Positions 1 through 64,000 of a stretch of 64,000 nt of DNA are shown here, piece by piece. This DNA comes from Winogradskyella marina (GTDB lineage: Bacteria; Bacteroidota; Bacteroidia; Flavobacteriales; Flavobacteriaceae): positions 1 through 64,000 of the forward strand of contig NZ_JADOET010000014.1 of the NCBI RefSeq assembly GCF_015645385.1. Reading direction: 5' to 3'. The notes beneath the pieces were generated by a model, which saw nothing but the letters and a program-made list of their open reading frames with translations, was not told the DNA's origin and did no database searches. A program made the position numbers and the translations under genes. Within the stretch, counting starts at the first letter, position 1; every line of letters starts with the position of its first letter.

Positions 1-297
1 TTAAATTTAAGTCAAGAAAAAAACACCTCGTTTCTTAAAGTATCACCAGCAACCCAACGTTTAATATTAATTGCAAGAGCGATGATTAAGCATCCGCCGT
101 TGTTAATCTTAGACGAACCCTTAATTAATGTAAATGATAAAGGCAGAGCACTTATTTCGGCTTTAATCAACAAAATCGCCAAGGAAAGCGAAACCAGTAT
201 TTTGTTTGTGGCACATCGTGATGAGGCTAATATTCAACCTGATTTTACCTACGAGCTTCACCCCTCGCCTGATGGTTCTGTTGGTGTCAAGATTTAA
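1..297 (+). CDS. ABC-type ATPase, C-terminal part (5' end outside window)
   Basis: The frame is open from base 1 and gives the last 98 residues of an ATP-binding-cassette protein. The Walker B motif LLILDEP (about residues 34-40 of the visible part) and an H-loop-like FVAHRDE are clear. The stretch before 'RLILIARAMI' is where the ABC signature (LSGGQ-type) belongs, but it reads VSPATQ, so the signature is degenerate. The overall shape resembles the second half of ModF-like tandem ATPases, which is an inference from the fold and not a firm identification. There is no membrane segment in the visible part. A shorter ATG start at 82 exists but would cut through the conserved signature region, so the gene clearly begins before the window. 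Confidence 0.75.
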   Translation, partial: LNLSQEKNTSFLKVSPATQRLILIARAMIKHPPLLILDEPLINVNDKGRALISALINKIAKESETSILFVAHRDEANIQPDFTYELHPSPDGSVGVKI

Positions 298-358
298 TAA
301 CAGCCTTTAATTAAAGAAAATAACAGTAGAGCCTGTACGTCGCTTTCTCATTTTAGTT

Positions 359-1543
359 TTACTTGTTCACCAACTCAAACTGCGTTTCAATAGGAATTCC
401 AAAATTAGACTCTAATTCTTTAATACTCTTTTTAAAGTAATCTGTAGCTGGTGGCAAATTAACCGTGTTCCAAAAATGAGCGTTATACTTTACATCAACC
501 TCTTCCATTTTTGTACGGTGCAGGTCGGTGTTTCCCACATCTATTTTCTTCTTGTCCATTTCTATACCTAAAACAATGACTTCGTTTCGTTTAGATAATT
601 TAACGTCCTTGTCTGTAGTTTTTAGAAGACGCTTCTGCGCTTCTGTTAAATCCATATAACGCCTTGTATAATGATTGTGATAACTTAAATACAGTTTCCC
701 GTCTTCATTTTTCTTGTAGATATAAACCACATTAGAGGCCTTGTTTCGTGTTTTATAGACTTTATAACTATCAATACCGATATAAAGCACAGGGTCTAAA
801 TAGTTTTTGCGTTTCTCAACCTGGTTCACACCTTGGATTATAACAATATCTTCTCCATCGTAAGACGTATCTCCAAGCTTTGTCCATTTGAAATCCTTAA
901 TAGAAATGCCGCGACGTAAAGGATCTATTCGTGTCATAAAATTCAGCGGATAGATTCTTCCCATATTAGCATCTTTAAACATTCTATAATCTGCAGACCT
1001 ACGGCCTTCTAAAATGTCTATTCTACGAATATGGCTGCTTCTACTTGGACCGACATCTTTAATTTTAAGATAGTGTTCAATAAAAAATTTAGCCTTATCC
1101 TCTTCTACAGCAAAAAACCGATTTAGAATTTTTAATTCATGAACAGAACTTACCGTATTCTTTTTTAAGTTTTTAAAAGCAAGTTCTACGTATTGCTGAG
1201 GATTCATTATGTTAACTTCATCTAGCGATACGATGTCTTCTTTTAAAGTGATTACTTTTTCCTTTAACTCTAAAAATTCTTTAACGACTATCTTAGAGGT
1301 TAAAAAACCAATACTAGACACCTCTAAGGTATCTAATTCATGTTTTTTTGATAACTCTAAGTAAAAATGGCCGTCTTCATTAGTGGATGTTCCAATATAT
1401 TTTGAAGTAATGCTAACAGCAGCATAAGGAATGCTTAATTCTGCTTCGTCTAAAACAACACCTTCAATTTTGAGCGTCTTGTTTTGCGATTGCACTGAAA
1501 AACTTAATAAAATAAAAATGATTAGTAATCGAATTGAATTCAT
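359..1543 (-). CDS. Exported CarboxypepD_reg-like domain protein
   Basis: A 394-residue protein with a Sec signal peptide (hydrophobic residues 5-17, ending near VQSQN) followed by a carboxypeptidase-regulatory-like beta-sandwich at about residues 25-100 ('IEGVVLDEAELSIPYAAVSI', then 'STNEDGHFYLEL'). This domain is common at the start of Bacteroidota envelope proteins and TonB receptors. The remaining 290 residues match no family I recognise. They are rich in charged residues and have no further membrane segment, so the mature protein is probably periplasmic or attached to the outer membrane. The gene stands alone, transcribed away from the ankyrin/katG pair. The exact function is unknown. 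Confidence 0.75.
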   Translation of the reverse strand: MNSIRLLIIFILLSFSVQSQNKTLKIEGVVLDEAELSIPYAAVSITSKYIGTSTNEDGHFYLELSKKHELDTLEVSSIGFLTSKIVVKEFLELKEKVITLKEDIVSLDEVNIMNPQQYVELAFKNLKKNTVSSVHELKILNRFFAVEEDKAKFFIEHYLKIKDVGPSRSSHIRRIDILEGRRSADYRMFKDANMGRIYPLNFMTRIDPLRRGISIKDFKWTKLGDTSYDGEDIVIIQGVNQVEKRKNYLDPVLYIGIDSYKVYKTRNKASNVVYIYKKNEDGKLYLSYHNHYTRRYMDLTEAQKRLLKTTDKDVKLSKRNEVIVLGIEMDKKKIDVGNTDLHRTKMEEVDVKYNAHFWNTVNLPPATDYFKKSIKELESNFGIPIETQFELVNK

Positions 1544-1728
1544 GTAATAGTTTTTTGTTTTTTTGAATCATCACAATTTAACATAAAACTTTAGCACTAT
1601 CGAAGGATGATTCAATTAATTACATAACCAAAACCGCATCACATGAATTTATCTGATACGGCAAGCAGTTCTATTTAGCTTTTATTTACTCAATTAGGAC
1701 ATATCGCGAAGCGTAGAAATAGAATTAC

Positions 1729-2211
1729 CTACGCACTTAAAAGTCCCACGATTTCATCAAATTGTTTGTCCTTTGCATACGCTAAAGCGGTTTTGCCGAC
1801 ATTATCTGTTGTAGTCGTAATTGCTTTATGCTCTAAAAGTAATTTTACAATAGCAATTTTGTTGTACTGGGTCGCAAAACTTAAAGCGGTTGTGCCATCT
1901 TTATTAACAGCATTAATATCAGCTCCATTCGCCAACAGGGTCGTTGCTAAAGTCACATTACCTTTAAAACTAACTCCAATCAGTGCTGTATTGCCAGAAG
2001 CATCTTTTGCATTTATATCGGCATTATTTTCAATAAGAATTTGTGTCGCTTCCTCATTATTAAAATACGTCGCTAAAATTAGCGGCGTGAATCCACGAGC
2101 ATCGTTCTCATTCACCAACTTTGGATTTACACTTAGCAATGCGTTCAACCGATCCGTATCTCCCATTGTGATGGCTTCAAAAAAAGCAGCCTTGTCATTT
2201 TTCATTTTCAA
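1729..2211 (-). CDS. Ankyrin repeat protein next to KatG
   Basis: A 160-residue protein made almost wholly of ankyrin repeats: 'GFTPLILATYFNNEEATQIL', 'GNTALIGVSFKGNVTLATTL', 'GTTALSFATQYNKIAIVKLL' and 'GKTALAYAKDKQFDEIVGLL', each with the typical G-x-T-x-L opening and spaced about 33 residues. There is no signal peptide, so it should be cytoplasmic. It lies directly downstream of katG on the same strand. In Pseudomonas aeruginosa the ankyrin protein AnkB is encoded beside catalase KatB and is needed for full catalase activity; a similar helper role for KatG is inferred here only from position. The ORF on the opposite strand is a shadow. Confidence 0.88.
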   Translation of the reverse strand: MKMKNDKAAFFEAITMGDTDRLNALLSVNPKLVNENDARGFTPLILATYFNNEEATQILIENNADINAKDASGNTALIGVSFKGNVTLATTLLANGADINAVNKDGTTALSFATQYNKIAIVKLLLEHKAITTTTDNVGKTALAYAKDKQFDEIVGLLSA

Positions 2212-2224
2212 TAAATTTTAAAAT

Positions 2225-2256
2225 AAAAAGGAACGTACCTAAGTGCATTCCTTTTT
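2225..2256 (-). terminator. Hairpin between katG and the ankyrin gene
   Basis: AAAAAGGAA at 2225-2233 pairs with TTCCTTTTT at 2248-2256 around a 14-base loop. Read on the minus strand it follows the katG stop and ends in a T run, so it may be a katG terminator or a partial attenuator that lowers expression of the ankyrin gene. Confidence 0.5.
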
Positions 2257-2275
2257 ATAGCAGGTGTGTTATAAA

Positions 2276-4504
<2,229 letters not shown>

Positions 4505-4712
4505 TTATAAATTGTTACTGTTTTCTTTCGGTAAAAATAGAATATAATGATATTCTGATTGAAAATACCATATTTTATTATCAAATGTTTTAATAGCCTA
4601 AAACTATTGTTTGAATAAAAGCGATAGACTACACCAATAATATTGTGAAGTTTTTTAGACTTTATATCAATAAATTTTCGTAACTTTTCTTAGAAATTTA
4701 AAACTAATAATT

Positions 4713-4952
4713 ATGAGCACTACAGAATATACCAAAGTTTATTTCGGAAATTTTATTTTAGTTACTCGTGTAAAGGATGAGTTGGAAGCAGCAGGGATTG
4801 TTCCTATTATAAAAGACGAAGGTGAATCTCAGCGATTAGCCGGTTATGCCTCTATGAATCAAGGATATCAAGACCTCTATGTTCATAATGATGAATTGGA
4901 TAAGGCCATGCTCATTGTGAATAGAGTTAAAGGAGAAATGGAGGCGTCATAA
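4713..4952 (+). CDS. DUF2007-type small protein
   Basis: A 79-residue soluble protein whose sequence fits the DUF2007 family (annotated in databases as putative signal-transducing protein): 'YTKVYFGNFILVTRVKDELE', then a segment with 'IKDEG' and the ending 'DLYVHNDELDKAMLIVNRVK'. Members have a ferredoxin-like fold and are often accessory to other genes; no reaction is known. It is divergent from katG and convergent with the ABC-F gene, with a shared hairpin terminator. No evidence ties it to peroxide defence beyond its position. Confidence 0.8.
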   Translation: MSTTEYTKVYFGNFILVTRVKDELEAAGIVPIIKDEGESQRLAGYASMNQGYQDLYVHNDELDKAMLIVNRVKGEMEAS

Positions 4953-4982
4953 CTTATATGGACGCCACAAAGCACTTAAAAC

Positions 4983-5019
4983 AAAAAAAAGCTGATCATT
5001 TTAAAAATCAGCTTTTTTT
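4983..5019. terminator. Bidirectional terminator
   Basis: A-tract, then GCTGAT / ATCAGC stem (4991-4996 and 5006-5012) and a T-tract, a symmetric hairpin that can end both the plus-strand DUF2007 gene and the minus-strand ABC-F gene. Confidence 0.85.
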
Positions 5020-5043
5020 ATGTCTTAAGACTATCAATGCGTT

Positions 5044-6672
<1,629 letters not shown>

Positions 6673-6725
6673 TTAAAATTTTAATCTGTTAACCTTATAT
6701 ATTACAAGGTGATTTTTTGAGAATG

Positions 6726-6733
6726 CAAAAGTA
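6726..6733 (-). promoter_or_regulatory. -7 element of the ABC-F gene
   Basis: TACTTTTG on the minus strand matches the Bacteroidota consensus TAnnTTTG and lies about 57 bp before the start codon. No clear -33 TTTG was found at the usual distance. Confidence 0.45.
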
Positions 6734-6987
6734 GAAAATTAAACACAAACTCAGCTATCTGTACGTGTATATGAATCTTAAAAAACACTTAAAAATTTCG
6801 ATTAACCAATGTTTCTAAATAGATTTAGCATTCTTTAGGCTTAAAACATAAACTAAATTGATTTTTATCAACGCTATAGAAGACCATTATTCCGCAATCA
6901 CATCTAGTTTACAGCCTTCAAATTGTAATAAAAATCTGTATAACAAGATTTAACGAGGTATTAACAACAGATGCGCAATGCTTCATA

Positions 6988-6995
6988 TACTTTTG
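6988..6995 (+). promoter_or_regulatory. -7 element of the thioredoxin-fold lipoprotein gene
   Basis: TACTTTTG (TAnnTTTG consensus) 25 bp before the ATG at 7020. The -33 element is weak or absent. Confidence 0.45.
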
Positions 6996-7019
6996 TAATA
7001 TCAAACTAATAATTAAAAC

Positions 7020-8486
7020 ATGCTAACACAACGTATAGTGCTTTCTTTTGCTTTACTGTTTACTGCTTTTGGGTGTCAGTTCAAAGGTGAGAACGTTAAT
7101 AATTATGCGTATTTAGGTGGTGAAATTATTAATCCCAAAAATAAAAGTGTTGTTATTTACAACACTAAAGGTCAAATTTTAGATTCTATAACTTTAGATG
7201 CGAATAATCGCTTTATCTACAAAATAGATAATTTGAATCCTGGACTACATTCTATTACACATGGTGGTGAATACCAAATGTTATTATTAGAGCCTTCGGA
7301 CAGTATTATGTTTCGATTAAACACATACGATTTTGATGAGTCATTAGTGTTTACAGGAGATGGGGCGAGAAAAAATAATTACCTCATAAAAAGTTATTTA
7401 ACTACCGAAAAAGAAGCAAAAAAGCTGGTCGCCTATTCTAAGATGGAACCTGAAGACTTTAATGCTTTTATTGAAAAAAGACGATTAAAACAATTAGATG
7501 AGTTTAATACATTTTTAACTCGTAATGAAAATGAATCAGAATTTTTTAAGTCTATAATTGAAGCCAATATCAATTACAATTCTTATGCTGATAAAGAAAT
7601 TTATCCATTTGCTTATTTTGGAAATAACAAATTGATTCATATTAAGGATTTGCCTGAAGATTTCTTTGCTCACAGAAAACATATCAATTATAATTCAAGT
7701 CACCTCAGTCGTTTCTTTGCTTATAATCGATTTTTATTTTCGCACATTGATAATTTAGCTACTCACGAATATTATAAAAATCATCCGTTTCACAGTAAGT
7801 TTGACAGACATGCGATGGATTACAATAAGTCTAAATTAGATTTAATTGATAGCATTATTTCAGATCCAATCATTAAAAATAATTTACTAAAATACAAAGC
7901 ACGAGAATACATAAGCTACAATCACACAGAGGATGAAGCCAATGAATTACTCAATCATTACTTAGAAAAAAGCACTAACGAGGAAGATAAATTATACATG
8001 AATGACTTGGTGTCTTCATTGAAGTTATTGCGCCAAGGTAATCCGTTGCCAAATATTACTATTGTAAATTATAATGACACAGAACATCATATTAATTCAA
8101 TAATTACCAAACCTACAATTATATATTTTTGGTCTTCTAATTCTAAGTTGCAGTACAGAAATAGCCATTATATGGTAGATAAGTTGAAAATGCACTTCCC
8201 TCAGACCGATTTTATTTCAATTAACGTTAATGATAATACAGACAAATATTGGAAAAAAATTATTGACAATTACAACTATCCAACAATTAACGAATTTAAG
8301 TTCAAAAACTCGAAAGAAGCTCGTAAAATATTAGCCGTTAACTACTTAAACAAGTGTATTATTGTTGACGAAAACGGAATTATTTTGCATCCTAATGCGA
8401 ATATCTTCAACTCTAATTTTATAGAAACACTTGAAGACTTATTACAACAAAAGCATCTTATTGTTAAACAAGATGCTCCGCTTTAA
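7020..8486 (+). CDS. Lipoprotein with thioredoxin-like domain lacking CXXC
   Basis: A 488-residue exported lipoprotein: signal 'VLSFALLFTAFGC' with the lipobox cysteine at 19. The N-terminal part (about 25-110) looks like the DUF4369-type beta domain found before TlpA-like domains in Bacteroidota ('NKSVVIYNTKGQILDSITL'). The C-terminal 130 residues fit a thioredoxin-like fold ('NPLPNITIVNYND', 'KPTIIYFWSS', 'FISINVNDNTDKYWKK'). Where redox-active relatives have W-C-x-x-C after the 'YFW' strand, this protein reads WSSNSKLQ, so it cannot catalyse disulfide exchange the classical way. It may be a structural or binding protein. The gene is flanked by genes of unrelated function. Confidence 0.78.
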   Translation: MLTQRIVLSFALLFTAFGCQFKGENVNNYAYLGGEIINPKNKSVVIYNTKGQILDSITLDANNRFIYKIDNLNPGLHSITHGGEYQMLLLEPSDSIMFRLNTYDFDESLVFTGDGARKNNYLIKSYLTTEKEAKKLVAYSKMEPEDFNAFIEKRRLKQLDEFNTFLTRNENESEFFKSIIEANINYNSYADKEIYPFAYFGNNKLIHIKDLPEDFFAHRKHINYNSSHLSRFFAYNRFLFSHIDNLATHEYYKNHPFHSKFDRHAMDYNKSKLDLIDSIISDPIIKNNLLKYKAREYISYNHTEDEANELLNHYLEKSTNEEDKLYMNDLVSSLKLLRQGNPLPNITIVNYNDTEHHINSIITKPTIIYFWSSNSKLQYRNSHYMVDKLKMHFPQTDFISINVNDNTDKYWKKIIDNYNYPTINEFKFKNSKEARKILAVNYLNKCIIVDENGIILHPNANIFNSNFIETLEDLLQQKHLIVKQDAPL

Positions 8487-8507
8487 TCTACAAAAGAAAT
8501 TTAGTTT

Positions 8508-9161
8508 TTAATTTCCTTTCTTATAATCTGCTAAGAATTTTTCTAAACCACTATCTGTTAATGGGTGTTTTAGTAATCCTGTGATAGAACTTAAAGGTCC
8601 TGTCATAACATCTGCACCTAATTTAGCACAGTCAATAACATGCATTGTATGACGTACAGACGCCGCTAATATTTGTGTATCAAAAGCATAGTTATCATAG
8701 ATATGACGAATCTCTGCAATAAGGTTTAAACCATCTGTAGAAATATCATCTAAACGACCAATAAAAGGAGATACGTACGTTGCACCTGCTTTAGCCGCCA
8801 ATAATGCTTGACCTGGTGAAAATACTAACGTCACATTAGTTTTAATTCCACGATCCGAAAAGTACTTACAAGCCTTCACGCCATCTTTAATCATAGGCAA
8901 CTTAATTACAATTTGATCGTGTAATTCTGCCAAAGCCTCACCTTCTCTAACCATACCTTCAAAATCGGTAGAAATAACTTCTGCTGAAACATCACCTTCT
9001 ACTATATTACAGATAGCCACATAGTGCTTCATAATATTATCAGTTCCTGTAATGCCTTCTTTAGCCATTAATGATGGGTTTGTAGTTACACCATCTAAAA
9101 TACCCATATCTTGAGCATCTTTAATCTGCTCTAGGTTTGCTGTATCGATAAAAAATTTCAT
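8508..9161 (-). CDS. fsa: Fructose-6-phosphate aldolase / transaldolase family
   Basis: A 217-residue TIM-barrel aldolase of the small transaldolase subfamily (F6P aldolase / MipB-TalC type). The start '[10 protein letters not shown]', the motif 'GVTTNPSL' and the Schiff-base lysine Lys87 in 'IVIKLPM' are typical; '[12 protein letters not shown]' and 'ILAASVRH' match the later barrel strands. It either cleaves fructose-6-phosphate to dihydroxyacetone and glyceraldehyde-3-phosphate or acts as a transaldolase in the pentose phosphate pathway; the sequence alone does not separate the two, and many flavobacterial copies are called transaldolase. It is a cytoplasmic, single-gene unit convergent with the lipoprotein gene. 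Confidence 0.9.
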
Positions 9162-9262
9162 AAAAACTTATTTTGAATTGTTGTGTTTTTGATTATCGCG
9201 AATTTACGACTTTAAGCCTCATTTAACAGAATGAGTTTTCAGAATATATTAACAATAAGTAG

Positions 9263-9676
9263 CTAATTGATAATTATTGTAAACTCTTTAGAATCAGAAT
9301 ACGCACACATGGAATCTTCGTAGCGCTCAGTATCGTAATCATAATACTCTGGTGGATCAATATATAAGTAAATCTTAAATGTAAAGGTTCCCGAAGCAAT
9401 TGGCATACCTTCTATTGATAGTGTTCTAAAATCCACGAACATTTGTAATCCATCTGGCAAATCTCCGTAGATTTCATAAGTATAGCCGTAAGCATCATCG
9501 TTTGGTTCATTTTTTATTTCTGAAGTAAATTCCTCATAATAATAGTTGTTAACATAACCAACTTCAAAAGATGTATTTGGTATTTCTGGTCTTTTATTAA
9601 TGATACACTCTATAATATCTGAGCATCCAAAACATAAAAAGCAACATGCAAGAGAAAGTATTTTTATAAGTTTCAT
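9263..9676 (-). CDS. Small lipoprotein with Ig-like (He_PIG-type) domain
   Basis: A 137-residue lipoprotein with signal 'ILSLACCFLCFGC' and the lipobox cysteine at 18. The mature part contains a short Ig-like pattern, 'GDLPDGLQMFVDFRTLSIEG' followed by 'PIASGTFTFKI', close to the putative-Ig (He_PIG) family seen in cadherin-like and surface proteins. It is rich in Tyr, Asp and Glu. No partner gene is obvious. Function is unknown, likely surface or periplasmic binding. Confidence 0.65.
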   Translation of the reverse strand: MKLIKILSLACCFLCFGCSDIIECIINKRPEIPNTSFEVGYVNNYYYEEFTSEIKNEPNDDAYGYTYEIYGDLPDGLQMFVDFRTLSIEGMPIASGTFTFKIYLYIDPPEYYDYDTERYEDSMCAYSDSKEFTIIIN

Positions 9677-9722
9677 TGTGGTTGATTTGTAGTTTCACAC
9701 CTCAAATAACGTACCATAAAGA

Positions 9723-10526
9723 CTACAACTTATAATGATTCATTAATAATTTCTCATAAACCGCATCTGGAAGAATGCGCTTTAATACAATAGAGAATTT
9801 CTGCATAAAGGCGCCAACCTTATAATGAATTTTAGGGTTTTTAGTTTGAATGATTTTATAGATGGCGTCTGCCATTTGTTTTGGGTCACTGCCACTATCC
9901 ACATGCTCGTCCATCATACTTAACGTATTTCCATACGTAGCTTTATAAGGAGAGTCTTCTAAAACCGGAGCGTGATAACGACCAGCGGCAATATTAGTTG
10001 CAAAATCGCCAGGAGCCACATTAGTCATATTAATATTAAAGCCTTTCAATTCCATTCTGAAGGCTTCCGTTATTAACTCCAGAGCTCCTTTACTTGCACT
10101 GTAAACACCTCTATATGGTAAACCCATATAACCAGCAATAGAGGTGACATTAATAATTAATCCTGAATTCTGCTGACGCATCGTAGGCAAAACAGCCTTT
10201 ATGACATTAATTGGCCCAAAAAGATTGGTTTCAAAATTGCGTTTTATTTCTACATCAGGAATTTCTTCAATAGGACCTGTAATACCAGCACCTGCATTAT
10301 TTAGAAGGACATCGATTTTAGATTCGTGGGTTAAAACTTCATTTACACACGTGGAAATTGTTTCTGGTTTAGTAACATCTAAAGCAACAATTGGAAATTT
10401 ACTATCTGGATAGTTTTTAGGATTTCTACTCGTGCCATAAACCTTAAATCCTTTAGCTTGAAGAAATTCACCAACAGACTTCCCTATTCCTGAAGAACCA
10501 CCTGTTATTAATACAACTTTAGACAT
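9723..10526 (-). CDS. Short-chain dehydrogenase/reductase (SDR)
   Basis: A 267-residue classical SDR, NAD(P)-dependent. The cofactor motif TGGSSGIG lies at residues 8-15, NNAGAG at 76-81, and the catalytic set Ser129, Tyr142 and Lys146 is in 'TSIAGYMGLPYRGVYSASK'. The C-terminal 'YHAPVLEDSPYKATYG' part suggests a substrate loop of the oxidoreductase type acting on a hydrophobic alcohol or ketone, but substrate is not readable. The gene is monocistronic and is followed by the lipoprotein gene 46 bp downstream. Confidence 0.88.
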   Translation of the reverse strand: MSKVVLITGGSSGIGKSVGEFLQAKGFKVYGTSRNPKNYPDSKFPIVALDVTKPETISTCVNEVLTHESKIDVLLNNAGAGITGPIEEIPDVEIKRNFETNLFGPINVIKAVLPTMRQQNSGLIINVTSIAGYMGLPYRGVYSASKGALELITEAFRMELKGFNINMTNVAPGDFATNIAAGRYHAPVLEDSPYKATYGNTLSMMDEHVDSGSDPKQMADAIYKIIQTKNPKIHYKVGAFMQKFSIVLKRILPDAVYEKLLMNHYKL

Positions 10527-10590
10527 ACTGAATTATTAATTTCAAATTGCAAAATACAAATTCAAAAATTACTATACTATTTAAAGAGTT

Positions 10591-10606
10591 CTCAACCGTC
10601 GTTGAG
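10591..10606. terminator. Short hairpin beside the SRP RNA
   Basis: CTCAAC, loop CGTC, GTTGAG, followed on the plus strand by CTATTTTT. A possible terminator; orientation is uncertain because both flanking genes are on the minus strand. Confidence 0.35.
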
Positions 10607-10622
10607 CTATTTTTAAACTAAA

Positions 10623-10653
10623 AAATCTTGATTCGCCAAGGCTTTCAAGATTT
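10623..10653. terminator. Second hairpin downstream of ffs
   Basis: AAATCTTGA at 10623-10631 pairs with TCAAGATTT at 10645-10653. It lies just past the 3' end of the SRP RNA on the minus strand, so it could be a back-up terminator or 3' processing stem. Confidence 0.4.
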
Positions 10654-10673
10654 GAGTTTATTGTACAAAAAAA

Positions 10674-10767
10674 GGCAAGCTACCTACATCACACCGCTAC
10701 GACCGTTTACCTTTGCTGCGTTCCCGCCCTGGAGGATTCAACAGGAGCTGGTTGTGTAGGACTTGCC
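10674..10767 (-). ncRNA. ffs: Small bacterial SRP RNA (4.5S type)
   Basis: Read on the minus strand, the ends GGCAAG and CTTGCC pair, and the conserved apical region 'CCAGGGCGGGAACGCAGCAA' followed by AGG is present, the GGAA-type tetraloop and symmetric loops that bind Ffh. Length about 94 nt fits small bacterial SRP RNA without an Alu domain. A T-run after the 3' end (10664-10673, read on the minus strand) ends transcription, and a canonical promoter lies just upstream. The RNA guides inner-membrane proteins to the Sec/YidC machinery together with Ffh. A 93-aa ORF that overlaps it is not a gene. Confidence 0.93.
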
Positions 10768-10772
10768 AGGTG

Positions 10773-10803
10773 CAAAGATACAATCTTTTAATACTTTCAC
10801 AAT
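10773..10803 (-). promoter_or_regulatory. Promoter of ffs with -33 and -7 elements
   Basis: Minus-strand TATCTTTG (10773-10780) matches TAnnTTTG exactly, and ATTG at 10800-10803 serves as the -33 element with 19 bp between TTG and TA. The expected start site falls at the first base of the SRP RNA. It is the clearest Bacteroidota promoter in the window. Confidence 0.8.
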
Positions 10804-10867
10804 AATTATATACAGATTTTTAAACTGAATTTTATTTAATAACTTGCTAAAAATAATAACAGTCATC

Positions 10868-11896
10868 ATGCACATTTCTAAACATTTCATTCTCTTAGCA
10901 TTAAGCTTATTTTTATCTAATTGTGGTGACACAAATGCCTCAAAACTTTCGAGCTTATCCATAAAAACACCAGCAAAATCTTTAATGCTTGGTGATACGT
11001 TGACGCTTTCTATCAACAATCCTAAAAATTATAAGGTGACTAACGTTAGTTTTCAATTAAATGGGAAACCTATTGAAGTTGTAAGTGTTTTAAATGAAAT
11101 TACTTTAGGTCAAAAAGAAATCACAGCAACAGTTAGTTTAGGTGACAATACAGAAACCTTAACAAAGTCTATTCAAGTTTTTAATAATATTATTCCTTCG
11201 TATTACAAATACGAGGTTATTAACACCTATCCTCACGACATTACATCATATACGCAAGGTTTAGAGTTCTACAATGGAGAATTATACGAAAGCACAGGTC
11301 AAAAAGGAGAATCTAAGCTTAGAAAAGTGAATTTTGAAACTGGTGAAGTATTAAAAAACATCAATTTAGAAGATCAGTATTTTGGTGAAGGTTTAACTAT
11401 TCTAAACGATAAAGCCTATCAATTAACATGGCAAGCTAAAAGAGGATTTGTTTATGATGTTAATACCTTTGAAAAATTAAGCACCTTTAATTATGGAACG
11501 AGTAAAGAAGGTTGGGGAATTTGTAACGATGGAGAAACACTTTACAAATCTGATGGAACTGAAAAAATCTATTTATTAAATCCGGAAAACTTAAACGAAA
11601 AAAGCCACATTGAAGTCTATACCGAAAAGGGTAAAATCCCGAATTTGAATGAAATGGAATGGATTAACGGTAAAATTTTCGCCAACATATACCAACGTAA
11701 TGGTGTTGTTATTATTAACCCAAAAACAGGAGGTGTTGAAGGTGTTATTGATTTTAAACCATTAAGAAAACTGGTAACCCAACATCCTGAATTAGATGTA
11801 CTAAACGGTATTGCGTATCACCCAGAACGTGAAACTATTTTTGTAACAGGAAAAAATTGGGATAAGCTTTTTGAAGTTAAGATAATGAAACAATAG
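10868..11896 (+). CDS. Glutaminyl-peptide cyclotransferase lipoprotein
   Basis: A beta-propeller glutaminyl cyclase of the plant/bacterial type (Glu_cyclase_2), forming pyroglutamate at protein N-termini. I use the ATG at 10868 rather than the upstream ATG at 10844, because it puts a proper lipoprotein signal at the N-terminus ('HFILLALSLFLSNCGD'). The N-terminal 80 residues are an Ig-like extension; the propeller starts at 'YKYEVINTYPHDITSYTQGL' and repeats motifs such as 'FGEGLTIL', 'WGICNDGETLYKSDG' and 'NEMEWINGKIFANIY'. Mature length is about 325 residues. In Bacteroidota this enzyme caps secreted proteins whose signal peptide is followed by glutamine. The next gene is 65 bp downstream. 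Confidence 0.88.
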   Translation: MHISKHFILLALSLFLSNCGDTNASKLSSLSIKTPAKSLMLGDTLTLSINNPKNYKVTNVSFQLNGKPIEVVSVLNEITLGQKEITATVSLGDNTETLTKSIQVFNNIIPSYYKYEVINTYPHDITSYTQGLEFYNGELYESTGQKGESKLRKVNFETGEVLKNINLEDQYFGEGLTILNDKAYQLTWQAKRGFVYDVNTFEKLSTFNYGTSKEGWGICNDGETLYKSDGTEKIYLLNPENLNEKSHIEVYTEKGKIPNLNEMEWINGKIFANIYQRNGVVIINPKTGGVEGVIDFKPLRKLVTQHPELDVLNGIAYHPERETIFVTGKNWDKLFEVKIMKQ

Positions 11897-11960
11897 AGTA
11901 CTGTAGTAATTTACTATTCAAAAAGTAACAAACACTAAACACATTAAGTAAAAACACATT

Positions 11961-12350
11961 TTGCAAGTATTCGAAAAAACCATAATAGTTTCTGAAGACG
12001 ACATAGACGATCTTAACCACGTTAATAATGTACGTTATGTGCAATGGGTTCAAGATATTGCTAAAGACCATTGGCTGGCTTATGCTACAAAACCTATTTT
12101 AGAAACTTACTCATGGTTTTTAGTGAATCATTTTATAGAATACAAAAGTCCTGCACTACTTGGAGACAAATTAATATTAAAAACCTTCGTTCCTTTAGTT
12201 GAAGGAGTTTCCACAACCAGACATGTTGAAATTTTTAATGCAGAGACCAAAAAATTACTAGTAAAATCGAAAGCAAAATGGTGTTTAATAGACAACAACA
12301 CGCAACGACCAACTCGCATTATTCCTGAAATTGCTGAGCTTTTTAATTAA
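11961..12350 (+). CDS. Acyl-CoA thioesterase (4HBT hot-dog fold)
   Basis: A 129-residue single hot-dog protein with the 4HBT signature 'DDLNHVNNVRYVQWVQD', where the Asp and Asn/His are the usual active-site positions. It hydrolyses acyl-CoA or acyl-ACP thioesters in the cytoplasm; substrate chain length is not visible. The start is a TTG at 11961; no ATG gives the conserved N-terminus. It lies 64 bp after the glutaminyl cyclase gene on the same strand and may share a transcript. Confidence 0.85.
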   Translation: MQVFEKTIIVSEDDIDDLNHVNNVRYVQWVQDIAKDHWLAYATKPILETYSWFLVNHFIEYKSPALLGDKLILKTFVPLVEGVSTTRHVEIFNAETKKLLVKSKAKWCLIDNNTQRPTRIIPEIAELFN

Positions 12351-12433
12351 CATTTCTTTAGGTTAAAGTTTAATTAAAAGCCCATTTTGTTTCAGTTTAA
12401 TCTGCTTACTTTATCGCATCAATCAACCAAAGC

Positions 12434-13198
12434 ATGCGAAAAATTACTGTTCTTACCCTTCTTTTAAGTTTCCCGTGTATTTACTTTGCCCAAACACTAA
12501 ACGGAAAAGTTTACGACGCTAAAGGCAGTGTTAAAAACATAAAAGTTTTTAATGAAACACAAAAAAGTATTACATTAACCAATACTGATGGTGATTTTAG
12601 TATTAATGCAAAAGTGAACGACACCATATCGTTTCAATCTTTATTTTATCACCCTAAAGCTGTAGCATTAAAAGATTTTCATTTTGAGGGCACAGCCGTT
12701 TTTGAACTCGAAGAAATATTAACAGAGCTTAATGAAGTTGAAGTAAAAGCAGAACCTGAGCAACCTGTTTTTAATGAAGAAACCTATAATATTGAACTCA
12801 AAAACATCATTCAGGAGGATATTAAAAATAATCCTCAAAAATATGCACCAATTGGAAACAACCAAGGCATAGATTTCGTTTACCTCGCTCGTAAACTTTT
12901 TGATTTACTAAAGTCTAAAAAGCCAAAAAAGATTGAAGAACGTGAAATAACGTATGAAAACTTTGCTAAACTCATTGAAACTAGTTCCTTTTTTAATAGT
13001 CAACTACTAACTAATGACCTTAAGATACCTGAAAAGCATAAGTACCTATTTTTAGAGTTTTGTGCTGCAAAACAACTCAACCTATCCTTATTAAAAGAAG
13101 AAAATAAAATGCAATTATTGGAAGAACTGGTTTTAAACAGTCAACTCTTTTTAATTTTATTAGAACAATATGGTGAAGAGCCTGTGACTAAAGATTAA
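12434..13198 (+). CDS. Exported CarboxypepD_reg-like protein, short
   Basis: A 254-residue exported protein. Residues 1-19 are a signal peptide ending FAQ, and residues 20-100 form a carboxypeptidase-regulatory-like beta-sandwich ('TLNGKVYDAKGSVKNIKV', 'TLTNTDGDFSINAK'). The 'ELNEVEVKAEP' segment is the usual transition into the next domain. The last 130 residues are alpha-helical, charged and without recognised family. It resembles the 359-1543 protein in plan but not in the C-terminal half. The role is unknown; envelope location is likely. Confidence 0.72.
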   Translation: MRKITVLTLLLSFPCIYFAQTLNGKVYDAKGSVKNIKVFNETQKSITLTNTDGDFSINAKVNDTISFQSLFYHPKAVALKDFHFEGTAVFELEEILTELNEVEVKAEPEQPVFNEETYNIELKNIIQEDIKNNPQKYAPIGNNQGIDFVYLARKLFDLLKSKKPKKIEEREITYENFAKLIETSSFFNSQLLTNDLKIPEKHKYLFLEFCAAKQLNLSLLKEENKMQLLEELVLNSQLFLILLEQYGEEPVTKD

Positions 13199-13255
13199 TT
13201 TCTGTTATTCCAACTATTCTTCAATACCCTGTGATTTTAGTGTTTTTAAATAGAT

Positions 13256-13271
13256 GCCTGCCTTCGCAGGC
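13256..13271. repeat. Isolated REP-like palindrome
   Basis: GCCTGC, loop CTTC, GCAGGC. The core CCTGCCTTCGCAGG is shared with the inverted repeat pair at 44618-44691, so it is a single degenerate copy of that family. Confidence 0.7.
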
Positions 13272-13320
13272 AGGACAAACCCAAATCTCATGTTAATCTG
13301 TTAATCGAAAATAAAATAAC

Positions 13321-13505
13321 AGCCACATCGTGGCGATATATTAATAACTAACAACTCAAAACGGTAACCTAACACCACATCGTGGCGATATATTAATAAC
13401 CAATAATCCAAAACAGTAACTCAATAGCCACAGCGTGGCGATATATTAATAACTAAAAACCTAACACGGTAACCATAGCTCCAGAGGAGCGACATTAACT
13501 AATAG
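13321..13505. repeat. Tandem array of REP-like hairpins (3 copies plus a variant)
   Basis: Three units with the core GCCACATCGTGGCG or GCCACAGCGTGGCG followed by ATATATTAATAAC begin at 13321, 13373 and 13426 (period 52-53 bp). Spacers share AAAACGGTAAC-like sequence. A fourth unit at 13477 has GCTCCAGAGGAGCG and GACATTAACT. Each core is a 5-bp stem with a 3-base loop (GCCAC...GTGGC, GCTCC...GGAGC). The same stem-plus-ATATATTA design recurs at 54963-55345. Confidence 0.8.
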
Positions 13506-13835
13506 ACATATCATTTATTAACTAAAACTGTCAACAACACAAATTACACTAGAACCTTTCTATCATAGCGCAACTTTTACAGAGTTCACAAACCACACGT
13601 AATTTATCATCTATTTATACTAAAATCTAACTTCAAAAGTTATATTTTTATACCCAATGAATTTTAAAGTTTTGGATGGTAAATTTGAATTATAGTTTCT
13701 TTAGATGAAAGAGAAAATTTTGGGCATAACATTAGTTATGGCACTAAATTTTATTGAAGTATAAAGAGAATATAAACGAATTTAACCCATCATTTTGAAG
13801 TTTATTTGCTATTACCTTAATTATATTTATTACTT
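13506..13835. other. Gene-free region before the beta-helix lipoprotein
   Basis: About 330 bp of AT-rich sequence without a credible ORF. A small palindrome (CATAAC ATTA GTTATG, about 13724-13739) is the only structure seen. It may contain the promoter of the next gene, but no TAnnTTTG match was found. Confidence 0.4.
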
Positions 13836-15413
13836 ATGAAGCGATTGCTATCATTTTTTCTTTGTTTTGGAATCTTACTAATTTGGAGTTCTTGTCGTAA
13901 TGATTTTGAATTTACACCAAGCAAAGGCAATCTTGGTTTTGCCAAGGACACCATTTACTTAGATACCGTTTTTACTAATGTTGGCTCTAGCACCTACAAC
14001 CTAAAAGTTTATAATCGTAGTGATGATGATATTGTAATTCCGACCATACAACTCGAAAAAGGTGTGAACTCACGATACAGAATGAATATTGATGGTACCA
14101 CAGGATTAGAAGGTGCTCAAGAAGGTAAGTTTTTTGAAGATGTTGAGTTGCTAGCAAAAGATAGTTTGTTCATTTTTATTGAAACGACCATTGATATTTC
14201 AACCTTAGGAGGTCTCGAAAATCAATTTTTGTATACCGATAAAATTCTATTCGATTCTGGAAATGATCAACAAGACGTCGATGTAGTCACCTTAGTTAAA
14301 GATGCCGTTTTTATATATCCAAATAAAGATGAAGACACAGGGATTATTGAAACCCTAAGCTTCGATGTCGATGGAGATGGCACACCTGATGAAACCACAT
14401 TACAAGGTCGTTTTCTAGAAGATGATGAACTAACCTTTACTAATGAAAAACCATATGTTATTTATGGTTACGCTGGAGTTGGCGCAGGTAAAACCTTAAC
14501 TATAGAAGCTGGTGCGAGAGTTCATTTTCATGCAGAATCTGGACTAATGGTGACCAACAATGCCTCGTTAACTATAAACGGACAACTCAGTACAGATCAA
14601 GAGGCTCTAGAAAACGAAGTCATTTTAGAAGGTGACCGTTTAGAACCACTTTACGAAGATATTCCTGGGCAATGGGGAACAATTTGGTTATTTAACGGAA
14701 GTGAAAACAATACAATTAATTATGCCACCATTAAAAATGCGACCATTGGAGTGTTGTCTGAAGGCGATCAAGATGCACCAAACGATAAATTAACCATTAG
14801 GAATTCGCAAATTTATAATGTTAGTAGTTTTGGAATATTAGGACGAGCAACCTCTATAAAAGCAGAAAACGTAGTGATTAATAACGCTGGACAATCCTCT
14901 TTTGCCGGAACATTTGGTGGAAAGTACAATTTTACACATTGTACAATTGCTAACTATTGGAATAATAGTTTTAGGCAATTCCCTGCCCTACTTTTAAATG
15001 ATTTTATTGTAGACGAAAACAATGCAGTTTTTACGAACAGTTTAACCGAAGCTAATTTTAATAACTGTATTATTTACGGTAATGATAATCCGGAATTTTT
15101 ATTAGAAAACGAAGGTGAAGTTTTTAATTATAAATTCACAAATTGCTTATTACGATTCGATAATAACAATCTTCAAGGCAATGGGAATTATGTTTTTGAT
15201 GATGATACCTTTTATGTCGACAACGAATTTAATCAGTCACCAGATTTTGAAAACCCATTCGAAAATATGATGCGAATTGGTGAAAATTCTGACGCAAACG
15301 GCATCGGAAACTCGTCTTTTGCATCTCAAGTTCCTAATGATATTTTAGGCGAAAGCAGAACGGCTTTACCAGACGCTGGCGCATACCAAAGTATTGTATT
15401 TGAAGAAGATTAA
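13836..15413 (+). CDS. Right-handed beta-helix lipoprotein
   Basis: A 525-residue lipoprotein with signal 'LCFGILLIWSSC' and lipobox cysteine at about 20. An N-terminal beta-sandwich (residues 30-150, 'LDTVFTNVGSSTYNLKVYNR') is followed by a parallel beta-helix region: repeated short strands such as 'NNTINYATIKNATIGVLSEG', 'LTIRNSQIYNVSSFGILGRA' and 'AENVVINNAGQSSFAGTFGG'. Such helices bind or cleave polysaccharides or act as adhesins; no catalytic residues are identifiable. The acidic end 'QSIVFEED' has no sorting domain. The hydrolase gene begins 21 bp after its stop. Confidence 0.8.
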   Translation: MKRLLSFFLCFGILLIWSSCRNDFEFTPSKGNLGFAKDTIYLDTVFTNVGSSTYNLKVYNRSDDDIVIPTIQLEKGVNSRYRMNIDGTTGLEGAQEGKFFEDVELLAKDSLFIFIETTIDISTLGGLENQFLYTDKILFDSGNDQQDVDVVTLVKDAVFIYPNKDEDTGIIETLSFDVDGDGTPDETTLQGRFLEDDELTFTNEKPYVIYGYAGVGAGKTLTIEAGARVHFHAESGLMVTNNASLTINGQLSTDQEALENEVILEGDRLEPLYEDIPGQWGTIWLFNGSENNTINYATIKNATIGVLSEGDQDAPNDKLTIRNSQIYNVSSFGILGRATSIKAENVVINNAGQSSFAGTFGGKYNFTHCTIANYWNNSFRQFPALLLNDFIVDENNAVFTNSLTEANFNNCIIYGNDNPEFLLENEGEVFNYKFTNCLLRFDNNNLQGNGNYVFDDDTFYVDNEFNQSPDFENPFENMMRIGENSDANGIGNSSFASQVPNDILGESRTALPDAGAYQSIVFEED

Positions 15414-15434
15414 TATGCTAACCAAGAACACAAG

Positions 15435-16340
15435 GTGAAATTCCTAAAACGTATACTATTAGTTGTCTTGATTCTTGGGCTATTAGTGACACATTTTTTT
15501 GTACCTCGACTTATTTCAGAAATTAGAAATCCTGTTGTTAGTTTAATAAAACGAAATAAAAACATAAACGTCGACGTTACTTCAAATTCGGATTCAAAAT
15601 TAAACCAAAAAGAATTTTTATTTAGCTCTTTTGATGGTCTTAAATTATCGGCACGATTAACGTATTCTAGTTCAAATACAACAAAAAGAACCGTTATTTT
15701 GTTACATGGCATCCGTGCTAATAAAGAGCAATTTAAAAATGTAATTGATTTTCTATCTGAAAACGGTTTTAACTCAGTAGCCTTAGATTCTAGAGCTCAC
15801 GGAAAAAGTGAAGGCAATTTTTGTTCCTTTGGTGTTAATGAGAAAAAAGACGTTAAAACTTTAATTGATTATTTATCTCAACATGAAAACCTGAATCATT
15901 TTGGAGTTTGGGGCCAATCTTTAGGTGGTGCAATAGGGTTGCAAGCCATGGGTTACGACCAAAGAATTAAATTCGGAATTATAGAAAGTGCATTTTCAGA
16001 TTTTAGAACTATAGTAAACGATTATTTTGACCTTCATGCTGGCTTTAGCTACACACCTTTTTCTAATTATTTGGTTAATAGAGCAGGTACAATTGCAGAA
16101 TTCGACTCAAACGATGCCAAACCAATTGCGTATTGCGAGCAAATAAATCAGCCTATTTTAATTGTTCATGGTAATAAAGATGAACGCATAAACATAAAAT
16201 ACGCGAGAGCTAATTTTTCAAAAATTCCGAGTGCTAAAAAAGAGTTTATTGAAATTGATACTGCTAATCATTCTAATGTGTGGAAAGTTGGAGGCGATGC
16301 CTATTTTAAACGTGTCCTTAAGTTTATGAACGCGCAGTAA
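15435..16340 (+). CDS. Membrane-anchored alpha/beta hydrolase
   Basis: A 301-residue alpha/beta hydrolase with an N-terminal membrane anchor ('LLVVLILGLLVTHFFV'). The nucleophile elbow 'GVWGQSLGGAIG' (Ser about residue 160), acid 'LIVHGNKDERI' and histidine 'ANHSNVW' form the expected triad; 'ILLHGIRANKEQF' is the oxyanion-hole region. The family includes esterases and peptidases, and substrate is unknown. The start is GTG at 15435, 21 bp after the previous stop, and the two genes may be co-transcribed. The opposite-strand ORF is spurious. Confidence 0.85.
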   Translation: MKFLKRILLVVLILGLLVTHFFVPRLISEIRNPVVSLIKRNKNINVDVTSNSDSKLNQKEFLFSSFDGLKLSARLTYSSSNTTKRTVILLHGIRANKEQFKNVIDFLSENGFNSVALDSRAHGKSEGNFCSFGVNEKKDVKTLIDYLSQHENLNHFGVWGQSLGGAIGLQAMGYDQRIKFGIIESAFSDFRTIVNDYFDLHAGFSYTPFSNYLVNRAGTIAEFDSNDAKPIAYCEQINQPILIVHGNKDERINIKYARANFSKIPSAKKEFIEIDTANHSNVWKVGGDAYFKRVLKFMNAQ

Positions 16341-16412
16341 AGTTTGCACATTTTAGTGCGTTTTCAACACTTATGGAGTAATTATTGTGGAATATTATGA
16401 AAACAAACTATT

Positions 16413-17036
16413 ATGAAGCACTTCCAACTAAAAATTTCTATAATAAGCATCCTGTTTGCTCTTATTTCTAATAGTATATACTCACAAAACAAAGCTTTAG
16501 AACTCGCAAATGCACTTTTAATTAGTAACCTAAATAGCGACTGTAATTGCCACAATACTATAAATACTAATCAACCTTTTTTTGAAGGCAAAGTGATCTT
16601 AAAAGACAGTTCGGTGTACAAAGGGAATATAAGCATCAATCAACCTTTTGAAAATAAAATGTTTACAATTTTAAAAATTGATAACACTTATAATCCTCTT
16701 GAAAACGACCTCATTAAAGAAGTTCATTTAACACATACTGAAGAAGAAACCCCGAAAAAAACCAAGTATATAAATTTAAATAGTGATGAACGATTATATA
16801 GATTAATCTATAAAAATGACGATTTAGTAAGTGCTTATGACGCTTCTAATGAACCATTTGATAAGTCTTTAATTGGCCGAATATTTATTAAAGAAAATAA
16901 GACGCTTACAGACACTTGGAACTTTTGGTCTTCTGGACCAAAGAAAGATGTCATAAATTATATAAACGACAGAGATGATACAAACTATAAGCGACGCGAT
17001 TTTGAATCTCTAAACGACTTATTTGCAAAATTATGA
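16413..17036 (+). CDS. Exported protein of unknown function
   Basis: A 207-residue protein with a clear signal peptide ('ISIISILFALISNSIYSQN'). The mature part has two cysteines in 'DCNCH', repeated 'IYKN' and 'YKG' motifs, and no family I recognise. It is acidic and without membrane segments, so probably periplasmic. It is convergent with glyA across a terminator hairpin, 72 bp after the hydrolase gene. Confidence 0.55.
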   Translation: MKHFQLKISIISILFALISNSIYSQNKALELANALLISNLNSDCNCHNTINTNQPFFEGKVILKDSSVYKGNISINQPFENKMFTILKIDNTYNPLENDLIKEVHLTHTEEETPKKTKYINLNSDERLYRLIYKNDDLVSAYDASNEPFDKSLIGRIFIKENKTLTDTWNFWSSGPKKDVINYINDRDDTNYKRRDFESLNDLFAKL

Positions 17037-17048
17037 TAAATTAAAAAA

Positions 17049-17072
17049 GCCTTTCAAACTTCATTGAAAGGC
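17049..17072. terminator. Terminator between 16413-17036 and glyA
   Basis: GCCTTTCAA and TTGAAAGGC pair with a six-base loop. A run of A before and T after makes it usable from both strands. Confidence 0.75.
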
Positions 17073-17090
17073 TTATACTTTTTAGGACTG

Positions 17091-17109
17091 ACAGGTTTCA
17101 AAAACCTGT
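17091..17109. repeat. Short inverted repeat near the glyA 3' end
   Basis: ACAGGTTT, loop CAA, AAACCTGT, followed by AGGTTT. A hairpin of the kind dispersed in flavobacterial genomes, here 20 bp past the glyA stop, and possibly a second glyA terminator. Confidence 0.6.
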
Positions 17110-17128
17110 TAGGTTTATTTTATATTAT

Positions 17129-18400
17129 TTAGTTAAATAACTTACGTCCACCCATTAAAGCATTCACTTTTTCAGCAATACCAGCTAAAGCCGTTTCATT
17201 TTCATGATTCGTAAGTACTTCATCTACTAAATCTACAATGTAAGGCATATCGCTTTCTTTTAAACCTCTTGTTGTTACTGCTGCAGTTCCAATTCTAATT
17301 CCAGACGTTACAAACGGAGATTCTGTATCAAAAGGCACCATGTTTTTGTTCACAGTAATATCTGCTTTTACTAAAGCGTTTTCAGCATCTTTACCTGTAA
17401 TGTTTTTATTTCTAAGGTCAATTAACATCATGTGGTTATCTGTTCCACCAGAAATTAAGTTATAATCTTTAGCCACAAACGCTTTTGCCATAGCATTTGC
17501 ATTGTGTTTTACTTGTAACATATAGTGCATAAAATCATCTGTTAATGCTTCACCAAAAGCAATCGCTTTAGCAGCAATGATGTGTTCTAATGGTCCACCT
17601 TGATTTCCTGGGAAAACAGCAGAATCTAATAAACCAGACATTTTACGAAGTTTACCACTCTTTAAGGTAATTCCGAATGGGTTTTCAATATTTTCACCCA
17701 TCATAATCATTCCACCTCTTGGTCCTCTTAACGTTTTGTGCGTGGTTGTTGTAACCACATGGCAATGTGGCATTGGGTCATTAAGAATTCCTTTTGCAAT
17801 TAATCCTGCAGGATGTGAAATATCTGCTAATAAAACAGCACCAACACTGTCGGCAACTTCTCTAAACTTAGCAAAATCTATATCTCTAGAATATGCAGAG
17901 GCACCAGCAATAATTAGTTTTGGTTTTTCTTTTTGAGCCTGATCAGCTAACATATCGTAATCAATATAACCAGTATCTTTCTTTACACCATAAAATGTAG
18001 GACGATATAATTTACCCGAAAAATTCACAGGAGAACCATGTGTTAAATGGCCACCATGAGACAAATCGAAACCTAATATAGTATCACCAGGATTTAAGCA
18101 TGCATGAAAAGCTGCTGTGTTGGCCTGACTTCCAGAATGTGGTTGTACGTTAACATATGCAGCACCAAATAAGGTTTTGGCACGATCTATAGCTATTTGT
18201 TCAACTTCATCTACGACCTCGCAACCACCATAATAGCGTTTACCAGGATAACCTTCGGCATATTTATTTGTGAGTACAGATCCTGCAGCTTCCATAACTT
18301 GGTCGCTTACAAAATTCTCTGATGCTATCAATTCTATACCATCGATCTGGCGTTCTTTTTCGGCTTTAATTAATTCAAATATTTGTTCGTCGCGTTGCAT
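17129..18400 (-). CDS. glyA: Serine hydroxymethyltransferase
   Basis: PLP enzyme converting serine and tetrahydrofolate to glycine and methylene-tetrahydrofolate, the main source of one-carbon units. The 423 residues match the family. Conserved motifs include '[11 protein letters not shown]', '[11 protein letters not shown]', '[11 protein letters not shown]' and the Schiff-base lysine Lys222 in '[16 protein letters not shown]'. It is cytoplasmic, divergent from the fumarylacetoacetase gene, with a -7 element 25 bp upstream. Confidence 0.98.
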
Positions 18401-18424
18401 AAATAATGTTTTGTTAAATCAATA

Positions 18425-18458
18425 CAAAAATACTAAATACATTAGTTTAAATATCAAA
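18425..18458 (-). promoter_or_regulatory. Promoter of glyA
   Basis: Minus-strand TATTTTTG (18425-18432) matches TAnnTTTG, and TTTG at 18455-18458 lies 22 bp upstream. The predicted 5' leader is about 20 nt. Confidence 0.55.
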
Positions 18459-18465
18459 AATTATG

Positions 18466-18473
18466 TAGGTTTG
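18466..18473 (+). promoter_or_regulatory. -7 element of the fumarylacetoacetase gene
   Basis: TAGGTTTG fits TAnnTTTG and lies 37 bp before the ATG at 18510. It supports the short start and argues against an upstream extension into glyA. Confidence 0.5.
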
Positions 18474-18509
18474 AATGAATTTAATGAACAATTAATCAAC
18501 AATAACTCT

Positions 18510-19802
18510 ATGCCATTATCCGCTAACAATCCAGATCGTACCTCATGGTTACATGTCGGTAAAAATTCAGATTTTCCAATTCAAAACATTCCTTTTGGTG
18601 TTTTCTTAACCAGAGACGACATTATAACCATTGGAACCAGGATTGGTGATACTGCTATTGATCTTGGTGCTTTGCATCAGTTAGGCTATTTTGAAGGGAT
18701 TCCGTTAACAGACGATATTTTTCTTCAAGATACATTGAACGATTTTATTGCAGATGGCAGAAAAACATGGCGTTTGGTTAGAAACCGAATCGCTGAGATA
18801 TTTGATGCTGAGAATGAGGCTTTAAAAAACAACAATCCACATAAAGAAACCATTTTATTTCGTTTAGATGAGATTGAAATGCAATTACCTATTCAAGTTG
18901 GTGATTATACAGATTTCTACGCAAGTAAGGAACATGCGACTAATGTTGGAACCATGTTCAGAGATCCAGATAATGCATTAATGCCAAATTGGGTTCATAT
19001 GCCAGTTGGTTATCATGGTCGTAGTTCTTCTATAATTCCCTCTGGAATTCCTATTCATCGTCCACAAGGACAAACCTTACCTGCAGATGCAGACACTCCT
19101 ATTTTTGGTCCTTCTAAATTAGTTGATTTTGAATTAGAAATGGCTTTTATTACAACAGATGCTAATGATTTAGGAGAGCCAATTCCTATTGAAGAATCTG
19201 AAGAATACATCTTTGGTTTGGTGTTGTTTAATGATTGGTCTGCTCGAGATATTCAGAAGTGGGAATACGTACCATTAGGCCCATTTTTAGGAAAAAGTTT
19301 TGCGTCATCAATGTCGCCTTGGATTGTAACCTTAGATGCTTTAGAGCCGTTTAGAACTGAAAGCCCTAAGCAAAATCCAAAGCCTTTAGAGTATTTACAA
19401 ACTAAAGGCAAAAAGAGTTTTGATATTAACTTAGAAGTTGGAATTCAACCAAAAGGAGGAAAAGAAACTACGGTTTGTAAATCTAACTTTAAATATATGT
19501 ACTGGAACATGGCGCAACAATTAGCGCATCATACGGTTAATGGTTGTCCGGTAAATGCAGGAGATATGATGGGTAGTGGTACAATATCAGGTCCAACACC
19601 AGATTCGTTCGGATCTATGTTAGAGTTGAGTTGGAAAGGCACAAAACCAGTAAAAATGAAAGATGGTACAGAGCGTAAATTCATCAATGATAACGATACC
19701 GTTATTATGAGAGGTTACTGCCAAAATGATGATATTAGAATTGGTTTCGGACAGGTAAAAACACAATTATTACCAATATTCAATCCAAAGAAAAAGAAGT
19801 AA
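18510..19802 (+). CDS. fahA: Fumarylacetoacetase
   Basis: Last enzyme of tyrosine breakdown, hydrolysing fumarylacetoacetate to fumarate and acetoacetate. The 430 residues from the ATG at 18510 (M-P-L-S-A-N-N-P) match the family length. The N-terminal domain starts 'TSWLHVGKNSDFPIQNIPFG'; the catalytic domain shows 'DYTDFYASKEHATNVG', 'VGYHGRSSSIIPSG', 'FELEMAFI' (metal-binding Glu) and 'DWSARDIQKWEY'. The longer open frame back to 18270 overlaps glyA on the other strand and adds no conserved residues, so I reject it. A terminator follows. No other tyrosine-pathway gene is nearby. Confidence 0.95.
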   Translation: MPLSANNPDRTSWLHVGKNSDFPIQNIPFGVFLTRDDIITIGTRIGDTAIDLGALHQLGYFEGIPLTDDIFLQDTLNDFIADGRKTWRLVRNRIAEIFDAENEALKNNNPHKETILFRLDEIEMQLPIQVGDYTDFYASKEHATNVGTMFRDPDNALMPNWVHMPVGYHGRSSSIIPSGIPIHRPQGQTLPADADTPIFGPSKLVDFELEMAFITTDANDLGEPIPIEESEEYIFGLVLFNDWSARDIQKWEYVPLGPFLGKSFASSMSPWIVTLDALEPFRTESPKQNPKPLEYLQTKGKKSFDINLEVGIQPKGGKETTVCKSNFKYMYWNMAQQLAHHTVNGCPVNAGDMMGSGTISGPTPDSFGSMLELSWKGTKPVKMKDGTERKFINDNDTVIMRGYCQNDDIRIGFGQVKTQLLPIFNPKKKK

Positions 19803-19834
19803 AACCCTAAAGTTAAGAACTTTAAGTTTTATAT

Positions 19835-19876
19835 AAAAAAGAAGACTGTGGTTTTAATACTGCAGTCTTCTTTTTA
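19835..19876 (+). terminator. Terminator of fahA
   Basis: GAAGACTG (19842-19849) and CAGTCTTC (19864-19871) with preceding A and following T tract. Confidence 0.85.
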
Positions 19877-19936
19877 TGTTTCAAAGTAACAATTAAAATC
19901 CCGAATTATAACATTTCCTTTAATTCAGAACACAAA

Positions 19937-19966
19937 AAAACCAGAGTATAATATAGCTCTGGTTTT
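19937..19966 (-). terminator. Terminator of the M61 peptidase gene
   Basis: AAAACCAGAG and CTCTGGTTTT form a stem flanked by A/T runs. It follows the 3' end of the minus-strand peptidase gene and faces the fahA terminator. Confidence 0.75.
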
Positions 19967-20022
19967 ATTTATTTATATATAGAATAATCAACCTATTTCA
20001 AGTTGATTTAAGTTTTAAGCAA

Positions 20023-21918
20023 TTATCCTTTTAGCCAAGCTGCTCTGATGTTTTTCTGAGCTGCAGTAGCATTCTCATCTGCTACAATAGCATCAGCAAG
20101 TGCAGTTGCTTTGGTTAAAGTTGCTTTTATGGTTATTGGCTTACCATCGCGTTCCAATTCCATAGTGATTTCATCACCTACCTTCCAAGCAAACATACCT
20201 TCAATAGTTACTTGCGCATTTGCTAAAGTTAAATCTGTACCATTTACTTTTTTAATAATATCGCCAGCCTTAACACCTTGAGACTTCCAAAATGAATTCG
20301 CTTCTGCTAAAGACGAAAAGAAAATAAGACCTCTTTCTCGGTCTGCATCAAAAATAATATTTTGTCCACCAGCAAAAATATAATTGGTTTCCAATTCAGT
20401 TTTCCCATTTTTTATACCAACCATGGCAAAAAATTCATCGTAATTAATTGGTAAATCACCTTCAACATGTGTTCTTAAGAAATCACCTATACTTGGATAA
20501 GTCATTTCTGTGATTTCAGCAATTAGCTGATCATCTTCAAATGGTTTTTCCTTACCATATTTTGCAGACAATTCTTTCATTAATGATAACAAACTTCTAT
20601 TGCCATCACTTTCTTTTCGCATTAAAATATCCATACACATGCCTATAAGTGCACCTTTCATATATACATTATAATACTGTGATGCATAAGGCTCATCTAA
20701 AACGTTTTCACTCATAATGGTAAAGCTCATGGCATCATCAAAACGTTGCGTAGATACATCAATATACGACTTCATGGTATTGTAAAAAACAGTGTCATCC
20801 GTTAAACCTTCATACACTTGAAAATGTTGTGCGAAATATTCTGTGACACCTTCGTACATCCATAAATGCTTAGAAAATGTTGGTGTGTTGTAATCAAAAT
20901 AATGTACATCTTCAGAATGCACAGACAAAGGAGTTACAATATGAAAAAACTCATGTGCCACCACATCTATCATAGAAGCCTTAAGTGCTTCTAAGCTACT
21001 ATTTTCATCAAATACAACCACTGTAGACGTATGATGTTCTAAAGCACCATAGCCTTTTGGAGACGTTTCATCACCTCTAGACAAATACAAATAGATATCA
21101 TAACGCGGAGTTGCATTAACATCTCCTAAATAGCTTTTCTGTGCTTCCATCATTTTAAAAACTGTCTCTTTTAAACTCTCTGCAGTATGCTTTCCTGTAG
21201 GAGAATATACACTTAAAACAATTTTAATATCACCAACCATAAATTCTTCAACATCTAAATCGCCATACATCATAGGATTATCTGTAATATCAAAATAACG
21301 TTGCGCAAAATAACTGCTTGTAATAGCTGTGCCATCTGCACTCGATTTGGTGCCCTTATTTTCTAAAGCAGAGGTCCTTTTAAAAGTTGCCGGAGCCGTA
21401 ACATCTACAGCATATTGATTGTTTTTTAATGAATCAAAATAACCGATAAAACCATGAAGGTTTAATACAAAATTGTCCTCTTCAATGTTCGTTCCTGCTG
21501 GAGAAAAAGGTTCTTCACCTCCTATTCCACCACTCGTTTCTGTATCGAAAGTATCGTTAACGTAATACTCAATTTTATCCAAATCTTTAGCATCAGCAAT
21601 TGTCCATGTATTGGTATCCACTTTAGTGGCGCTTAATTCATTTCCGTCGTAGTCGATGGCTTTAAAATCGTCAATATACTTTCCAAAATCACTAACAGAA
21701 TACGTTCCTTGCACTACTCTTGGCAATCTATAAGTTACTGTTTCTGAAGTAAAACGACCAGGATTAATGGTCACTGGCACTCTATCGTTATTAACTGCTG
21801 TTAAATCTAAAGCTGTTTCAATTGGGTTGCTAACAGCCAAATCATCAACAGTTGGTTTTGCAGATCCACAACCAACTAAAACGATACTCAAGCCAAGAAT
21901 GGCTAAATAATTCTTCAT
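20023..21918 (-). CDS. M61-family metallopeptidase lipoprotein with PDZ domain
   Basis: A 631-residue exported lipoprotein peptidase: signal 'LAILGLSIVLVGCG' with lipobox cysteine 17. An N-terminal beta domain (about 25-240) precedes the catalytic domain, which shows HEFFH at 322-326 and the second-metal-ligand region 'LWMYEGVTEYFAQ' (Glu356). A PDZ domain follows (about 515-610, 'FWKSQGVKAGDIIKKVNGTD'). M61 enzymes (glycyl aminopeptidase family) cleave N-terminal residues or act as zinc endopeptidases. It probably degrades peptides at the cell surface or periplasm. It is divergent from the GT2 gene and terminates into a hairpin shared with fahA. Confidence 0.9.
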   Translation of the reverse strand: MKNYLAILGLSIVLVGCGSAKPTVDDLAVSNPIETALDLTAVNNDRVPVTINPGRFTSETVTYRLPRVVQGTYSVSDFGKYIDDFKAIDYDGNELSATKVDTNTWTIADAKDLDKIEYYVNDTFDTETSGGIGGEEPFSPAGTNIEEDNFVLNLHGFIGYFDSLKNNQYAVDVTAPATFKRTSALENKGTKSSADGTAITSSYFAQRYFDITDNPMMYGDLDVEEFMVGDIKIVLSVYSPTGKHTAESLKETVFKMMEAQKSYLGDVNATPRYDIYLYLSRGDETSPKGYGALEHHTSTVVVFDENSSLEALKASMIDVVAHEFFHIVTPLSVHSEDVHYFDYNTPTFSKHLWMYEGVTEYFAQHFQVYEGLTDDTVFYNTMKSYIDVSTQRFDDAMSFTIMSENVLDEPYASQYYNVYMKGALIGMCMDILMRKESDGNRSLLSLMKELSAKYGKEKPFEDDQLIAEITEMTYPSIGDFLRTHVEGDLPINYDEFFAMVGIKNGKTELETNYIFAGGQNIIFDADRERGLIFFSSLAEANSFWKSQGVKAGDIIKKVNGTDLTLANAQVTIEGMFAWKVGDEITMELERDGKPITIKATLTKATALADAIVADENATAAQKNIRAAWLKG

Positions 21919-21945
21919 GTTTTAAGTTTTATTTTTTTAGACAGA

Positions 21946-21953
21946 CAAATCTA
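21946..21953 (-). promoter_or_regulatory. -7 element of the M61 peptidase gene
   Basis: TAGATTTG on the minus strand fits TAnnTTTG, 27 bp before the start codon; no -33 match found. Confidence 0.4.
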
Positions 21954-21999
21954 CTATCTGTTACCGTTAAAAACCTAAAGGTTTTGTTAAATTCGCAAC

Positions 22000-23007
22000 A
22001 TGTCACAACCATTAGTTAGCATTTTAGTCCCTTTTAAAAACACAGAAGCGTTTATTGCAGATTGTTTGGACTCCATTTTGAAACAATCCTACTCCAACTG
22101 GGAAGCTATTTTTGTCGATGATAATTCGGATGACAATTCTTTTGAAATCCTTAAAACGTATTCTGAAAAAGAGGCTGGAATAAGCGTTTATAAAAATGAT
22201 AGCTCAGGAATTATAGAAGCCTTAAAAACAGCCTACAAACATAGTTCTGGGAATTATATTACAAGAATGGATAGTGATGATTTAATGACTCCTATCCGAC
22301 TGGAAACCATGGTTACAAATCTCGAAAAATATGGCAAGAAACATTTAGCTGTCGGACAGGTAAACTACTTCAGAGCCGATGGTTTAAGCGATGGTTTTGC
22401 ACGCTATGAGCAATGGCTAAATTCGCTTACGGTTTCAGGAAACAACTATTCTGAAATATATAAAGAATGCGTTATTCCGTCGCCTTGTTGGATGTTACAT
22501 CGTGAAGATTTTGATGCTTGTGGAGGTTTTAATTCAGACATTTATCCTGAAGATTACGATTTAGCATTTCGGTTTTATAAAGCCAATTATACGTGCATTC
22601 CGTGTGATAAAGTTTTGCTTCATTGGCGAGATTACAACAGCAGAACCTCTAGAACTCATGAGCATTACGCAGAGAATTCTTTTTTAGATCTTAAAGTACA
22701 CTATTTTTTAGAGTTGAATTATGATGCAACGCGACCATTAGCAATTTGGGGAGCTGGGTCCAAAGGCAAAACTTTAGCAAAGCTGTTGTTAAAAGAAAAC
22801 ATACCGTTTTACTGGATTTGCGATAACCCAAAGAAAATAGGCAAGCATATTTACGATCAAGAACTTTTTAATTTTGATTATTTAGCAGAACTTCAACAGC
22901 CTCAAAGTATCGTTACTGTAGCGAATACAAAAGCGCAGAAAGAGATTACACAGTATTTTGAAACCAAAAATATGCAAGCCATGATTGATTATTTCTTTTT
23001 CTGTTAA
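22000..23007 (+). CDS. Family 2 glycosyltransferase with C-terminal Rossmann-like domain
   Basis: A 335-residue inverting glycosyltransferase. The GT-A domain starts 'LVSILVPFKNTEAFIADCLD', and the nucleotide/metal-binding DxD-like motif is in 'YITRMDSDDL' (residues 91-94). 'PEDYDLAFRFYKA' is the acceptor-side ED motif. The last 90 residues ('RPLAIWGAGSKGKTLAKLLL') look like a nucleotide-binding Rossmann fold, a known tail of some Bacteroidota GT2s. Donor and acceptor sugars are unknown. It stands alone between the M61 gene and a repeat. Confidence 0.88.
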   Translation: MSQPLVSILVPFKNTEAFIADCLDSILKQSYSNWEAIFVDDNSDDNSFEILKTYSEKEAGISVYKNDSSGIIEALKTAYKHSSGNYITRMDSDDLMTPIRLETMVTNLEKYGKKHLAVGQVNYFRADGLSDGFARYEQWLNSLTVSGNNYSEIYKECVIPSPCWMLHREDFDACGGFNSDIYPEDYDLAFRFYKANYTCIPCDKVLLHWRDYNSRTSRTHEHYAENSFLDLKVHYFLELNYDATRPLAIWGAGSKGKTLAKLLLKENIPFYWICDNPKKIGKHIYDQELFNFDYLAELQQPQSIVTVANTKAQKEITQYFETKNMQAMIDYFFFC

Positions 23008-23311
23008 AATTCTCAGAAGCTGAATGAGCAAATCTCTTTGTATTCTATATATTTGAAGTATTAAGACCTTTCAGGCTTTTAAACATATGAATGAATAATT
23101 ATGAAGATTATTATCAATTGGCTGATATTACACCCTTAAAGTCCCCTCAAGGGAACAATTAATAAAAAAATCTTTTAGATTTTTTTATTCGCAACAGTGA
23201 GAATGTCCCCTTGAGGGGACTTTAGGGGTGTTATCTGGGTTGATACTTTTCTCAAAAATAACATCTAAATACTAGTGTCAAAAAACCTAATAAATTTAAT
23301 AAAAACAACGA
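23008..23311. other. Intergenic region holding a MITE-like repeat
   Basis: 304 bp without an ORF. Its main content is the palindromic element at 23130-23231; the flanking sequence shows nothing else I can name. Confidence 0.55.
23130..23231. repeat. Palindromic 102-bp MITE-like element
   Basis: Outer arms ACACCCTTAAAGTCCCCTCA (left) and, on the other strand, ACACCCCTAAAGTCCCCTCA (right) are near-perfect inverted repeats of about 25 bp. Inside lies a second palindrome AAAAAAATCT TTT AGATTTTTTT and the segment TTCGCAACAGTGAGAATG. Another, decayed copy is at 43238-43330. It encodes nothing; it is a small non-autonomous repeat found between genes. Confidence 0.85.
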
Positions 23312-25237
23312 ATGCAGTTTAAAAATCCCGAATTACTTTACGCACTATTTTTGCTGGTCATTCCTATTCTTATCCATTTATTTCAGCTACGTCGTTTTCA
23401 AAAAGTAGAATTTACCAATGTTAAGTTTTTAAAATCAGTAAAACTTCAAACACGTAAGAGTTCGCAGCTTAAAAAATGGATTACCTTATTAACCCGAATG
23501 TTACTTTTAGCATGCGTTATCATTGCATTTGCACAACCTTTTATTCCCAATACTGAAGAATTTAACGCATCTCAAGAAACTGTAATTTACCTTGACAACT
23601 CCTTTAGTATGGAAGCTAAAGGTAGCAATGGCACATTATTAAATGAAGCGATTCAAGATATTATTAATACGTTGCCTGAAGACGAAACCATCAGTTTATT
23701 TACAAACGATGAAAGCTATAGAAACACAACCGTTAAAGCTTTAAAAAATGACTTAATTCAATTATCACATTCGCCAAATCAACTCAGTTATGATGCTGTT
23801 TATTTAAAGGGAAAACAATTGTTTTCAAATATAGGTGCTGCGACTCGTAATTTGGTTTTGGTATCCGATTTTCAACAAAAAGGAAATCCACTTACTTTTG
23901 AAGTTGATAGTACGTTTCAACTCAAATTGGTACAACCAAAATCTACAATAGCAACAAATATTTGTATTGACAGCCTTTATACAACCAACATCACTGGCGA
24001 AACCATTGACCTTAATGTAAAACTATCTAACGTTGCCGAGCCTATTGATAATGTTTCTATTTCCTTGTTTAATAACGACATTCTACTCACTAAAAGTGCC
24101 GTGGATATTAATAAAGAAGCCGAAACAACATTTACAATTGCCAATAATAAAGTGATTAATGGAAAACTAGTGATTGATGATGCTGGTTTACAGTATGACA
24201 ATGTGTTTTATTTTAATATTAATGCGAAACCAAAAATTAAGGTTTTAGCAATTAATGAACGTACTGATGATTCTTTCTTAAAACGTATTTACACAGAAGA
24301 TGAATTCGATTATAAAAGCTTTGAGTTAACTGCTCTTAATTTTAAGTTAATTCCGGAGCAAAATTTAATTGTGCTAAATGAACTCGAAACCATCTCAAAC
24401 GCATTAAAAACAGCGTTAATTGCATTTAAAAATGACGGAGGAAAGATTTTGATTATCCCTTCTAATACTATTGCCTTAAATTCTTATAATCAACTGCTTA
24501 AAGACTTATCAATTACCACATTTAGCAATCAAAACACATCTGAAAAACGACTAACAAGCATCAACTACAACCATCCGCTTTTAGCAAATGCATTTTACTC
24601 TAAAGTGACTAATTTTCAATATCCTAAAGTTAAACAATCGTATCGTTTTTCTTCAAACTCTAATGCTGTTTTATCTTATGAAGATGGCACACCATTTTTA
24701 ATTGGAGACACTAATTCCTACGCATTTTCTTCAGCTTTAAATTCTGAAAATTCAAACTTTAAAAACTCACAATTAATTATTCCTGTGTTATATAACATGG
24801 GTTTACAGAGTTTAAAACTGTCTAAATTATACTATACAATTGGACAACCGAATTCAATTGCGATTCAAACATCAATTGGTCAAGATGATATATTAACGTT
24901 AGAATCAGATGAAACTTCAGTGATACCTCTTCAAAAAACATACAGCAAATCTGTGATTTTAGAAACCGAAGAGTATCCTAATACTGCTGGAATTCTAAAG
25001 GTTAAAAACAAAGAGCAGGTACTTCAAAATTTAAGTTTCAATTACAATAGATCTGAAAGCAATCTCAGTTATTATGATTTAAGTCCTTTAAATAATGTGA
25101 CCGTAGATTCTAGTTTAGCAACAACTATAAATACTATAAAAAGTAATACAACTATTAATGCGTTATGGAAATGGTTTGTTATTTTTGCATTAGTATTTTT
25201 AATAGTAGAAATGCTACTTTTGAAATATTTGAAGTAA
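23312..25237 (+). CDS. BatA/VWA-domain membrane protein
   Basis: A 641-residue membrane protein. Residues 1-78 are the BatA N-terminal domain ('LLYALFLLVIPILIHLFQLR', then a second helix 'MLLLACVIIAFAQPF'). A von Willebrand A-type domain follows with an intact MIDAS start Asp95-x-Ser97-x-Ser99 in 'IYLDNSFSM'. The middle is a large beta-rich extracytoplasmic part; the last 25 residues form a C-terminal helix ('WKWFVIFALVFLIVEMLL'). Similar proteins occur with Bat operons but also alone. Its partner proteins are not in the window. Function is likely protein interaction or stress response at the inner membrane. Confidence 0.82.
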   Translation: MQFKNPELLYALFLLVIPILIHLFQLRRFQKVEFTNVKFLKSVKLQTRKSSQLKKWITLLTRMLLLACVIIAFAQPFIPNTEEFNASQETVIYLDNSFSMEAKGSNGTLLNEAIQDIINTLPEDETISLFTNDESYRNTTVKALKNDLIQLSHSPNQLSYDAVYLKGKQLFSNIGAATRNLVLVSDFQQKGNPLTFEVDSTFQLKLVQPKSTIATNICIDSLYTTNITGETIDLNVKLSNVAEPIDNVSISLFNNDILLTKSAVDINKEAETTFTIANNKVINGKLVIDDAGLQYDNVFYFNINAKPKIKVLAINERTDDSFLKRIYTEDEFDYKSFELTALNFKLIPEQNLIVLNELETISNALKTALIAFKNDGGKILIIPSNTIALNSYNQLLKDLSITTFSNQNTSEKRLTSINYNHPLLANAFYSKVTNFQYPKVKQSYRFSSNSNAVLSYEDGTPFLIGDTNSYAFSSALNSENSNFKNSQLIIPVLYNMGLQSLKLSKLYYTIGQPNSIAIQTSIGQDDILTLESDETSVIPLQKTYSKSVILETEEYPNTAGILKVKNKEQVLQNLSFNYNRSESNLSYYDLSPLNNVTVDSSLATTINTIKSNTTINALWKWFVIFALVFLIVEMLLLKYLK

Positions 25238-25272
25238 GTATTTCTGAATTTAAAAAGTTATTAAGTTAATGC

Positions 25273-25295
25273 GCTATTTAGGCGTCCTAAATAGC
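25273..25295. terminator. Perfect hairpin after the BatA/VWA gene
   Basis: GCTATTTAGG, loop CGT, CCTAAATAGC: a 10-bp perfect stem in the gap before the dihydroorotase-like gene. No T-run follows, so termination is only possible. Confidence 0.45.
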
Positions 25296-25407
25296 TTAAA
25301 CTAGTAAAAAAGTTATTAGATTATGTAGTTGTTTCGTCTGAATCAGAAAATAACTTAATGCCACAATAACGCAAAAACAAATAACCGTAACAAATATTAA
25401 GAACCTA

Positions 25408-26667
25408 ATGAACGCACTCATAAAATCTGCAACCATCGTTGATTCTAAAAGTGATTTTCACAATGAAACGGTTGATATTTTAATTGAAAAAGGTCGTATT
25501 TCTAAGATCGCTAAACGCATAACCAATCCTAGAAATTATAAAGAAATACAGTTAGACAACCTGCATGTTTCTCAAGGTTGGTTTGACAGTAGCGTGTCTT
25601 TTGGCGAACCAGGTTACGAAGAACGCGAAACCATTAGCAATGGTTTAAAGACCGCAGCTAATTCTGGCTTTACTTCTGTAGCATTAAATGCAAATTCTAA
25701 TCCTGTAATAGATTCTTATGCAGATATTACTTTTGTAAAATCTAAGGCTAATGATAATGCCGTTAGCCTCTATCCTATTGGTGCCTTAACTCAAATGAGT
25801 AATGGCGAAGATTTAGCAGAATTATTTGATATGAGAAATGCAGGAGCCGTTGCATTTTACGACTACCAAAAACCAATGTCTAACCCTAACCTTATGAAAA
25901 TTGCCTTGCAATACGCAAGTAATTTTGATGGTTTGGTGTGTTCATTTCCTCAGGAATCTCGAATTTCTAGAAATGGTGTCGCTAACGAACATGTAAATAG
26001 TACCAAATTAGGATTGAAAGGAAATCCGGCTTTAGCTGAAGAACTACAAGTTGCCAGAGATTTATTTTTATTAGAATATACGGAAGGTAAACTTCATATT
26101 CCAACAATTTCGACGGCTAAATCTGTTGAATTAATTAGAGCTGCAAAAGCTAAAAAACTGAATGTTTCCTGTAGTGTTGCGATTCACAATCTAGTATTTA
26201 CCGATGCTGTTTTACACGAATTTGACACGAATTTTAAAGTGCTTCCTCCATTGCGAACGCAAACGGATTGCGATGCTTTAATTGAAGGACTAAAAGATGG
26301 AACTATAGACATGGTTACCACGGACCATAATCCTATTGATATAGAATACAAAAAAATTGAATTCGATTATGCTAAATATGGAAGCATTGGGTTAGAATCT
26401 GCTTTTGGAGCTTTACAAAATAGCTTTACTACCAAGAAAACGATTAGTCTTTTAACCCAAGGAAAATCTAGATTCAACATAACTGAACATTCCATAAACG
26501 AAGGAGAAATTGCTGATTTAACGCTTTTCAATCCGGATGAGACCTATGACTTGACGATTGATAAAATTTCGTCACGTTCTAAGAATAGTATGTTTTTAGG
26601 GCAGCAATTAAAAGGTAAATCTTATGGCGTCATTGCCAACAATAAAATGGTTTTAAATAATGAATAA
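25408..26667 (+). CDS. Dihydroorotase-like protein lacking the metal ligands
   Basis: A 419-residue amidohydrolase-fold protein related to dihydroorotase. Where active enzymes have the D-x-H-x-H-x-R-x-P-G motif, this has 'GWFDSSVSFGEPGYE' (residues 57-71): both histidines are serines (62, 64) and the substrate arginine is glycine (66). The usual 'HxxHxST' reads 'HIPTIST' (230-236), losing another ligand; the later 'TTDHNP' (304-309) is kept. So it cannot hold the normal zinc centre and is probably a pseudo-enzyme. In Bacteroidota such copies are often annotated as dihydroorotase; active PyrC must be elsewhere. It starts an operon (DUF4870-like gene overlaps by 8 bp). Confidence 0.88.
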   Translation: MNALIKSATIVDSKSDFHNETVDILIEKGRISKIAKRITNPRNYKEIQLDNLHVSQGWFDSSVSFGEPGYEERETISNGLKTAANSGFTSVALNANSNPVIDSYADITFVKSKANDNAVSLYPIGALTQMSNGEDLAELFDMRNAGAVAFYDYQKPMSNPNLMKIALQYASNFDGLVCSFPQESRISRNGVANEHVNSTKLGLKGNPALAEELQVARDLFLLEYTEGKLHIPTISTAKSVELIRAAKAKKLNVSCSVAIHNLVFTDAVLHEFDTNFKVLPPLRTQTDCDALIEGLKDGTIDMVTTDHNPIDIEYKKIEFDYAKYGSIGLESAFGALQNSFTTKKTISLLTQGKSRFNITEHSINEGEIADLTLFNPDETYDLTIDKISSRSKNSMFLGQQLKGKSYGVIANNKMVLNNE

Positions 26668-26992
26668 TACTACAGTTGAAGCAGGAAAAACAATGGCAGT
26701 AGTCGCTTACCTCACTTTGTTTGGTACGCTTATCGCCTTTTATATGAATAAGGATAAACGCAATCCATTCACCGCTTTTCACACAAGACAAGCATTAGGA
26801 TTAGGGTTTCTATATGTTCTATTAGGTTTTGTGACTAGTTATTTTAACAGCTGGATGATTACTTACTCGTTTTGGATATTCTTTTCTGTGCTCTATGTCT
26901 ATGGCATATTCGGAGCAATTACTGGGAAACTTAATAATATTCCTTTACTCGGAGACTATTTTCAAAACTTTTTTAAATCAATAGGCCAATAA
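26660..26992 (+). CDS. DUF4870-like small membrane protein
   Basis: A 110-residue inner-membrane protein with three predicted helices ('MAVVAYLTLFGTLIAFYM', 'ALGLGFLYVLLGFVTSYF', 'WIFFSVLYVYGIFGAITG'). Sequence fits DUF4870-type proteins, whose role is unknown. The start overlaps the previous stop by 8 bp, and the next gene begins 2 bp after its stop, so it belongs to a three-gene transcript. Confidence 0.72.
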   Translation: MNNTTVEAGKTMAVVAYLTLFGTLIAFYMNKDKRNPFTAFHTRQALGLGFLYVLLGFVTSYFNSWMITYSFWIFFSVLYVYGIFGAITGKLNNIPLLGDYFQNFFKSIGQ

Positions 26993-26994
26993 AC

Positions 26995-27639
26995 ATGTCG
27001 AAACTACAATATATAACAAGACCTTCATCGCTAAAAGAAAATGCACCACTTTTAATTATGTGCCATGGTTATGGTAGTGATGAAAATGATTTGTTTTCAT
27101 TTGCTTCAGAATTACCAGAAGAACTAATGATTATGTCGTTACGAGCACCTTATACCATGCAACCTTATGGAAATGCTTGGTATGCAATTAATTTTGATGC
27201 AGACAAAGGGAAATGGAGCGATAATGAACAAGCCAAAGCATCAGTAAATTTAATTGCAGAATTTATTGATTATGCGTGTAGATCTTATGCTGTAGACGCA
27301 AATAATGTAACACTTTTAGGCTTTAGCCAAGGTACTATTTTAAGCTATGCTGTGGCTTTAACATATCCTGAAAAAGTTAAAAACATTGTTGCTTTAAGTG
27401 GTTATATAAATGAAGATATTTTACCAGATACCATAGAAGAACGTACAGTTTCTCACTTAAACTTCTTTTGTTCTCATGGTTCTGTAGACCAAGTCATACC
27501 GGTAAGTTGGGCACAAAAAGCACCAGCGTTTTTAAAGGCTTTAGGTATTAATCATGAGTACACTGAATATCCTGTTGGACACGGAGTTGCACCACAGAAT
27601 TTTTATGATTTAAAGGCTTGGTTAAAGAAGTACATTTAA
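26995..27639 (+). CDS. Carboxylesterase/phospholipase family hydrolase
   Basis: A 214-residue alpha/beta hydrolase of the phospholipase/carboxylesterase (PF02230) type. Catalytic Ser111 is in 'LLGFSQGTIL', Asp165 in 'GSVDQVIP' and His196 in 'YPVGHGVAP'. No signal peptide, so it acts in the cytoplasm on short ester or thioester substrates. It ends the operon with the dihydroorotase-like and DUF4870 genes; a functional link is not visible. Confidence 0.85.
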   Translation: MSKLQYITRPSSLKENAPLLIMCHGYGSDENDLFSFASELPEELMIMSLRAPYTMQPYGNAWYAINFDADKGKWSDNEQAKASVNLIAEFIDYACRSYAVDANNVTLLGFSQGTILSYAVALTYPEKVKNIVALSGYINEDILPDTIEERTVSHLNFFCSHGSVDQVIPVSWAQKAPAFLKALGINHEYTEYPVGHGVAPQNFYDLKAWLKKYI

Positions 27640-27665
27640 ACTTTCAAGCAATAAAAAACAGAACT

Positions 27666-28172
27666 TTATCCTATCTTAGGATATAAGAAATACTCTGCCA
27701 GTTTATATTTTAGGTCGTTGTTTTCATCAATAGTATAGGTGACAAATATTTCTCCCCAAAATTCGCCATCCGTAAAATTCGCGACAATCCATTTGTGATT
27801 CATCACTCTCACTTTATTAATCACTAATTTAGAATCTGTCATAGATACATAAGGTACAATTGGGTGATCTTCACCTTCGTAGTCATTTAAATCATAAAGT
27901 CCATCTATGATTGCAGGAATCAATTGTTCTGTATCGTAACCCAAGGCTTCAAAATAAGATAACGCATCTTCATTTCTATCAATGCTAAAGTAGCTTAATT
28001 CAAAATTCTTATCTTTTAAAGCTTTTATGGTTTTTTCCTTTTCGAGAAGTTTAGCTTTTACTTTAACAATATCTTCTTCGTATTTATCAATAATATTCTT
28101 TGAATTCACATACTGAAAAATAAGTAACAGCACCGAAAAGATAAATAAATACATTAAAATTTTATTCTTCAT
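27666..28172 (-). CDS. Membrane-anchored protein of unknown function
   Basis: A 168-residue protein with an N-terminal anchor ('ILMYLFIFSVLLLIFQYV') and a short coiled-coil ('KYEEDIVKVKAKLLEKEKT') before a globular domain with 'VPYVSMTDSKLVINKV' and 'MNHKWIVANFTDGEFWGE'. No family recognised. It follows the MBL gene by 2 bp on the same strand, so the two are likely co-transcribed. Convergent with the esterase. Confidence 0.6.
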   Translation of the reverse strand: MKNKILMYLFIFSVLLLIFQYVNSKNIIDKYEEDIVKVKAKLLEKEKTIKALKDKNFELSYFSIDRNEDALSYFEALGYDTEQLIPAIIDGLYDLNDYEGEDHPIVPYVSMTDSKLVINKVRVMNHKWIVANFTDGEFWGEIFVTYTIDENNDLKYKLAEYFLYPKIG

Positions 28173-28174
28173 AT

Positions 28175-28936
28175 CTATATGGTAATTTGTAAATTATCGT
28201 AAGCTAAAAAAACGTTTTCTGGTAATAGTTGTTGAACATCATCATGAAAACCTAACAAATGACTAATATGCGTTAAATAGGCACGTTTAGGCTTTACTTT
28301 AGCAATAAATGCTAATGCTTCTTCTAAGTTGAAATGGGAAATATGTGGTTTAATTCGTAAGGCATTCACCACTAAAACATCTAAGTTTTGAAGTTTTTCA
28401 ATTTCAGAATCTGCAACGGTTTTCATATCTGTTAAATAGGCAAAATTATGAAAGCGGTAACCAAATACCTGAAGCTTATAATGTAAACCTTCAATAGGAA
28501 TAACCTTGAGATTTCCTGCTAAAAAAGGCTCATTTTTAACTTCTGTTGTCGTGACACTCGGCACTCCTGGGTATTTATTTTCTGTGGTAAAAATATAATC
28601 AAACCGTTTCTCTAAAGCTTTAAAAACACGTTGATGCGCATACAAAGCTATATCACCTTGTCTAAAAAAAAACGGACGAATATCATCTAATCCCATGGTG
28701 TGATCGGCATGTTCGTGTGTAAAAATAACACCATCGATTTTGCTCACCTTAGCATTAAGCATTTGTTGTCTAAAATCGGGACCACAATCGACTACAAACG
28801 TATACTCATCCCATTCTACTAATACAGAAACGCGCAAGCGTTTATCTTTAGGATTTTCACTTAAACACACTGGATGATCGCTCCCAATTATGGGAATTCC
28901 TTGCGATGTACCTGTTCCTAAAAATGTTACTTTCAA
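28175..28936 (-). CDS. MBL-fold metallohydrolase (PhnP-like)
   Basis: A 253-residue metallo-beta-lactamase-fold hydrolase. The metal motif THEHADH is at residues 73-79 (His74, His76, Asp78, His79), and 'LLVVDCGPDFR'-type residues around 46-56 support the fold. The start 'MKVTFLGTGTSQGIPIIG' is typical of PhnP-like phosphodiesterases, which act on cyclic phosphate esters; no phn genes are nearby, so substrate is unknown. Cytoplasmic; the downstream anchor protein may share its transcript. Confidence 0.87.
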   Translation of the reverse strand: MKVTFLGTGTSQGIPIIGSDHPVCLSENPKDKRLRVSVLVEWDEYTFVVDCGPDFRQQMLNAKVSKIDGVIFTHEHADHTMGLDDIRPFFFRQGDIALYAHQRVFKALEKRFDYIFTTENKYPGVPSVTTTEVKNEPFLAGNLKVIPIEGLHYKLQVFGYRFHNFAYLTDMKTVADSEIEKLQNLDVLVVNALRIKPHISHFNLEEALAFIAKVKPKRAYLTHISHLLGFHDDVQQLLPENVFLAYDNLQITI

Positions 28937-29086
28937 AACTCTTAAATTTCTAATACAACCCTAAATTGTAAACCTCGCAAAAAAGCATTCTATTTTCCGT
29001 TGTATTTCACTATATAGAAAAAAAATGCCTTATTGATTTGTTATATTTTCAATTCGGAATTGTGATGACAAAAATAAACTTATTTT

Positions 29087-29116
29087 TTTGTTTGCAATAG
29101 TAAAACTGTACCTTTG
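29087..29116 (+). promoter_or_regulatory. Promoter of the 492-aa conserved gene
   Basis: TTTG at 29087-29090, 18 bp, then TACCTTTG at 29109-29116, a good match to the Bacteroidota -33/-7 pair. The start ATG is at 29142, giving a leader of about 20 nt. Confidence 0.65.
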
Positions 29117-29141
29117 CTAAAACGACGCAAACCCAATATCT

Positions 29142-30620
29142 ATGGATGACATAACGTACACTGGCGATTCAGATTTCGAAAATATTCCTTCTCTAGCAGA
29201 CAAAGCTTTACGTATAAATCTTAATGCTGATATTTACGGAACCTTTTCTGAAATTGGCGCAGGACAAGAAACTGTACGTCAATTTTTTAGAGCAGGAGGA
29301 GCGTCTGGAACCATTGCTAAAGCTATGTCTGCTTACGATAAAGATTTTAGTGATGCGATTTACGGTATCGAAGATGATAAACGCTATGTCACAGAAGCCA
29401 GACTTCGTAAAATGCTAAACCACGAAGTTAACTTAATGGAAAAGCGTATAACGAGAGATAAACATCCTAACAAAATATTTTTCTCTTATGCGAATACAGT
29501 GGCTACCATAGATTTTGCAAAAAAATTTAAAGGTCATGGTTGGGTTGGAATTAAATATCAGGTTGCTCCTAATCAGCCTTATAATGATATAATTATCCAC
29601 GTTCGTTTTAAAGAAACTGATGCGCGTTTACAACAAGAAACATTAGGTAAATTAGGAACTAATTTAATTTATGGTGCATTTTACAAATACAACCAACCTA
29701 GAAAATTATTACGATACTTATACGACCATTTAGATAAAGACCAATTAGAAATTGATACCATTAACTTCTCAGGTCCAGTATTTGAAAATATAGATAACCG
29801 TTTAATGAGCTTACAACTGGTGAAAAACGGCATGACAGATGCCGTTATGTTTGCGCCAGATGGTAATAATGTATTACCTGCTCGTGTCCTTTACAAAAAG
29901 AACATTTTAACGCTTAGAGGAAGCTTTAGACCTGTGACTAAGGTAAATATGGACATGTTAGAGAAATCTTACGAAATGTTCGTAAAAGAAAATAAAGTTG
30001 ACAAAGAAAAAACGCAAGTTGTTTTTGAAATTACGCTTTCTAACCTAAGAGCGGAAGGTGAAATTGACGAACAAGACTTTATGGATCGTGCGAAACTGCT
30101 ATGTTCATTAGGACAAACGGTATTGATTTCAAACTTTCAAGAGTATTACAAATTGGTTGAATACTTCTCTCAATATTCTAGAGCAAGAATGGGCTTAGCA
30201 ATGGGTGTAAATAACCTCGTTGATATTTTTGATGAGAAATATTACCGTCATTTAAGTGGTGGTATTTTAGAAGCTTTTGGAAAACTATTTTACAAGGATT
30301 TACGCGTCTACTTATATCCAATGCAAAACGACGATGGTAGCTTAACTACTAGCGAAAATCTTAAAGTTCATCCACGTATGAAGGAACTCTACAAGTTTTT
30401 TAAATATAATGGTAAAGTTGTAGACATTACAGATTACGATATCTCTAACCTCTCAGTGTTCTCTAGAACTGTCCTTAAAATGATAATGGATAATGAAGAA
30501 GGATGGGAAGCAATGTTACCAGAAGGTGTTTCTAAGTTAATTAAAGAGAAAAGCTTATTTGGTTGCGAATCTGAAGAGGTGATGCATGCGAGCTATAAAG
30601 AATCTAGATCTTCTCGATAA
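29142..30620 (+). CDS. Conserved 492-aa cytoplasmic protein of unknown function
   Basis: A 492-residue soluble protein I recognise as widely conserved in Flavobacteriia, but without a known reaction. There is no signal peptide or membrane helix. Conserved-looking blocks include 'EIGAGQETVRQFFRAGGASG' (about 40-59), 'KGHGWVGIKYQ', 'LIYGAFYKYNQPRKLLRYLY', and the 'MGLAMGVNNLVDIFDEKYY' region. The early 'GAGQETVRQFFRAGG' and Asp/Lys-rich tail do not match any nucleotide-binding motif I know. Related entries have been labelled nicotinate-nucleotide adenylyltransferase or TonB-dependent receptor; nothing in the sequence supports either. Its strong promoter suggests steady expression. It stands alone and its size and conservation make it a good target for functional study. 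Confidence 0.75.
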   Translation: MDDITYTGDSDFENIPSLADKALRINLNADIYGTFSEIGAGQETVRQFFRAGGASGTIAKAMSAYDKDFSDAIYGIEDDKRYVTEARLRKMLNHEVNLMEKRITRDKHPNKIFFSYANTVATIDFAKKFKGHGWVGIKYQVAPNQPYNDIIIHVRFKETDARLQQETLGKLGTNLIYGAFYKYNQPRKLLRYLYDHLDKDQLEIDTINFSGPVFENIDNRLMSLQLVKNGMTDAVMFAPDGNNVLPARVLYKKNILTLRGSFRPVTKVNMDMLEKSYEMFVKENKVDKEKTQVVFEITLSNLRAEGEIDEQDFMDRAKLLCSLGQTVLISNFQEYYKLVEYFSQYSRARMGLAMGVNNLVDIFDEKYYRHLSGGILEAFGKLFYKDLRVYLYPMQNDDGSLTTSENLKVHPRMKELYKFFKYNGKVVDITDYDISNLSVFSRTVLKMIMDNEEGWEAMLPEGVSKLIKEKSLFGCESEEVMHASYKESRSSR

Positions 30621-30748
30621 TTCATTAGTGCGGAGCAATAAAAAAACGGCATTCGGAAGGCCTTATCTTTTACGATTAAAACTCCACACCTAAATTTCAT
30701 TATTTATATTATTATAGGCTTCGCTTCAAACGAAACTGTAAATTCATT

Positions 30749-32077
30749 TTACATAAAAATAAGTTGTGTAATAATGTATATTGGTAATAATATAACAAGC
30801 GAAAATTTAATCATATAACCAAAGAAGCTCGGCATTTTAATCTTATTGTCTTCTGCAATTGATTTTACCATAAAATTAGGACCATTACCAATATAAGTAA
30901 GTGCACCAAAAAACACAGCACTAGTAGCAATAGCACTAAGAATATGCTCTGCTACATTGGCAACTAACGGAACACTATCAGCATACGGAATATTTGCTGC
31001 TACACTATGAAAAGCGACTGCTGTTGGTGTATTATCTAAAAATGCACTCAGAAAACCAGTAGCATAATAATAATGCCATGGATCTGTAAGTCCCATAGCT
31101 GGAGCGTGTTGCCTAAGGTATATTAATGTAGGAGTCATAGTAATAAATATACCAATAAACACCACCGCAACTTCTGCAATCGGTCCCCAAGAAAATTTAT
31201 TACTTTCTCGTATCTTTTTAGACGTTGTAATGAAAGCCAGAATTGTTAATATAATAAGTACTATTTCTCGTAAATGAACAAGCCAAAACGGAGAATTTTC
31301 ATCAGCAATTTCAGGAATTGTATCAGAATTAATTAAAGCTACAGAAAAAACAACACCAAGTAAAAAGATGAAATTAATTGCTCCTGTGATACGAATAGGT
31401 TTAATTTCTACGGCATCAGCAATTAAATTTTCTCGTGGCTCCTTTTTATAATAATAAGAATCAATAAAATAATATATAATAAGGAGTAATGCTCCTACAA
31501 AAGCCCACTCTGGAAGTAAACTAAAAAACCATGTAAAGCTAGCTCCTCTTAAGTACAACATCAACAATGGTGGATCTCCAAGAGGAGTTAATAAGCCACC
31601 ACAGTTAGCAACTGCAGCAATAAAGAATAAAATAGTATGTACACTAAATTGACGTTGTTTGTTGATGGAAATTACTGGTCTAATTAATAACATTGCAGCT
31701 CCTGTAGTTCCCATAAATGACGCCAATAGGTATCCAATTCCTAAAAACAGTGTATTTATTTTGGGTTTTGCTTTAATATCTCCACTGAGATGAATACCTC
31801 CCGTTATAACAAATAAGGATGTTAGCAAAACAATAAACGGAATGTAATCACCTATCACTTGATGACTTAAGTGATCCGTTAAATCCATGTAAACCAAATA
31901 CGCTATTGTTGGTACACTTAGCACTATAGATACTAATAACTTATTCCGATTATTTTCCCACCATTCTTCGGCAATAAGAGGTCCTATTGCGATGGCTAAT
32001 AGGATTAAAAAAAACGGAATTGAGGGCCAAAGTGGTATTTGTTGCACTAATTCTGGACTACTATTGATTAATAACAT
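30749..32077 (-). CDS. Ion transporter of the CitMHS/NhaD-like superfamily
   Basis: A 442-residue polytopic inner-membrane protein with about 11-12 helices. Hydrophobic blocks include 'IPFFLILLAIAIGPLI', 'FIVLLTSLFVITGGIHLSG', 'AAMLLIRPVI' and the conserved 'NCGGLLTPLGDPPLLMLYLR', typical of the sodium:proton antiporter / citrate transporter group (PF16980-like). The second conserved half-site is 'FLDNTPTAVAFHSVA', with 'YIGNGPNFMVKSIAED' in the last part. It probably exchanges sodium for protons or carries an organic acid; the sequence does not decide. The 379-bp upstream region shows no clear promoter. Confidence 0.83.
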   Translation of the reverse strand: MLLINSSPELVQQIPLWPSIPFFLILLAIAIGPLIAEEWWENNRNKLLVSIVLSVPTIAYLVYMDLTDHLSHQVIGDYIPFIVLLTSLFVITGGIHLSGDIKAKPKINTLFLGIGYLLASFMGTTGAAMLLIRPVISINKQRQFSVHTILFFIAAVANCGGLLTPLGDPPLLMLYLRGASFTWFFSLLPEWAFVGALLLIIYYFIDSYYYKKEPRENLIADAVEIKPIRITGAINFIFLLGVVFSVALINSDTIPEIADENSPFWLVHLREIVLIILTILAFITTSKKIRESNKFSWGPIAEVAVVFIGIFITMTPTLIYLRQHAPAMGLTDPWHYYYATGFLSAFLDNTPTAVAFHSVAANIPYADSVPLVANVAEHILSAIATSAVFFGALTYIGNGPNFMVKSIAEDNKIKMPSFFGYMIKFSLVILLPIYIITQLIFM

Positions 32078-32456
32078 AAGGGGAAATTAAAAGACAAATT
32101 AATCTCGTACTAAGTTAAAAAGTTAAGTTTTAAAATCGCTTAGTATTCTTTTATTTTTATGTTAAATAATGTCTAATGGCACTAATAAGCAAAAATCCCA
32201 AATACAACGTTTTGATTATCAATTCGTAAGAATACATGATAGTACAAAACAAAAAGCTGTACTTACTAAGTTTTTAATTTAGATTGGTCTAATCTAGTGT
32301 ATAAAAACACTTATTTTAGTAGTCGTTTTTTTCGGACATAGTAAAAAACGATAGCATTTATTCCATAAACATTTAACTATTTAAAGATTATGTAGCTTTT
32401 AAATAGAATTGAAACCGTTTAATATAATGTATAAATGGAAATGATTTGAAGAATAA
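32078..32456. other. Gene-free region between the transporter and bcp
   Basis: 379 bp, AT-rich. Only a weak palindrome was seen (CGTTTTTT at 32324-32331 and AAAAAACG at 32343-32350). Nothing coding or repeat-like is supported. Confidence 0.45.
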
Positions 32457-32912
32457 TTACCCTTCTAATATCTGATCAGTGTGAGCCTTCGTCTTTACTT
32501 TAGTTATCACATCTGAAAGAACTCCATTTTCGTCTATTACAAAAGTCGTTCTATGAATACCATCATACTCTCTACCCATAAATTTTTTAGGTCCCCAAAC
32601 TCCAAAAGCTTCGATAACAGATTTATCTTCGTCCGCTAATAGTGGATACTGAAAATCGTATTTATTTTTAAAATTAGATTGTCGTTTGGCACTATCTGCA
32701 CTAACTCCTAAAATCTCATAGCCTAAAGACTGAAAACGCTCATAATTATCATTAAGGTTACAGGCTTCTGCTGTACAACCAGGAGTGCTCGCTTTCGGGT
32801 AAAAGAAAACAACTAACTTTTTGCCTTTATAATCCGATAAAGAAATGGTACGGCCTTGTTCATCTTGTGCTGAAAAATCTGGTGCCTTATCTCCTACTTT
32901 TAAATGTGTCAT
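32457..32912 (-). CDS. bcp: Thiol peroxidase, Bcp family (peroxiredoxin)
   Basis: A 151-residue atypical two-cysteine peroxiredoxin that reduces peroxides with thioredoxin. The peroxidatic Cys46 is in 'STPGCTAEA' with the resolving Cys51 five residues later, as in E. coli Bcp. The fold is complete ('KLVVFFYPKAS', 'GVSADSAKRQSNFKNKYDFQ', 'HRTTFVID'). It is cytoplasmic and complements KatG in peroxide defence. Divergent from the endonuclease III gene, with two TTACGTAA palindromes between. Confidence 0.95.
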   Translation of the reverse strand: MTHLKVGDKAPDFSAQDEQGRTISLSDYKGKKLVVFFYPKASTPGCTAEACNLNDNYERFQSLGYEILGVSADSAKRQSNFKNKYDFQYPLLADEDKSVIEAFGVWGPKKFMGREYDGIHRTTFVIDENGVLSDVITKVKTKAHTDQILEG

Positions 32913-32914
32913 AA

Positions 32915-32949
32915 TTACGTAAATTTGTATTTAATCTTTGATTACGTAA
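32915..32949. promoter_or_regulatory. Paired TTACGTAA palindromes between bcp and nth
   Basis: Perfect 8-bp palindromes at 32915-32922 and 32942-32949, 27 bp apart start to start (nearly three helical turns), inside the 46-bp divergent gap. The first overlaps a -7-type TAAATTTG (32920-32927) for nth. A dimeric regulator could bind there, but no factor is known. Confidence 0.45.
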
Positions 32950-32958
32950 AAATACAAA

Positions 32959-33615
32959 ATGACTAAACAAGAAAAAGTTAATTTCGTTATAAATACCTTG
33001 TATAAATTATATCCTGAAATTCCAGTGCCCTTGGACCATAAGGATCCTTATACATTATTAATTGCCGTTTTAATGTCTGCGCAAAGTACAGATGTACGTG
33101 TCAATAAAATTACTCCATTATTGTTTGAACGTGCCGACAATCCGTACGACATGATTAAGCTAAGTGTAGAAGAAATCAGAGACATTATAAAACCCGTTGG
33201 CTTGTCGCCAATGAAAAGTAAAGGTATTCATGGCTTATCTCAAATTTTAATTGATCAACACAATGGCGAAGTTCCTAAAACTTATGAAGCTTTAGAAGCA
33301 CTACCAGCAGTAGGTCATAAAACGGCTGCTGTAGTATTATCACAAGCTTTTGGTATTCCTGCATTCCCTGTAGATACACATATTCATCGTTTAATGTACC
33401 GTTGGAATTTAACGAATGGCAAAAACGTAGTACAAACCGAAAAAGATGCCAAACGTATTTTCCCAGAAGAACTTTGGAACGATTTACACCTTCAAATTAT
33501 TTGGTATGGTAGAGAATATTCGCCGGCTCGTGGTTGGGATTTAGATAAAGATATTATTACCAAAACTATTGGAAGAAAGTCCGTTTTAAATGACTATTAT
33601 AAAAAGAAAAAATAG
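32959..33615 (+). CDS. nth: Endonuclease III without the iron-sulfur cluster loop
   Basis: Bifunctional DNA glycosylase/AP lyase that removes oxidised pyrimidines. The helix-hairpin-helix 'EALPAVGHKTAAVVL' with catalytic Lys121 and Asp139 ('FPVDTHIHRL') is intact. The protein is 218 residues. The C-terminal 4Fe-4S motif (four cysteines, C-x6-C-x2-C-x5-C) is absent: the corresponding part reads 'WYGREYSPARGWDLDKDI', with no cysteine. Cluster-less Nth is a lineage variant. Divergent from bcp; a lipoprotein follows 46 bp downstream. Confidence 0.93.
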   Translation: MTKQEKVNFVINTLYKLYPEIPVPLDHKDPYTLLIAVLMSAQSTDVRVNKITPLLFERADNPYDMIKLSVEEIRDIIKPVGLSPMKSKGIHGLSQILIDQHNGEVPKTYEALEALPAVGHKTAAVVLSQAFGIPAFPVDTHIHRLMYRWNLTNGKNVVQTEKDAKRIFPEELWNDLHLQIIWYGREYSPARGWDLDKDIITKTIGRKSVLNDYYKKKK

Positions 33616-33661
33616 TGAAACTTGGAACAATTATTGAGGTGTTACATCAAACCATCAATTT

Positions 33662-34213
33662 ATGAAAAATCTAACCGTTCTCTTTTTTATTTTAGTTTTC
33701 ACCTCTTGTATTCCGGTAAAAATAGCGCCTAAATTTAAGAATCAGGATTACAAAATAATGCAAGCTAAAAAGTTTCAAAAACACATGCCTAGAGAAACAG
33801 CTTTCATATTTAAAGATCCTAAAAATGCTGGTGATTTCTATAATTACATCAATAAAAAATTCAAACTAAACGGAAAAGATGTTGGCTATAATGTCCCGTT
33901 TCAACTTGAAGGACAAACCTTGTATTTATCATATCATGAAGCAGAACGAACAGATGAAAGCATAAATCTTCCATTGGCTGTAATTGATGCGAAACGAGAA
34001 AGCAACGGCAACTCGCGTTTATTTGAAGGTAACTATTCAAACAGAACAGGTCATTGGTATATTTTACTAACGGTTTATGACGAAAACATCAAAAACTGTT
34101 TAAGAGATAAACATCTTTTAAAGGCTAAAACAATTGAATATTTAAAAGGACTACAGCAAGAATACCTTACCACTCAAAACTACGAAGAGTTACTACTAAC
34201 AAAAAAATCCTGA
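33662..34213 (+). CDS. Lipoprotein of unknown function
   Basis: A 183-residue protein with a lipoprotein signal ('LTVLFFILVFTSCIP', cysteine at about 16). The mature part has 'DVGYNVPFQLEGQTLYLSYH' and 'NRTGHWYILLTVYDENIKN'. Basic and without a known family; it may be a periplasmic outer-membrane lipoprotein. A terminator follows at 34203-34236. Confidence 0.6.
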   Translation: MKNLTVLFFILVFTSCIPVKIAPKFKNQDYKIMQAKKFQKHMPRETAFIFKDPKNAGDFYNYINKKFKLNGKDVGYNVPFQLEGQTLYLSYHEAERTDESINLPLAVIDAKRESNGNSRLFEGNYSNRTGHWYILLTVYDENIKNCLRDKHLLKAKTIEYLKGLQQEYLTTQNYEELLLTKKS

Positions 34214-34236
34214 TGTTTTTCACATCAGGATTTTTC
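34203..34236 (+). terminator. Terminator after the 33662 lipoprotein gene
   Basis: TCCTGATG (34208-34215) and CATCAGGA (34223-34230) with flanking A and T tracts. Confidence 0.85.
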
Positions 34237-34447
34237 TATTAATTAAATTAATTTAGAAGTGCTTCAAACTTCATTTTATTATGCCCTAGAACACTTAACG
34301 CCTTTGAATAATTCAAAAGAAAACGAATCGTCTCATCTTTTGGATTTAGGTTACATTGTTTTGGGGAAGCGTGAGAGTAAATTTTTGCCATTTTTTAGGT
34401 GTATTAGTTTATATATAGCAAAACGTACTTCTATATCCTTTATTGTA

Positions 34448-35032
34448 TCAATTTGTTAAAATGATATTGTTTTGCTCAATGACCTTTCGCATATTAATTA
34501 ATGCATAACGCATTCTTCCTAAGGCAGTATTAATACTCACTCCTGTTCTTTCTGAAATTTCCTTAAAACTCATGTCTTGATACATACGCATTAAAAGCAC
34601 CTGCTTTTGGTCTTCTGGTAACTCTTCAATAATACGTCTCACATCAGATTCTACTTGGTCTTTAATAAGCACCTTCTCTGCGTTTAAAGCCGAATCGCTA
34701 AGTACAGAAAAAATACTGAATTCACCTGCATTATCAAATTTTGGCATGCGGTTGTTTTTTCTAAAATGATCGATCACTAAATTGTGAGCAATTCGCATAA
34801 CCCATGGTAAAAATTTACCTTCCTCGTTATACTTTCCTCGTTTTAAGTTTTTTATAACCTTAATAAAAGTATCCTGAAAAACATCTTCAGTAATGTCTCT
34901 ATCAAATACTTTAGAATAAATAAAACTGTAAATTTTTTGCTTATGCCTTTCTATTAAAATCGAAAGTGCATTCTCGTTACCTTTAATGTAGTTGCTAACC
35001 AACTCTGCGTCTTGGATAAGTTCTTTTTTCAT
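34448..35032 (-). CDS. ECF-type RNA polymerase sigma factor
   Basis: A 194-residue sigma-70 family factor of the extracytoplasmic-function type. Region 2 is seen in 'DRDITEDVFQDTFIKVIKNL' and 'FLPWVMRIAHNLVIDHFRKN', and region 4 in 'EELPEDQKQVLLMRMYQDMS' with the helix-turn-helix 'FKEISERTGVSINTALGRMR'. It directs the polymerase to a stress or envelope regulon. No anti-sigma factor gene or TonB receptor lies next to it. A hairpin (TAGTAG/CTACTA, 35051-35066) is in its leader. Confidence 0.92.
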   Translation of the reverse strand: MKKELIQDAELVSNYIKGNENALSILIERHKQKIYSFIYSKVFDRDITEDVFQDTFIKVIKNLKRGKYNEEGKFLPWVMRIAHNLVIDHFRKNNRMPKFDNAGEFSIFSVLSDSALNAEKVLIKDQVESDVRRIIEELPEDQKQVLLMRMYQDMSFKEISERTGVSINTALGRMRYALINMRKVIEQNNIILTN

Positions 35033-35142
35033 AATAATTACTTTAATGCCTAGTAGTTGCCTACTAAGTTTGGGGTTTCTAGCTGTTTTTTTTAAAGTAA
35101 TATTATGCGATACGCAGATGTCTTTTTAAAATGAATAGATTT

Positions 35143-35175
35143 CAAATATAACAACATTCATTCCAATTATACAAA
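35143..35175 (-). promoter_or_regulatory. Promoter of the ECF sigma gene
   Basis: Minus-strand TATATTTG (35143-35150) and TTTG (35172-35175) with a 21-bp spacer. Leader about 105 nt, containing the hairpin at 35051-35066. Confidence 0.5.
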
Positions 35176-35496
35176 GAAAAGTACTAAAATTTAACATTTT
35201 ATCGGACAAAGTGCTCCTTTAATAGATATAAAAAGTACGAATTTTAAACGTTTTACTATTAGAGATAAATTGATAGACGCATTAATACTAGTATAAAGGT
35301 ATAAACATATAAAACGAACCACTTAAAAAAACTTAAGTTTTAAGAAGTAAACCCAGTATGTATTCTTATTAATTAGTCAAGATCAAATCGTGGTTCTATT
35401 GCCTAATTGTATAACTGCCTTCTAACTAAAAAAAAGTCGCCATCTGTTTCAACGGATGAATTACAGCACATAGTTCAATCTTTACTGGCTAAATAG

Positions 35497-35504
35497 TATC
35501 TTTG
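35497..35504 (+). promoter_or_regulatory. -7 element of uvrA
   Basis: TATCTTTG, exact TAnnTTTG consensus, 25 bp before the uvrA ATG. The -33 element is poor (TTC). Confidence 0.5.
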
Positions 35505-35528
35505 CAAACTTAGATATCAAAATAACCT

Positions 35529-38318
35529 ATGAATACCACTGTTTTAGACGTTAGCCCAAAGGAAAACATCATTATAAAAGGAGCAAAACTGCATAACCTT
35601 AAAAATATTGATGTGGTTATCCCTCGAAATAAACTGGTGGTAATTACAGGTTTATCTGGTTCCGGAAAATCTAGTTTAGCCTTCGACACCCTTTATGCAG
35701 AAGGACAAAGACGTTATGTGGAGAGCTTAAGTAGTTATGCACGTCAGTTTTTAGGTCGACTTAATAAACCTAAAGTCGATTATATAAAAGGAATTGCACC
35801 TGCTATTGCTATTGAGCAAAAAGTGAATTCTACAAATCCACGCTCAACCGTTGGTACAACAACTGAAATTTATGATTATCTAAAATTATTATTCGCAAGA
35901 ATCGGAAAGACCTACTCGCCTATTTCTGGCGACGAAGTAAAAAAACACACGGTTTCTGATGTTATTAATTTTATTTCAAAATTTGAAGAACGCAGCAAAT
36001 TATTACTCTTAGCTCCTATTATTTTAGAAGAAGGCAGAACCCTTGAAAATAAACTTCAAACTTTACAACAGCAAGGTTACGCGCGAATTAAAGTAAAAGA
36101 TGAAGTGGTGAGAATTGATGATGCACTAAAAAGCAACATTACAGCTGATAAAAATATATTCTTAGTTGTCGATAGAATTGTGTTTAAAAACGACGAAGAT
36201 TTTCTCAATCGACTAGCAGATGCCGTCGGAACAGCTTTTTACGAAGGTGTTGGTACTTGTATTATAGAATCCCTTTCCGATAAAAAACAAACGACTTTTA
36301 ATAACAAGTTCGAAATTGATGATATGTCATTTCTTGAACCAAATGCGCATTTATTCAGCTTTAATAATCCTTATGGAGCTTGTCCTAAATGTGAAGGTTA
36401 TGGCGATGTTATTGGTATTGATGACGACTTAGTAATTCCGAATACCGCATTATCTGTATTTGAAAATGCCATTTTCCCTTGGCGAGGAGAAAGCATGAGT
36501 TGGTATAGAGATCAGTTGGTCAACAACTCGCATCATTTCGATTTTCCAATTCATAAACCCTATTTTCAACTAAGTGCCGCACAAAAATCACTCATCTGGA
36601 AAGGCAATAAATACTTTGAAGGCTTAGATGACTTTTTTGCTGAACTAGAATCTAAAGCGTATAAAATTCAGAATCGCGTGATGTTATCGCGTTATCGTGG
36701 TAAAACAAAATGTAATGTTTGTGAAGGTAAACGCTTACGAGTAGAAGCCAGTTATGTAAAAGTTGATAATGCAACCATTACAGATTTGGTAGATTTACCA
36801 ATAGATGAATTAACCGTGTTTTTTGATAATTTAACACTGAGCGACAATGATGCCAAAATCGCAAAGCGTCTATTAACAGAAATAAAAACGCGTTTAGGGT
36901 TTCTATCTAACGTAGGATTAAATTATTTAACCTTAAACCGAAAATCTAATACACTTTCTGGAGGAGAAAGCCAACGCATCAACTTAGCTACTTCTTTAGG
37001 AAGTAGTCTTGTTGGTTCCATGTATATTTTAGACGAACCTAGTATTGGCTTACACCCAAAAGACACAGAACGCTTAATCGACGTATTAAAATCGCTTCGC
37101 GATCTTGGAAATACCGTAATTGTAGTTGAGCACGATGAAGATATAATGAAAGCTGCAGATGCTATTATTGATATTGGTCCAGAAGCCGGAACTTTAGGAG
37201 GTGACGTTGTTGCCGTAGGCGATTTTAAAGACATTCTTTCTGCAGATACATTAACCGCAAAATACCTCAATGGTCAATTAGAAATTGAAGTGCCTAAAAA
37301 ACGAAGAACTTCAAAACATAGTATTGAAATTATAGGTGCTCGCGAAAATAATTTACAAAACATAGATGTTACGTTTCCGCTCGAAATGCTAACCGTTCTT
37401 ACTGGTGTTTCAGGTAGCGGAAAAAGTACTTTGGTTAAAAAAATTCTTTTTCCTGCGATACAAAAGAAATTGACAGGATTTAGCGATAAAATTGGTCAGG
37501 TTTCAGAAATAAAAGGTAACCACAGTAATATTAAGCATGTAGAATTTGTAGATCAGAATCCTATTGGTCGTTCTTCTAGATCAAATCCTGTGACTTATAT
37601 TAAAGCTTACGATGATATTAGAGCCTTATTTGCGTCTCAAAAACTGAGTAAGATTAGAAATTATGCTGCCAAGCATTTTAGTTTTAATGTCGATGGTGGA
37701 CGTTGCGAAACCTGTAAAGGTGAAGGTGAAGTAACTATTGAAATGCAATTTATGGCAGATGTGCATTTAACCTGCGATACTTGTAATGGTAAACGCTTTA
37801 AAAAGGAAGTCTTAGAAGTTAAGTTTGATGGTAAATCTATAGACGATATTTTAAACCTAACCATTGATGATGCCATTGAATTTTTCAAAACAAATATTGA
37901 GGCTAAAATTCAAAAAAAGCTACAACCACTTCAAGATGTTGGTTTGGGCTACGTGACTTTAGGGCAGTCCTCTTCTACCCTTTCTGGTGGTGAAGCGCAA
38001 CGTATAAAACTAGCCACGTTTTTAGGTAAAGGTAGTAAAAGCGATAACGCACTTTTTATATTTGATGAACCAACCACTGGTCTTCATTTTCATGACATCA
38101 AAAAGTTATTAAAATCGTTTCAAGCATTAATTGCCAAAGGCCATTCAATAATTGTAATTGAGCATAATATCGATTTGATTAAATGTGCCGATTACATCAT
38201 TGACTTAGGACCTGAGGGCGGAAAACATGGAGGACAACTCATTGCTGTTGGTACACCAGAAGAGATCGCAAAAAACAAGAACTCAATAACAGGGAACTAT
38301 TTAAAAGAGAAGTTATAA
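35529..38318 (+). CDS. uvrA: UvrA, excinuclease ABC subunit A
   Basis: DNA damage-recognition ATPase of nucleotide excision repair, acting with UvrB and UvrC. The 929 residues are slightly short of the usual 940. Walker A 1 '[14 protein letters not shown]' (about 41-54), '[14 protein letters not shown]', zinc-finger cysteines 'CPKCEGYGD' / 'CNVCEGKRL', signature 'LSGGESQRI', then Walker A 2 '[14 protein letters not shown]', zinc finger 'CETCKGEGE' / 'CDTCNGKRF', and '[12 protein letters not shown]' are all present. It is followed by a membrane protein gene at 1-bp spacing. Bacteroidota often carry two UvrA copies; a second is not in the window. Confidence 0.97.
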
Positions 38319-38319
38319 G

Positions 38320-38982
38320 ATGGATTTACCAAAAGGTTTTCACGATGAAGTTAATGAAGCTAAAGAAAATACTCATAGTGCTAAAGACACTATAAAGTCT
38401 AAAGTTTCAACCTCACCTTTAAAGCCTGGTGGCGCCAATTTTAAAACCAATGTTTTAACTCAAGCAAATTCCTCGAAATTAATTTACAAACCTTCAATTG
38501 GAGCTGCTATATTCAGTTTTATATTTTTTGCTGTAGGCTTCGGTGTTTTATTTTTTGCACTATTCCCCTTATTTAAAACCAATATTGAGATCGTTTCAAT
38601 CAATTGGTTTCTAATCCTATTTGGATTACTATTTTCTAGTGCTGGTGGTTTTATGTTTTATAAATTTTACAAACCGAGAGTTTTCGACAAGCAACAAGGG
38701 ATTTATTACACCACGTATAAATTCAATCTGCACCAATCGAGAAAACAACAATCTGATGATTATTTACCCTTAAAATCAATTGTTGCTATTCAAATTATAG
38801 GAGAACACATTCAAAGTGATGATAGTTCTTACAAAAGTTTTGAACTGAATTTAGTATTAGACGATGCTTCTAGAAAAAATGTCGTTGATCATGGGAGTTT
38901 AAAATCTCTAATCATTGATGCTGAAATGTTGAGCGAATTTTTAAATGTTCCTATTTGGCATGCTGGTTCTATTAATGACTAA
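38320..38982 (+). CDS. Membrane protein of unknown function downstream of uvrA
   Basis: A 220-residue protein with two central helices ('IGAAIFSFIFFAVGFGVLFF' and 'WFLILFGLLFSSAGGFMFYK') and a basic, Lys/Ser-rich N-terminus. The C-terminal half ('YLPLKSIVAIQIIGEHIQSD') is soluble. No family recognised. It starts one base after the uvrA stop, so the two are translated from one message; the 3' ends overlap by 4 bp with the convergent DUF3667 gene. Confidence 0.7.
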   Translation: MDLPKGFHDEVNEAKENTHSAKDTIKSKVSTSPLKPGGANFKTNVLTQANSSKLIYKPSIGAAIFSFIFFAVGFGVLFFALFPLFKTNIEIVSINWFLILFGLLFSSAGGFMFYKFYKPRVFDKQQGIYYTTYKFNLHQSRKQQSDDYLPLKSIVAIQIIGEHIQSDDSSYKSFELNLVLDDASRKNVVDHGSLKSLIIDAEMLSEFLNVPIWHAGSIND

Positions 38983-40058
38983 TAAAACAAAAAAGCAAAA
39001 AGTCCCATAATGAATACCGCTGTTGGAATTACAATGGCCATAAATGTAAATGTAGCTACACTACTTTTAAACCAACTTAAAAGCCACCCTTGATCATAAA
39101 ACCGTTTTAATGCCATCATTAAATAAATAAAAGTAGATAAAGCAATAAGAAAGTCTAGCCAATTTGGAATATCCCAAATGAGATTAAGACCGAAGATGAC
39201 ACTAAAAACTGTAAACAAATATGAAAAAAAGTAAAAACTAAATACTAAATGGTGTGTGTATGTTCCTTTTTTTAAATGCAATAATTTAATTATTAGTGCA
39301 AATAATGGCAATAAGAAAAATAGAGCAATCGGTACGGTGTCATAAAACGCTTGTAAAATAGTCCCTCCATCTCTCGCTTTGTAAAACTTAAGTGCTTGAG
39401 CATACATTTTTCTCGTAAACCACCCATCGTTGTCATCCATTCCCATGGATTTATAAATTTCTTCATCAGAAGCCTTTAACGCTATTAAAGAATCAATTTT
39501 ACGCTCATTAAGGCCAAACGAAACATCTGTATTTTTAGGGATCTTTTCTAGAATAGCTATAGAATCCTTATCCGACATATTAGTCAGCCATTGATTATCC
39601 TCTAGTGCCTTTCTTATTTCAATTCTAGTTAATGAATCTTCAAGTTTTAAAGCCCGTTCTCTTTCTTTAACTTCAACAGAATCTAAACTGGCCACGTCTA
39701 CGTCTGACACTAAAGTTTTTTTGAGTTCTCGGTTTAAAGAATCGGTTTGCTGCCGTACGCTAAACGAAAAAATAAAAAAGAAGACTACCGAAATAAACAA
39801 ATACATCTGTGCAGGATGTAAATACAATAAACGTTTTCCTTTTATAAACTGCCCTGGCAAATAGCCAGGTTTGAACATTAAAGGAAAAAAGCTTTTAAAA
39901 AAACGTGCATCAAATGAAAAGTAATTACTAATGGTATTGTAAAATAATACACCAATGGTAAGTTTATCATTTGCTTTTTGCCCACAATGCGGACAAAACT
40001 GAAAACTGGCATCAAAAGGTTGTTCACAATTTTGGCAATTAACTTGATTCGGTTTCAT
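38979..40058 (-). CDS. DUF3667 membrane protein with zinc-ribbon
   Basis: A polytopic membrane protein of DUF3667. I choose the ATG at 40058 (M-K-P-N-Q-V-N-C), which puts the zinc-ribbon cysteines 'CQNCEQPFDASFQFCPHCGQ' at the N-terminus; the longer frame from 40103 adds 15 unconserved residues. The conserved 'GYLPGQFIKGKRLLYLHPAQ' and 'MYLFISVVFFFIFSF' follow, with a central coiled region and 4-5 further helices to the C-terminus. Function is unknown; the family is widespread in Bacteroidota. Overlaps the end of the previous gene by 4 bp. Confidence 0.82.
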   Translation of the reverse strand: MKPNQVNCQNCEQPFDASFQFCPHCGQKANDKLTIGVLFYNTISNYFSFDARFFKSFFPLMFKPGYLPGQFIKGKRLLYLHPAQMYLFISVVFFFIFSFSVRQQTDSLNRELKKTLVSDVDVASLDSVEVKERERALKLEDSLTRIEIRKALEDNQWLTNMSDKDSIAILEKIPKNTDVSFGLNERKIDSLIALKASDEEIYKSMGMDDNDGWFTRKMYAQALKFYKARDGGTILQAFYDTVPIALFFLLPLFALIIKLLHLKKGTYTHHLVFSFYFFSYLFTVFSVIFGLNLIWDIPNWLDFLIALSTFIYLMMALKRFYDQGWLLSWFKSSVATFTFMAIVIPTAVFIMGLFAFLFY

Positions 40059-40248
40059 GGTTGCTGGTTGGTCTTGGCTTAAAAGTAATAAAATATACCA
40101 CATTATTAATATTTATAATAAAATGGAACATAACACTTGAAACAGTTTTCATTTAACAATAACGATAAAATACTACGAAACAGCATATTGTGTTTTTGGC
40201 ACGTTGTTTGTTTTATACTAAACGAGTTTAATTTAAAACCCAATTATT

Positions 40249-41511
40249 ATGAAACGAATTATATATTTATTTGCAGCTTTAGTCGCTTTTAGCACAACTG
40301 CATTCGCAACCAACACAACAACGACAGAAGCAGACGCTTCAATTAATAATTATGTGAGAGGTTATGGTAATTCTTTCATATTTAATGAAGCTGGTATTGA
40401 GTTTTCAGTGTTTGCCGATGGTCAGTTTGATTTTTATTTACCAAATCATGGTCCAGATGTAAGCGTTAATATTAACAGACCTGGTTTCAGTTTAAGTTTC
40501 AACACAGGTTATAACTATAACCCATATGTTCAATATGATAGCTTTGGAGCTATTATCCAAATTGAAAACACACCAATATATTATGATTATTACGGTCGTG
40601 TTAATCAAATAGGAAACATCTTTATTAACTACAATAGTTTTGGTAGAATTAGCAGACTTGGTGGGCTTAATGTATATTATAGAAACAATGTATTTTATAG
40701 ATATGATGGTTATATTAACATATATAATAGATCTTATGTTTATAGACCTTGGCACCGATTTTATGCAGCGCCACATAGTAACTATAGTGTTGTGCACATT
40801 AATCCATACAGACAATATTATACACCTGTAAGACATATTTATTACAGACCTTATACTAATAATGTAAGACATTATAATATCGGAAGACGCGATAATGGAT
40901 ATGCGGTAAGAAGAACAACAACGACAACTAGACGTAATGTTAGCTATGCACAGACTCCGAGAAATAGTACAGAACGAAGTATTAGAACTCGTGTAACACG
41001 AAACAATGCAACCATTGCAAGTACAAGAGCTACACGTTTAAGAAAGAGTAATGCAACTGCAACAAGAACAACGCGCAGTTCAAGTGTGACAACGAGAACA
41101 GGTACAAACCGAGTTTCTAATGGTGCAACTACTAGTCGTTCAAGTTCAAGAGTTTCGACTCCTACAAGATCAAACTCTGCAATAAATAACAGAGCTACTA
41201 CGACGCGTACTATTACCAGAACAACAACTCCAACAAGAACGATACGCAACAGTAATGCAACAAGTTCTAGGAGTGTAAATAATAATGTGACCAGAAGCAA
41301 TTCCTCTGTGTCTAATAAAACAAGAACTACTTCGGTAAGAAAACCGAAAACGACAAATTCTCGTACATATACCAGAACGTCGCCTAGCACAAAACAACGA
41401 AGTACAGTTCAGAGTAGAAGTAAATCATCGTCTGTAAAAGCCAGATCTAATACAAGTAGAACAAGCAACCAAAGTTCTACAAGATCTAACTCAAGACGAT
41501 CTAGAGGATAA
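40249..41511 (+). CDS. Exported protein with a long Arg/Thr/Ser/Asn-rich tail
   Basis: A 420-residue exported protein: signal 'IIYLFAALVAFSTTAFA', then a Tyr/Asn-rich beta-like domain (about 35-215, with 'YVQYDSFGAIIQIENTPIYY' and 'NRSYVYRPWHRFYAAPHSN') and a 200-residue tail of mostly Arg, Thr, Ser and Asn ('RTTTTTRRNVSYAQ', 'TRTTRSSSVTTRTGTNR', 'SNTSRTSNQSSTRSNSRRS'). The tail is strongly positive and has almost no acidic residues, suggesting DNA, polysaccharide or surface binding, or heavy glycosylation. The composition is not due to a short nucleotide repeat in one frame, so the gene is real. A hairpin terminator follows. Confidence 0.72.
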   Translation: MKRIIYLFAALVAFSTTAFATNTTTTEADASINNYVRGYGNSFIFNEAGIEFSVFADGQFDFYLPNHGPDVSVNINRPGFSLSFNTGYNYNPYVQYDSFGAIIQIENTPIYYDYYGRVNQIGNIFINYNSFGRISRLGGLNVYYRNNVFYRYDGYINIYNRSYVYRPWHRFYAAPHSNYSVVHINPYRQYYTPVRHIYYRPYTNNVRHYNIGRRDNGYAVRRTTTTTRRNVSYAQTPRNSTERSIRTRVTRNNATIASTRATRLRKSNATATRTTRSSSVTTRTGTNRVSNGATTSRSSSRVSTPTRSNSAINNRATTTRTITRTTTPTRTIRNSNATSSRSVNNNVTRSNSSVSNKTRTTSVRKPKTTNSRTYTRTSPSTKQRSTVQSRSKSSSVKARSNTSRTSNQSSTRSNSRRSRG

Positions 41512-41535
41512 AAAGTTTTTTTGGTTGGTTAGGAG

Positions 41536-41573
41536 TTCCCGTATGACGTATGCCTCAAAGCACCTTACGGGAA
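41536..41573 (+). terminator. Terminator after the Arg/Thr-rich gene
   Basis: TTCCCGTA (41536-41543) pairs with TACGGGAA (41566-41573), followed by T-rich sequence; the flippase gene is on the other strand and converges here. Confidence 0.6.
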
Positions 41574-41593
41574 TTTCTTATTTTAAAAAGTAT

Positions 41594-43051
41594 CTATAGT
41601 TTTAGGTACTTTTTTATTTGTGCTGAAATATCCTCAGAAACATTCAACTTATAAATAAGGCTGAAATAAACACCACCAATTAATCCCGATTTTAAAACAA
41701 TGTTTACTACAGGATGAAATGGAAAATCCCAAAAGTAGAATACCAATGATAACACAACTAATGTTAAGACAATCTTAGTTGAACCCATTGTAAATGGCAG
41801 CATATTAAATTTCTGTTTTACAAATATAATTTTGATTGAATTATAAATAAACACAGCTAAAAACGTTGCAAAAGCAGAGCCTTCAATACCATAAACAGGA
41901 ATAAAAATAGCGTTAAGCACAATAGCCATTATAGCTAATAACACACCAAAAATTAAAACCATTTTGTAATAATCACTATTAAATAGAATGGCATTATTAT
42001 TTCCTAAACTGTTATCATACAGTTTTGCTAAACTTACAATGAGCACCACAAAAAGTCCACCCGTAAACTCTTCTGGAAGGATCTCATAGAGCTGATTAAT
42101 ATTCAAAATAATGAGCAGAAAAATAAAACCACTCACTACCAAAAGTGTCATCGAGCTTCGTTTGTATAAATCTTCTAAGGCAACATTATCCTTTTCATTT
42201 AAATATTGAGCCGTTAAAGGCAGCATAATTTGGTGCATAGCACGTTGAGGCACTGCAATAACTGTTGCGATAAAAATAGCAACACTATAATAAGCCACTT
42301 GCTCAATATCTGGCAACATTAAGCCTATCATAAACTTATCAATATCTAGAATAAGCATGGCTACAGAACCTGCAATAATCATTAATCCCGAATATTGTAA
42401 AATAGATAAGTGATTCTCTAATTTTTGAAACTTTAACTTTGGAAACCTTACCGAATAGGCATATAGTTTCATAATTACCATTCGCAAAACATAGACACTA
42501 ACAAGTCCGTTTATAAATTGATCAACCGACAACCAATCAAAATAAACTGCAAAAAGCAATATCATAATACATACACGATGGAAAATCTCCTTCATTAAAT
42601 TCCCAAAAACGGTTTGCATTTGCACTTTTGTCCACGCAAAAAATATTTCGAAATAAGCCATTGCAATGGCTAGAATAAAAATATGCCAGACATACTTTTC
42701 TACAATTTGGTTTTCGTTTGACAGCCAATTAACTATTGAATCATAAGCTAAATAACCTATTAAACCCGTTGGAATTATAAACAAAAAGGGTAAAAATAAC
42801 ATCAGTGTTAAAAAACTATTGATACTGTTTTTAGATTTAAAAGACGAATAAAATTTAACAATAGCATTATGCACTCCAAAGGCCATAAAAGGCATCATAA
42901 TATTAGCTGCAGACAATAAAAACGCAACTAAACCATAGTATTGATCCGATAAAAAATTAGTGTAAAGAAAAAGTGTATTAATTGCACCAATACCGAAGCC
43001 CAAATAGGTGGTAATAGTGTTTTTAAATGATTGGTTTAATACAATTCCCAT
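41594..43051 (-). CDS. Wzx-like polysaccharide flippase
   Basis: A 485-residue MATE/PST-superfamily flippase with 14 predicted helices ('TTYLGFGIGAINTLFLYTNF', 'FMIGLMLPDIEQVAYYSVAI', 'VPQRAMHQIMLPLTAQYL', 'FIPVYGIEGSAFATFLAVFI'). It moves lipid-linked oligosaccharide units across the inner membrane for surface glycan or teichoic-like polymers. Together with the glycosyltransferase and YfhO genes it forms a surface-polysaccharide group. A decayed repeat lies upstream. Confidence 0.87.
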   Translation of the reverse strand: MGIVLNQSFKNTITTYLGFGIGAINTLFLYTNFLSDQYYGLVAFLLSAANIMMPFMAFGVHNAIVKFYSSFKSKNSINSFLTLMLFLPFLFIIPTGLIGYLAYDSIVNWLSNENQIVEKYVWHIFILAIAMAYFEIFFAWTKVQMQTVFGNLMKEIFHRVCIMILLFAVYFDWLSVDQFINGLVSVYVLRMVIMKLYAYSVRFPKLKFQKLENHLSILQYSGLMIIAGSVAMLILDIDKFMIGLMLPDIEQVAYYSVAIFIATVIAVPQRAMHQIMLPLTAQYLNEKDNVALEDLYKRSSMTLLVVSGFIFLLIILNINQLYEILPEEFTGGLFVVLIVSLAKLYDNSLGNNNAILFNSDYYKMVLIFGVLLAIMAIVLNAIFIPVYGIEGSAFATFLAVFIYNSIKIIFVKQKFNMLPFTMGSTKIVLTLVVLSLVFYFWDFPFHPVVNIVLKSGLIGGVYFSLIYKLNVSEDISAQIKKYLKL

Positions 43052-43237
43052 AGAATTACAAATAACAACTTTAAAATATCAAATTCCAAAATGACTACTG
43101 AAAAATTATAAAACTAAACTGGAAGGTTTTATTTAATAGCAAAAAGAGCTTTAATAAATTGGGCTTAACGCACTATAAAGGTTTTTGAAACTCACGTGTT
43201 CAGAAGCTCTAAACTACCATTTTTTATTTCGTTTTTC

Positions 43238-43330
43238 ACACCCCTAAAGTCCCCTCAAGGGGACAGTCTCACTGTTGCGAATAAAAATCTAAAATATTTT
43301 TATTAATTATTAACTTGAGGCGACATTAAG
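43238..43330. repeat. Decayed copy of the 102-bp MITE-like element
   Basis: The left arm ACACCCCTAAAGTCCCCTCA and the inner TCTCACTGTTGCGAATAAAA match the 23130-23231 element; the right arm is degraded (about 43310-43330) and overlaps the stop codon of the glycosyltransferase gene (TAA at 43326-43328). Confidence 0.78.
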
Positions 43331-44615
43331 TATGTAATATCAACTTTGCCAATTTCTCAGTCAAGGTTTTTCTGCTATAAGGTTGTAAACCGATAGCATT
43401 TACTTTTAATGTGTTGTTTTGAAACGCTTCAAAATAACTTAAAAGCTGTGTTTTCAATTCCGCCTTTTGATTGTAATTAAAATAACTTCCTGTGTTGGTT
43501 GATTTTATGATTTGCTCTACGTCAGCATCTTTTGGACCAAGGGCTAATATTGGTGTTTCAGAAATAAGATATTCAAACACTTTTCCTGGAATGATCGCTT
43601 TGGTATCTTCAGAATCGATTTCAATTAACAATACTAATTGTGATTTCATTTGAAATTGTATCGCTTCATCATGACTCACATAACCAACCACATCAACATG
43701 ATTTTTTAATCCATTTTGATGAATAGATTCTACAACATCATCACTAACGACTCCAATTAATTGTAATTTAAAAACTTCTGAAAAGGCTTTATGTTCTTGT
43801 ATTAATTCTGAAAGTGTTTCCCATAAAACCACAGGATTTCGTTCTGATAATAACGACCCAATATGCGATAAGGTAAAAAGCTCGTCCTTCCCTTCTACTC
43901 TAATATTATGCGCATCGTAACCATTAGTAATAACAGAAATCGGTTGTTTTGTTTTAGTTTGAAACTCGTTTTTAGTGTGATTGCTTGTGACAATAATTTG
44001 GTCTGCAGTATGTAAAACATTTTGCTCTAACGCTACATGCTTTGCTTTTGAAGAATCCGTAAGTTTTAAATCCTTATGATAACCAATAGTGGTCCAAGGA
44101 TCTCTAAAGTCCGCTAACCATTTTACACCTAATCTTGCTTTTAATTGTAAGCCTATGAGATGTAAACTATGCGGTGGACCTGTTGTAATTATGGTTTCAA
44201 TGTGATGTTCTTTGATATAATTAGATAAAAATTCAACCGAAGGTTTTATCCAATTTTTACGAGCATCTGGAATAAAATAATTCCCTCTAACATAAAGCAT
44301 TGCTTTTTCAATCAAAGATTGCTTTTTAGCTTTTGGAATAACTCCAGAACTTATTTTTTTAGATTTTCCTTTTGAAAATACACTCGCCAAACCATAAGGT
44401 TCACTTATAGGTTGTTTTAAAATCGTAATGTCTTTAGGAATCTCGTTTACCAAACTTTTATCCATAATAGGATAGTTTGGATTTTCAGGACAATACACAA
44501 TAGGTTCAACACCAAAATCAGGCAAGTACTTCACGAATTTTAACCATCGCTGTACGCCTGGACCGCCTGCTGGTGGCCAATAATAGGTTATTATAAGTGC
44601 TTTTTTTTTACTCAT
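43326..44615 (-). CDS. Family 4-type glycosyltransferase
   Basis: A GT-B glycosyltransferase of about 429 residues. 'KALIITYYWPPAGGPGVQRW' opens the N-terminal domain, which carries 'HSLHLIGLQLKARLGVKWLA' and the 'DFRDPWTTIG' motif; the C-terminal domain shows 'FTLSHIGSLLSERNP', 'VDVVGYVSHDEA' and 'IIPGKVFEYLISETPILALG', the donor-binding E-x7-E-like region. I start at the ATG at 44615 (M-S-K-K-K) because the upstream ATG at 44624 lies inside the inverted repeat arm; the latter cannot be excluded. It transfers a sugar for surface polysaccharide. The stop lies in a decayed repeat arm. Confidence 0.85.
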   Translation of the reverse strand: MSKKKALIITYYWPPAGGPGVQRWLKFVKYLPDFGVEPIVYCPENPNYPIMDKSLVNEIPKDITILKQPISEPYGLASVFSKGKSKKISSGVIPKAKKQSLIEKAMLYVRGNYFIPDARKNWIKPSVEFLSNYIKEHHIETIITTGPPHSLHLIGLQLKARLGVKWLADFRDPWTTIGYHKDLKLTDSSKAKHVALEQNVLHTADQIIVTSNHTKNEFQTKTKQPISVITNGYDAHNIRVEGKDELFTLSHIGSLLSERNPVVLWETLSELIQEHKAFSEVFKLQLIGVVSDDVVESIHQNGLKNHVDVVGYVSHDEAIQFQMKSQLVLLIEIDSEDTKAIIPGKVFEYLISETPILALGPKDADVEQIIKSTNTGSYFNYNQKAELKTQLLSYFEAFQNNTLKVNAIGLQPYSRKTLTEKLAKLILHT

Positions 44616-44617
44616 GT

Positions 44618-44691
44618 TTGTCATTCCTGCGAAGGCAGGAATCTATTTTTTAGTTATAGATAATGGATTCCTGCCTTCGCAGGAATGACAA
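44618..44691. repeat. Perfect inverted REP pair between glycosyltransferase and YfhO genes
   Basis: Two 26-bp arms, TTGTCATTCCTGCGAAGGCA... (44618-44643) and its exact reverse complement (44666-44691), with a 22-bp spacer. The pair begins two bases after the glycosyltransferase start codon region and ends exactly at the YfhO stop. The same core appears at 13256. It can fold into a very stable hairpin in the shared transcript. Confidence 0.88.
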
Positions 44692-47124
44692 TCAATCTTT
44701 TCGCTTTTTCACCTCAAAAAACAAACCAGCTAATAGCAATAGTCCTAAAACCGCAGAACTCGCTAAAGCAATTTTACTTCCTGTTTCTACAACTTGTGGT
44801 TCAAACTTAAATTCTATGGTGTGGTTTCCTTTTGGTAATTCTAATGCTCTTAATACATAATTCACACGGAAATGTGGTGTTAAGTTACCATCGATATATG
44901 CATTCCAACCTTGTTCATAATAGATTTCTGAGAATACGGCTAGACCTTCATTTCTATTATTAGATTGGTATTTTAAATAATTAGGTTTGAATTCTTTCAA
45001 CTGAATAGAAGCCGTAGAATCTACTTGATATCCTGTTTTTAAATTATTTTCCGCCTGAACCGATTGCTCTAAAACTGCTGTAGTCTTTGTATTCAAACTG
45101 TCTAAAGCTAAAATCTCTTGATTGGCATTAGCAACAACTTTTAGGTTTGAAACAAACCAAGCGTTACCGTTTGCTTCCGTATTAGTATAAGGAAATATTT
45201 GGCCTTGTTCTTCGGCAATAATGTATTTAGTGTTCAACATATTAAGAACATCCATGTTGTTTTTATACACATGAAAATCTAATAACTCTTCTGAACGCCC
45301 CAATTTAGCAGCACTATAACCCATTAAAGAATTATGATAATAAGCCGCTTTTGCTGGCAATCTTTGACCTTCGTTAGACATATCTAACACTCTAAAATGC
45401 CCTTTGTCATTCAGTATTTCTTTATCTGCAGAATTAGGCTGATATGGTTTATCGACCTTTAAAGCCGACACAAAATTGTCGTTATTTACATATTGCTTAT
45501 CAACTGAAACTAAATCAAACAGTATTAATACAGCGAATACAACCACGACTAAATTCTCTGATAGTTTCTTTTTTAAGAATAAGAAAATGGTACCTGCCGA
45601 TAATAACACTAATATCAATGTTCTTAAGGTATCAGTAGTCATTAAAGATTTTCTATCTTCAATAATAGCATCCATAAAAGGTTGTCCGTAAGCACCAATA
45701 TACTGGTCATCTCTTAGGCCTTCAAAATCAAATAACGTGGATTTAAACAATAAAAAGATAATCGCTAAACCAGCTGTAATTCCTACAGCATATTTTAAGG
45801 CTTTTAGTTTTTCTTCATCTTTTTGATAGTCATTAAACAAACGAACTAATGCAAAAACACCCAAAACAGGAATACACAATTCTAATAACACCTGTATGGA
45901 ACTTACCGCTCTAAACTTGCTATATAACGGCACATAATCGATAAAGAAATCGGTTAAAAATCCTAAATTTTTTCCATAAGACAATAAAAGAGATAACACT
46001 GTACCGCCAACAAGCCACCATTTTAATCGGCCTTTAACTAAGAATAATCCTAAAACAAACAGGAAAATAATCACTGCGCCAACATAAGCTGGTGCCTCTA
46101 CAATGGGCTGATCTCCCCAATACATTGGTGCGTTTCTAGCCGCATCTAAGGCTTCAATTGGCGAAGCGCCCAAATTGATATAAGCGTTGTAAGTTTCGGA
46201 GTCTTTACCGACATCTTCGTAATTTCCACCTCCCATAAATTTTGGGATGTAGAGGTTAAACGTTTCTAAAATGCCGTAACTGTATTCCGTAATATACTCT
46301 TTGCTCAGTCCGGTTGTGGTTTCTTTTGCAGATCCATCAGGATTAATGGTTAAATCACTTTGACCACGCGCACTTTCCTTCACGTACTCTTGGGTTGCCA
46401 TAATATTAGTGGCATTGAGACCAACGGCTAAGATGGCTGCGACAGACAATAAGCCAACGGACTTAAAAAAGTGTGGTAACACCTTCTTTTTGTAAGCATC
46501 AATTAAATACGCTAAACCTAAGACTAAAACTAATAGCAACAAGTAATAAGTCATTTGGAAATGATTCGCAACAATTTCTAATCCTAAAGCTACAGTCGTT
46601 AATAAAAACCCGAGTATGTATTTCTTTCTAAACGTGAGCACAATTCCTGCTAAAACTAATGGCATATAAGCAATGGCGTGCGCTTTAGAATTATGACCAA
46701 CACCGAGAATTATAATAAGATATGTTGAAAATCCAAACGCCAAAGCACCAAGTGCCGCGAGTTTAAAATCTACTTTTAGGGACAAGAGCAAAATATAAAA
46801 ACCTATAAAATATAAAAATAGGTAATCTGCAGGTCGAGGAAGAAAACGTAACGATAAATCGAGTTTTTTTATGTAATTATGCGGATATTTTGCGCCTAAT
46901 TGATAGGTTGGCATACCACCAAATGCACTATTGGTCCAATAGGTTTCTTCACCAGTAGTCTTAGCAAACTCTTTTTGTTGCTCTGCCATACCAATGTAGT
47001 GCATAATATCACTTTGGTTTATTTTTTTGCCTTGTAAAACAGGACTAAAATAGGCTAAAGATAAAACCACAAACCCTATTAAAACTAAGAGATGTGGCAA
47101 TAAACGTTTTATAGAAAATGACAT
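44692..47124 (-). CDS. YfhO-family membrane protein
   Basis: An 810-residue polytopic membrane protein of the YfhO family (glycosyltransferase-like superfamily GT-C), with about 12 helices in the first 540 residues ('HLLVLIGFVVLSLAYFSPVL', 'YFIGFYILLLSLKVDFKLAA', 'GALAFGFSTYLIIILGVGHN') and a periplasmic C-terminal domain with 'WNAYIDGNLTPHFRVNYVLR' and 'PKGNHTIEFKFEPQ'. The last helix 'IALASSAVLGLLLLAGLFFE' precedes a basic tail. Members add sugars to lipid-linked or cell-wall glycans. The gene ends exactly at a REP pair; it shares context with the flippase and glycosyltransferase. Confidence 0.88.
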   Translation of the reverse strand: MSFSIKRLLPHLLVLIGFVVLSLAYFSPVLQGKKINQSDIMHYIGMAEQQKEFAKTTGEETYWTNSAFGGMPTYQLGAKYPHNYIKKLDLSLRFLPRPADYLFLYFIGFYILLLSLKVDFKLAALGALAFGFSTYLIIILGVGHNSKAHAIAYMPLVLAGIVLTFRKKYILGFLLTTVALGLEIVANHFQMTYYLLLLVLVLGLAYLIDAYKKKVLPHFFKSVGLLSVAAILAVGLNATNIMATQEYVKESARGQSDLTINPDGSAKETTTGLSKEYITEYSYGILETFNLYIPKFMGGGNYEDVGKDSETYNAYINLGASPIEALDAARNAPMYWGDQPIVEAPAYVGAVIIFLFVLGLFLVKGRLKWWLVGGTVLSLLLSYGKNLGFLTDFFIDYVPLYSKFRAVSSIQVLLELCIPVLGVFALVRLFNDYQKDEEKLKALKYAVGITAGLAIIFLLFKSTLFDFEGLRDDQYIGAYGQPFMDAIIEDRKSLMTTDTLRTLILVLLSAGTIFLFLKKKLSENLVVVVFAVLILFDLVSVDKQYVNNDNFVSALKVDKPYQPNSADKEILNDKGHFRVLDMSNEGQRLPAKAAYYHNSLMGYSAAKLGRSEELLDFHVYKNNMDVLNMLNTKYIIAEEQGQIFPYTNTEANGNAWFVSNLKVVANANQEILALDSLNTKTTAVLEQSVQAENNLKTGYQVDSTASIQLKEFKPNYLKYQSNNRNEGLAVFSEIYYEQGWNAYIDGNLTPHFRVNYVLRALELPKGNHTIEFKFEPQVVETGSKIALASSAVLGLLLLAGLFFEVKKRKD

Positions 47125-47235
47125 GCGAATACTTTAAGTTGAATGATTCTGAAAAGTAGTTATTTTTTTTGAAACATTACTAGAATTAGCGTTGTTTACT
47201 AAAAAGGAAGTTCTGTAATAATGACAAGAATTGAA

Positions 47236-47517
47236 CTAGTCAATTTCTTCGTAATCCACGTACTCTCCAACTTTATCGTTAGATTTTTTGTTTTGATTAG
47301 GCATTTTATCGATTACTGTTTCGCCTTCCTTTTGCTTTTGCTGTTGGCTTTGTTGATTTGGGTTTTGAAATCCTCCAAATTGTCCGCCAAATTTTTCTTC
47401 TGCTTTCTTAGCCACAAAACGCATCAATAAAGGTGCAAAAAGACGTGCTAATATCTTAAAGCCAAAGTAAACTAATAAAATTATTAAAATAGTTCTCAGT
47501 AATCCCATGATAAACAT
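47236..47517 (-). CDS. DUF4834 small membrane protein
   Basis: A 93-residue protein with one N-terminal helix ('LLRTILIILLVYFGFKIL') followed by a Gln/Lys-rich, probably disordered tail ending 'YVDYEEID'. Pattern and length fit DUF4834. Either M1 (47517) or M4 (47508) can start it. The plus-strand ORF at 47221-47430 is its shadow. It lies about 110 bp past the YfhO start, with which it is on the same strand. Confidence 0.8.
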   Translation of the reverse strand: MFIMGLLRTILIILLVYFGFKILARLFAPLLMRFVAKKAEEKFGGQFGGFQNPNQQSQQQKQKEGETVIDKMPNQNKKSNDKVGEYVDYEEID

Positions 47518-47590
47518 AATATAATTATCAAAAATACGATTATACTCATTTATAATCCGATTAAATTCCTTAAAAAAACTATAAAATATC

Positions 47591-47598
47591 TATATTTG
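47591..47598 (+). promoter_or_regulatory. -7 element of the outer-membrane protein gene
   Basis: TATATTTG, exact TAnnTTTG match, 44 bp before the ATG at 47642. Confidence 0.4.
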
Positions 47599-47641
47599 AA
47601 TTCAATCTACAATAGACCGAATGGTTTTAAATCCGTAAATA

Positions 47642-48604
47642 ATGCGAATACTCAAATCAACACTTACGTTAATTATTGCTTTCAGTTTTACTTCTGCGTT
47701 CGCTCAGTATACCGAAGTAATTAATTCTAATCGACCTGGAGTCTCTAAAAGTGCTTTTTCTGTTGGAACGGGAATTGTACAGTTTGAGGCTGGAGCTTTT
47801 ACTGTTAAAGAAGAGCATGCCTTGGCAAATTATGAAGTATCAGGATTTGGTCTCGATTTTGGTTTAAGGTATGGTTTGTTTTTTGAGCAGTTAGAATTAT
47901 CCTTAGATGGCGTATATCAAAATGACAATATCACTTATAATAGTGCTGCAATTCCTGTTGAAGATAAGCGCTCTAATTTTAAAAATTTCACATTAGGTGC
48001 TAAGTACTTGGTTTATGATCCGTATAAAAATGCGGCTGAAGCTAAACCAAACCTTTACAGTTTTCACGCTAACAATAAGTTTAGTTGGAAATCTTTAATT
48101 CCTGCTGTTTCCGTTTATGCTGGAGCAAATTTTGATACTAAAAACAATCCATACACAGCTCCTGACATTGAAGGATTTAGCCCTAAAATTATGGTTGCAA
48201 CCCAAAACAACTTTAATGGTGGATGGGTTTTTGTAATGAATTTAATAAAAGACAGAATTGGAACAGATCAATCTGATTTTCAATACATTTTCACTCTAAC
48301 ACATTCATTTACACCACAATGGGTTGTTTTTGGAGAAACACAAGGAATTAAAAGTGACTTTTATGCTGATAATATTTTTAGAGTTGGTGGAGCATATCTT
48401 TGGTCTAAAAATTTTCAATTAGACGCTAATATTGCGTTTAACACTAAAGACACACCAACAGTTTTAAATATTGCCTTCGGAGCTTCTTATCGCTTAGACT
48501 TTCACAAGGACAAAGAAATAGACAATGGCAATGGAAATGATGGTAATTTTAAGAAACAGAAAAAGCAGAAAAAAGAAAAGAAATCCGATGATTTCAATTT
48601 CTAA
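47642..48604 (+). CDS. Outer-membrane beta-barrel protein (MetA-pathway-transporter-like)
   Basis: A 320-residue exported beta-barrel: signal 'LTLIIAFSFTSAFA', then alternating amphipathic strands ('VINSNRPGVSKSAFSVGTGI', 'LDFGLRYGLFFEQLELSLDG', 'FRVGGAYLWSKNFQLDANIA'). It fits the family of outer-membrane transporters annotated from phenol degradation (PF13557), which are probably channels. The last 30 residues are a basic, low-complexity extension ('GNDGNFKKQKKQKKEKKSDD'). The GNAT-like gene starts 20 bp downstream. Confidence 0.75.
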   Translation: MRILKSTLTLIIAFSFTSAFAQYTEVINSNRPGVSKSAFSVGTGIVQFEAGAFTVKEEHALANYEVSGFGLDFGLRYGLFFEQLELSLDGVYQNDNITYNSAAIPVEDKRSNFKNFTLGAKYLVYDPYKNAAEAKPNLYSFHANNKFSWKSLIPAVSVYAGANFDTKNNPYTAPDIEGFSPKIMVATQNNFNGGWVFVMNLIKDRIGTDQSDFQYIFTLTHSFTPQWVVFGETQGIKSDFYADNIFRVGGAYLWSKNFQLDANIAFNTKDTPTVLNIAFGASYRLDFHKDKEIDNGNGNDGNFKKQKKQKKEKKSDDFNF

Positions 48605-48624
48605 TCTATAGCCTTCCTAACTAC

Positions 48625-49746
48625 ATGATAACAATTAAAGAAGCCACAACAAAAAAGGACTTAAAAGCATTTGTTCGATTTCCTTTTAAATTATATAAAG
48701 ACTCTAAATACTGGGTTCCTCCTATAATTAAACAAGAATTAGAAACGTTTAATAAAGAAAAAAATCCCATATTTAAAGATGCTGAAGCCCGCTTTTTCCT
48801 CGCCTATAAAAATGAAGAAATCGTTGGTAGAATTTCTGCAATTATAAATTGGCTTGAAGTTGATAAACAAGGTATAAAAAAAATGCGTTTTGGGTGGTTT
48901 GATTTTATAGACGACTTAGAGGTTAGCCAGGCTTTATTAAAAACTGTTGAAGACATAGGAAAAGAAAATCAGCTCGAATTTGTAGAAGGCCCTGTTGGCT
49001 TTTCTAATTTAGATAAGGTTGGCGTAATGACTGAAGGTTTTGAGCATTTATCGACTATGATTACATGGTATAATCACGCCTATTACATTAAACATTATGA
49101 AACTTATGGCTTCAAGATTGAAAAAGAATATTCTGAAAGTGAGTTTCCGTTTAAGAATGTAAAACCCGAGTTTTTTAAGAAAGCACAAGAACTTATAAAG
49201 CGTCGTTATAAAATAAAAGCATTAAAATTTACTAAAACAGAGGAAGTAATGCCTTATGCAGACCGCATGTTTGATTTATTTAATGAAAGTTATTCTTCTT
49301 TATCCTCGTTTGTTGAAATCACTGATATTCAAAAAGAATATTTTAAAAAGAAATTTATCAGTTTTGTAAATCCCGAATATATAAAGTTTGTTGTGGATGA
49401 AAACGACAAGTTAATAGGGTTTGCCGTTGTGATGCCAGGATTCGCAAAAGCGCTACAAAAAGCAAATGGCAAATTATTTCCAATGGGATTTTCTCACATT
49501 CTGAAAGCTAAGAAACATAGTAAGGATGTGATTTTCTATTTAATAGGAATTCATCCAGATTACCAAAACAAAGGCGTTCATGCAGTAATCTTTAACGAGT
49601 ATTACGAAACATTTAAAGAAAAAGGAATACAAACCTGCTATAGAACACCAGAACTTGAAGACAATGTAGCGATTAAACAAATCTGGAAACATTTTGACCC
49701 TAAGGTTTATGCCCGACGAAAAACATTGCGAAAAGAATTACTTTAG
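48625..49746 (+). CDS. GNAT-fold acyltransferase-like protein
   Basis: A 373-residue soluble protein with two GNAT-like halves. The N-terminal half contains 'KEATTKKDLKAFVRFPFKLY' and 'AYKNEEIVGRISAIIN', and the C-terminal half 'GIHPDYQNKGVHAVIFNEYY', close to the acetyl-CoA-binding motif A (Q-x-x-G-V-x). Substrate is unknown. The stop codon lies in the first copy of a heptamer repeat (49741-49775). Neighbour: outer-membrane protein upstream. Confidence 0.75.
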   Translation: MITIKEATTKKDLKAFVRFPFKLYKDSKYWVPPIIKQELETFNKEKNPIFKDAEARFFLAYKNEEIVGRISAIINWLEVDKQGIKKMRFGWFDFIDDLEVSQALLKTVEDIGKENQLEFVEGPVGFSNLDKVGVMTEGFEHLSTMITWYNHAYYIKHYETYGFKIEKEYSESEFPFKNVKPEFFKKAQELIKRRYKIKALKFTKTEEVMPYADRMFDLFNESYSSLSSFVEITDIQKEYFKKKFISFVNPEYIKFVVDENDKLIGFAVVMPGFAKALQKANGKLFPMGFSHILKAKKHSKDVIFYLIGIHPDYQNKGVHAVIFNEYYETFKEKGIQTCYRTPELEDNVAIKQIWKHFDPKVYARRKTLRKELL

Positions 49747-49775
49747 ACTTTAGACTTTAGACTTTAGACTTTAGA
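49741..49775. repeat. Five tandem CTTTAGA heptamers at the end of the GNAT-like gene
   Basis: Five perfect 7-bp units, starting in the last codon of the upstream gene. The first contains the stop (TAG, 49744-49746); the unit contains a stop in that frame, so copy-number change cannot extend the protein. A hairpin terminator follows at once. Confidence 0.75.
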
Positions 49776-49780
49776 AAATA

Positions 49781-49821
49781 AAAAAAACGGTCATTACAAT
49801 GTAAGTAATGACCGTTTTTTT
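49781..49821. terminator. Convergent terminator
   Basis: ACGGTCATTAC and GTAATGACCGT form a stem flanked by A and T runs, at the ends of the GNAT-like gene and the oxoamine synthase gene. Confidence 0.9.
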
Positions 49822-49840
49822 ATTTTATGACGTGAATTAA

Positions 49841-51100
49841 TTACTCACCCATTGCTGCAACTAATGCTGCAGACATTCTTTTATATGTTCCGTTAACTAA
49901 TCGTTCTCTAATAGCATCAAAAGCATCTAAAGTTTCGCTTACATCTTCTAACGTGTGCGTTGCTGTAGGAATCATTCTTAATAAAATTAAACCTTTAGGT
50001 ATCACAGGATAAACTACTATAGAACAGAATATTCCGTAATTTTCACGTAAGTCTCTAACTAAAGCCATAGCTTCAGGAATACTTCCTTTTAAATATACAG
50101 GTGTTACACAACTTTGTGTTGTCCCAATATCAAAACCACGTTCTTTTAAACCTGATTGTAATGCATTAACTATAGTCCAAAGATTAGCTTTAAGTTCTGG
50201 CATTGAACGTAACATATCTAAACGTTTTAATGCACCAACAACGAGTTGCATTTGTAACGATTTAGCGAACATTTGAGAACGCAAGTTATATTTTAAATAA
50301 TCTATAATTTCTTTATCAGCTGCAATAAATGCACCTGTACTTGCCATAGATTTAGCGAAGGTTGCGAAATACACATCGATATCATCTTGAACACCTTGCT
50401 CCTCACCTGCACCAGATCCTGTAGCACCAAGTGTACCAAATCCGTGAGCATCATCTACAAAAAATCTAAAGTTGAATTTTTTCTTTAGTTCAACAATTTC
50501 TTTTAAACGACCTTGCTCACCACGCATTCCAAAAACACCTTCAGAAATCACTAAGATTCCACCTCCTGTTTGCTCTGCCATTTTTGTAGCACGCTCAAGG
50601 TTTTTCTCTAAACTTACAATGTCGTTATGCTTATAGGTAAAACGTTTTCCCATATGCAAGCGCACACCATCAATAATACAAGCGTGTGCATCAACATCAT
50701 AAACAATAATATCATCTTTAGCTACCAAAGCGTCAATAGTAGACACCATACCTTGATACCCAAAATTCAAAAGATAAGCTGCCTCTTTATTCACAAAAGC
50801 AGCAAGCTCTTCTTGTAGTTGTTCGTGCAAATCTGTATGACCAGACATCATACGCGCACCCATTGGATACGCTGAACCATATGCAGCACCCGCTTCCGCA
50901 TCTACTTTCCTCACTTCTGGGTGATTCGCCAATCCTAAATAGTCATTGATACTCCAAGTAATAACATCTTTACCCTGAAATTTCATCCTATTAGAAATCT
51001 GTCCTTCAAGCTTTGGAAATACGAAATAACCTTCTGCTTGATCTGCCCATTTTCCTAGTGGTCCTTTATCTTTATAAATCTTTGCAAATAAATCCTTCAT
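49841..51100 (-). CDS. Alpha-oxoamine synthase (serine palmitoyl-/cysteate acyl-transferase-like)
   Basis: A 419-residue PLP enzyme of the alpha-oxoamine synthase family (8-amino-7-oxononanoate synthase, 2-amino-3-ketobutyrate CoA ligase, serine palmitoyltransferase). Lys250 in 'YFATFAKSMAST' forms the PLP aldimine; 'WSINDYLGLANHPEV', 'HACIIDGVRL' and 'FFVDDAHGFG' (Asp216, His219) are conserved. The ending and spacing resemble Bacteroides serine palmitoyltransferase and the cysteate acyltransferase reported for sulfonolipid (capnine) synthesis. Right behind it upstream lies a cysteine-synthase-like gene, but with its own terminator between. Substrate cannot be read from the sequence. Confidence 0.85.
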   Translation of the reverse strand: MKDLFAKIYKDKGPLGKWADQAEGYFVFPKLEGQISNRMKFQGKDVITWSINDYLGLANHPEVRKVDAEAGAAYGSAYPMGARMMSGHTDLHEQLQEELAAFVNKEAAYLLNFGYQGMVSTIDALVAKDDIIVYDVDAHACIIDGVRLHMGKRFTYKHNDIVSLEKNLERATKMAEQTGGGILVISEGVFGMRGEQGRLKEIVELKKKFNFRFFVDDAHGFGTLGATGSGAGEEQGVQDDIDVYFATFAKSMASTGAFIAADKEIIDYLKYNLRSQMFAKSLQMQLVVGALKRLDMLRSMPELKANLWTIVNALQSGLKERGFDIGTTQSCVTPVYLKGSIPEAMALVRDLRENYGIFCSIVVYPVIPKGLILLRMIPTATHTLEDVSETLDAFDAIRERLVNGTYKRMSAALVAAMGE

Positions 51101-51191
51101 GCACGCATACTTTGATATTAACGATTAATTCTATGTTTATTGAACATAAAATCAATGATTAATAATTGTTAATTTATCTAGTTAGTGTCTG

Positions 51192-51199
51192 CAAAATTA
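51192..51199 (-). promoter_or_regulatory. -7 element of the oxoamine synthase gene
   Basis: TAATTTTG on the minus strand, 92 bp before the start codon, fits TAnnTTTG; the -33 element is unclear. Confidence 0.4.
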
Positions 51200-51290
51200 G
51201 GTAATAATATTATGAATGCATAATTTATTTAGTGAAGTATTCAGAAGTTATAAACCACTTTATTCAATTTATTTTACCTAAAAATTCTGC

Positions 51291-51323
51291 AAAAAAAAGC
51301 CTATTACAATTTTAGCAATAGGC
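51291..51323 (-). terminator. Terminator of the cysteine-synthase-like gene
   Basis: GCCTATT (51299-51305) and AATAGGC (51317-51323) pair; on the minus strand a run of eight T follows. It separates the two PLP genes. Confidence 0.85.
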
Positions 51324-51339
51324 ATATGTTTTTTATAAT

Positions 51340-52377
51340 TTATTTAATGTATTCAATTGTGGCTTGTACTGCACTTTTAGCATCAAAAAAGCCTTGATCT
51401 TCCATCCACTTATCGTTATAGACTTTACTCATATAACGCGAGCCATGATCTGGAAATATTACTACAATTTTATCCGTTGGCTTAAACTCACCTTCTTCTT
51501 TCAATTGTTTAATAGCTTGCATAGCTGCACCACTTGTGTACCCTACAAAAAGACCTTCTGTATTTGAAATCTCTCTTGCAGTGTGTGCACTTTCTTCATC
51601 TGTAACTTTTACAAACTTATCTATAGCATCAAAATCTGTAGCCGTAGGAATCAAATTTTTCCCTAGTCCTTCAATTCTGTATGGATAGATTTCTTTTTCA
51701 TCAAACTCACGAGTTTCATGATATTTTTGTAACACAGAACCATAAGCATCGACTCCAATAACTTTTACGTTTGGGTTTTGCTCTTTTAGATATTTTGAGA
51801 TTCCAGAAATAGTACCTCCTGTTCCACTACAAGCAACTAAGTGCGTAATCTCACCTTCTGTCTGCTCCCAAATTTCTGGACCAGTAGTGTGGTAATGAGC
51901 GTCAATATTTAATTGGTTAAAATACTGATTGATATAAATTGATCCGCTATTCTCTTCGTGTAAGCGTTTTGCAACTTCATAATATGAACGAGGGTCGTCT
52001 GCTTTTACATGTGCTGGACAAACATAGACCTTGGCTCCCATAGACTTTAACATGTCTATTTTATCTGGAGACGATTTAGAACTTACAGCCAAAATACATT
52101 CATAGCCTTTAATAGCACTTACCATTGCAATACTAAAACCAGTATTACCAGAAGTGGTTTCTATGATTGTATCTCCAGGTGATAAAATACCTTGGCGCTC
52201 CGCTTCTTCAATAATATGGAATGCAATTCTATCTTTTGAAGAATGACCAGGATTAAATGCTTCTACTTTAGCATAAAAATCACCATCAAAGTCAGCAGTC
52301 AGTTTATTTAATTTGATAAGTGGTGTATTACCTATAAGCTGTAATACATTATCAAACACATTTTTGTTTTGCTTCAT
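51340..52377 (-). CDS. Cysteine synthase / cystathionine-beta-synthase-type PLP enzyme
   Basis: A 345-residue fold-type II PLP enzyme. The lysine motif is unusual: '[11 protein letters not shown]' (Lys48) in place of 'NPGGSVKDR'. '[16 protein letters not shown]' binds the substrate carboxylate and '[15 protein letters not shown]' the phosphate; '[12 protein letters not shown]' is the Ser/Thr loop near the end. It condenses an O-acetyl- or O-phospho-serine with a nucleophile such as sulfide, homocysteine or sulfite; the last would give cysteate. The gene precedes the oxoamine synthase on the same strand with 239 bp between, so a pathway link is possible. No CBS regulatory domain is present. 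Confidence 0.87.
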
Positions 52378-52427
52378 AAAAAATATTTTTCAGTAACCTA
52401 TTAAATTATTAGACACCTAAAACCTCG

Positions 52428-52435
52428 CAAAAGTA
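52428..52435 (-). promoter_or_regulatory. -7 element of the cysteine-synthase-like gene
   Basis: TACTTTTG (TAnnTTTG) on the minus strand, 51 bp before the start codon, in the narrow gap behind the oligopeptidase gene. Confidence 0.4.
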
Positions 52436-52450
52436 ACATTTTTTTTTTAA

Positions 52451-54514
52451 TTAGCTCGAAATCCCTTCCAAATCAAGTAGAAAAGCAAACTCTTCCGCAT
52501 CTTCCTTTAAGCTTTCAAAACGTCCAGACGCACCACCATGACCAGCATCCATGTTAGTTTTTAAATATAATTTATTAGAATCAGTTTTCATTTCTCTGAG
52601 TTTCGCAACCCACTTAGCAGGTTCCCAATACTGCACTTGCGAATCGTGAAGGCCAGTTGTTATTAACATATTAGGATAATCTTTGGCTTCAACATTATCG
52701 TACGGAGAATAGGATTTAATATAATCATAATAGAGTTTATCATTTGGGTTTCCCCATTCGTCATATTCTCCTGTGGTTAATGGTATAGAATCGTCTAACA
52801 TTGTGGTAATGACATCTACAAAAGGGACTGCAGCAATGATTCCATTATATAATTCTGGTGCATTATTAATTATAGCTCCCATTAACAAACCACCTGCACT
52901 TCCGCCCATAGCATACAAATGTTGAGACGATGTATAACGCTCTTTTATTAAATGAACAGAGCAGGCTATAAAATCCGAAAACGTATTTTTCTTGTGTAAT
53001 AATTTTCCATTTTCGTACCAATCGCGTCCTAAATATTCTCCTCCTCTAATATGCGTAATCACATAAATAAACCCACGATCTAATAAACTCAATCGTATCG
53101 TCGAAAAATAAGGATCAACCGTAGAGCCATAACTTCCATAAGCATATTGCAGTAACGGGTTTGTGCCGTCTTTTTTAATACCTTTTTTATACACTACAGA
53201 CATTGGGATTTTAGTGCCATCTTCTGCAGTTGCCCAAATACGTTCTGAGGTATAATTCTCTTTTTTGAATTTTCCACCTAAAACATCTTGTTCTTTTAAA
53301 ACCGTTTTTGTTTTGGTGCGCATATTAAAATCTATAACCGAAGTTGGTGTGGTGAGCGCGTTGTAACCATAGCGCAATGTTTCGGTATCAAATTCTACAT
53401 TAATACTTGTAAAACAGGTATAGGTTTCATTGTCGAACGGTAAATAGTAATCCTCACTACCATCCCAACGTTTAACCCTAATTTCATTTAAGCCATTTTT
53501 ACGTTCGCTAACCACCAGGTAGTCTTTAAAAATATCGATCCCTTCTACCAACACATCATTTCTATGTGCTATGACTTCACTCCAATTTTCTAAGCCTGTT
53601 TCTGTTTCAGGCGTTTTCATTAATTTGAAATTGGTCGCTTTATCTTTATTGGTTAGGATATAAAAATGACTATCATAATGCGAAATACTATACTCTAACC
53701 CTCTAATTCTTGGTTGAAAGACTTTAAACCTACCTTCAGGATTATCAGCATTTAGAATATGGTATTCATTAGTTAAGGTGCTGTAACAGGCAATAATGAG
53801 ATACTTTCTCGATTTCGATTTGTAAACCGCAACCCCAAATGTATCGTCACCTTCTTCAAAAACCAGTTCATCTTTAGAATTGTCTCCTAAGCGATGTTTA
53901 TAAATTTGAAATGCCCTAAGGGTGACTTCATCTTTCTTCGTGTAAAACAACGTTTCATTGTCATTTGCCCAACTTGAAGATCCTGTAGTATTCAAGATAC
54001 GGTCTACAGCAACCTCATTTGTTTCTAAATTCTTAACATGAATGGTATAATTACGTCGCCCTGTATTATCAATACCATAAGACACTAATTTATTATCTGG
54101 ACTGATACTAATGCCTGCAAGTTTGAAATACGATTCACCTTCAGCCATTTCATTACAATCGAACAATAATTCTTCAGGATTATCTAAACTGTCTTTTTTT
54201 CGTGTGTAGATTGGATAATCTTTTCCTTTTTCGAATTTAGTAATGTACCAATAGCCATTATATTTATAAGGTACAGATGAATCATCTTCTTTGATTCTGG
54301 CTTTCATTTCTTCAAACAAATCCTTTTGAAAACCCTTTGTATGTGCCATTTCACTATCGCAATACTCATTTTCAGCTTTGAGGTAATCAATGACCTCAGG
54401 ATGTTCTCTATCCTTCATCCAAAAATAATTATCAACTCTAATGTCTCCATGCATTTCTAATTGATGTGGTATCTTTTTGGCAATTGGTGGATTTAAAATT
54501 GAGTTTTTTGTCAT
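52451..54514 (-). CDS. ptrB: Oligopeptidase B (S9 family)
   Basis: A 687-residue serine oligopeptidase with a beta-propeller (about 70-410) covering an alpha/beta hydrolase domain. The triad is Ser539 ('YAMGGSAGGLLM'), Asp624 ('ITTGLHDSQVQYWEPAKW') and His659 ('DAGHGGASGRF'), and 'YGSYGSTVDPYFS' plus 'HIRGGEYLGRDWYENGK' are typical of PtrB. It cleaves short peptides after Arg or Lys in the cytoplasm or periplasm; no signal peptide is seen. Divergent from ybaB. Confidence 0.95.
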   Translation of the reverse strand: MTKNSILNPPIAKKIPHQLEMHGDIRVDNYFWMKDREHPEVIDYLKAENEYCDSEMAHTKGFQKDLFEEMKARIKEDDSSVPYKYNGYWYITKFEKGKDYPIYTRKKDSLDNPEELLFDCNEMAEGESYFKLAGISISPDNKLVSYGIDNTGRRNYTIHVKNLETNEVAVDRILNTTGSSSWANDNETLFYTKKDEVTLRAFQIYKHRLGDNSKDELVFEEGDDTFGVAVYKSKSRKYLIIACYSTLTNEYHILNADNPEGRFKVFQPRIRGLEYSISHYDSHFYILTNKDKATNFKLMKTPETETGLENWSEVIAHRNDVLVEGIDIFKDYLVVSERKNGLNEIRVKRWDGSEDYYLPFDNETYTCFTSINVEFDTETLRYGYNALTTPTSVIDFNMRTKTKTVLKEQDVLGGKFKKENYTSERIWATAEDGTKIPMSVVYKKGIKKDGTNPLLQYAYGSYGSTVDPYFSTIRLSLLDRGFIYVITHIRGGEYLGRDWYENGKLLHKKNTFSDFIACSVHLIKERYTSSQHLYAMGGSAGGLLMGAIINNAPELYNGIIAAVPFVDVITTMLDDSIPLTTGEYDEWGNPNDKLYYDYIKSYSPYDNVEAKDYPNMLITTGLHDSQVQYWEPAKWVAKLREMKTDSNKLYLKTNMDAGHGGASGRFESLKEDAEEFAFLLDLEGISS

Positions 54515-54564
54515 CTGTTGTTAAGAAAATTTAATGAAGTTATTTAAAAAGTGACGCAATTTAG

Positions 54565-54572
54565 TAATTTTG
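54565..54572 (+). promoter_or_regulatory. -7 element of ybaB
   Basis: TAATTTTG, exact TAnnTTTG match, 35 bp before the ATG at 54600. It makes the earlier ATG at 54570 unlikely as a start. Confidence 0.45.
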
Positions 54573-54599
54573 TGTCTTAATAATTTAAAAGACAAGATT

Positions 54600-54923
54600 A
54601 TGTTTGGAGATATGATGGGAATGATGGGCAAATTGAAAGAGTCTCAAAAAAAAGTTGAAGAAACTAAAGAGCGCTTACATACCGTTTTAATTGACGAAGC
54701 GAGCAATGACGATAAATTAAAAGTAACGATTACAGCTAATAGAACAATTAAATCTATTGCTATTTCTGATGAATTACTACAGGATAAAGACATGCTTGAA
54801 GATTACTTAATACTTACCCTTAACAAAGCGATCGAAAAAGCGACAAGTGTTCACGAAGCAGAAGTTGCCGCTGTAGCAAAAGAAGGCATGCCAAATATTC
54901 CTGGTTTAGACATGTTTAAATAA
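54600..54923 (+). CDS. YbaB/EbfC nucleoid-associated protein
   Basis: A 107-residue protein of the YbaB/EbfC family ('[20 protein letters not shown]', '[20 protein letters not shown]', '[20 protein letters not shown]'). It forms a dimer that binds DNA without strong sequence preference and affects nucleoid structure and gene expression. I start at 54600 because the TAnnTTTG element at 54565 would place the upstream ATG before or at the transcription start. In many bacteria this gene sits with dnaX and recR; here it is alone, divergent from ptrB. Confidence 0.92.
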
Positions 54924-54962
54924 TTTTTTAGTTCATTTTATGAATTAAAAACCAATAGCAAT

Positions 54963-55345
54963 TAAAGCTACAACGTGACAAAACATTAATAATTATAGAA
55001 GTGAAGTTTTGCTTTAGCTCCAGAGGAGCGATATATTATTTGATCTTTTCTTAATATATCACTCCGCTGGAGTTCAAGGCTACTATCTATAACTTCGTTA
55101 CTAACATAAAACTCCTCTAGAGTTTAAATCATCGAATCACATAGATATTAATTTACTTAAAACAATTTAGGTATTAAAGCTACAGCGTAGCAACATATTA
55201 ATAATTACAAAAAAATTCTGGGTTTTGTTTAGCTCCAGAGGAGTGGTACAATGTTAAAATTTATGCTATAAGAAATATCACTCCGCTGGAGTTCAACGCA
55301 CCATTAGTTATCCTTGTTATTAATATAAAACTCCTAAGTTTTTAT
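54963..55345. repeat. Cluster of REP-like hairpins, some in inverted pairs
   Basis: Hairpin cores: GCTAC/GTGAC at 54967-54979 (degenerate), GCTCC AGA GGAGC at 55017-55029 followed by ATATATTA, its inverted mate ACTCC GCT GGAGT at 55061-55073, GCTAC AGC GTAGC at 55179-55191, GCTCC AGA GGAGT at 55232-55244 and ACTCC GCT GGAGT at 55280-55292, plus an imperfect AAACTC...GAGTTT near 55109. The design (5-bp stem, 3-base loop, AT-rich tail ATATATTAATAA) matches the array at 13321-13505. About 380 bp of non-coding sequence is filled with such units. Confidence 0.8.
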
Positions 55346-55412
55346 CCATTATCAGCTATCGCTATATATTAATATAGAGCTACTAAAGTGTTTTGTTTTT
55401 AAATAATGATAT

Positions 55413-56429
55413 TTAAATAGACTTTAATTCGCCTAGAAGTTTTTCATGCATTTGCTCCGTATAATCCAAATGCGTTACCATTCGTAATTTGTTACTTCCC
55501 ATACCAATAATATGAATATTCTTTTCTTTTAATTTACTTAGGAATTGTGCTTCATCCACATCATCATTCAACTCAAAAATTACGATGTTGGTTTCAATAG
55601 GTTCTACTTTTTTAATTGTCGATAACTTAGTTAACACCTCCCCTATTTCTTTCGCTCGTTTATGATCTTCAGCTAAGCGCTCTATATTATGATCTAATGC
55701 ATATAATCCGGCAGCAGCCAAATAACCTACTTGTCGCATATTACCACCAAAAAGCTTTCTTAAGCTCAAGGATTTTTTCATAATTTCCTCATCTCCAATT
55801 AACACGGAACCAACAGGACAACCCAAACCTTTGCTTAAACACACTGAAATGGTATCGAAAACGCCACCATATTGTAAAGTGGTTTCATTTTTAGCCACCA
55901 AAGCATTCCATAATCGTGCTCCATCTAAATGAAATCCTAAAGTATTGGTTTTACAAATCTTATTTATGTTTTCAATTTCTTGAAAATCCCAACACGCTCC
56001 ACCTCCTTTATTTGTTGTGTTTTCAACTTCAACCAAACTCGCTTGACTGTAATAATAGTCTGTAGGATTTATAGACGCTTTTACTTGTTCTGCTGTAAAC
56101 ATGCCACGATCGCCATCTATCAATTTACATGACGCTCCACTATGAAAAGCCACACCTCCAACTTCATAGTTATAGATATGTGCATACTTATCGCAAATCA
56201 CCTGTTCACCTGGATTGGTGTGTAATTTTATAGCGACTTGATTTGCCATACTTCCCGAAGGGAAAAACAACGCCTTTTGTTTACCAAACATTTTTGCTAA
56301 TCGCTCTTCCAATTGATTAACGGTTGGGTCTTCTCTAAAAACATCGTCACCAACGTGTGCAGATTGCATAGCATCTAACATGCCTTTTGATGGTTTGGTA
56401 ACGGTATCGCTTCTTAAGTCTATTATCAT
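55413..56429 (-). CDS. ltaE: Low-specificity L-threonine aldolase
   Basis: A 338-residue fold-type I PLP enzyme that cleaves threonine (and allo-threonine) to glycine and acetaldehyde. 'MIIDLRSDTVTKPSKGMLDA' opens it; Lys200 in 'SVCLSKGLGCPVGS' carries PLP; 'EVENTTNKGGG' and 'GFHLDGARLWNA' are conserved. The cytoplasmic enzyme supplies glycine besides GlyA. The REP-like cluster lies 3' of it. Confidence 0.92.
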   Translation of the reverse strand: MIIDLRSDTVTKPSKGMLDAMQSAHVGDDVFREDPTVNQLEERLAKMFGKQKALFFPSGSMANQVAIKLHTNPGEQVICDKYAHIYNYEVGGVAFHSGASCKLIDGDRGMFTAEQVKASINPTDYYYSQASLVEVENTTNKGGGACWDFQEIENINKICKTNTLGFHLDGARLWNALVAKNETTLQYGGVFDTISVCLSKGLGCPVGSVLIGDEEIMKKSLSLRKLFGGNMRQVGYLAAAGLYALDHNIERLAEDHKRAKEIGEVLTKLSTIKKVEPIETNIVIFELNDDVDEAQFLSKLKEKNIHIIGMGSNKLRMVTHLDYTEQMHEKLLGELKSI

Positions 56430-56512
56430 ATTTATTTCCCTGAAATTGGGAATCTTTTTTAGTTAAACATTTTTCTCAATAGGTTTCAACTACGCTCAAC
56501 CAGACATCAATA

Positions 56513-58909
56513 TTAGTTATAATTACACAGATTACTTCCTATTGGAGAACCATCTGGAATTTTAGGAGAACTTTCTAGTTCAAATTTTTCTGGATGTTCG
56601 TAAAACTCTTTTATCATAAGATTATATTGATACTGAATAGCTTCAAATCCTAAGTTTTTCTTTGCTATATCTCGAATAGTTTTGTTTGCAATTGCCTTAA
56701 CCTGAAAATAAGATTGACTATTTACTGCCAAATTCATTAAATACTTTAAAACGTTAACATTGATTTGTTGTTGAATTTCAACTAAATATGGATCTTTATG
56801 TGTTTTATCGAAAGAATTCTTTAAAACCTGACTTACAACATCTTCTAAACCCAACTGATTCTCATCTAAACTCTTCTGCAAAGTTAAGCGATTAGCACGT
56901 TGTGGATGCAATAAATATTTCAATGTCATATCACTAGCTGTATTTGCTGCACTCAAGGGATCAAAAGCAACTCCAGTTTTTCCTTTAAAAGATTCTCTCG
57001 AACGGTTATAACCAAAAGCTCGTGGTGGGAACAAACTTAACTTCTCTTTAGGGATTGCTAATGTTTCCGCTTCGATGGTTTTTATAACAGCATCTAAAGT
57101 CTGTTTTTGCATATTTACAGCTACTGACTTTGTTGTTAATTGATCATCATTTTTTACGGCATAATTATAGTCTAAGCCTCCAATAACTTTGGTTGCCGCT
57201 TCAACCTGAAAACGATGATAAAAATACAAAGGCACAAAGACATCTTCTAAAACAGAATAAGGTTCATATGACTTTATATTATCTACTGAAAAGTTCTTAA
57301 TTGCTTGTTCTCTTAATTTTAAAACAGCATTTAATTCATCTTCAGGTGTTTTTCCATTATCCCACAGATGAGCTAAGGCATGTGCTCCTCCTGCTGCTCT
57401 AGCATCAGAGTCTGTAATAAAACGCAAACCATCATTTTGTGCTTGTTTTAGAATTTTATTTAATTCCTGCTGTTCGTCTTGTTTTTTATCAAATTCAGAA
57501 TAACTGTAAGCAACTGTCACTTTATCCCAATCACCAAGTCCTGTTGCATAAGCATTACTAAAATCTATTTGTCCATCTGTCAGTGAAATCTGTGGATGTG
57601 GATAATCCATAACTGAAGCTCTATTATTAGTACTTGCTGCAAAATTATGAGCAAAGCCAATGGTGTGTCCAATTTCGTGAGCACTCAATTGCCTAATTCT
57701 TGCTAAAGCCAAATCTAACATTGGTTGGTAATTATCATCGCGTTTGGCAAATGGCTTATTCATTAAGGCTTGTGCAATCATAAAATCTTGTCGAATACGT
57801 AAACTTCCTAAACTTACATGACCTTTAATAATTTCACCAGTTCTTGGGTCTACAACACTTGCACCGTAACTCCAACCTCTTGTACTGCGATGAACCCATT
57901 GAATTACATTGTATCTACAATCCATAGGATCGGCTCCTTTTGGCAACATTTTTACTTGAAAAGCATCTTTGTATCCAATGGCCTCATAAGCCTCATTCCA
58001 CCATTGTGCTCCATCTAATAAAGCAGAACGTACAGGTTCTGGAGTACCAGGATCTAGATAATAGATAATCGGTTCTTTAGCTTCACTCTTTTTAGATCTA
58101 GGATTTTTCTTTTCTAAACGATGTCGAATTATAAATCGTTTTGTAATATTATCTTGAATTGGTGTTGAATAATCCATATAAGACATTGAAATCGCTCCAC
58201 TACGTGTATCAAAAACTCTAGGTTTGTAGTTATTATCTGGTAACTTAACAAAAGAATGATGCTGAACTACGCTGACCAATGAAGGCGTAGGAGTTACACT
58301 TTTTAAATTTTTACCAGTTGGATTTCCTTTGAAAGTAAGCAATGCTTCAAACTCAACATTCTCTGGGAATGCTTTTGTTCTTTCTAATGATAAAGCACTT
58401 TTTGAAGCATCCAATTTATAAGTTCCTTCTTTCTTTCTTTTTAATCTATTGGAAACTCCATGCGCATCTTCCAATAAAAACGGAGTAAAATCAATGATAT
58501 AAACACCATTCTTTTTAGACAAAATTTTAAATCCAAATAATACAGACTTCGCAAAGGCCTGCTCTATACTCTTCTTTTCTTGTGTATTATTTGTATTTGC
58601 TCTATATTTTAAATTGGGCTGAATGAGTAATAATTTATTTCCTGCTTTTTCAAAGTAAACGACACGCTCATCACCTAATTGCCCTCTGTCCAAACCAATA
58701 TCATTACTTCCAATTCCAGTTGCTAAGGAATTTACATAAAGAAATTCATCGTTAAGTTTTTCAACTTTAAGATAAATTTTATCGGTACTTTCTTCATAAT
58801 AAAAGTCGAAATAACCGTCATAGCTTTTTAAGTCTTTCTTATCTAAAATTTGAGCTTGAAACTGAGAACTTATTAGAAAGATACCTAACAGGAAAAATAT
58901 GTTTTTCAT
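56513..58909 (-). CDS. Exported zinc metalloprotease (metzincin)
   Basis: A 798-residue exported protease: signal peptide 'FFLLGIFLISSQFQAQ', an N-terminal domain of about 200 residues, and the zinc site HEIGHTIGFAH (411-421) with a Met-turn 'ASVMDYPHP' (about 428-440), as in metzincins. 'IIYYLDPGTPEPVRSALLDG' and 'WNEAYEAIGYKDAFQVKML' match the DUF5117/DUF4953-type family of Bacteroidota. The C-terminal domain is helical. It probably acts in the periplasm or outside the cell. Divergent from prfB. Confidence 0.87.
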   Translation of the reverse strand: MKNIFFLLGIFLISSQFQAQILDKKDLKSYDGYFDFYYEESTDKIYLKVEKLNDEFLYVNSLATGIGSNDIGLDRGQLGDERVVYFEKAGNKLLLIQPNLKYRANTNNTQEKKSIEQAFAKSVLFGFKILSKKNGVYIIDFTPFLLEDAHGVSNRLKRKKEGTYKLDASKSALSLERTKAFPENVEFEALLTFKGNPTGKNLKSVTPTPSLVSVVQHHSFVKLPDNNYKPRVFDTRSGAISMSYMDYSTPIQDNITKRFIIRHRLEKKNPRSKKSEAKEPIIYYLDPGTPEPVRSALLDGAQWWNEAYEAIGYKDAFQVKMLPKGADPMDCRYNVIQWVHRSTRGWSYGASVVDPRTGEIIKGHVSLGSLRIRQDFMIAQALMNKPFAKRDDNYQPMLDLALARIRQLSAHEIGHTIGFAHNFAASTNNRASVMDYPHPQISLTDGQIDFSNAYATGLGDWDKVTVAYSYSEFDKKQDEQQELNKILKQAQNDGLRFITDSDARAAGGAHALAHLWDNGKTPEDELNAVLKLREQAIKNFSVDNIKSYEPYSVLEDVFVPLYFYHRFQVEAATKVIGGLDYNYAVKNDDQLTTKSVAVNMQKQTLDAVIKTIEAETLAIPKEKLSLFPPRAFGYNRSRESFKGKTGVAFDPLSAANTASDMTLKYLLHPQRANRLTLQKSLDENQLGLEDVVSQVLKNSFDKTHKDPYLVEIQQQINVNVLKYLMNLAVNSQSYFQVKAIANKTIRDIAKKNLGFEAIQYQYNLMIKEFYEHPEKFELESSPKIPDGSPIGSNLCNYN

Positions 58910-58986
58910 TGTAATTTATTTGAAACATAAAACTACAAAATTCCTAAAAAACCAATTCAAAATTATGGCACTTTAAATCCACTCCA

Positions 58987-58994
58987 TATATTTG
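58987..58994 (+). promoter_or_regulatory. -7 element of prfB
   Basis: TATATTTG, exact TAnnTTTG match, 26 bp before the prfB ATG at 59013; -33 element weak. Confidence 0.4.
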
Positions 58995-59012
58995 TATAAA
59001 TTACTACATTAT

Positions 59013-60117
59013 ATGATAACATCAGATCAAATAAAAGATCTTAATTCCCGTCTAGACGTACTTAGGCAGTATCTTTGACTTAGATGCTAAGCTCATAGAA
59101 ATCACTAACGAAGAAGAACAAACGTTCGACCCTAATTTTTGGAATGACTCTAAAGCTGCCGAATTGGTTATGAAATCCATTCGTGAGAAAAAGAGTTGGG
59201 TTAACGACTATAATGACGCAAAAGCACTTTTTGAAGACTTAGAAGTTATTTATGAATTCTACAAAGAAGACGAAGCTCCAATGGAAAATGTGGAAGCGCG
59301 TTTCGAAAAATCGGTTAATGCGATTGAAAAACTAGAATTTAAAAACATGCTTTCTGAAGAAGGCGATAGTTTAAGTGCCGTTTTACAAATTACAGCCGGA
59401 GCAGGTGGAACAGAATCTTGCGATTGGGCAAGCATGCTAATGCGTATGTATTTAATGTATGCTGAAAAAAGTGGCTACAAAGTAAAAGAACTCAACTTAC
59501 AAGATGGAGACGTTGCTGGTATAAAAACGGTGACTATAGAAATTGAAGGTGATTATGCTTTTGGATGGTTAAAAGGCGAAAATGGTGTACATCGTTTGGT
59601 TCGTATTTCACCTTTTGATAGTAATGCCAAACGACATACAAGTTTTGCTTCAGTTTACGTGTATCCGTTGGTGGACGATTCTATTGAAGTAGATATCAAT
59701 CCTGCTGATATTGAAATTACCACGGCACGATCAAGTGGTGCTGGTGGACAAAATGTAAATAAAGTTGAAACGAAAGTCCAGTTACGTCATAAACCATCTG
59801 GTATTCAAATTCAATGTTCAGAAACCCGTTCGCAACAAGATAACAGAACACGTGCCATGCAAATGCTAAAATCGCAATTGTATGAAATTGAACTACAAAA
59901 ACGAATGGCACAACGTGAAGATATTGAAGCAGGAAAAATGAAGATTGAATGGGGAAGCCAAATTAGAAATTACGTTATGCATCCTTATAAATTAGTAAAA
60001 GATGTACGTTCTGCACACGAAACAGGAAATGTAGATGCTGTTATGGATGGCGATATTGAACCATTCCTAAAAGCCTATTTAATGATGATGGGGCAACAAG
60101 ACGATTCGGCATTATAA
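59013..60117 (+). CDS. prfB: Peptide chain release factor 2 with programmed +1 frameshift
   Basis: RF2 ends translation at UGA and UAA. The short frame ATG at 59013 codes 21 residues and stops at TGA 59076-59078 within AGG CAG TAT CTT TGA C. The CTT-TGA-C slippery site with the SD-like AGG at 59064-59066 matches the classic autoregulatory frameshift; the ribosome slips +1 and reads GAC at 59077, giving a 367-residue protein. The main frame shows the SPF stop-recognition motif ('[11 protein letters not shown]') and GGQ ('[13 protein letters not shown]'). When RF2 is low, the UGA is read slowly and the shift succeeds, so RF2 controls its own level. The start at 59164 in the main frame alone is not the true start. 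Confidence 0.96.
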
Positions 60118-60161
60118 TTGTACTAAATAGTTACTAGTTATTGAACTAAATTTAACATAAA

Positions 60162-60503
60162 ATGATTAAAATATACCACAACCCAAGATGTTCAAAATCG
60201 AGACAAGGGCTTTCTATTCTAGAAGAATCAGGTAAAGCATTTGAAACCATAAAGTATTTAGAAAATGATTTAACATCTGTTGAAATACAGGACATCCTAA
60301 TCAAATTAGACATAAAACCCATAGATCTAATCCGAAAAAATGAAGCCATTTGGAAATCGGATTTTAAAGGAAAAGAGCTTACCGATAATGACCTTATTGC
60401 AGCGATGGTTAATCACCCAAAACTTATAGAACGTCCTATCGTAATTAATGGAGACAACGCTGTAATTGGAAGACCTCCAGAAGCTATCAAAGAAATTATA
60501 TAA
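60162..60503 (+). CDS. ArsC/YffB-family thiol reductase
   Basis: A 113-residue thioredoxin-fold protein of the ArsC/Spx/YffB group. The active-site start 'MIKIYHNPRCSKSR' has the single cysteine Cys10 in a CSKS motif. True arsenate reductases use further arginines; 'PIVINGDNAVIGRPPE' near the end is conserved. It may reduce arsenate with glutaredoxin, or act as a glutathione-dependent regulator; substrate is not certain. It follows prfB and precedes a small secreted protein gene. Confidence 0.85.
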   Translation: MIKIYHNPRCSKSRQGLSILEESGKAFETIKYLENDLTSVEIQDILIKLDIKPIDLIRKNEAIWKSDFKGKELTDNDLIAAMVNHPKLIERPIVINGDNAVIGRPPEAIKEII

Positions 60504-60513
60504 AACAATCGTT

Positions 60514-60978
60514 ATGAAAAGTATCATTTTAGTAGTTTTCACCATACTCTTAACTTTAAATGTTAACGCACAACGTAGAAGTGGTAATATGAACAATATA
60601 CCGCAAACCAATAGAGAACCAACTGAAGAAGAAATTGCAAAATACGAGCGCGAAGCGGAGGAGCGTAAAGAAGAGTATATCGCTAACTTCTTAACCACAT
60701 TAGAAGCCGATGATTTTCAGAAACAAATAATTAAACTAACCATCAATAGTTTTCTCGAAGAAAAAATTGCTTTGTTAAAAACAAGATTTGAACATCATTT
60801 AGATCGAAATGCTGCCATTAAAAAACTAGAAGAATCTCACTTTGCAGAATTGAAAGAGCTTATTTCTGAAGATGATATGTCTAAAATAAAAGAGTTAATT
60901 AAAGGAGGTTTTAATGAAAAAGAAGTCTTAAAAGAAAAGAAGAAAAAACGGAAAAAGAAAAAGCGAAATAAGAATTAA
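60514..60978 (+). CDS. Small secreted helical protein
   Basis: A 154-residue exported protein. The ATG at 60514 gives a signal peptide 'IILVVFTILLTLNVNAQ'; the longer frame from 60466 overlaps the arsC stop region and lacks it. The mature protein is acidic and mostly helical ('EEIAKYEREAEERKEEYIAN', 'LEEKIALLKTRFEHHLDRNA'), ending in a run of Lys and Arg. The pattern recalls periplasmic Spy/CpxP-like helical proteins, but that is an inference. It lies 10 bp after arsC and 119 bp before the TonB-dependent receptor. Confidence 0.68.
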   Translation: MKSIILVVFTILLTLNVNAQRRSGNMNNIPQTNREPTEEEIAKYEREAEERKEEYIANFLTTLEADDFQKQIIKLTINSFLEEKIALLKTRFEHHLDRNAAIKKLEESHFAELKELISEDDMSKIKELIKGGFNEKEVLKEKKKKRKKKKRNKN

Positions 60979-61051
60979 TTCTTAACAAAATTTACATTTT
61001 TTTAACAGATGTCTTTAACAAAAGATTAACCAATTCCAATTAAACTAAAGG

Positions 61052-61059
61052 TATTTTTG
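61052..61059 (+). promoter_or_regulatory. -7 element of the TonB-dependent receptor gene
   Basis: TATTTTTG, exact TAnnTTTG match, 46 bp before the start codon at 61098. Confidence 0.45.
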
Positions 61060-61097
61060 CGCGTCTAACTGACTAACAAACCTATTAAAAAATTGCG

Positions 61098-63608
61098 ATG
61101 AAGCTACATCTTATTACTACCTTTTTACTTGTTTTTTCCTTTACCTTTTCTTTTGCTCAGAAAGATATAAAAATTGAAGGAACCGTTATTGAGGAAGACA
61201 CTAATATTCCTTTAGAATACGCGACAGTTGTCGTAAAAACAAGAGCTGATGACAAAATAATAACTGGAGGTATCACCGACACTAAAGGTAAGTTTCAAGT
61301 TGAAGTTCCTGAAGGATCCTATATTGTTTCTGTTGAATATATTTCTTACAAAACGAAGAGTTTTCCTGAACAAAATTTTACTCAAAATACTAATTTAGGG
61401 ACTGTTAACTTAGCATTAGACGTAGATACTTTAAATGAGGTAACGGTTGTTGCTGAGCGAACAACAGTAGAAATAAAATTAGACAAAAAAGTTTACAACA
61501 TTGGTAAAGATTTAACCACAGCTGGTGGTACTGTAAGCGATGCTCTTAATAATGTACCATCTGTTACTGTAGATGTAGAAGGCGCTATTAGTCTTAGAGG
61601 TAATGAAAACGTTCGTATTTTAATTAATGGAAAACCATCAGCAATGGCAGGTTTTGGCGATAGCAATGTTTTAAGTCAATTACCAGCAGAAGCTATTGAA
61701 CGTGTTGAGGTTATAACCTCACCATCTGCAAGATATGATGCAGAAGGAACGGCCGGAATATTAAACATTATCTTAAGACAAAAAGAGACATTAGGATTTA
61801 ATGGTTCTATTAATTTAACCGCAGGAAATCCTGACAATGTAGGCTTATCTGCTACATTAAACTACCGAACAGAAAATTATAACTTATTTTCAAATTTTGG
61901 TTGGCGTTACTTTGATGCTCCAAGAACTAGTTTTAGTGATGTCACTTATTTTGATAGAATTGACGAAGGCCAAACCATCACCCCAGAATATCGTAGAATT
62001 GTAGAAGATCAGAACGTAGAACGCTTAAATCGAAATTATAACGCCAATATTGGTATGGAGTATTTTATTGACGAATCTTCTTCTATAACTGGTAGTTTAT
62101 TCTATAGACTTGGTAGTGATGCAGACACTTCATTGAACTCTAGTGAACGTTTTAATAACAATACCATTGTTGAAGAAACCCTTAGAAGAGAAAAAGAAAC
62201 CGAAGAAGACAATAGTTATCAAATTGCATTGAACTACGTAAAGCGTTTTGCAGATGATAGCGATCATAAATTAACAGTAGATTTTCAATATGAAAATGAT
62301 AGCGAAGAAGGCTTTACAAATCTAAATGAAGATTATCTTTTCAGCGATCAAACCAATCCAGAACCATTTCAAAAAGAACAAGAGTTTACAACTGAAGATA
62401 AAAAGGAATTTTTATTTCAAGCAGATTATGTTTTACCATTAGGTGAAGATTCTAGATTTGAAGCTGGGTATAGAGGAAATTTTGAGAATGAAATTACTGA
62501 TTACCGCTTAGAACAAGAAAACTTAGATAACGGTAATTTAGAAGTTAATGACGATGTTAGTAATATCTTCGATTATGATGAAAATGTCAACGCAGTCTAC
62601 AGTCAATATGGCACTAAGTTCGGTGAGTTTTCCTTTTTATTAGGATTGAGATTAGAGCATACACAGCTAAAAGGAAGTATTGCTTCGGACTTTACAGATG
62701 AAGCGCTTAATGCTGATTTTGACAAGAATTACCTTGGACTTTTCCCTACTGTAAACTTAATATACAACATAAACGGTACTGAATCTGACAGTGAAGAAAG
62801 TATTACTGTTGGTTTTAATAGAAGAATAAATCGTCCTCGTGGGTGGTTTATTAACCCATTCCCTAGCCGATCTAGTAGAACTAGCATATTTCAAGGAAAC
62901 CCTGATTTAGATCCAGCTTATTCTAGTACATTTGATTTAGGGTATTTAAAACGTTGGGATAAATTCACATTAACGACCTCTGTATATTACCAACATGAAA
63001 CTGATTCTTTTGAGCGTGTTGAGGAAAACACAGGACTACAAACTTCTGATGGTATAGACATCATTAGAACCATACCAATTAACCTTTCAACAAATAAACG
63101 TACGGGTGCAGAATTAGGTTTTTTATATAACCCAAATAAATGGCTACGACTAAATTCAAGTTTTAATTTCTTTCAGTTTGATACTGAAGGAGAATTTAAC
63201 GATGTAGATTATAGTGCTAAAAATACAAGTTGGTTTGCAAGATTTAGCTCAAAAATATCATTACCATGGCAAATAGACTGGCAAACAAACGCTTCTTATA
63301 GAGGAGCTGTACAGGATGCTCAGTCTGACACGGACGGTGTATTATCTATTGATTTAGCCTTAAGCAAGGAGCTTAAAATCAAAAAAAACAGCCTTACCGT
63401 TTCTGCAAATGTTAGAGATTTACTGAACTCTAGAAAACGTCAATCTACAACAACTACAGAATTTTTTGAACGTTATAGTGAATTCCAATGGAGACAACGT
63501 CAAGTAAGCTTATCATTAATTTACAGGTTTAATCAGCAATTAAATAAGCGTGAGCGTTCTGGAAGACCAGGAAATGGCGGTGATGATGATATGGAGTTTG
63601 AAGGATAA
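61098..63608 (+). CDS. TonB-dependent receptor with OMP_b-brl_3-type barrel
   Basis: An 836-residue outer-membrane receptor. Signal peptide 'LLVFSFTFSFAQ', then a CarboxypepD_reg domain (about 24-110, 'IEGTVIEEDTNIPLEYATVV'), a plug (about 120-230, with 'VSDALNNVPSVTVDVEGAIS' and 'IERVEVITSPSARYDAEGTA'), and a long beta-barrel. The barrel's composition and the ending 'LNSRKRQSTTTTEFFER' ... 'LIYRFNQQLNK' fit the OMP_b-brl_3 family. It takes up an unknown substrate (peptide, siderophore or glycan). No SusD partner is present. A strong terminator follows. Confidence 0.92.
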   Translation: MKLHLITTFLLVFSFTFSFAQKDIKIEGTVIEEDTNIPLEYATVVVKTRADDKIITGGITDTKGKFQVEVPEGSYIVSVEYISYKTKSFPEQNFTQNTNLGTVNLALDVDTLNEVTVVAERTTVEIKLDKKVYNIGKDLTTAGGTVSDALNNVPSVTVDVEGAISLRGNENVRILINGKPSAMAGFGDSNVLSQLPAEAIERVEVITSPSARYDAEGTAGILNIILRQKETLGFNGSINLTAGNPDNVGLSATLNYRTENYNLFSNFGWRYFDAPRTSFSDVTYFDRIDEGQTITPEYRRIVEDQNVERLNRNYNANIGMEYFIDESSSITGSLFYRLGSDADTSLNSSERFNNNTIVEETLRREKETEEDNSYQIALNYVKRFADDSDHKLTVDFQYENDSEEGFTNLNEDYLFSDQTNPEPFQKEQEFTTEDKKEFLFQADYVLPLGEDSRFEAGYRGNFENEITDYRLEQENLDNGNLEVNDDVSNIFDYDENVNAVYSQYGTKFGEFSFLLGLRLEHTQLKGSIASDFTDEALNADFDKNYLGLFPTVNLIYNINGTESDSEESITVGFNRRINRPRGWFINPFPSRSSRTSIFQGNPDLDPAYSSTFDLGYLKRWDKFTLTTSVYYQHETDSFERVEENTGLQTSDGIDIIRTIPINLSTNKRTGAELGFLYNPNKWLRLNSSFNFFQFDTEGEFNDVDYSAKNTSWFARFSSKISLPWQIDWQTNASYRGAVQDAQSDTDGVLSIDLALSKELKIKKNSLTVSANVRDLLNSRKRQSTTTTEFFERYSEFQWRQRQVSLSLIYRFNQQLNKRERSGRPGNGGDDDMEFEG

Positions 63609-63629
63609 TCAATTATCAAATAATACAAA

Positions 63630-63665
63630 AAAAATGTTGCTAATCACTTAGCAACATTTTTTTTA
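63630..63665. terminator. Terminator after the TonB-dependent receptor
   Basis: ATGTTGCTAA (63634-63643), loop TCAC, TTAGCAACAT (63648-63657), flanked by A and T runs; usable from both sides and shared with the HAD gene. Confidence 0.9.
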
Positions 63666-63687
63666 TTTAGATATTTCTTACAACACT

Positions 63688-64000
63688 TTAATCCTTAAAA
63701 AAATCATTGCATTTTAAATAAGAGATTTCTTTAAAATCTGAAACGACTTTATTTGCTAACGCGTAGTCTTGACCAAAAGAATGTTCACTCTTAAAACCTG
63801 TACAAAAAATACCAGCAGAATGTGCCGCTTTTATACCATTAGTAGAATCTTCTATAACCATACATTCCGATTTATCAAAACCTGTAAACTCAGCTGCTTT
63901 TATAAAAATTTCGGGATGTGGTTTTGATTTTTCTAAATCTGCTCCACTAAACTTACCTGAGAAATACTGATTTAAATCAAAACGGTTAAAAATGCGTTCA
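63688..64000 (-). CDS. HAD-family phosphatase, C-terminal part (5' end outside window)
   Basis: The minus strand is open from the window end to a TAA at 63688-63690 and gives the last 103 residues of a haloacid-dehalogenase hydrolase. 'KSKPHPEIFIKAAEF' is the HAD motif III lysine region and 'CMVIEDSTNGIKAAHSAG' is motif IV with the acidic metal ligands. The arrangement fits beta-phosphoglucomutase/phosphatase-like subfamily I. It has no in-frame start in the window and was therefore read directly from the sequence. Confidence 0.85.
   Translation of the reverse strand, partial: ERIFNRFDLNQYFSGKFSGADLEKSKPHPEIFIKAAEFTGFDKSECMVIEDSTNGIKAAHSAGIFCTGFKSEHSFGQDYALANKVVSDFKEISYLKCNDFFKD

Follow-up and report, generated by a model that had tools for sequence, protein, structure and literature searches.

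We analyzed a stretch of 64,000 nucleotides from Winogradskyella marina, called the window below. In it, a ybaB/ebfC gene and a threonine-aldolase-like gene converge on a cluster of eight REP-like hairpins (positions 54963 to 55345). The features of this locus are listed here. Bit scores of the REPs are those of the covariance model R1, described below, and the REPs of the plus strand, written ">", have a conserved tag to the right of the hairpin on that strand.

54600..54923, plus strand: ybaB/ebfC gene, left neighbor of the REP cluster (PF02575, 63.4 bits)
54945..55116, no strand: tandem block, first copy, spanning repeats D2 to D1 (repeat comparison)
54967..54992, plus strand: outer REP of copy 1, with a decayed hairpin at 54967-54979 and the tag side at 54980-54992 (R1, 23.3 bits; alignment row A3)
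55017..55042, plus strand: inner REP of copy 1, GCTCC-AGA-GGAGC with tag side (R1, 34.3 bits)
55048..55073, minus strand: inner REP of copy 1, inverted mate, ACTCC-GCT-GGAGT on the plus strand (R1, 37.0 bits; inverted pair I1)
55098..55123, minus strand: outer REP of copy 1, inverted, one G-T pair (R1, 26.7 bits)
55157..55335, no strand: second copy of the tandem block (repeat comparison)
55179..55204, plus strand: outer REP of copy 2, GCTAC-AGC-GTAGC with tag side ending ATATTAATAA (R1, 37.6 bits)
55232..55257, plus strand: inner REP of copy 2, one G-T pair (R1, 25.2 bits)
55267..55292, minus strand: inner REP of copy 2, inverted mate (R1, 29.6 bits)
55317..55339, minus strand: outer REP of copy 2, inverted and decayed, placed by its register with copy 1 (R1, 14.0 bits, E 0.51 in the window)
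55413..56429, minus strand: threonine-aldolase-like gene, right neighbor of the cluster, convergent with ybaB (PF01212, 300 bits)

The eight hairpins form two tandem copies of one four-hairpin block, each ordered outer >, inner >, inner <, outer <. Like-oriented neighbors lie 50 to 53 nt apart, the inner inverted mates are separated by 31 and 35 bp, and the blocks are spaced by 212 to 219 bp. The two repeat stretches of the tandem (56 and 61 nt) have identities of 75 and 79% and spacings of 212 and 219 bp. Four of the hairpins are perfect, with a 5-bp stem and a 3-nt loop (55017-55029 and 55179-55191 on the plus strand, 55061-55073 and 55280-55292 on the minus strand), and two have one G-T pair (55232-55244, plus; 55111-55123, minus). 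The hairpin at 54967-54979 (plus) is decayed, as is the weak one within 55317-55339 (minus), which scores no better than a likely chance match at 63639. The first-pass annotation had described at least six stems of one design, with inverted mates about 30 to 35 bp apart and with pairs acting as one larger unit. These stems are all present in a total of eight, the distances agree with those measured, and the larger unit is the set of four hairpins, > > < <, whose tandem repetition goes beyond what had been described.

The first inverted pair has 27-nt arms that are 85% complementary, with 13 nt between them, and can form one long hairpin of the BIME/REPIN kind. Folded as single-stranded DNA, the 383 bases of the cluster reach -46.7 kcal/mol versus -27.7 (standard deviation, 4.2) in 100 dinucleotide shuffles, none of which folded as well (z = -4.5). 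A loose hairpin pattern allowing two mismatches is mildly unusual in the window alone, with 12 matches versus 6.4 expected, a number reached by 4 of 100 shuffles.

The exact core of the hairpins, CTCCAGMGGAG, is found 20 times in the 3.98-Mb genome, versus once for the reversed control. One of the 20, on contig C6, has no tag and lies in a reading frame that is open across the whole 2-kb stretch; it was excluded from the family alignment, which contains 30 copies and from which R1 was built. In this alignment, 97.9% of the cells are paired and 27 cells are changed on both sides, and at three of the five stem pairs (G-C/A-T, T-A/C-G, and C-G/A-T), double changes have kept the pairing. Stem covariation is 0.548 versus 0.254 in shuffles, and when the partner is shifted by 1 to 3 columns, the paired cells fall to 51.7% or less. 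Searching the genome with R1 gave 35 matches at an E value of ≤5, of which 34 lie in REP clusters and one is alone (E 3). The 34 copies, scored from 150 of 1,391 first-look candidates, are a lower bound, and 30 of them had built the model. The four new ones are all in known clusters, including the two weakest cluster matches (E 0.28 and 1.35), which are assigned by their position. Seven places are occupied: the 55-kb and 13-kb sites of the window, C4:14.4 kb, C4:99.0-99.7 kb together with the start of contig C2, C60, C71, and C78. The end of C4 and the start of C2 have 79 identical bases in common, so one copy was probably counted twice, which leaves at most 33 distinct copies. Four loci were compared with Rfam, and no known RNA family matched at the gathering threshold.

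The second site of the window is as follows.

13322..13503, plus strand: array of four REPs in one orientation, 51 to 53 nt apart (R1 matches at 13322, 13374, 13427, and 13478)

The first-pass annotation had taken the 55-kb cluster to be kin to this array, a view to be given up if genome-wide comparison revealed no relation. The relation was found: cluster and array are one family, linked by the covariance model and by a common stem, loop, and tag. In the window, R1 detects 11 hairpins of the two clusters at an E value of <0.002; as these 11 had gone into the model together with 19 other copies, their matches follow from its construction, but the stem, loop, and tag are visibly common in the alignment. 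Directly before the array, at 13250-13275, a separate short inverted repeat resembling TGCCTGCC-TTC-GCAGGCAG was seen by eye.

Pfam Y1_Tnp is found in three genes of the genome. A possible Y1 transposase had been guessed to accompany the REP-like repeats, and one of the three genes, tnpA at C4:98563-99018, indeed adjoins six of the 20 exact cores. The array lies on its upstream side, and the REPs are one-sided in the assembled contig, which ends within the array. In W. marina, REPs flanking tnpA recur elsewhere in the genome, as they do in a REPtron; among homologue genomes, such recurrence was checked in a few. Subclass 1.2 motifs are found in the products of this gene and of the gene at C3:90154-90603, which are 49% identical; the C4 protein has the motif NHIH. 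Both proteins pass the NCBIfam IS200/IS605 model (71 bits; cutoff, 55) and fail the REP_Tyr_transpos (RAYT) model (31.8 bits; cutoff, 80). A structure predicted for a Polaribacter homologue (mean pLDDT, 88.5; 59 sequences, from the 80 named homologues described below) has the TnpA proteins of ISDra2 and IS608 as its closest folds, and the REP-bound transposase 4er8 ranks 30th. The C3 gene (locus L030, C3:88500-92500) is bracketed by its own hairpin family, GTCCC-NNNN-GGGAC; by eye, both of its flanks have an outer GTCCC hairpin and an imperfect inner one.

We extended the analysis to homologous genes. Of 120 genomes of the family, 23 gave a match at an E value of ≤0.001, a number that includes weak matches from other Y1 groups. 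A scan of genome contigs yielded at least 562 relatives, and the best 80 of them, a set biased to close homologues, are referred to as the named homologues. Within 500 bp of these 80 genes, there are 5.4 hairpins (stem of at least 5, loop of 3 to 5) per locus, versus 0.59 in shuffles and 0.79 in a far stretch at 2.0 to 2.5 kb, which is incomplete for 24 of the 80 loci. At least two hairpins of one family are found at 71 of 80 loci versus 3 of 80, and at least three at 48 of 80 versus 1 of 80 in the far stretch and none in shuffles.

The tag was studied in 536 hairpins from 90 loci (the 80 named homologues and ten from family genomes), with the orientation learnt from the flanks only. There is one 13-nt tag, which reads GAMATRTTNATAG 3' of the hairpin or, equally, CTATNAATATKTC 5' of the hairpin on the other strand. 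It holds 5.01 bits of information versus at most 0.75 in 10 shuffles with letters permuted within each flank, and the side opposite the tag holds 0.54 bits over 22 nt. The loops, which were not used for orientation, are still asymmetric, with a purine first in 81 of 88 majority loops. No GTAG or GT[AG]G tetranucleotide signal was found at the hairpin foot in the 90 loci and 95 doublets. With the tag profile, which was learnt on the same 90 loci that it describes, at least one tagged hairpin is found within 500 bp at 88 of the 90 subclass 1.2 loci and at least two at 79; the far control, scored with the same profile, has 4 of 56 and 2 of 56, respectively. None of eight other Y1 genes, scored in the same way, has a tagged hairpin within 500 bp, and two IS200 control elements have one hairpin each and no tag. 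Outside the training set, a tagged hairpin is found in 12 of 17 usable loci (counted without the truncated locus L195), some of these hairpins being single and odd-looking, and L189 and L190 score 2.8 against a threshold of 3. Membership in subclass 1.2 was assigned by motifs and not by a published profile; WQ is found in 90, Y...Q..HH in 87, and [DN]H.H in 86 of the 90 loci. Hairpin similarity tracks protein similarity (Spearman coefficient of 0.349 over 85 loci, matched in 0 of 2,000 permutations), a relation that could come from shared descent alone. Both the association of tagged hairpins with subclass 1.2 genes and the tag itself are well supported.

These results bear on the idea that the cluster consists of classical GTAG-type REPs of a class 2 RAYT. 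Inverted palindrome pairs, a low-copy Y1 gene alongside, and dispersal would all be expected of such a system. However, the hairpin foot is without GTAG, the model scores favor IS200 over RAYT, the enzyme motifs are those of subclass 1.2, and no tagged hairpin lies within 500 bp of the third Y1 gene of W. marina, on contig C22. The C4 enzyme is not a classical RAYT and its tag is not GTAG, and we regard this explanation as extremely improbable.

On a deeper branch of the homologues (L192, L193, L195, L054, L058, and L293), several alternating types of flanking hairpins with other tags were seen. The pattern CTCCGTAGGAG was matched in 12 of 13 genomes checked. Among 15 matches that were read, several Chryseobacterium copies proved to be a different palindrome, and dispersal is claimed for Epilithonimonas only, with 29 copies. 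In Chryseobacterium (L306, L313, L316, and L320-L322), the other palindrome around CTCCGTAGGAG has GAGA/TGTCA flanks and is not tagged like the REPs. Passengers of phages and plasmids were considered and rejected: four phage records all have less than 60% identity, with one partial relative among viral contigs, and among the matches listed from 128 plasmid records, identity above 35% across most of the query is reached in Bernardetia and Persicobacter only.

The REPs around tnpA have a regular architecture. Like-oriented REPs up to 150 nt apart are spaced by 45 to 54 nt in 125 of 159 cases. Where REPs occur on both sides within 300 bp, the nearest tags point inward in 49 of 53 loci; where they occur upstream only, this holds for 15 of 16 loci, and where they occur downstream only, 8 of 18 are inward and 10 outward. 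Three of the 90 loci have no REP within 300 bp. By strict hairpins, 13 of 90 loci have a doublet on both sides, and 42 have one on at least one side. We compared the two members of 95 isolated doublets from 55 loci. CT at -13/-12 is found in 88 of the 95 outer REPs and in 14 of the 95 inner REPs; because only the first seven tag positions had served to pick the doublets, this difference was not selected for. The foot of the inner REP is most often TGTC (22) or GGTC (15). On a Bernardetia plasmid, one hairpin recurs as a > > < < set upstream of tnpA, with spacings of 51, 56, and 53 nt and one of the four hairpins below the tag threshold. The block at 55 kb has the same inverted double-hairpin layout as the tnpA flanks and thus looks like the bracket minus the gene. 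Head-to-tail REP arrays with a period of about 50 nt were also seen, both beside and away from tnpA (L130, L142, L052, L135, and Epilithonimonas G190:C30:11749-12368). In L135, a > > < block is repeated about every 217 nt.

IS200/IS605 elements have one hairpin per end, and these are in the same orientation on one strand. A plain element of this type, with left- and right-end hairpins and deletion derivatives, could be suspected at W. marina because the protein and its fold are IS200/IS605-like, as in IS608 and ISDra2, the catalytic motifs agree, and the gene is bracketed by hairpins; hairpin recognition is plausible as well. In contrast to such elements, the hairpins here are often double, and those of the two sides are mutually inverted (49 of 53 two-sided loci). 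Multicopy spread of the gene is not seen either in W. marina, the one genome surveyed for it, which has two tnpA copies of only 49% identity, and the two IS200 controls look different, with their single untagged hairpins. We find a plain IS200/IS605 element highly improbable.

The first-pass annotation had also proposed a comparison of the flanks in related genomes. The aldolase gene is found in 58 of 60 genus genomes, and loci from 29 relatives were compared. In 24 same-genus relatives ybaB is adjacent to the aldolase gene, and the REP cluster is found in none of them. By the ends of tblastn matches, from which the junction lengths were taken, the gap is 0 in nine relatives, whose coding ends meet or overlap, 2 to 112 bp in eleven, and 203 bp in one; the remaining three have gaps of 422, 422, and 449 bp, filled by other sequence. 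Absence from the relatives is also compatible with loss, though the coding ends meet or overlap in 9 of 24. Exact insertion boundaries could not be discerned at the two junctions compared, and neither a target duplication nor a recent copy came to light. Since the two blocks have decayed and are 75 to 79% alike, movement could be old or over.

The junction data also concern the view that the hairpins are transcription terminators or RNA-stabilizing structures between convergent genes, with an incidental likeness to transposase flanks. The ybaB and aldolase genes do converge, and a scan gives 2 terminator-like sites versus 0.3 expected. The 3' side, however, is GATATATTA, without a T run, the nine relatives with meeting or overlapping coding ends have no room for a cluster, and hairpins with the long common tag also stand beside tnpA genes and at six further places. 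A terminator function is very unlikely to explain them.

In five genus genomes, W. marina included, a C3-type tnpA lies between a haemoglobin-like and a DUF2520-like gene. In 23 of the other 25 junction loci, the two flanking genes are 45 to 198 bp apart without tnpA, one of these loci having apparent REP remnants; the remaining two have no haemoglobin-like gene in the locus. Subclass-1.2-like genes are found in 8 of the 60 genus genomes. The core CTCCAGMGGAG counts 20 in W. marina (G000), 18 in G125, and at most 3 elsewhere, and the C4-type tnpA is found in G000, G125 (75% identical), and G130 (76%). In G130, a variant core, CCACAGCGTGG, stands beside the C4-type gene. In G125 (L188), this gene has an in-frame stop, yet the 18 exact cores persist, 16 of them in two clusters. 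The sequence GTCCCNNNNGGGAC is found in 10 of the 60 genomes, five with and five without a C3-type gene, and at 12 places in G130; dispersal was checked in a few genomes.

The REPs might instead have spread by gene conversion, slippage, or tandem duplication, with tnpA as a bystander or as a user of the REPs for regulation or landing. The 212- to 219-bp tandem and the 50-nt arrays need duplication only, and the copies are decayed. Such processes fit less well with the seven separate places in the genome, with the bracketing of tnpA, and with the way in which REP abundance follows the tnpA type across the genus. We consider this unlikely, although it deserves some weight.

Considering the anatomy, the kinship, the genome-wide copies, the association of tagged hairpins, the inward bracketing on two sides, and the absence of the cluster from relatives, all of which are observed, we favor, with a probability of about three in four, that the 55-kb cluster is two tandem copies of a nonautonomous BIME/REPIN-like element, the gene-less form of a subclass 1.2 Y1 element. 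Binding, strand, cut site, movement, and the agency of this particular enzyme are what we infer from these arrangements. The ends of the element are double hairpins, in which about 50 nt separate the outer REP from the inner one; the tags point inward and the ends are mutually inverted (> > < <), and hairpins arranged in the same way bracket the tnpA genes of subclass 1.2 Y1 HUH transposases. The enzyme most likely binds the folded hairpins on single-stranded DNA. The tag would position it, and the cut would fall near the conserved CT, 13 to 12 nt 5' of the outer hairpin. A gene-less version of the enzyme's own element may have been copied or moved into the ybaB-aldolase junction, where a later tandem duplication would have produced the second block. 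The CT of the outer REPs may parallel the cutting at CT dinucleotides that the available text of PMC8266576 describes together with guide tetranucleotides at the hairpin foot.

Like the REPs of BIME/REPIN-RAYT systems (TnpAREP, REPtron), those described here are short palindromes that carry an unpaired tag and occur in inverted pairs and arrays, and a Y1 gene of low copy number lies beside REPs of its own type. They differ in three respects: the tag is CTATNAATATKTC rather than GTAG, doublets are frequent and have different tags on their outer and inner members, and the enzyme lies toward IS200 within the family. The proteins resemble TnpAY1 subclass 1.2 in their length of about 150 amino acids, in DH[IV]H, WQ, and Y...Q..HH, and in their occurrence in Bacteroidota. 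In the accessible part of the census by Quentin et al. (2018; PMC6006769), subclass 1.2 is listed with REP "no" and generally without typical IS200 end structures, and its substrate is left open; REPs were searched there by the GT[AG]G motif and manual inspection. Here, in contrast, tagged hairpins are the rule (88 of 90 loci). In the open-license literature, a scope that mostly leaves out subscription papers, we found no paper linking REPs to subclass 1.2.

The portion of PMC3733652 at hand defines GTAG and CGTC tags, reports CGTC repeats without a transposase, and mentions TGTC as a variant for CGTC repeats. Likened by that description, our REPs share inverted dimers with the CGTC-tagged ones, and the inner REPs often have a TGTC foot. 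They differ in having stems of 5 to 9 and loops of 3 to 4 nt, versus stems of 8 to 9 and loops of 4 to 5 nt, a longer tag, and a foot other than CGTC. Subclass 1.2 enzymes might be the transposases of a third superfamily of tagged REPs, with inverted double-hairpin ends in which the outer hairpin would carry the cut site and the inner one the guide, the 55-kb unit being a gene-less mobile form; the TGTC foot may tie in the orphan CGTC-tagged REPs, and the hosts would be Bacteroidota and, if metagenome bins are right, some Ignavibacteria, Verrucomicrobia, and others. We put this joint reading forward tentatively, at somewhat below even odds.

A partnership of hairpins and transposase that is absent according to the available text of the published census (PMC6006769) recurs in most of the related genes examined. 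If this partnership holds, a substrate of defined sequence can be assigned to subclass 1.2, and these systems would stand between IS200/IS605 elements, with which they share an IS200-like enzyme, and domesticated REP systems, with which they share tagged, inverted REPs. The partnership yields a directly testable prediction of the cut site, and it may account for many of the short palindromes in Bacteroidota genomes.
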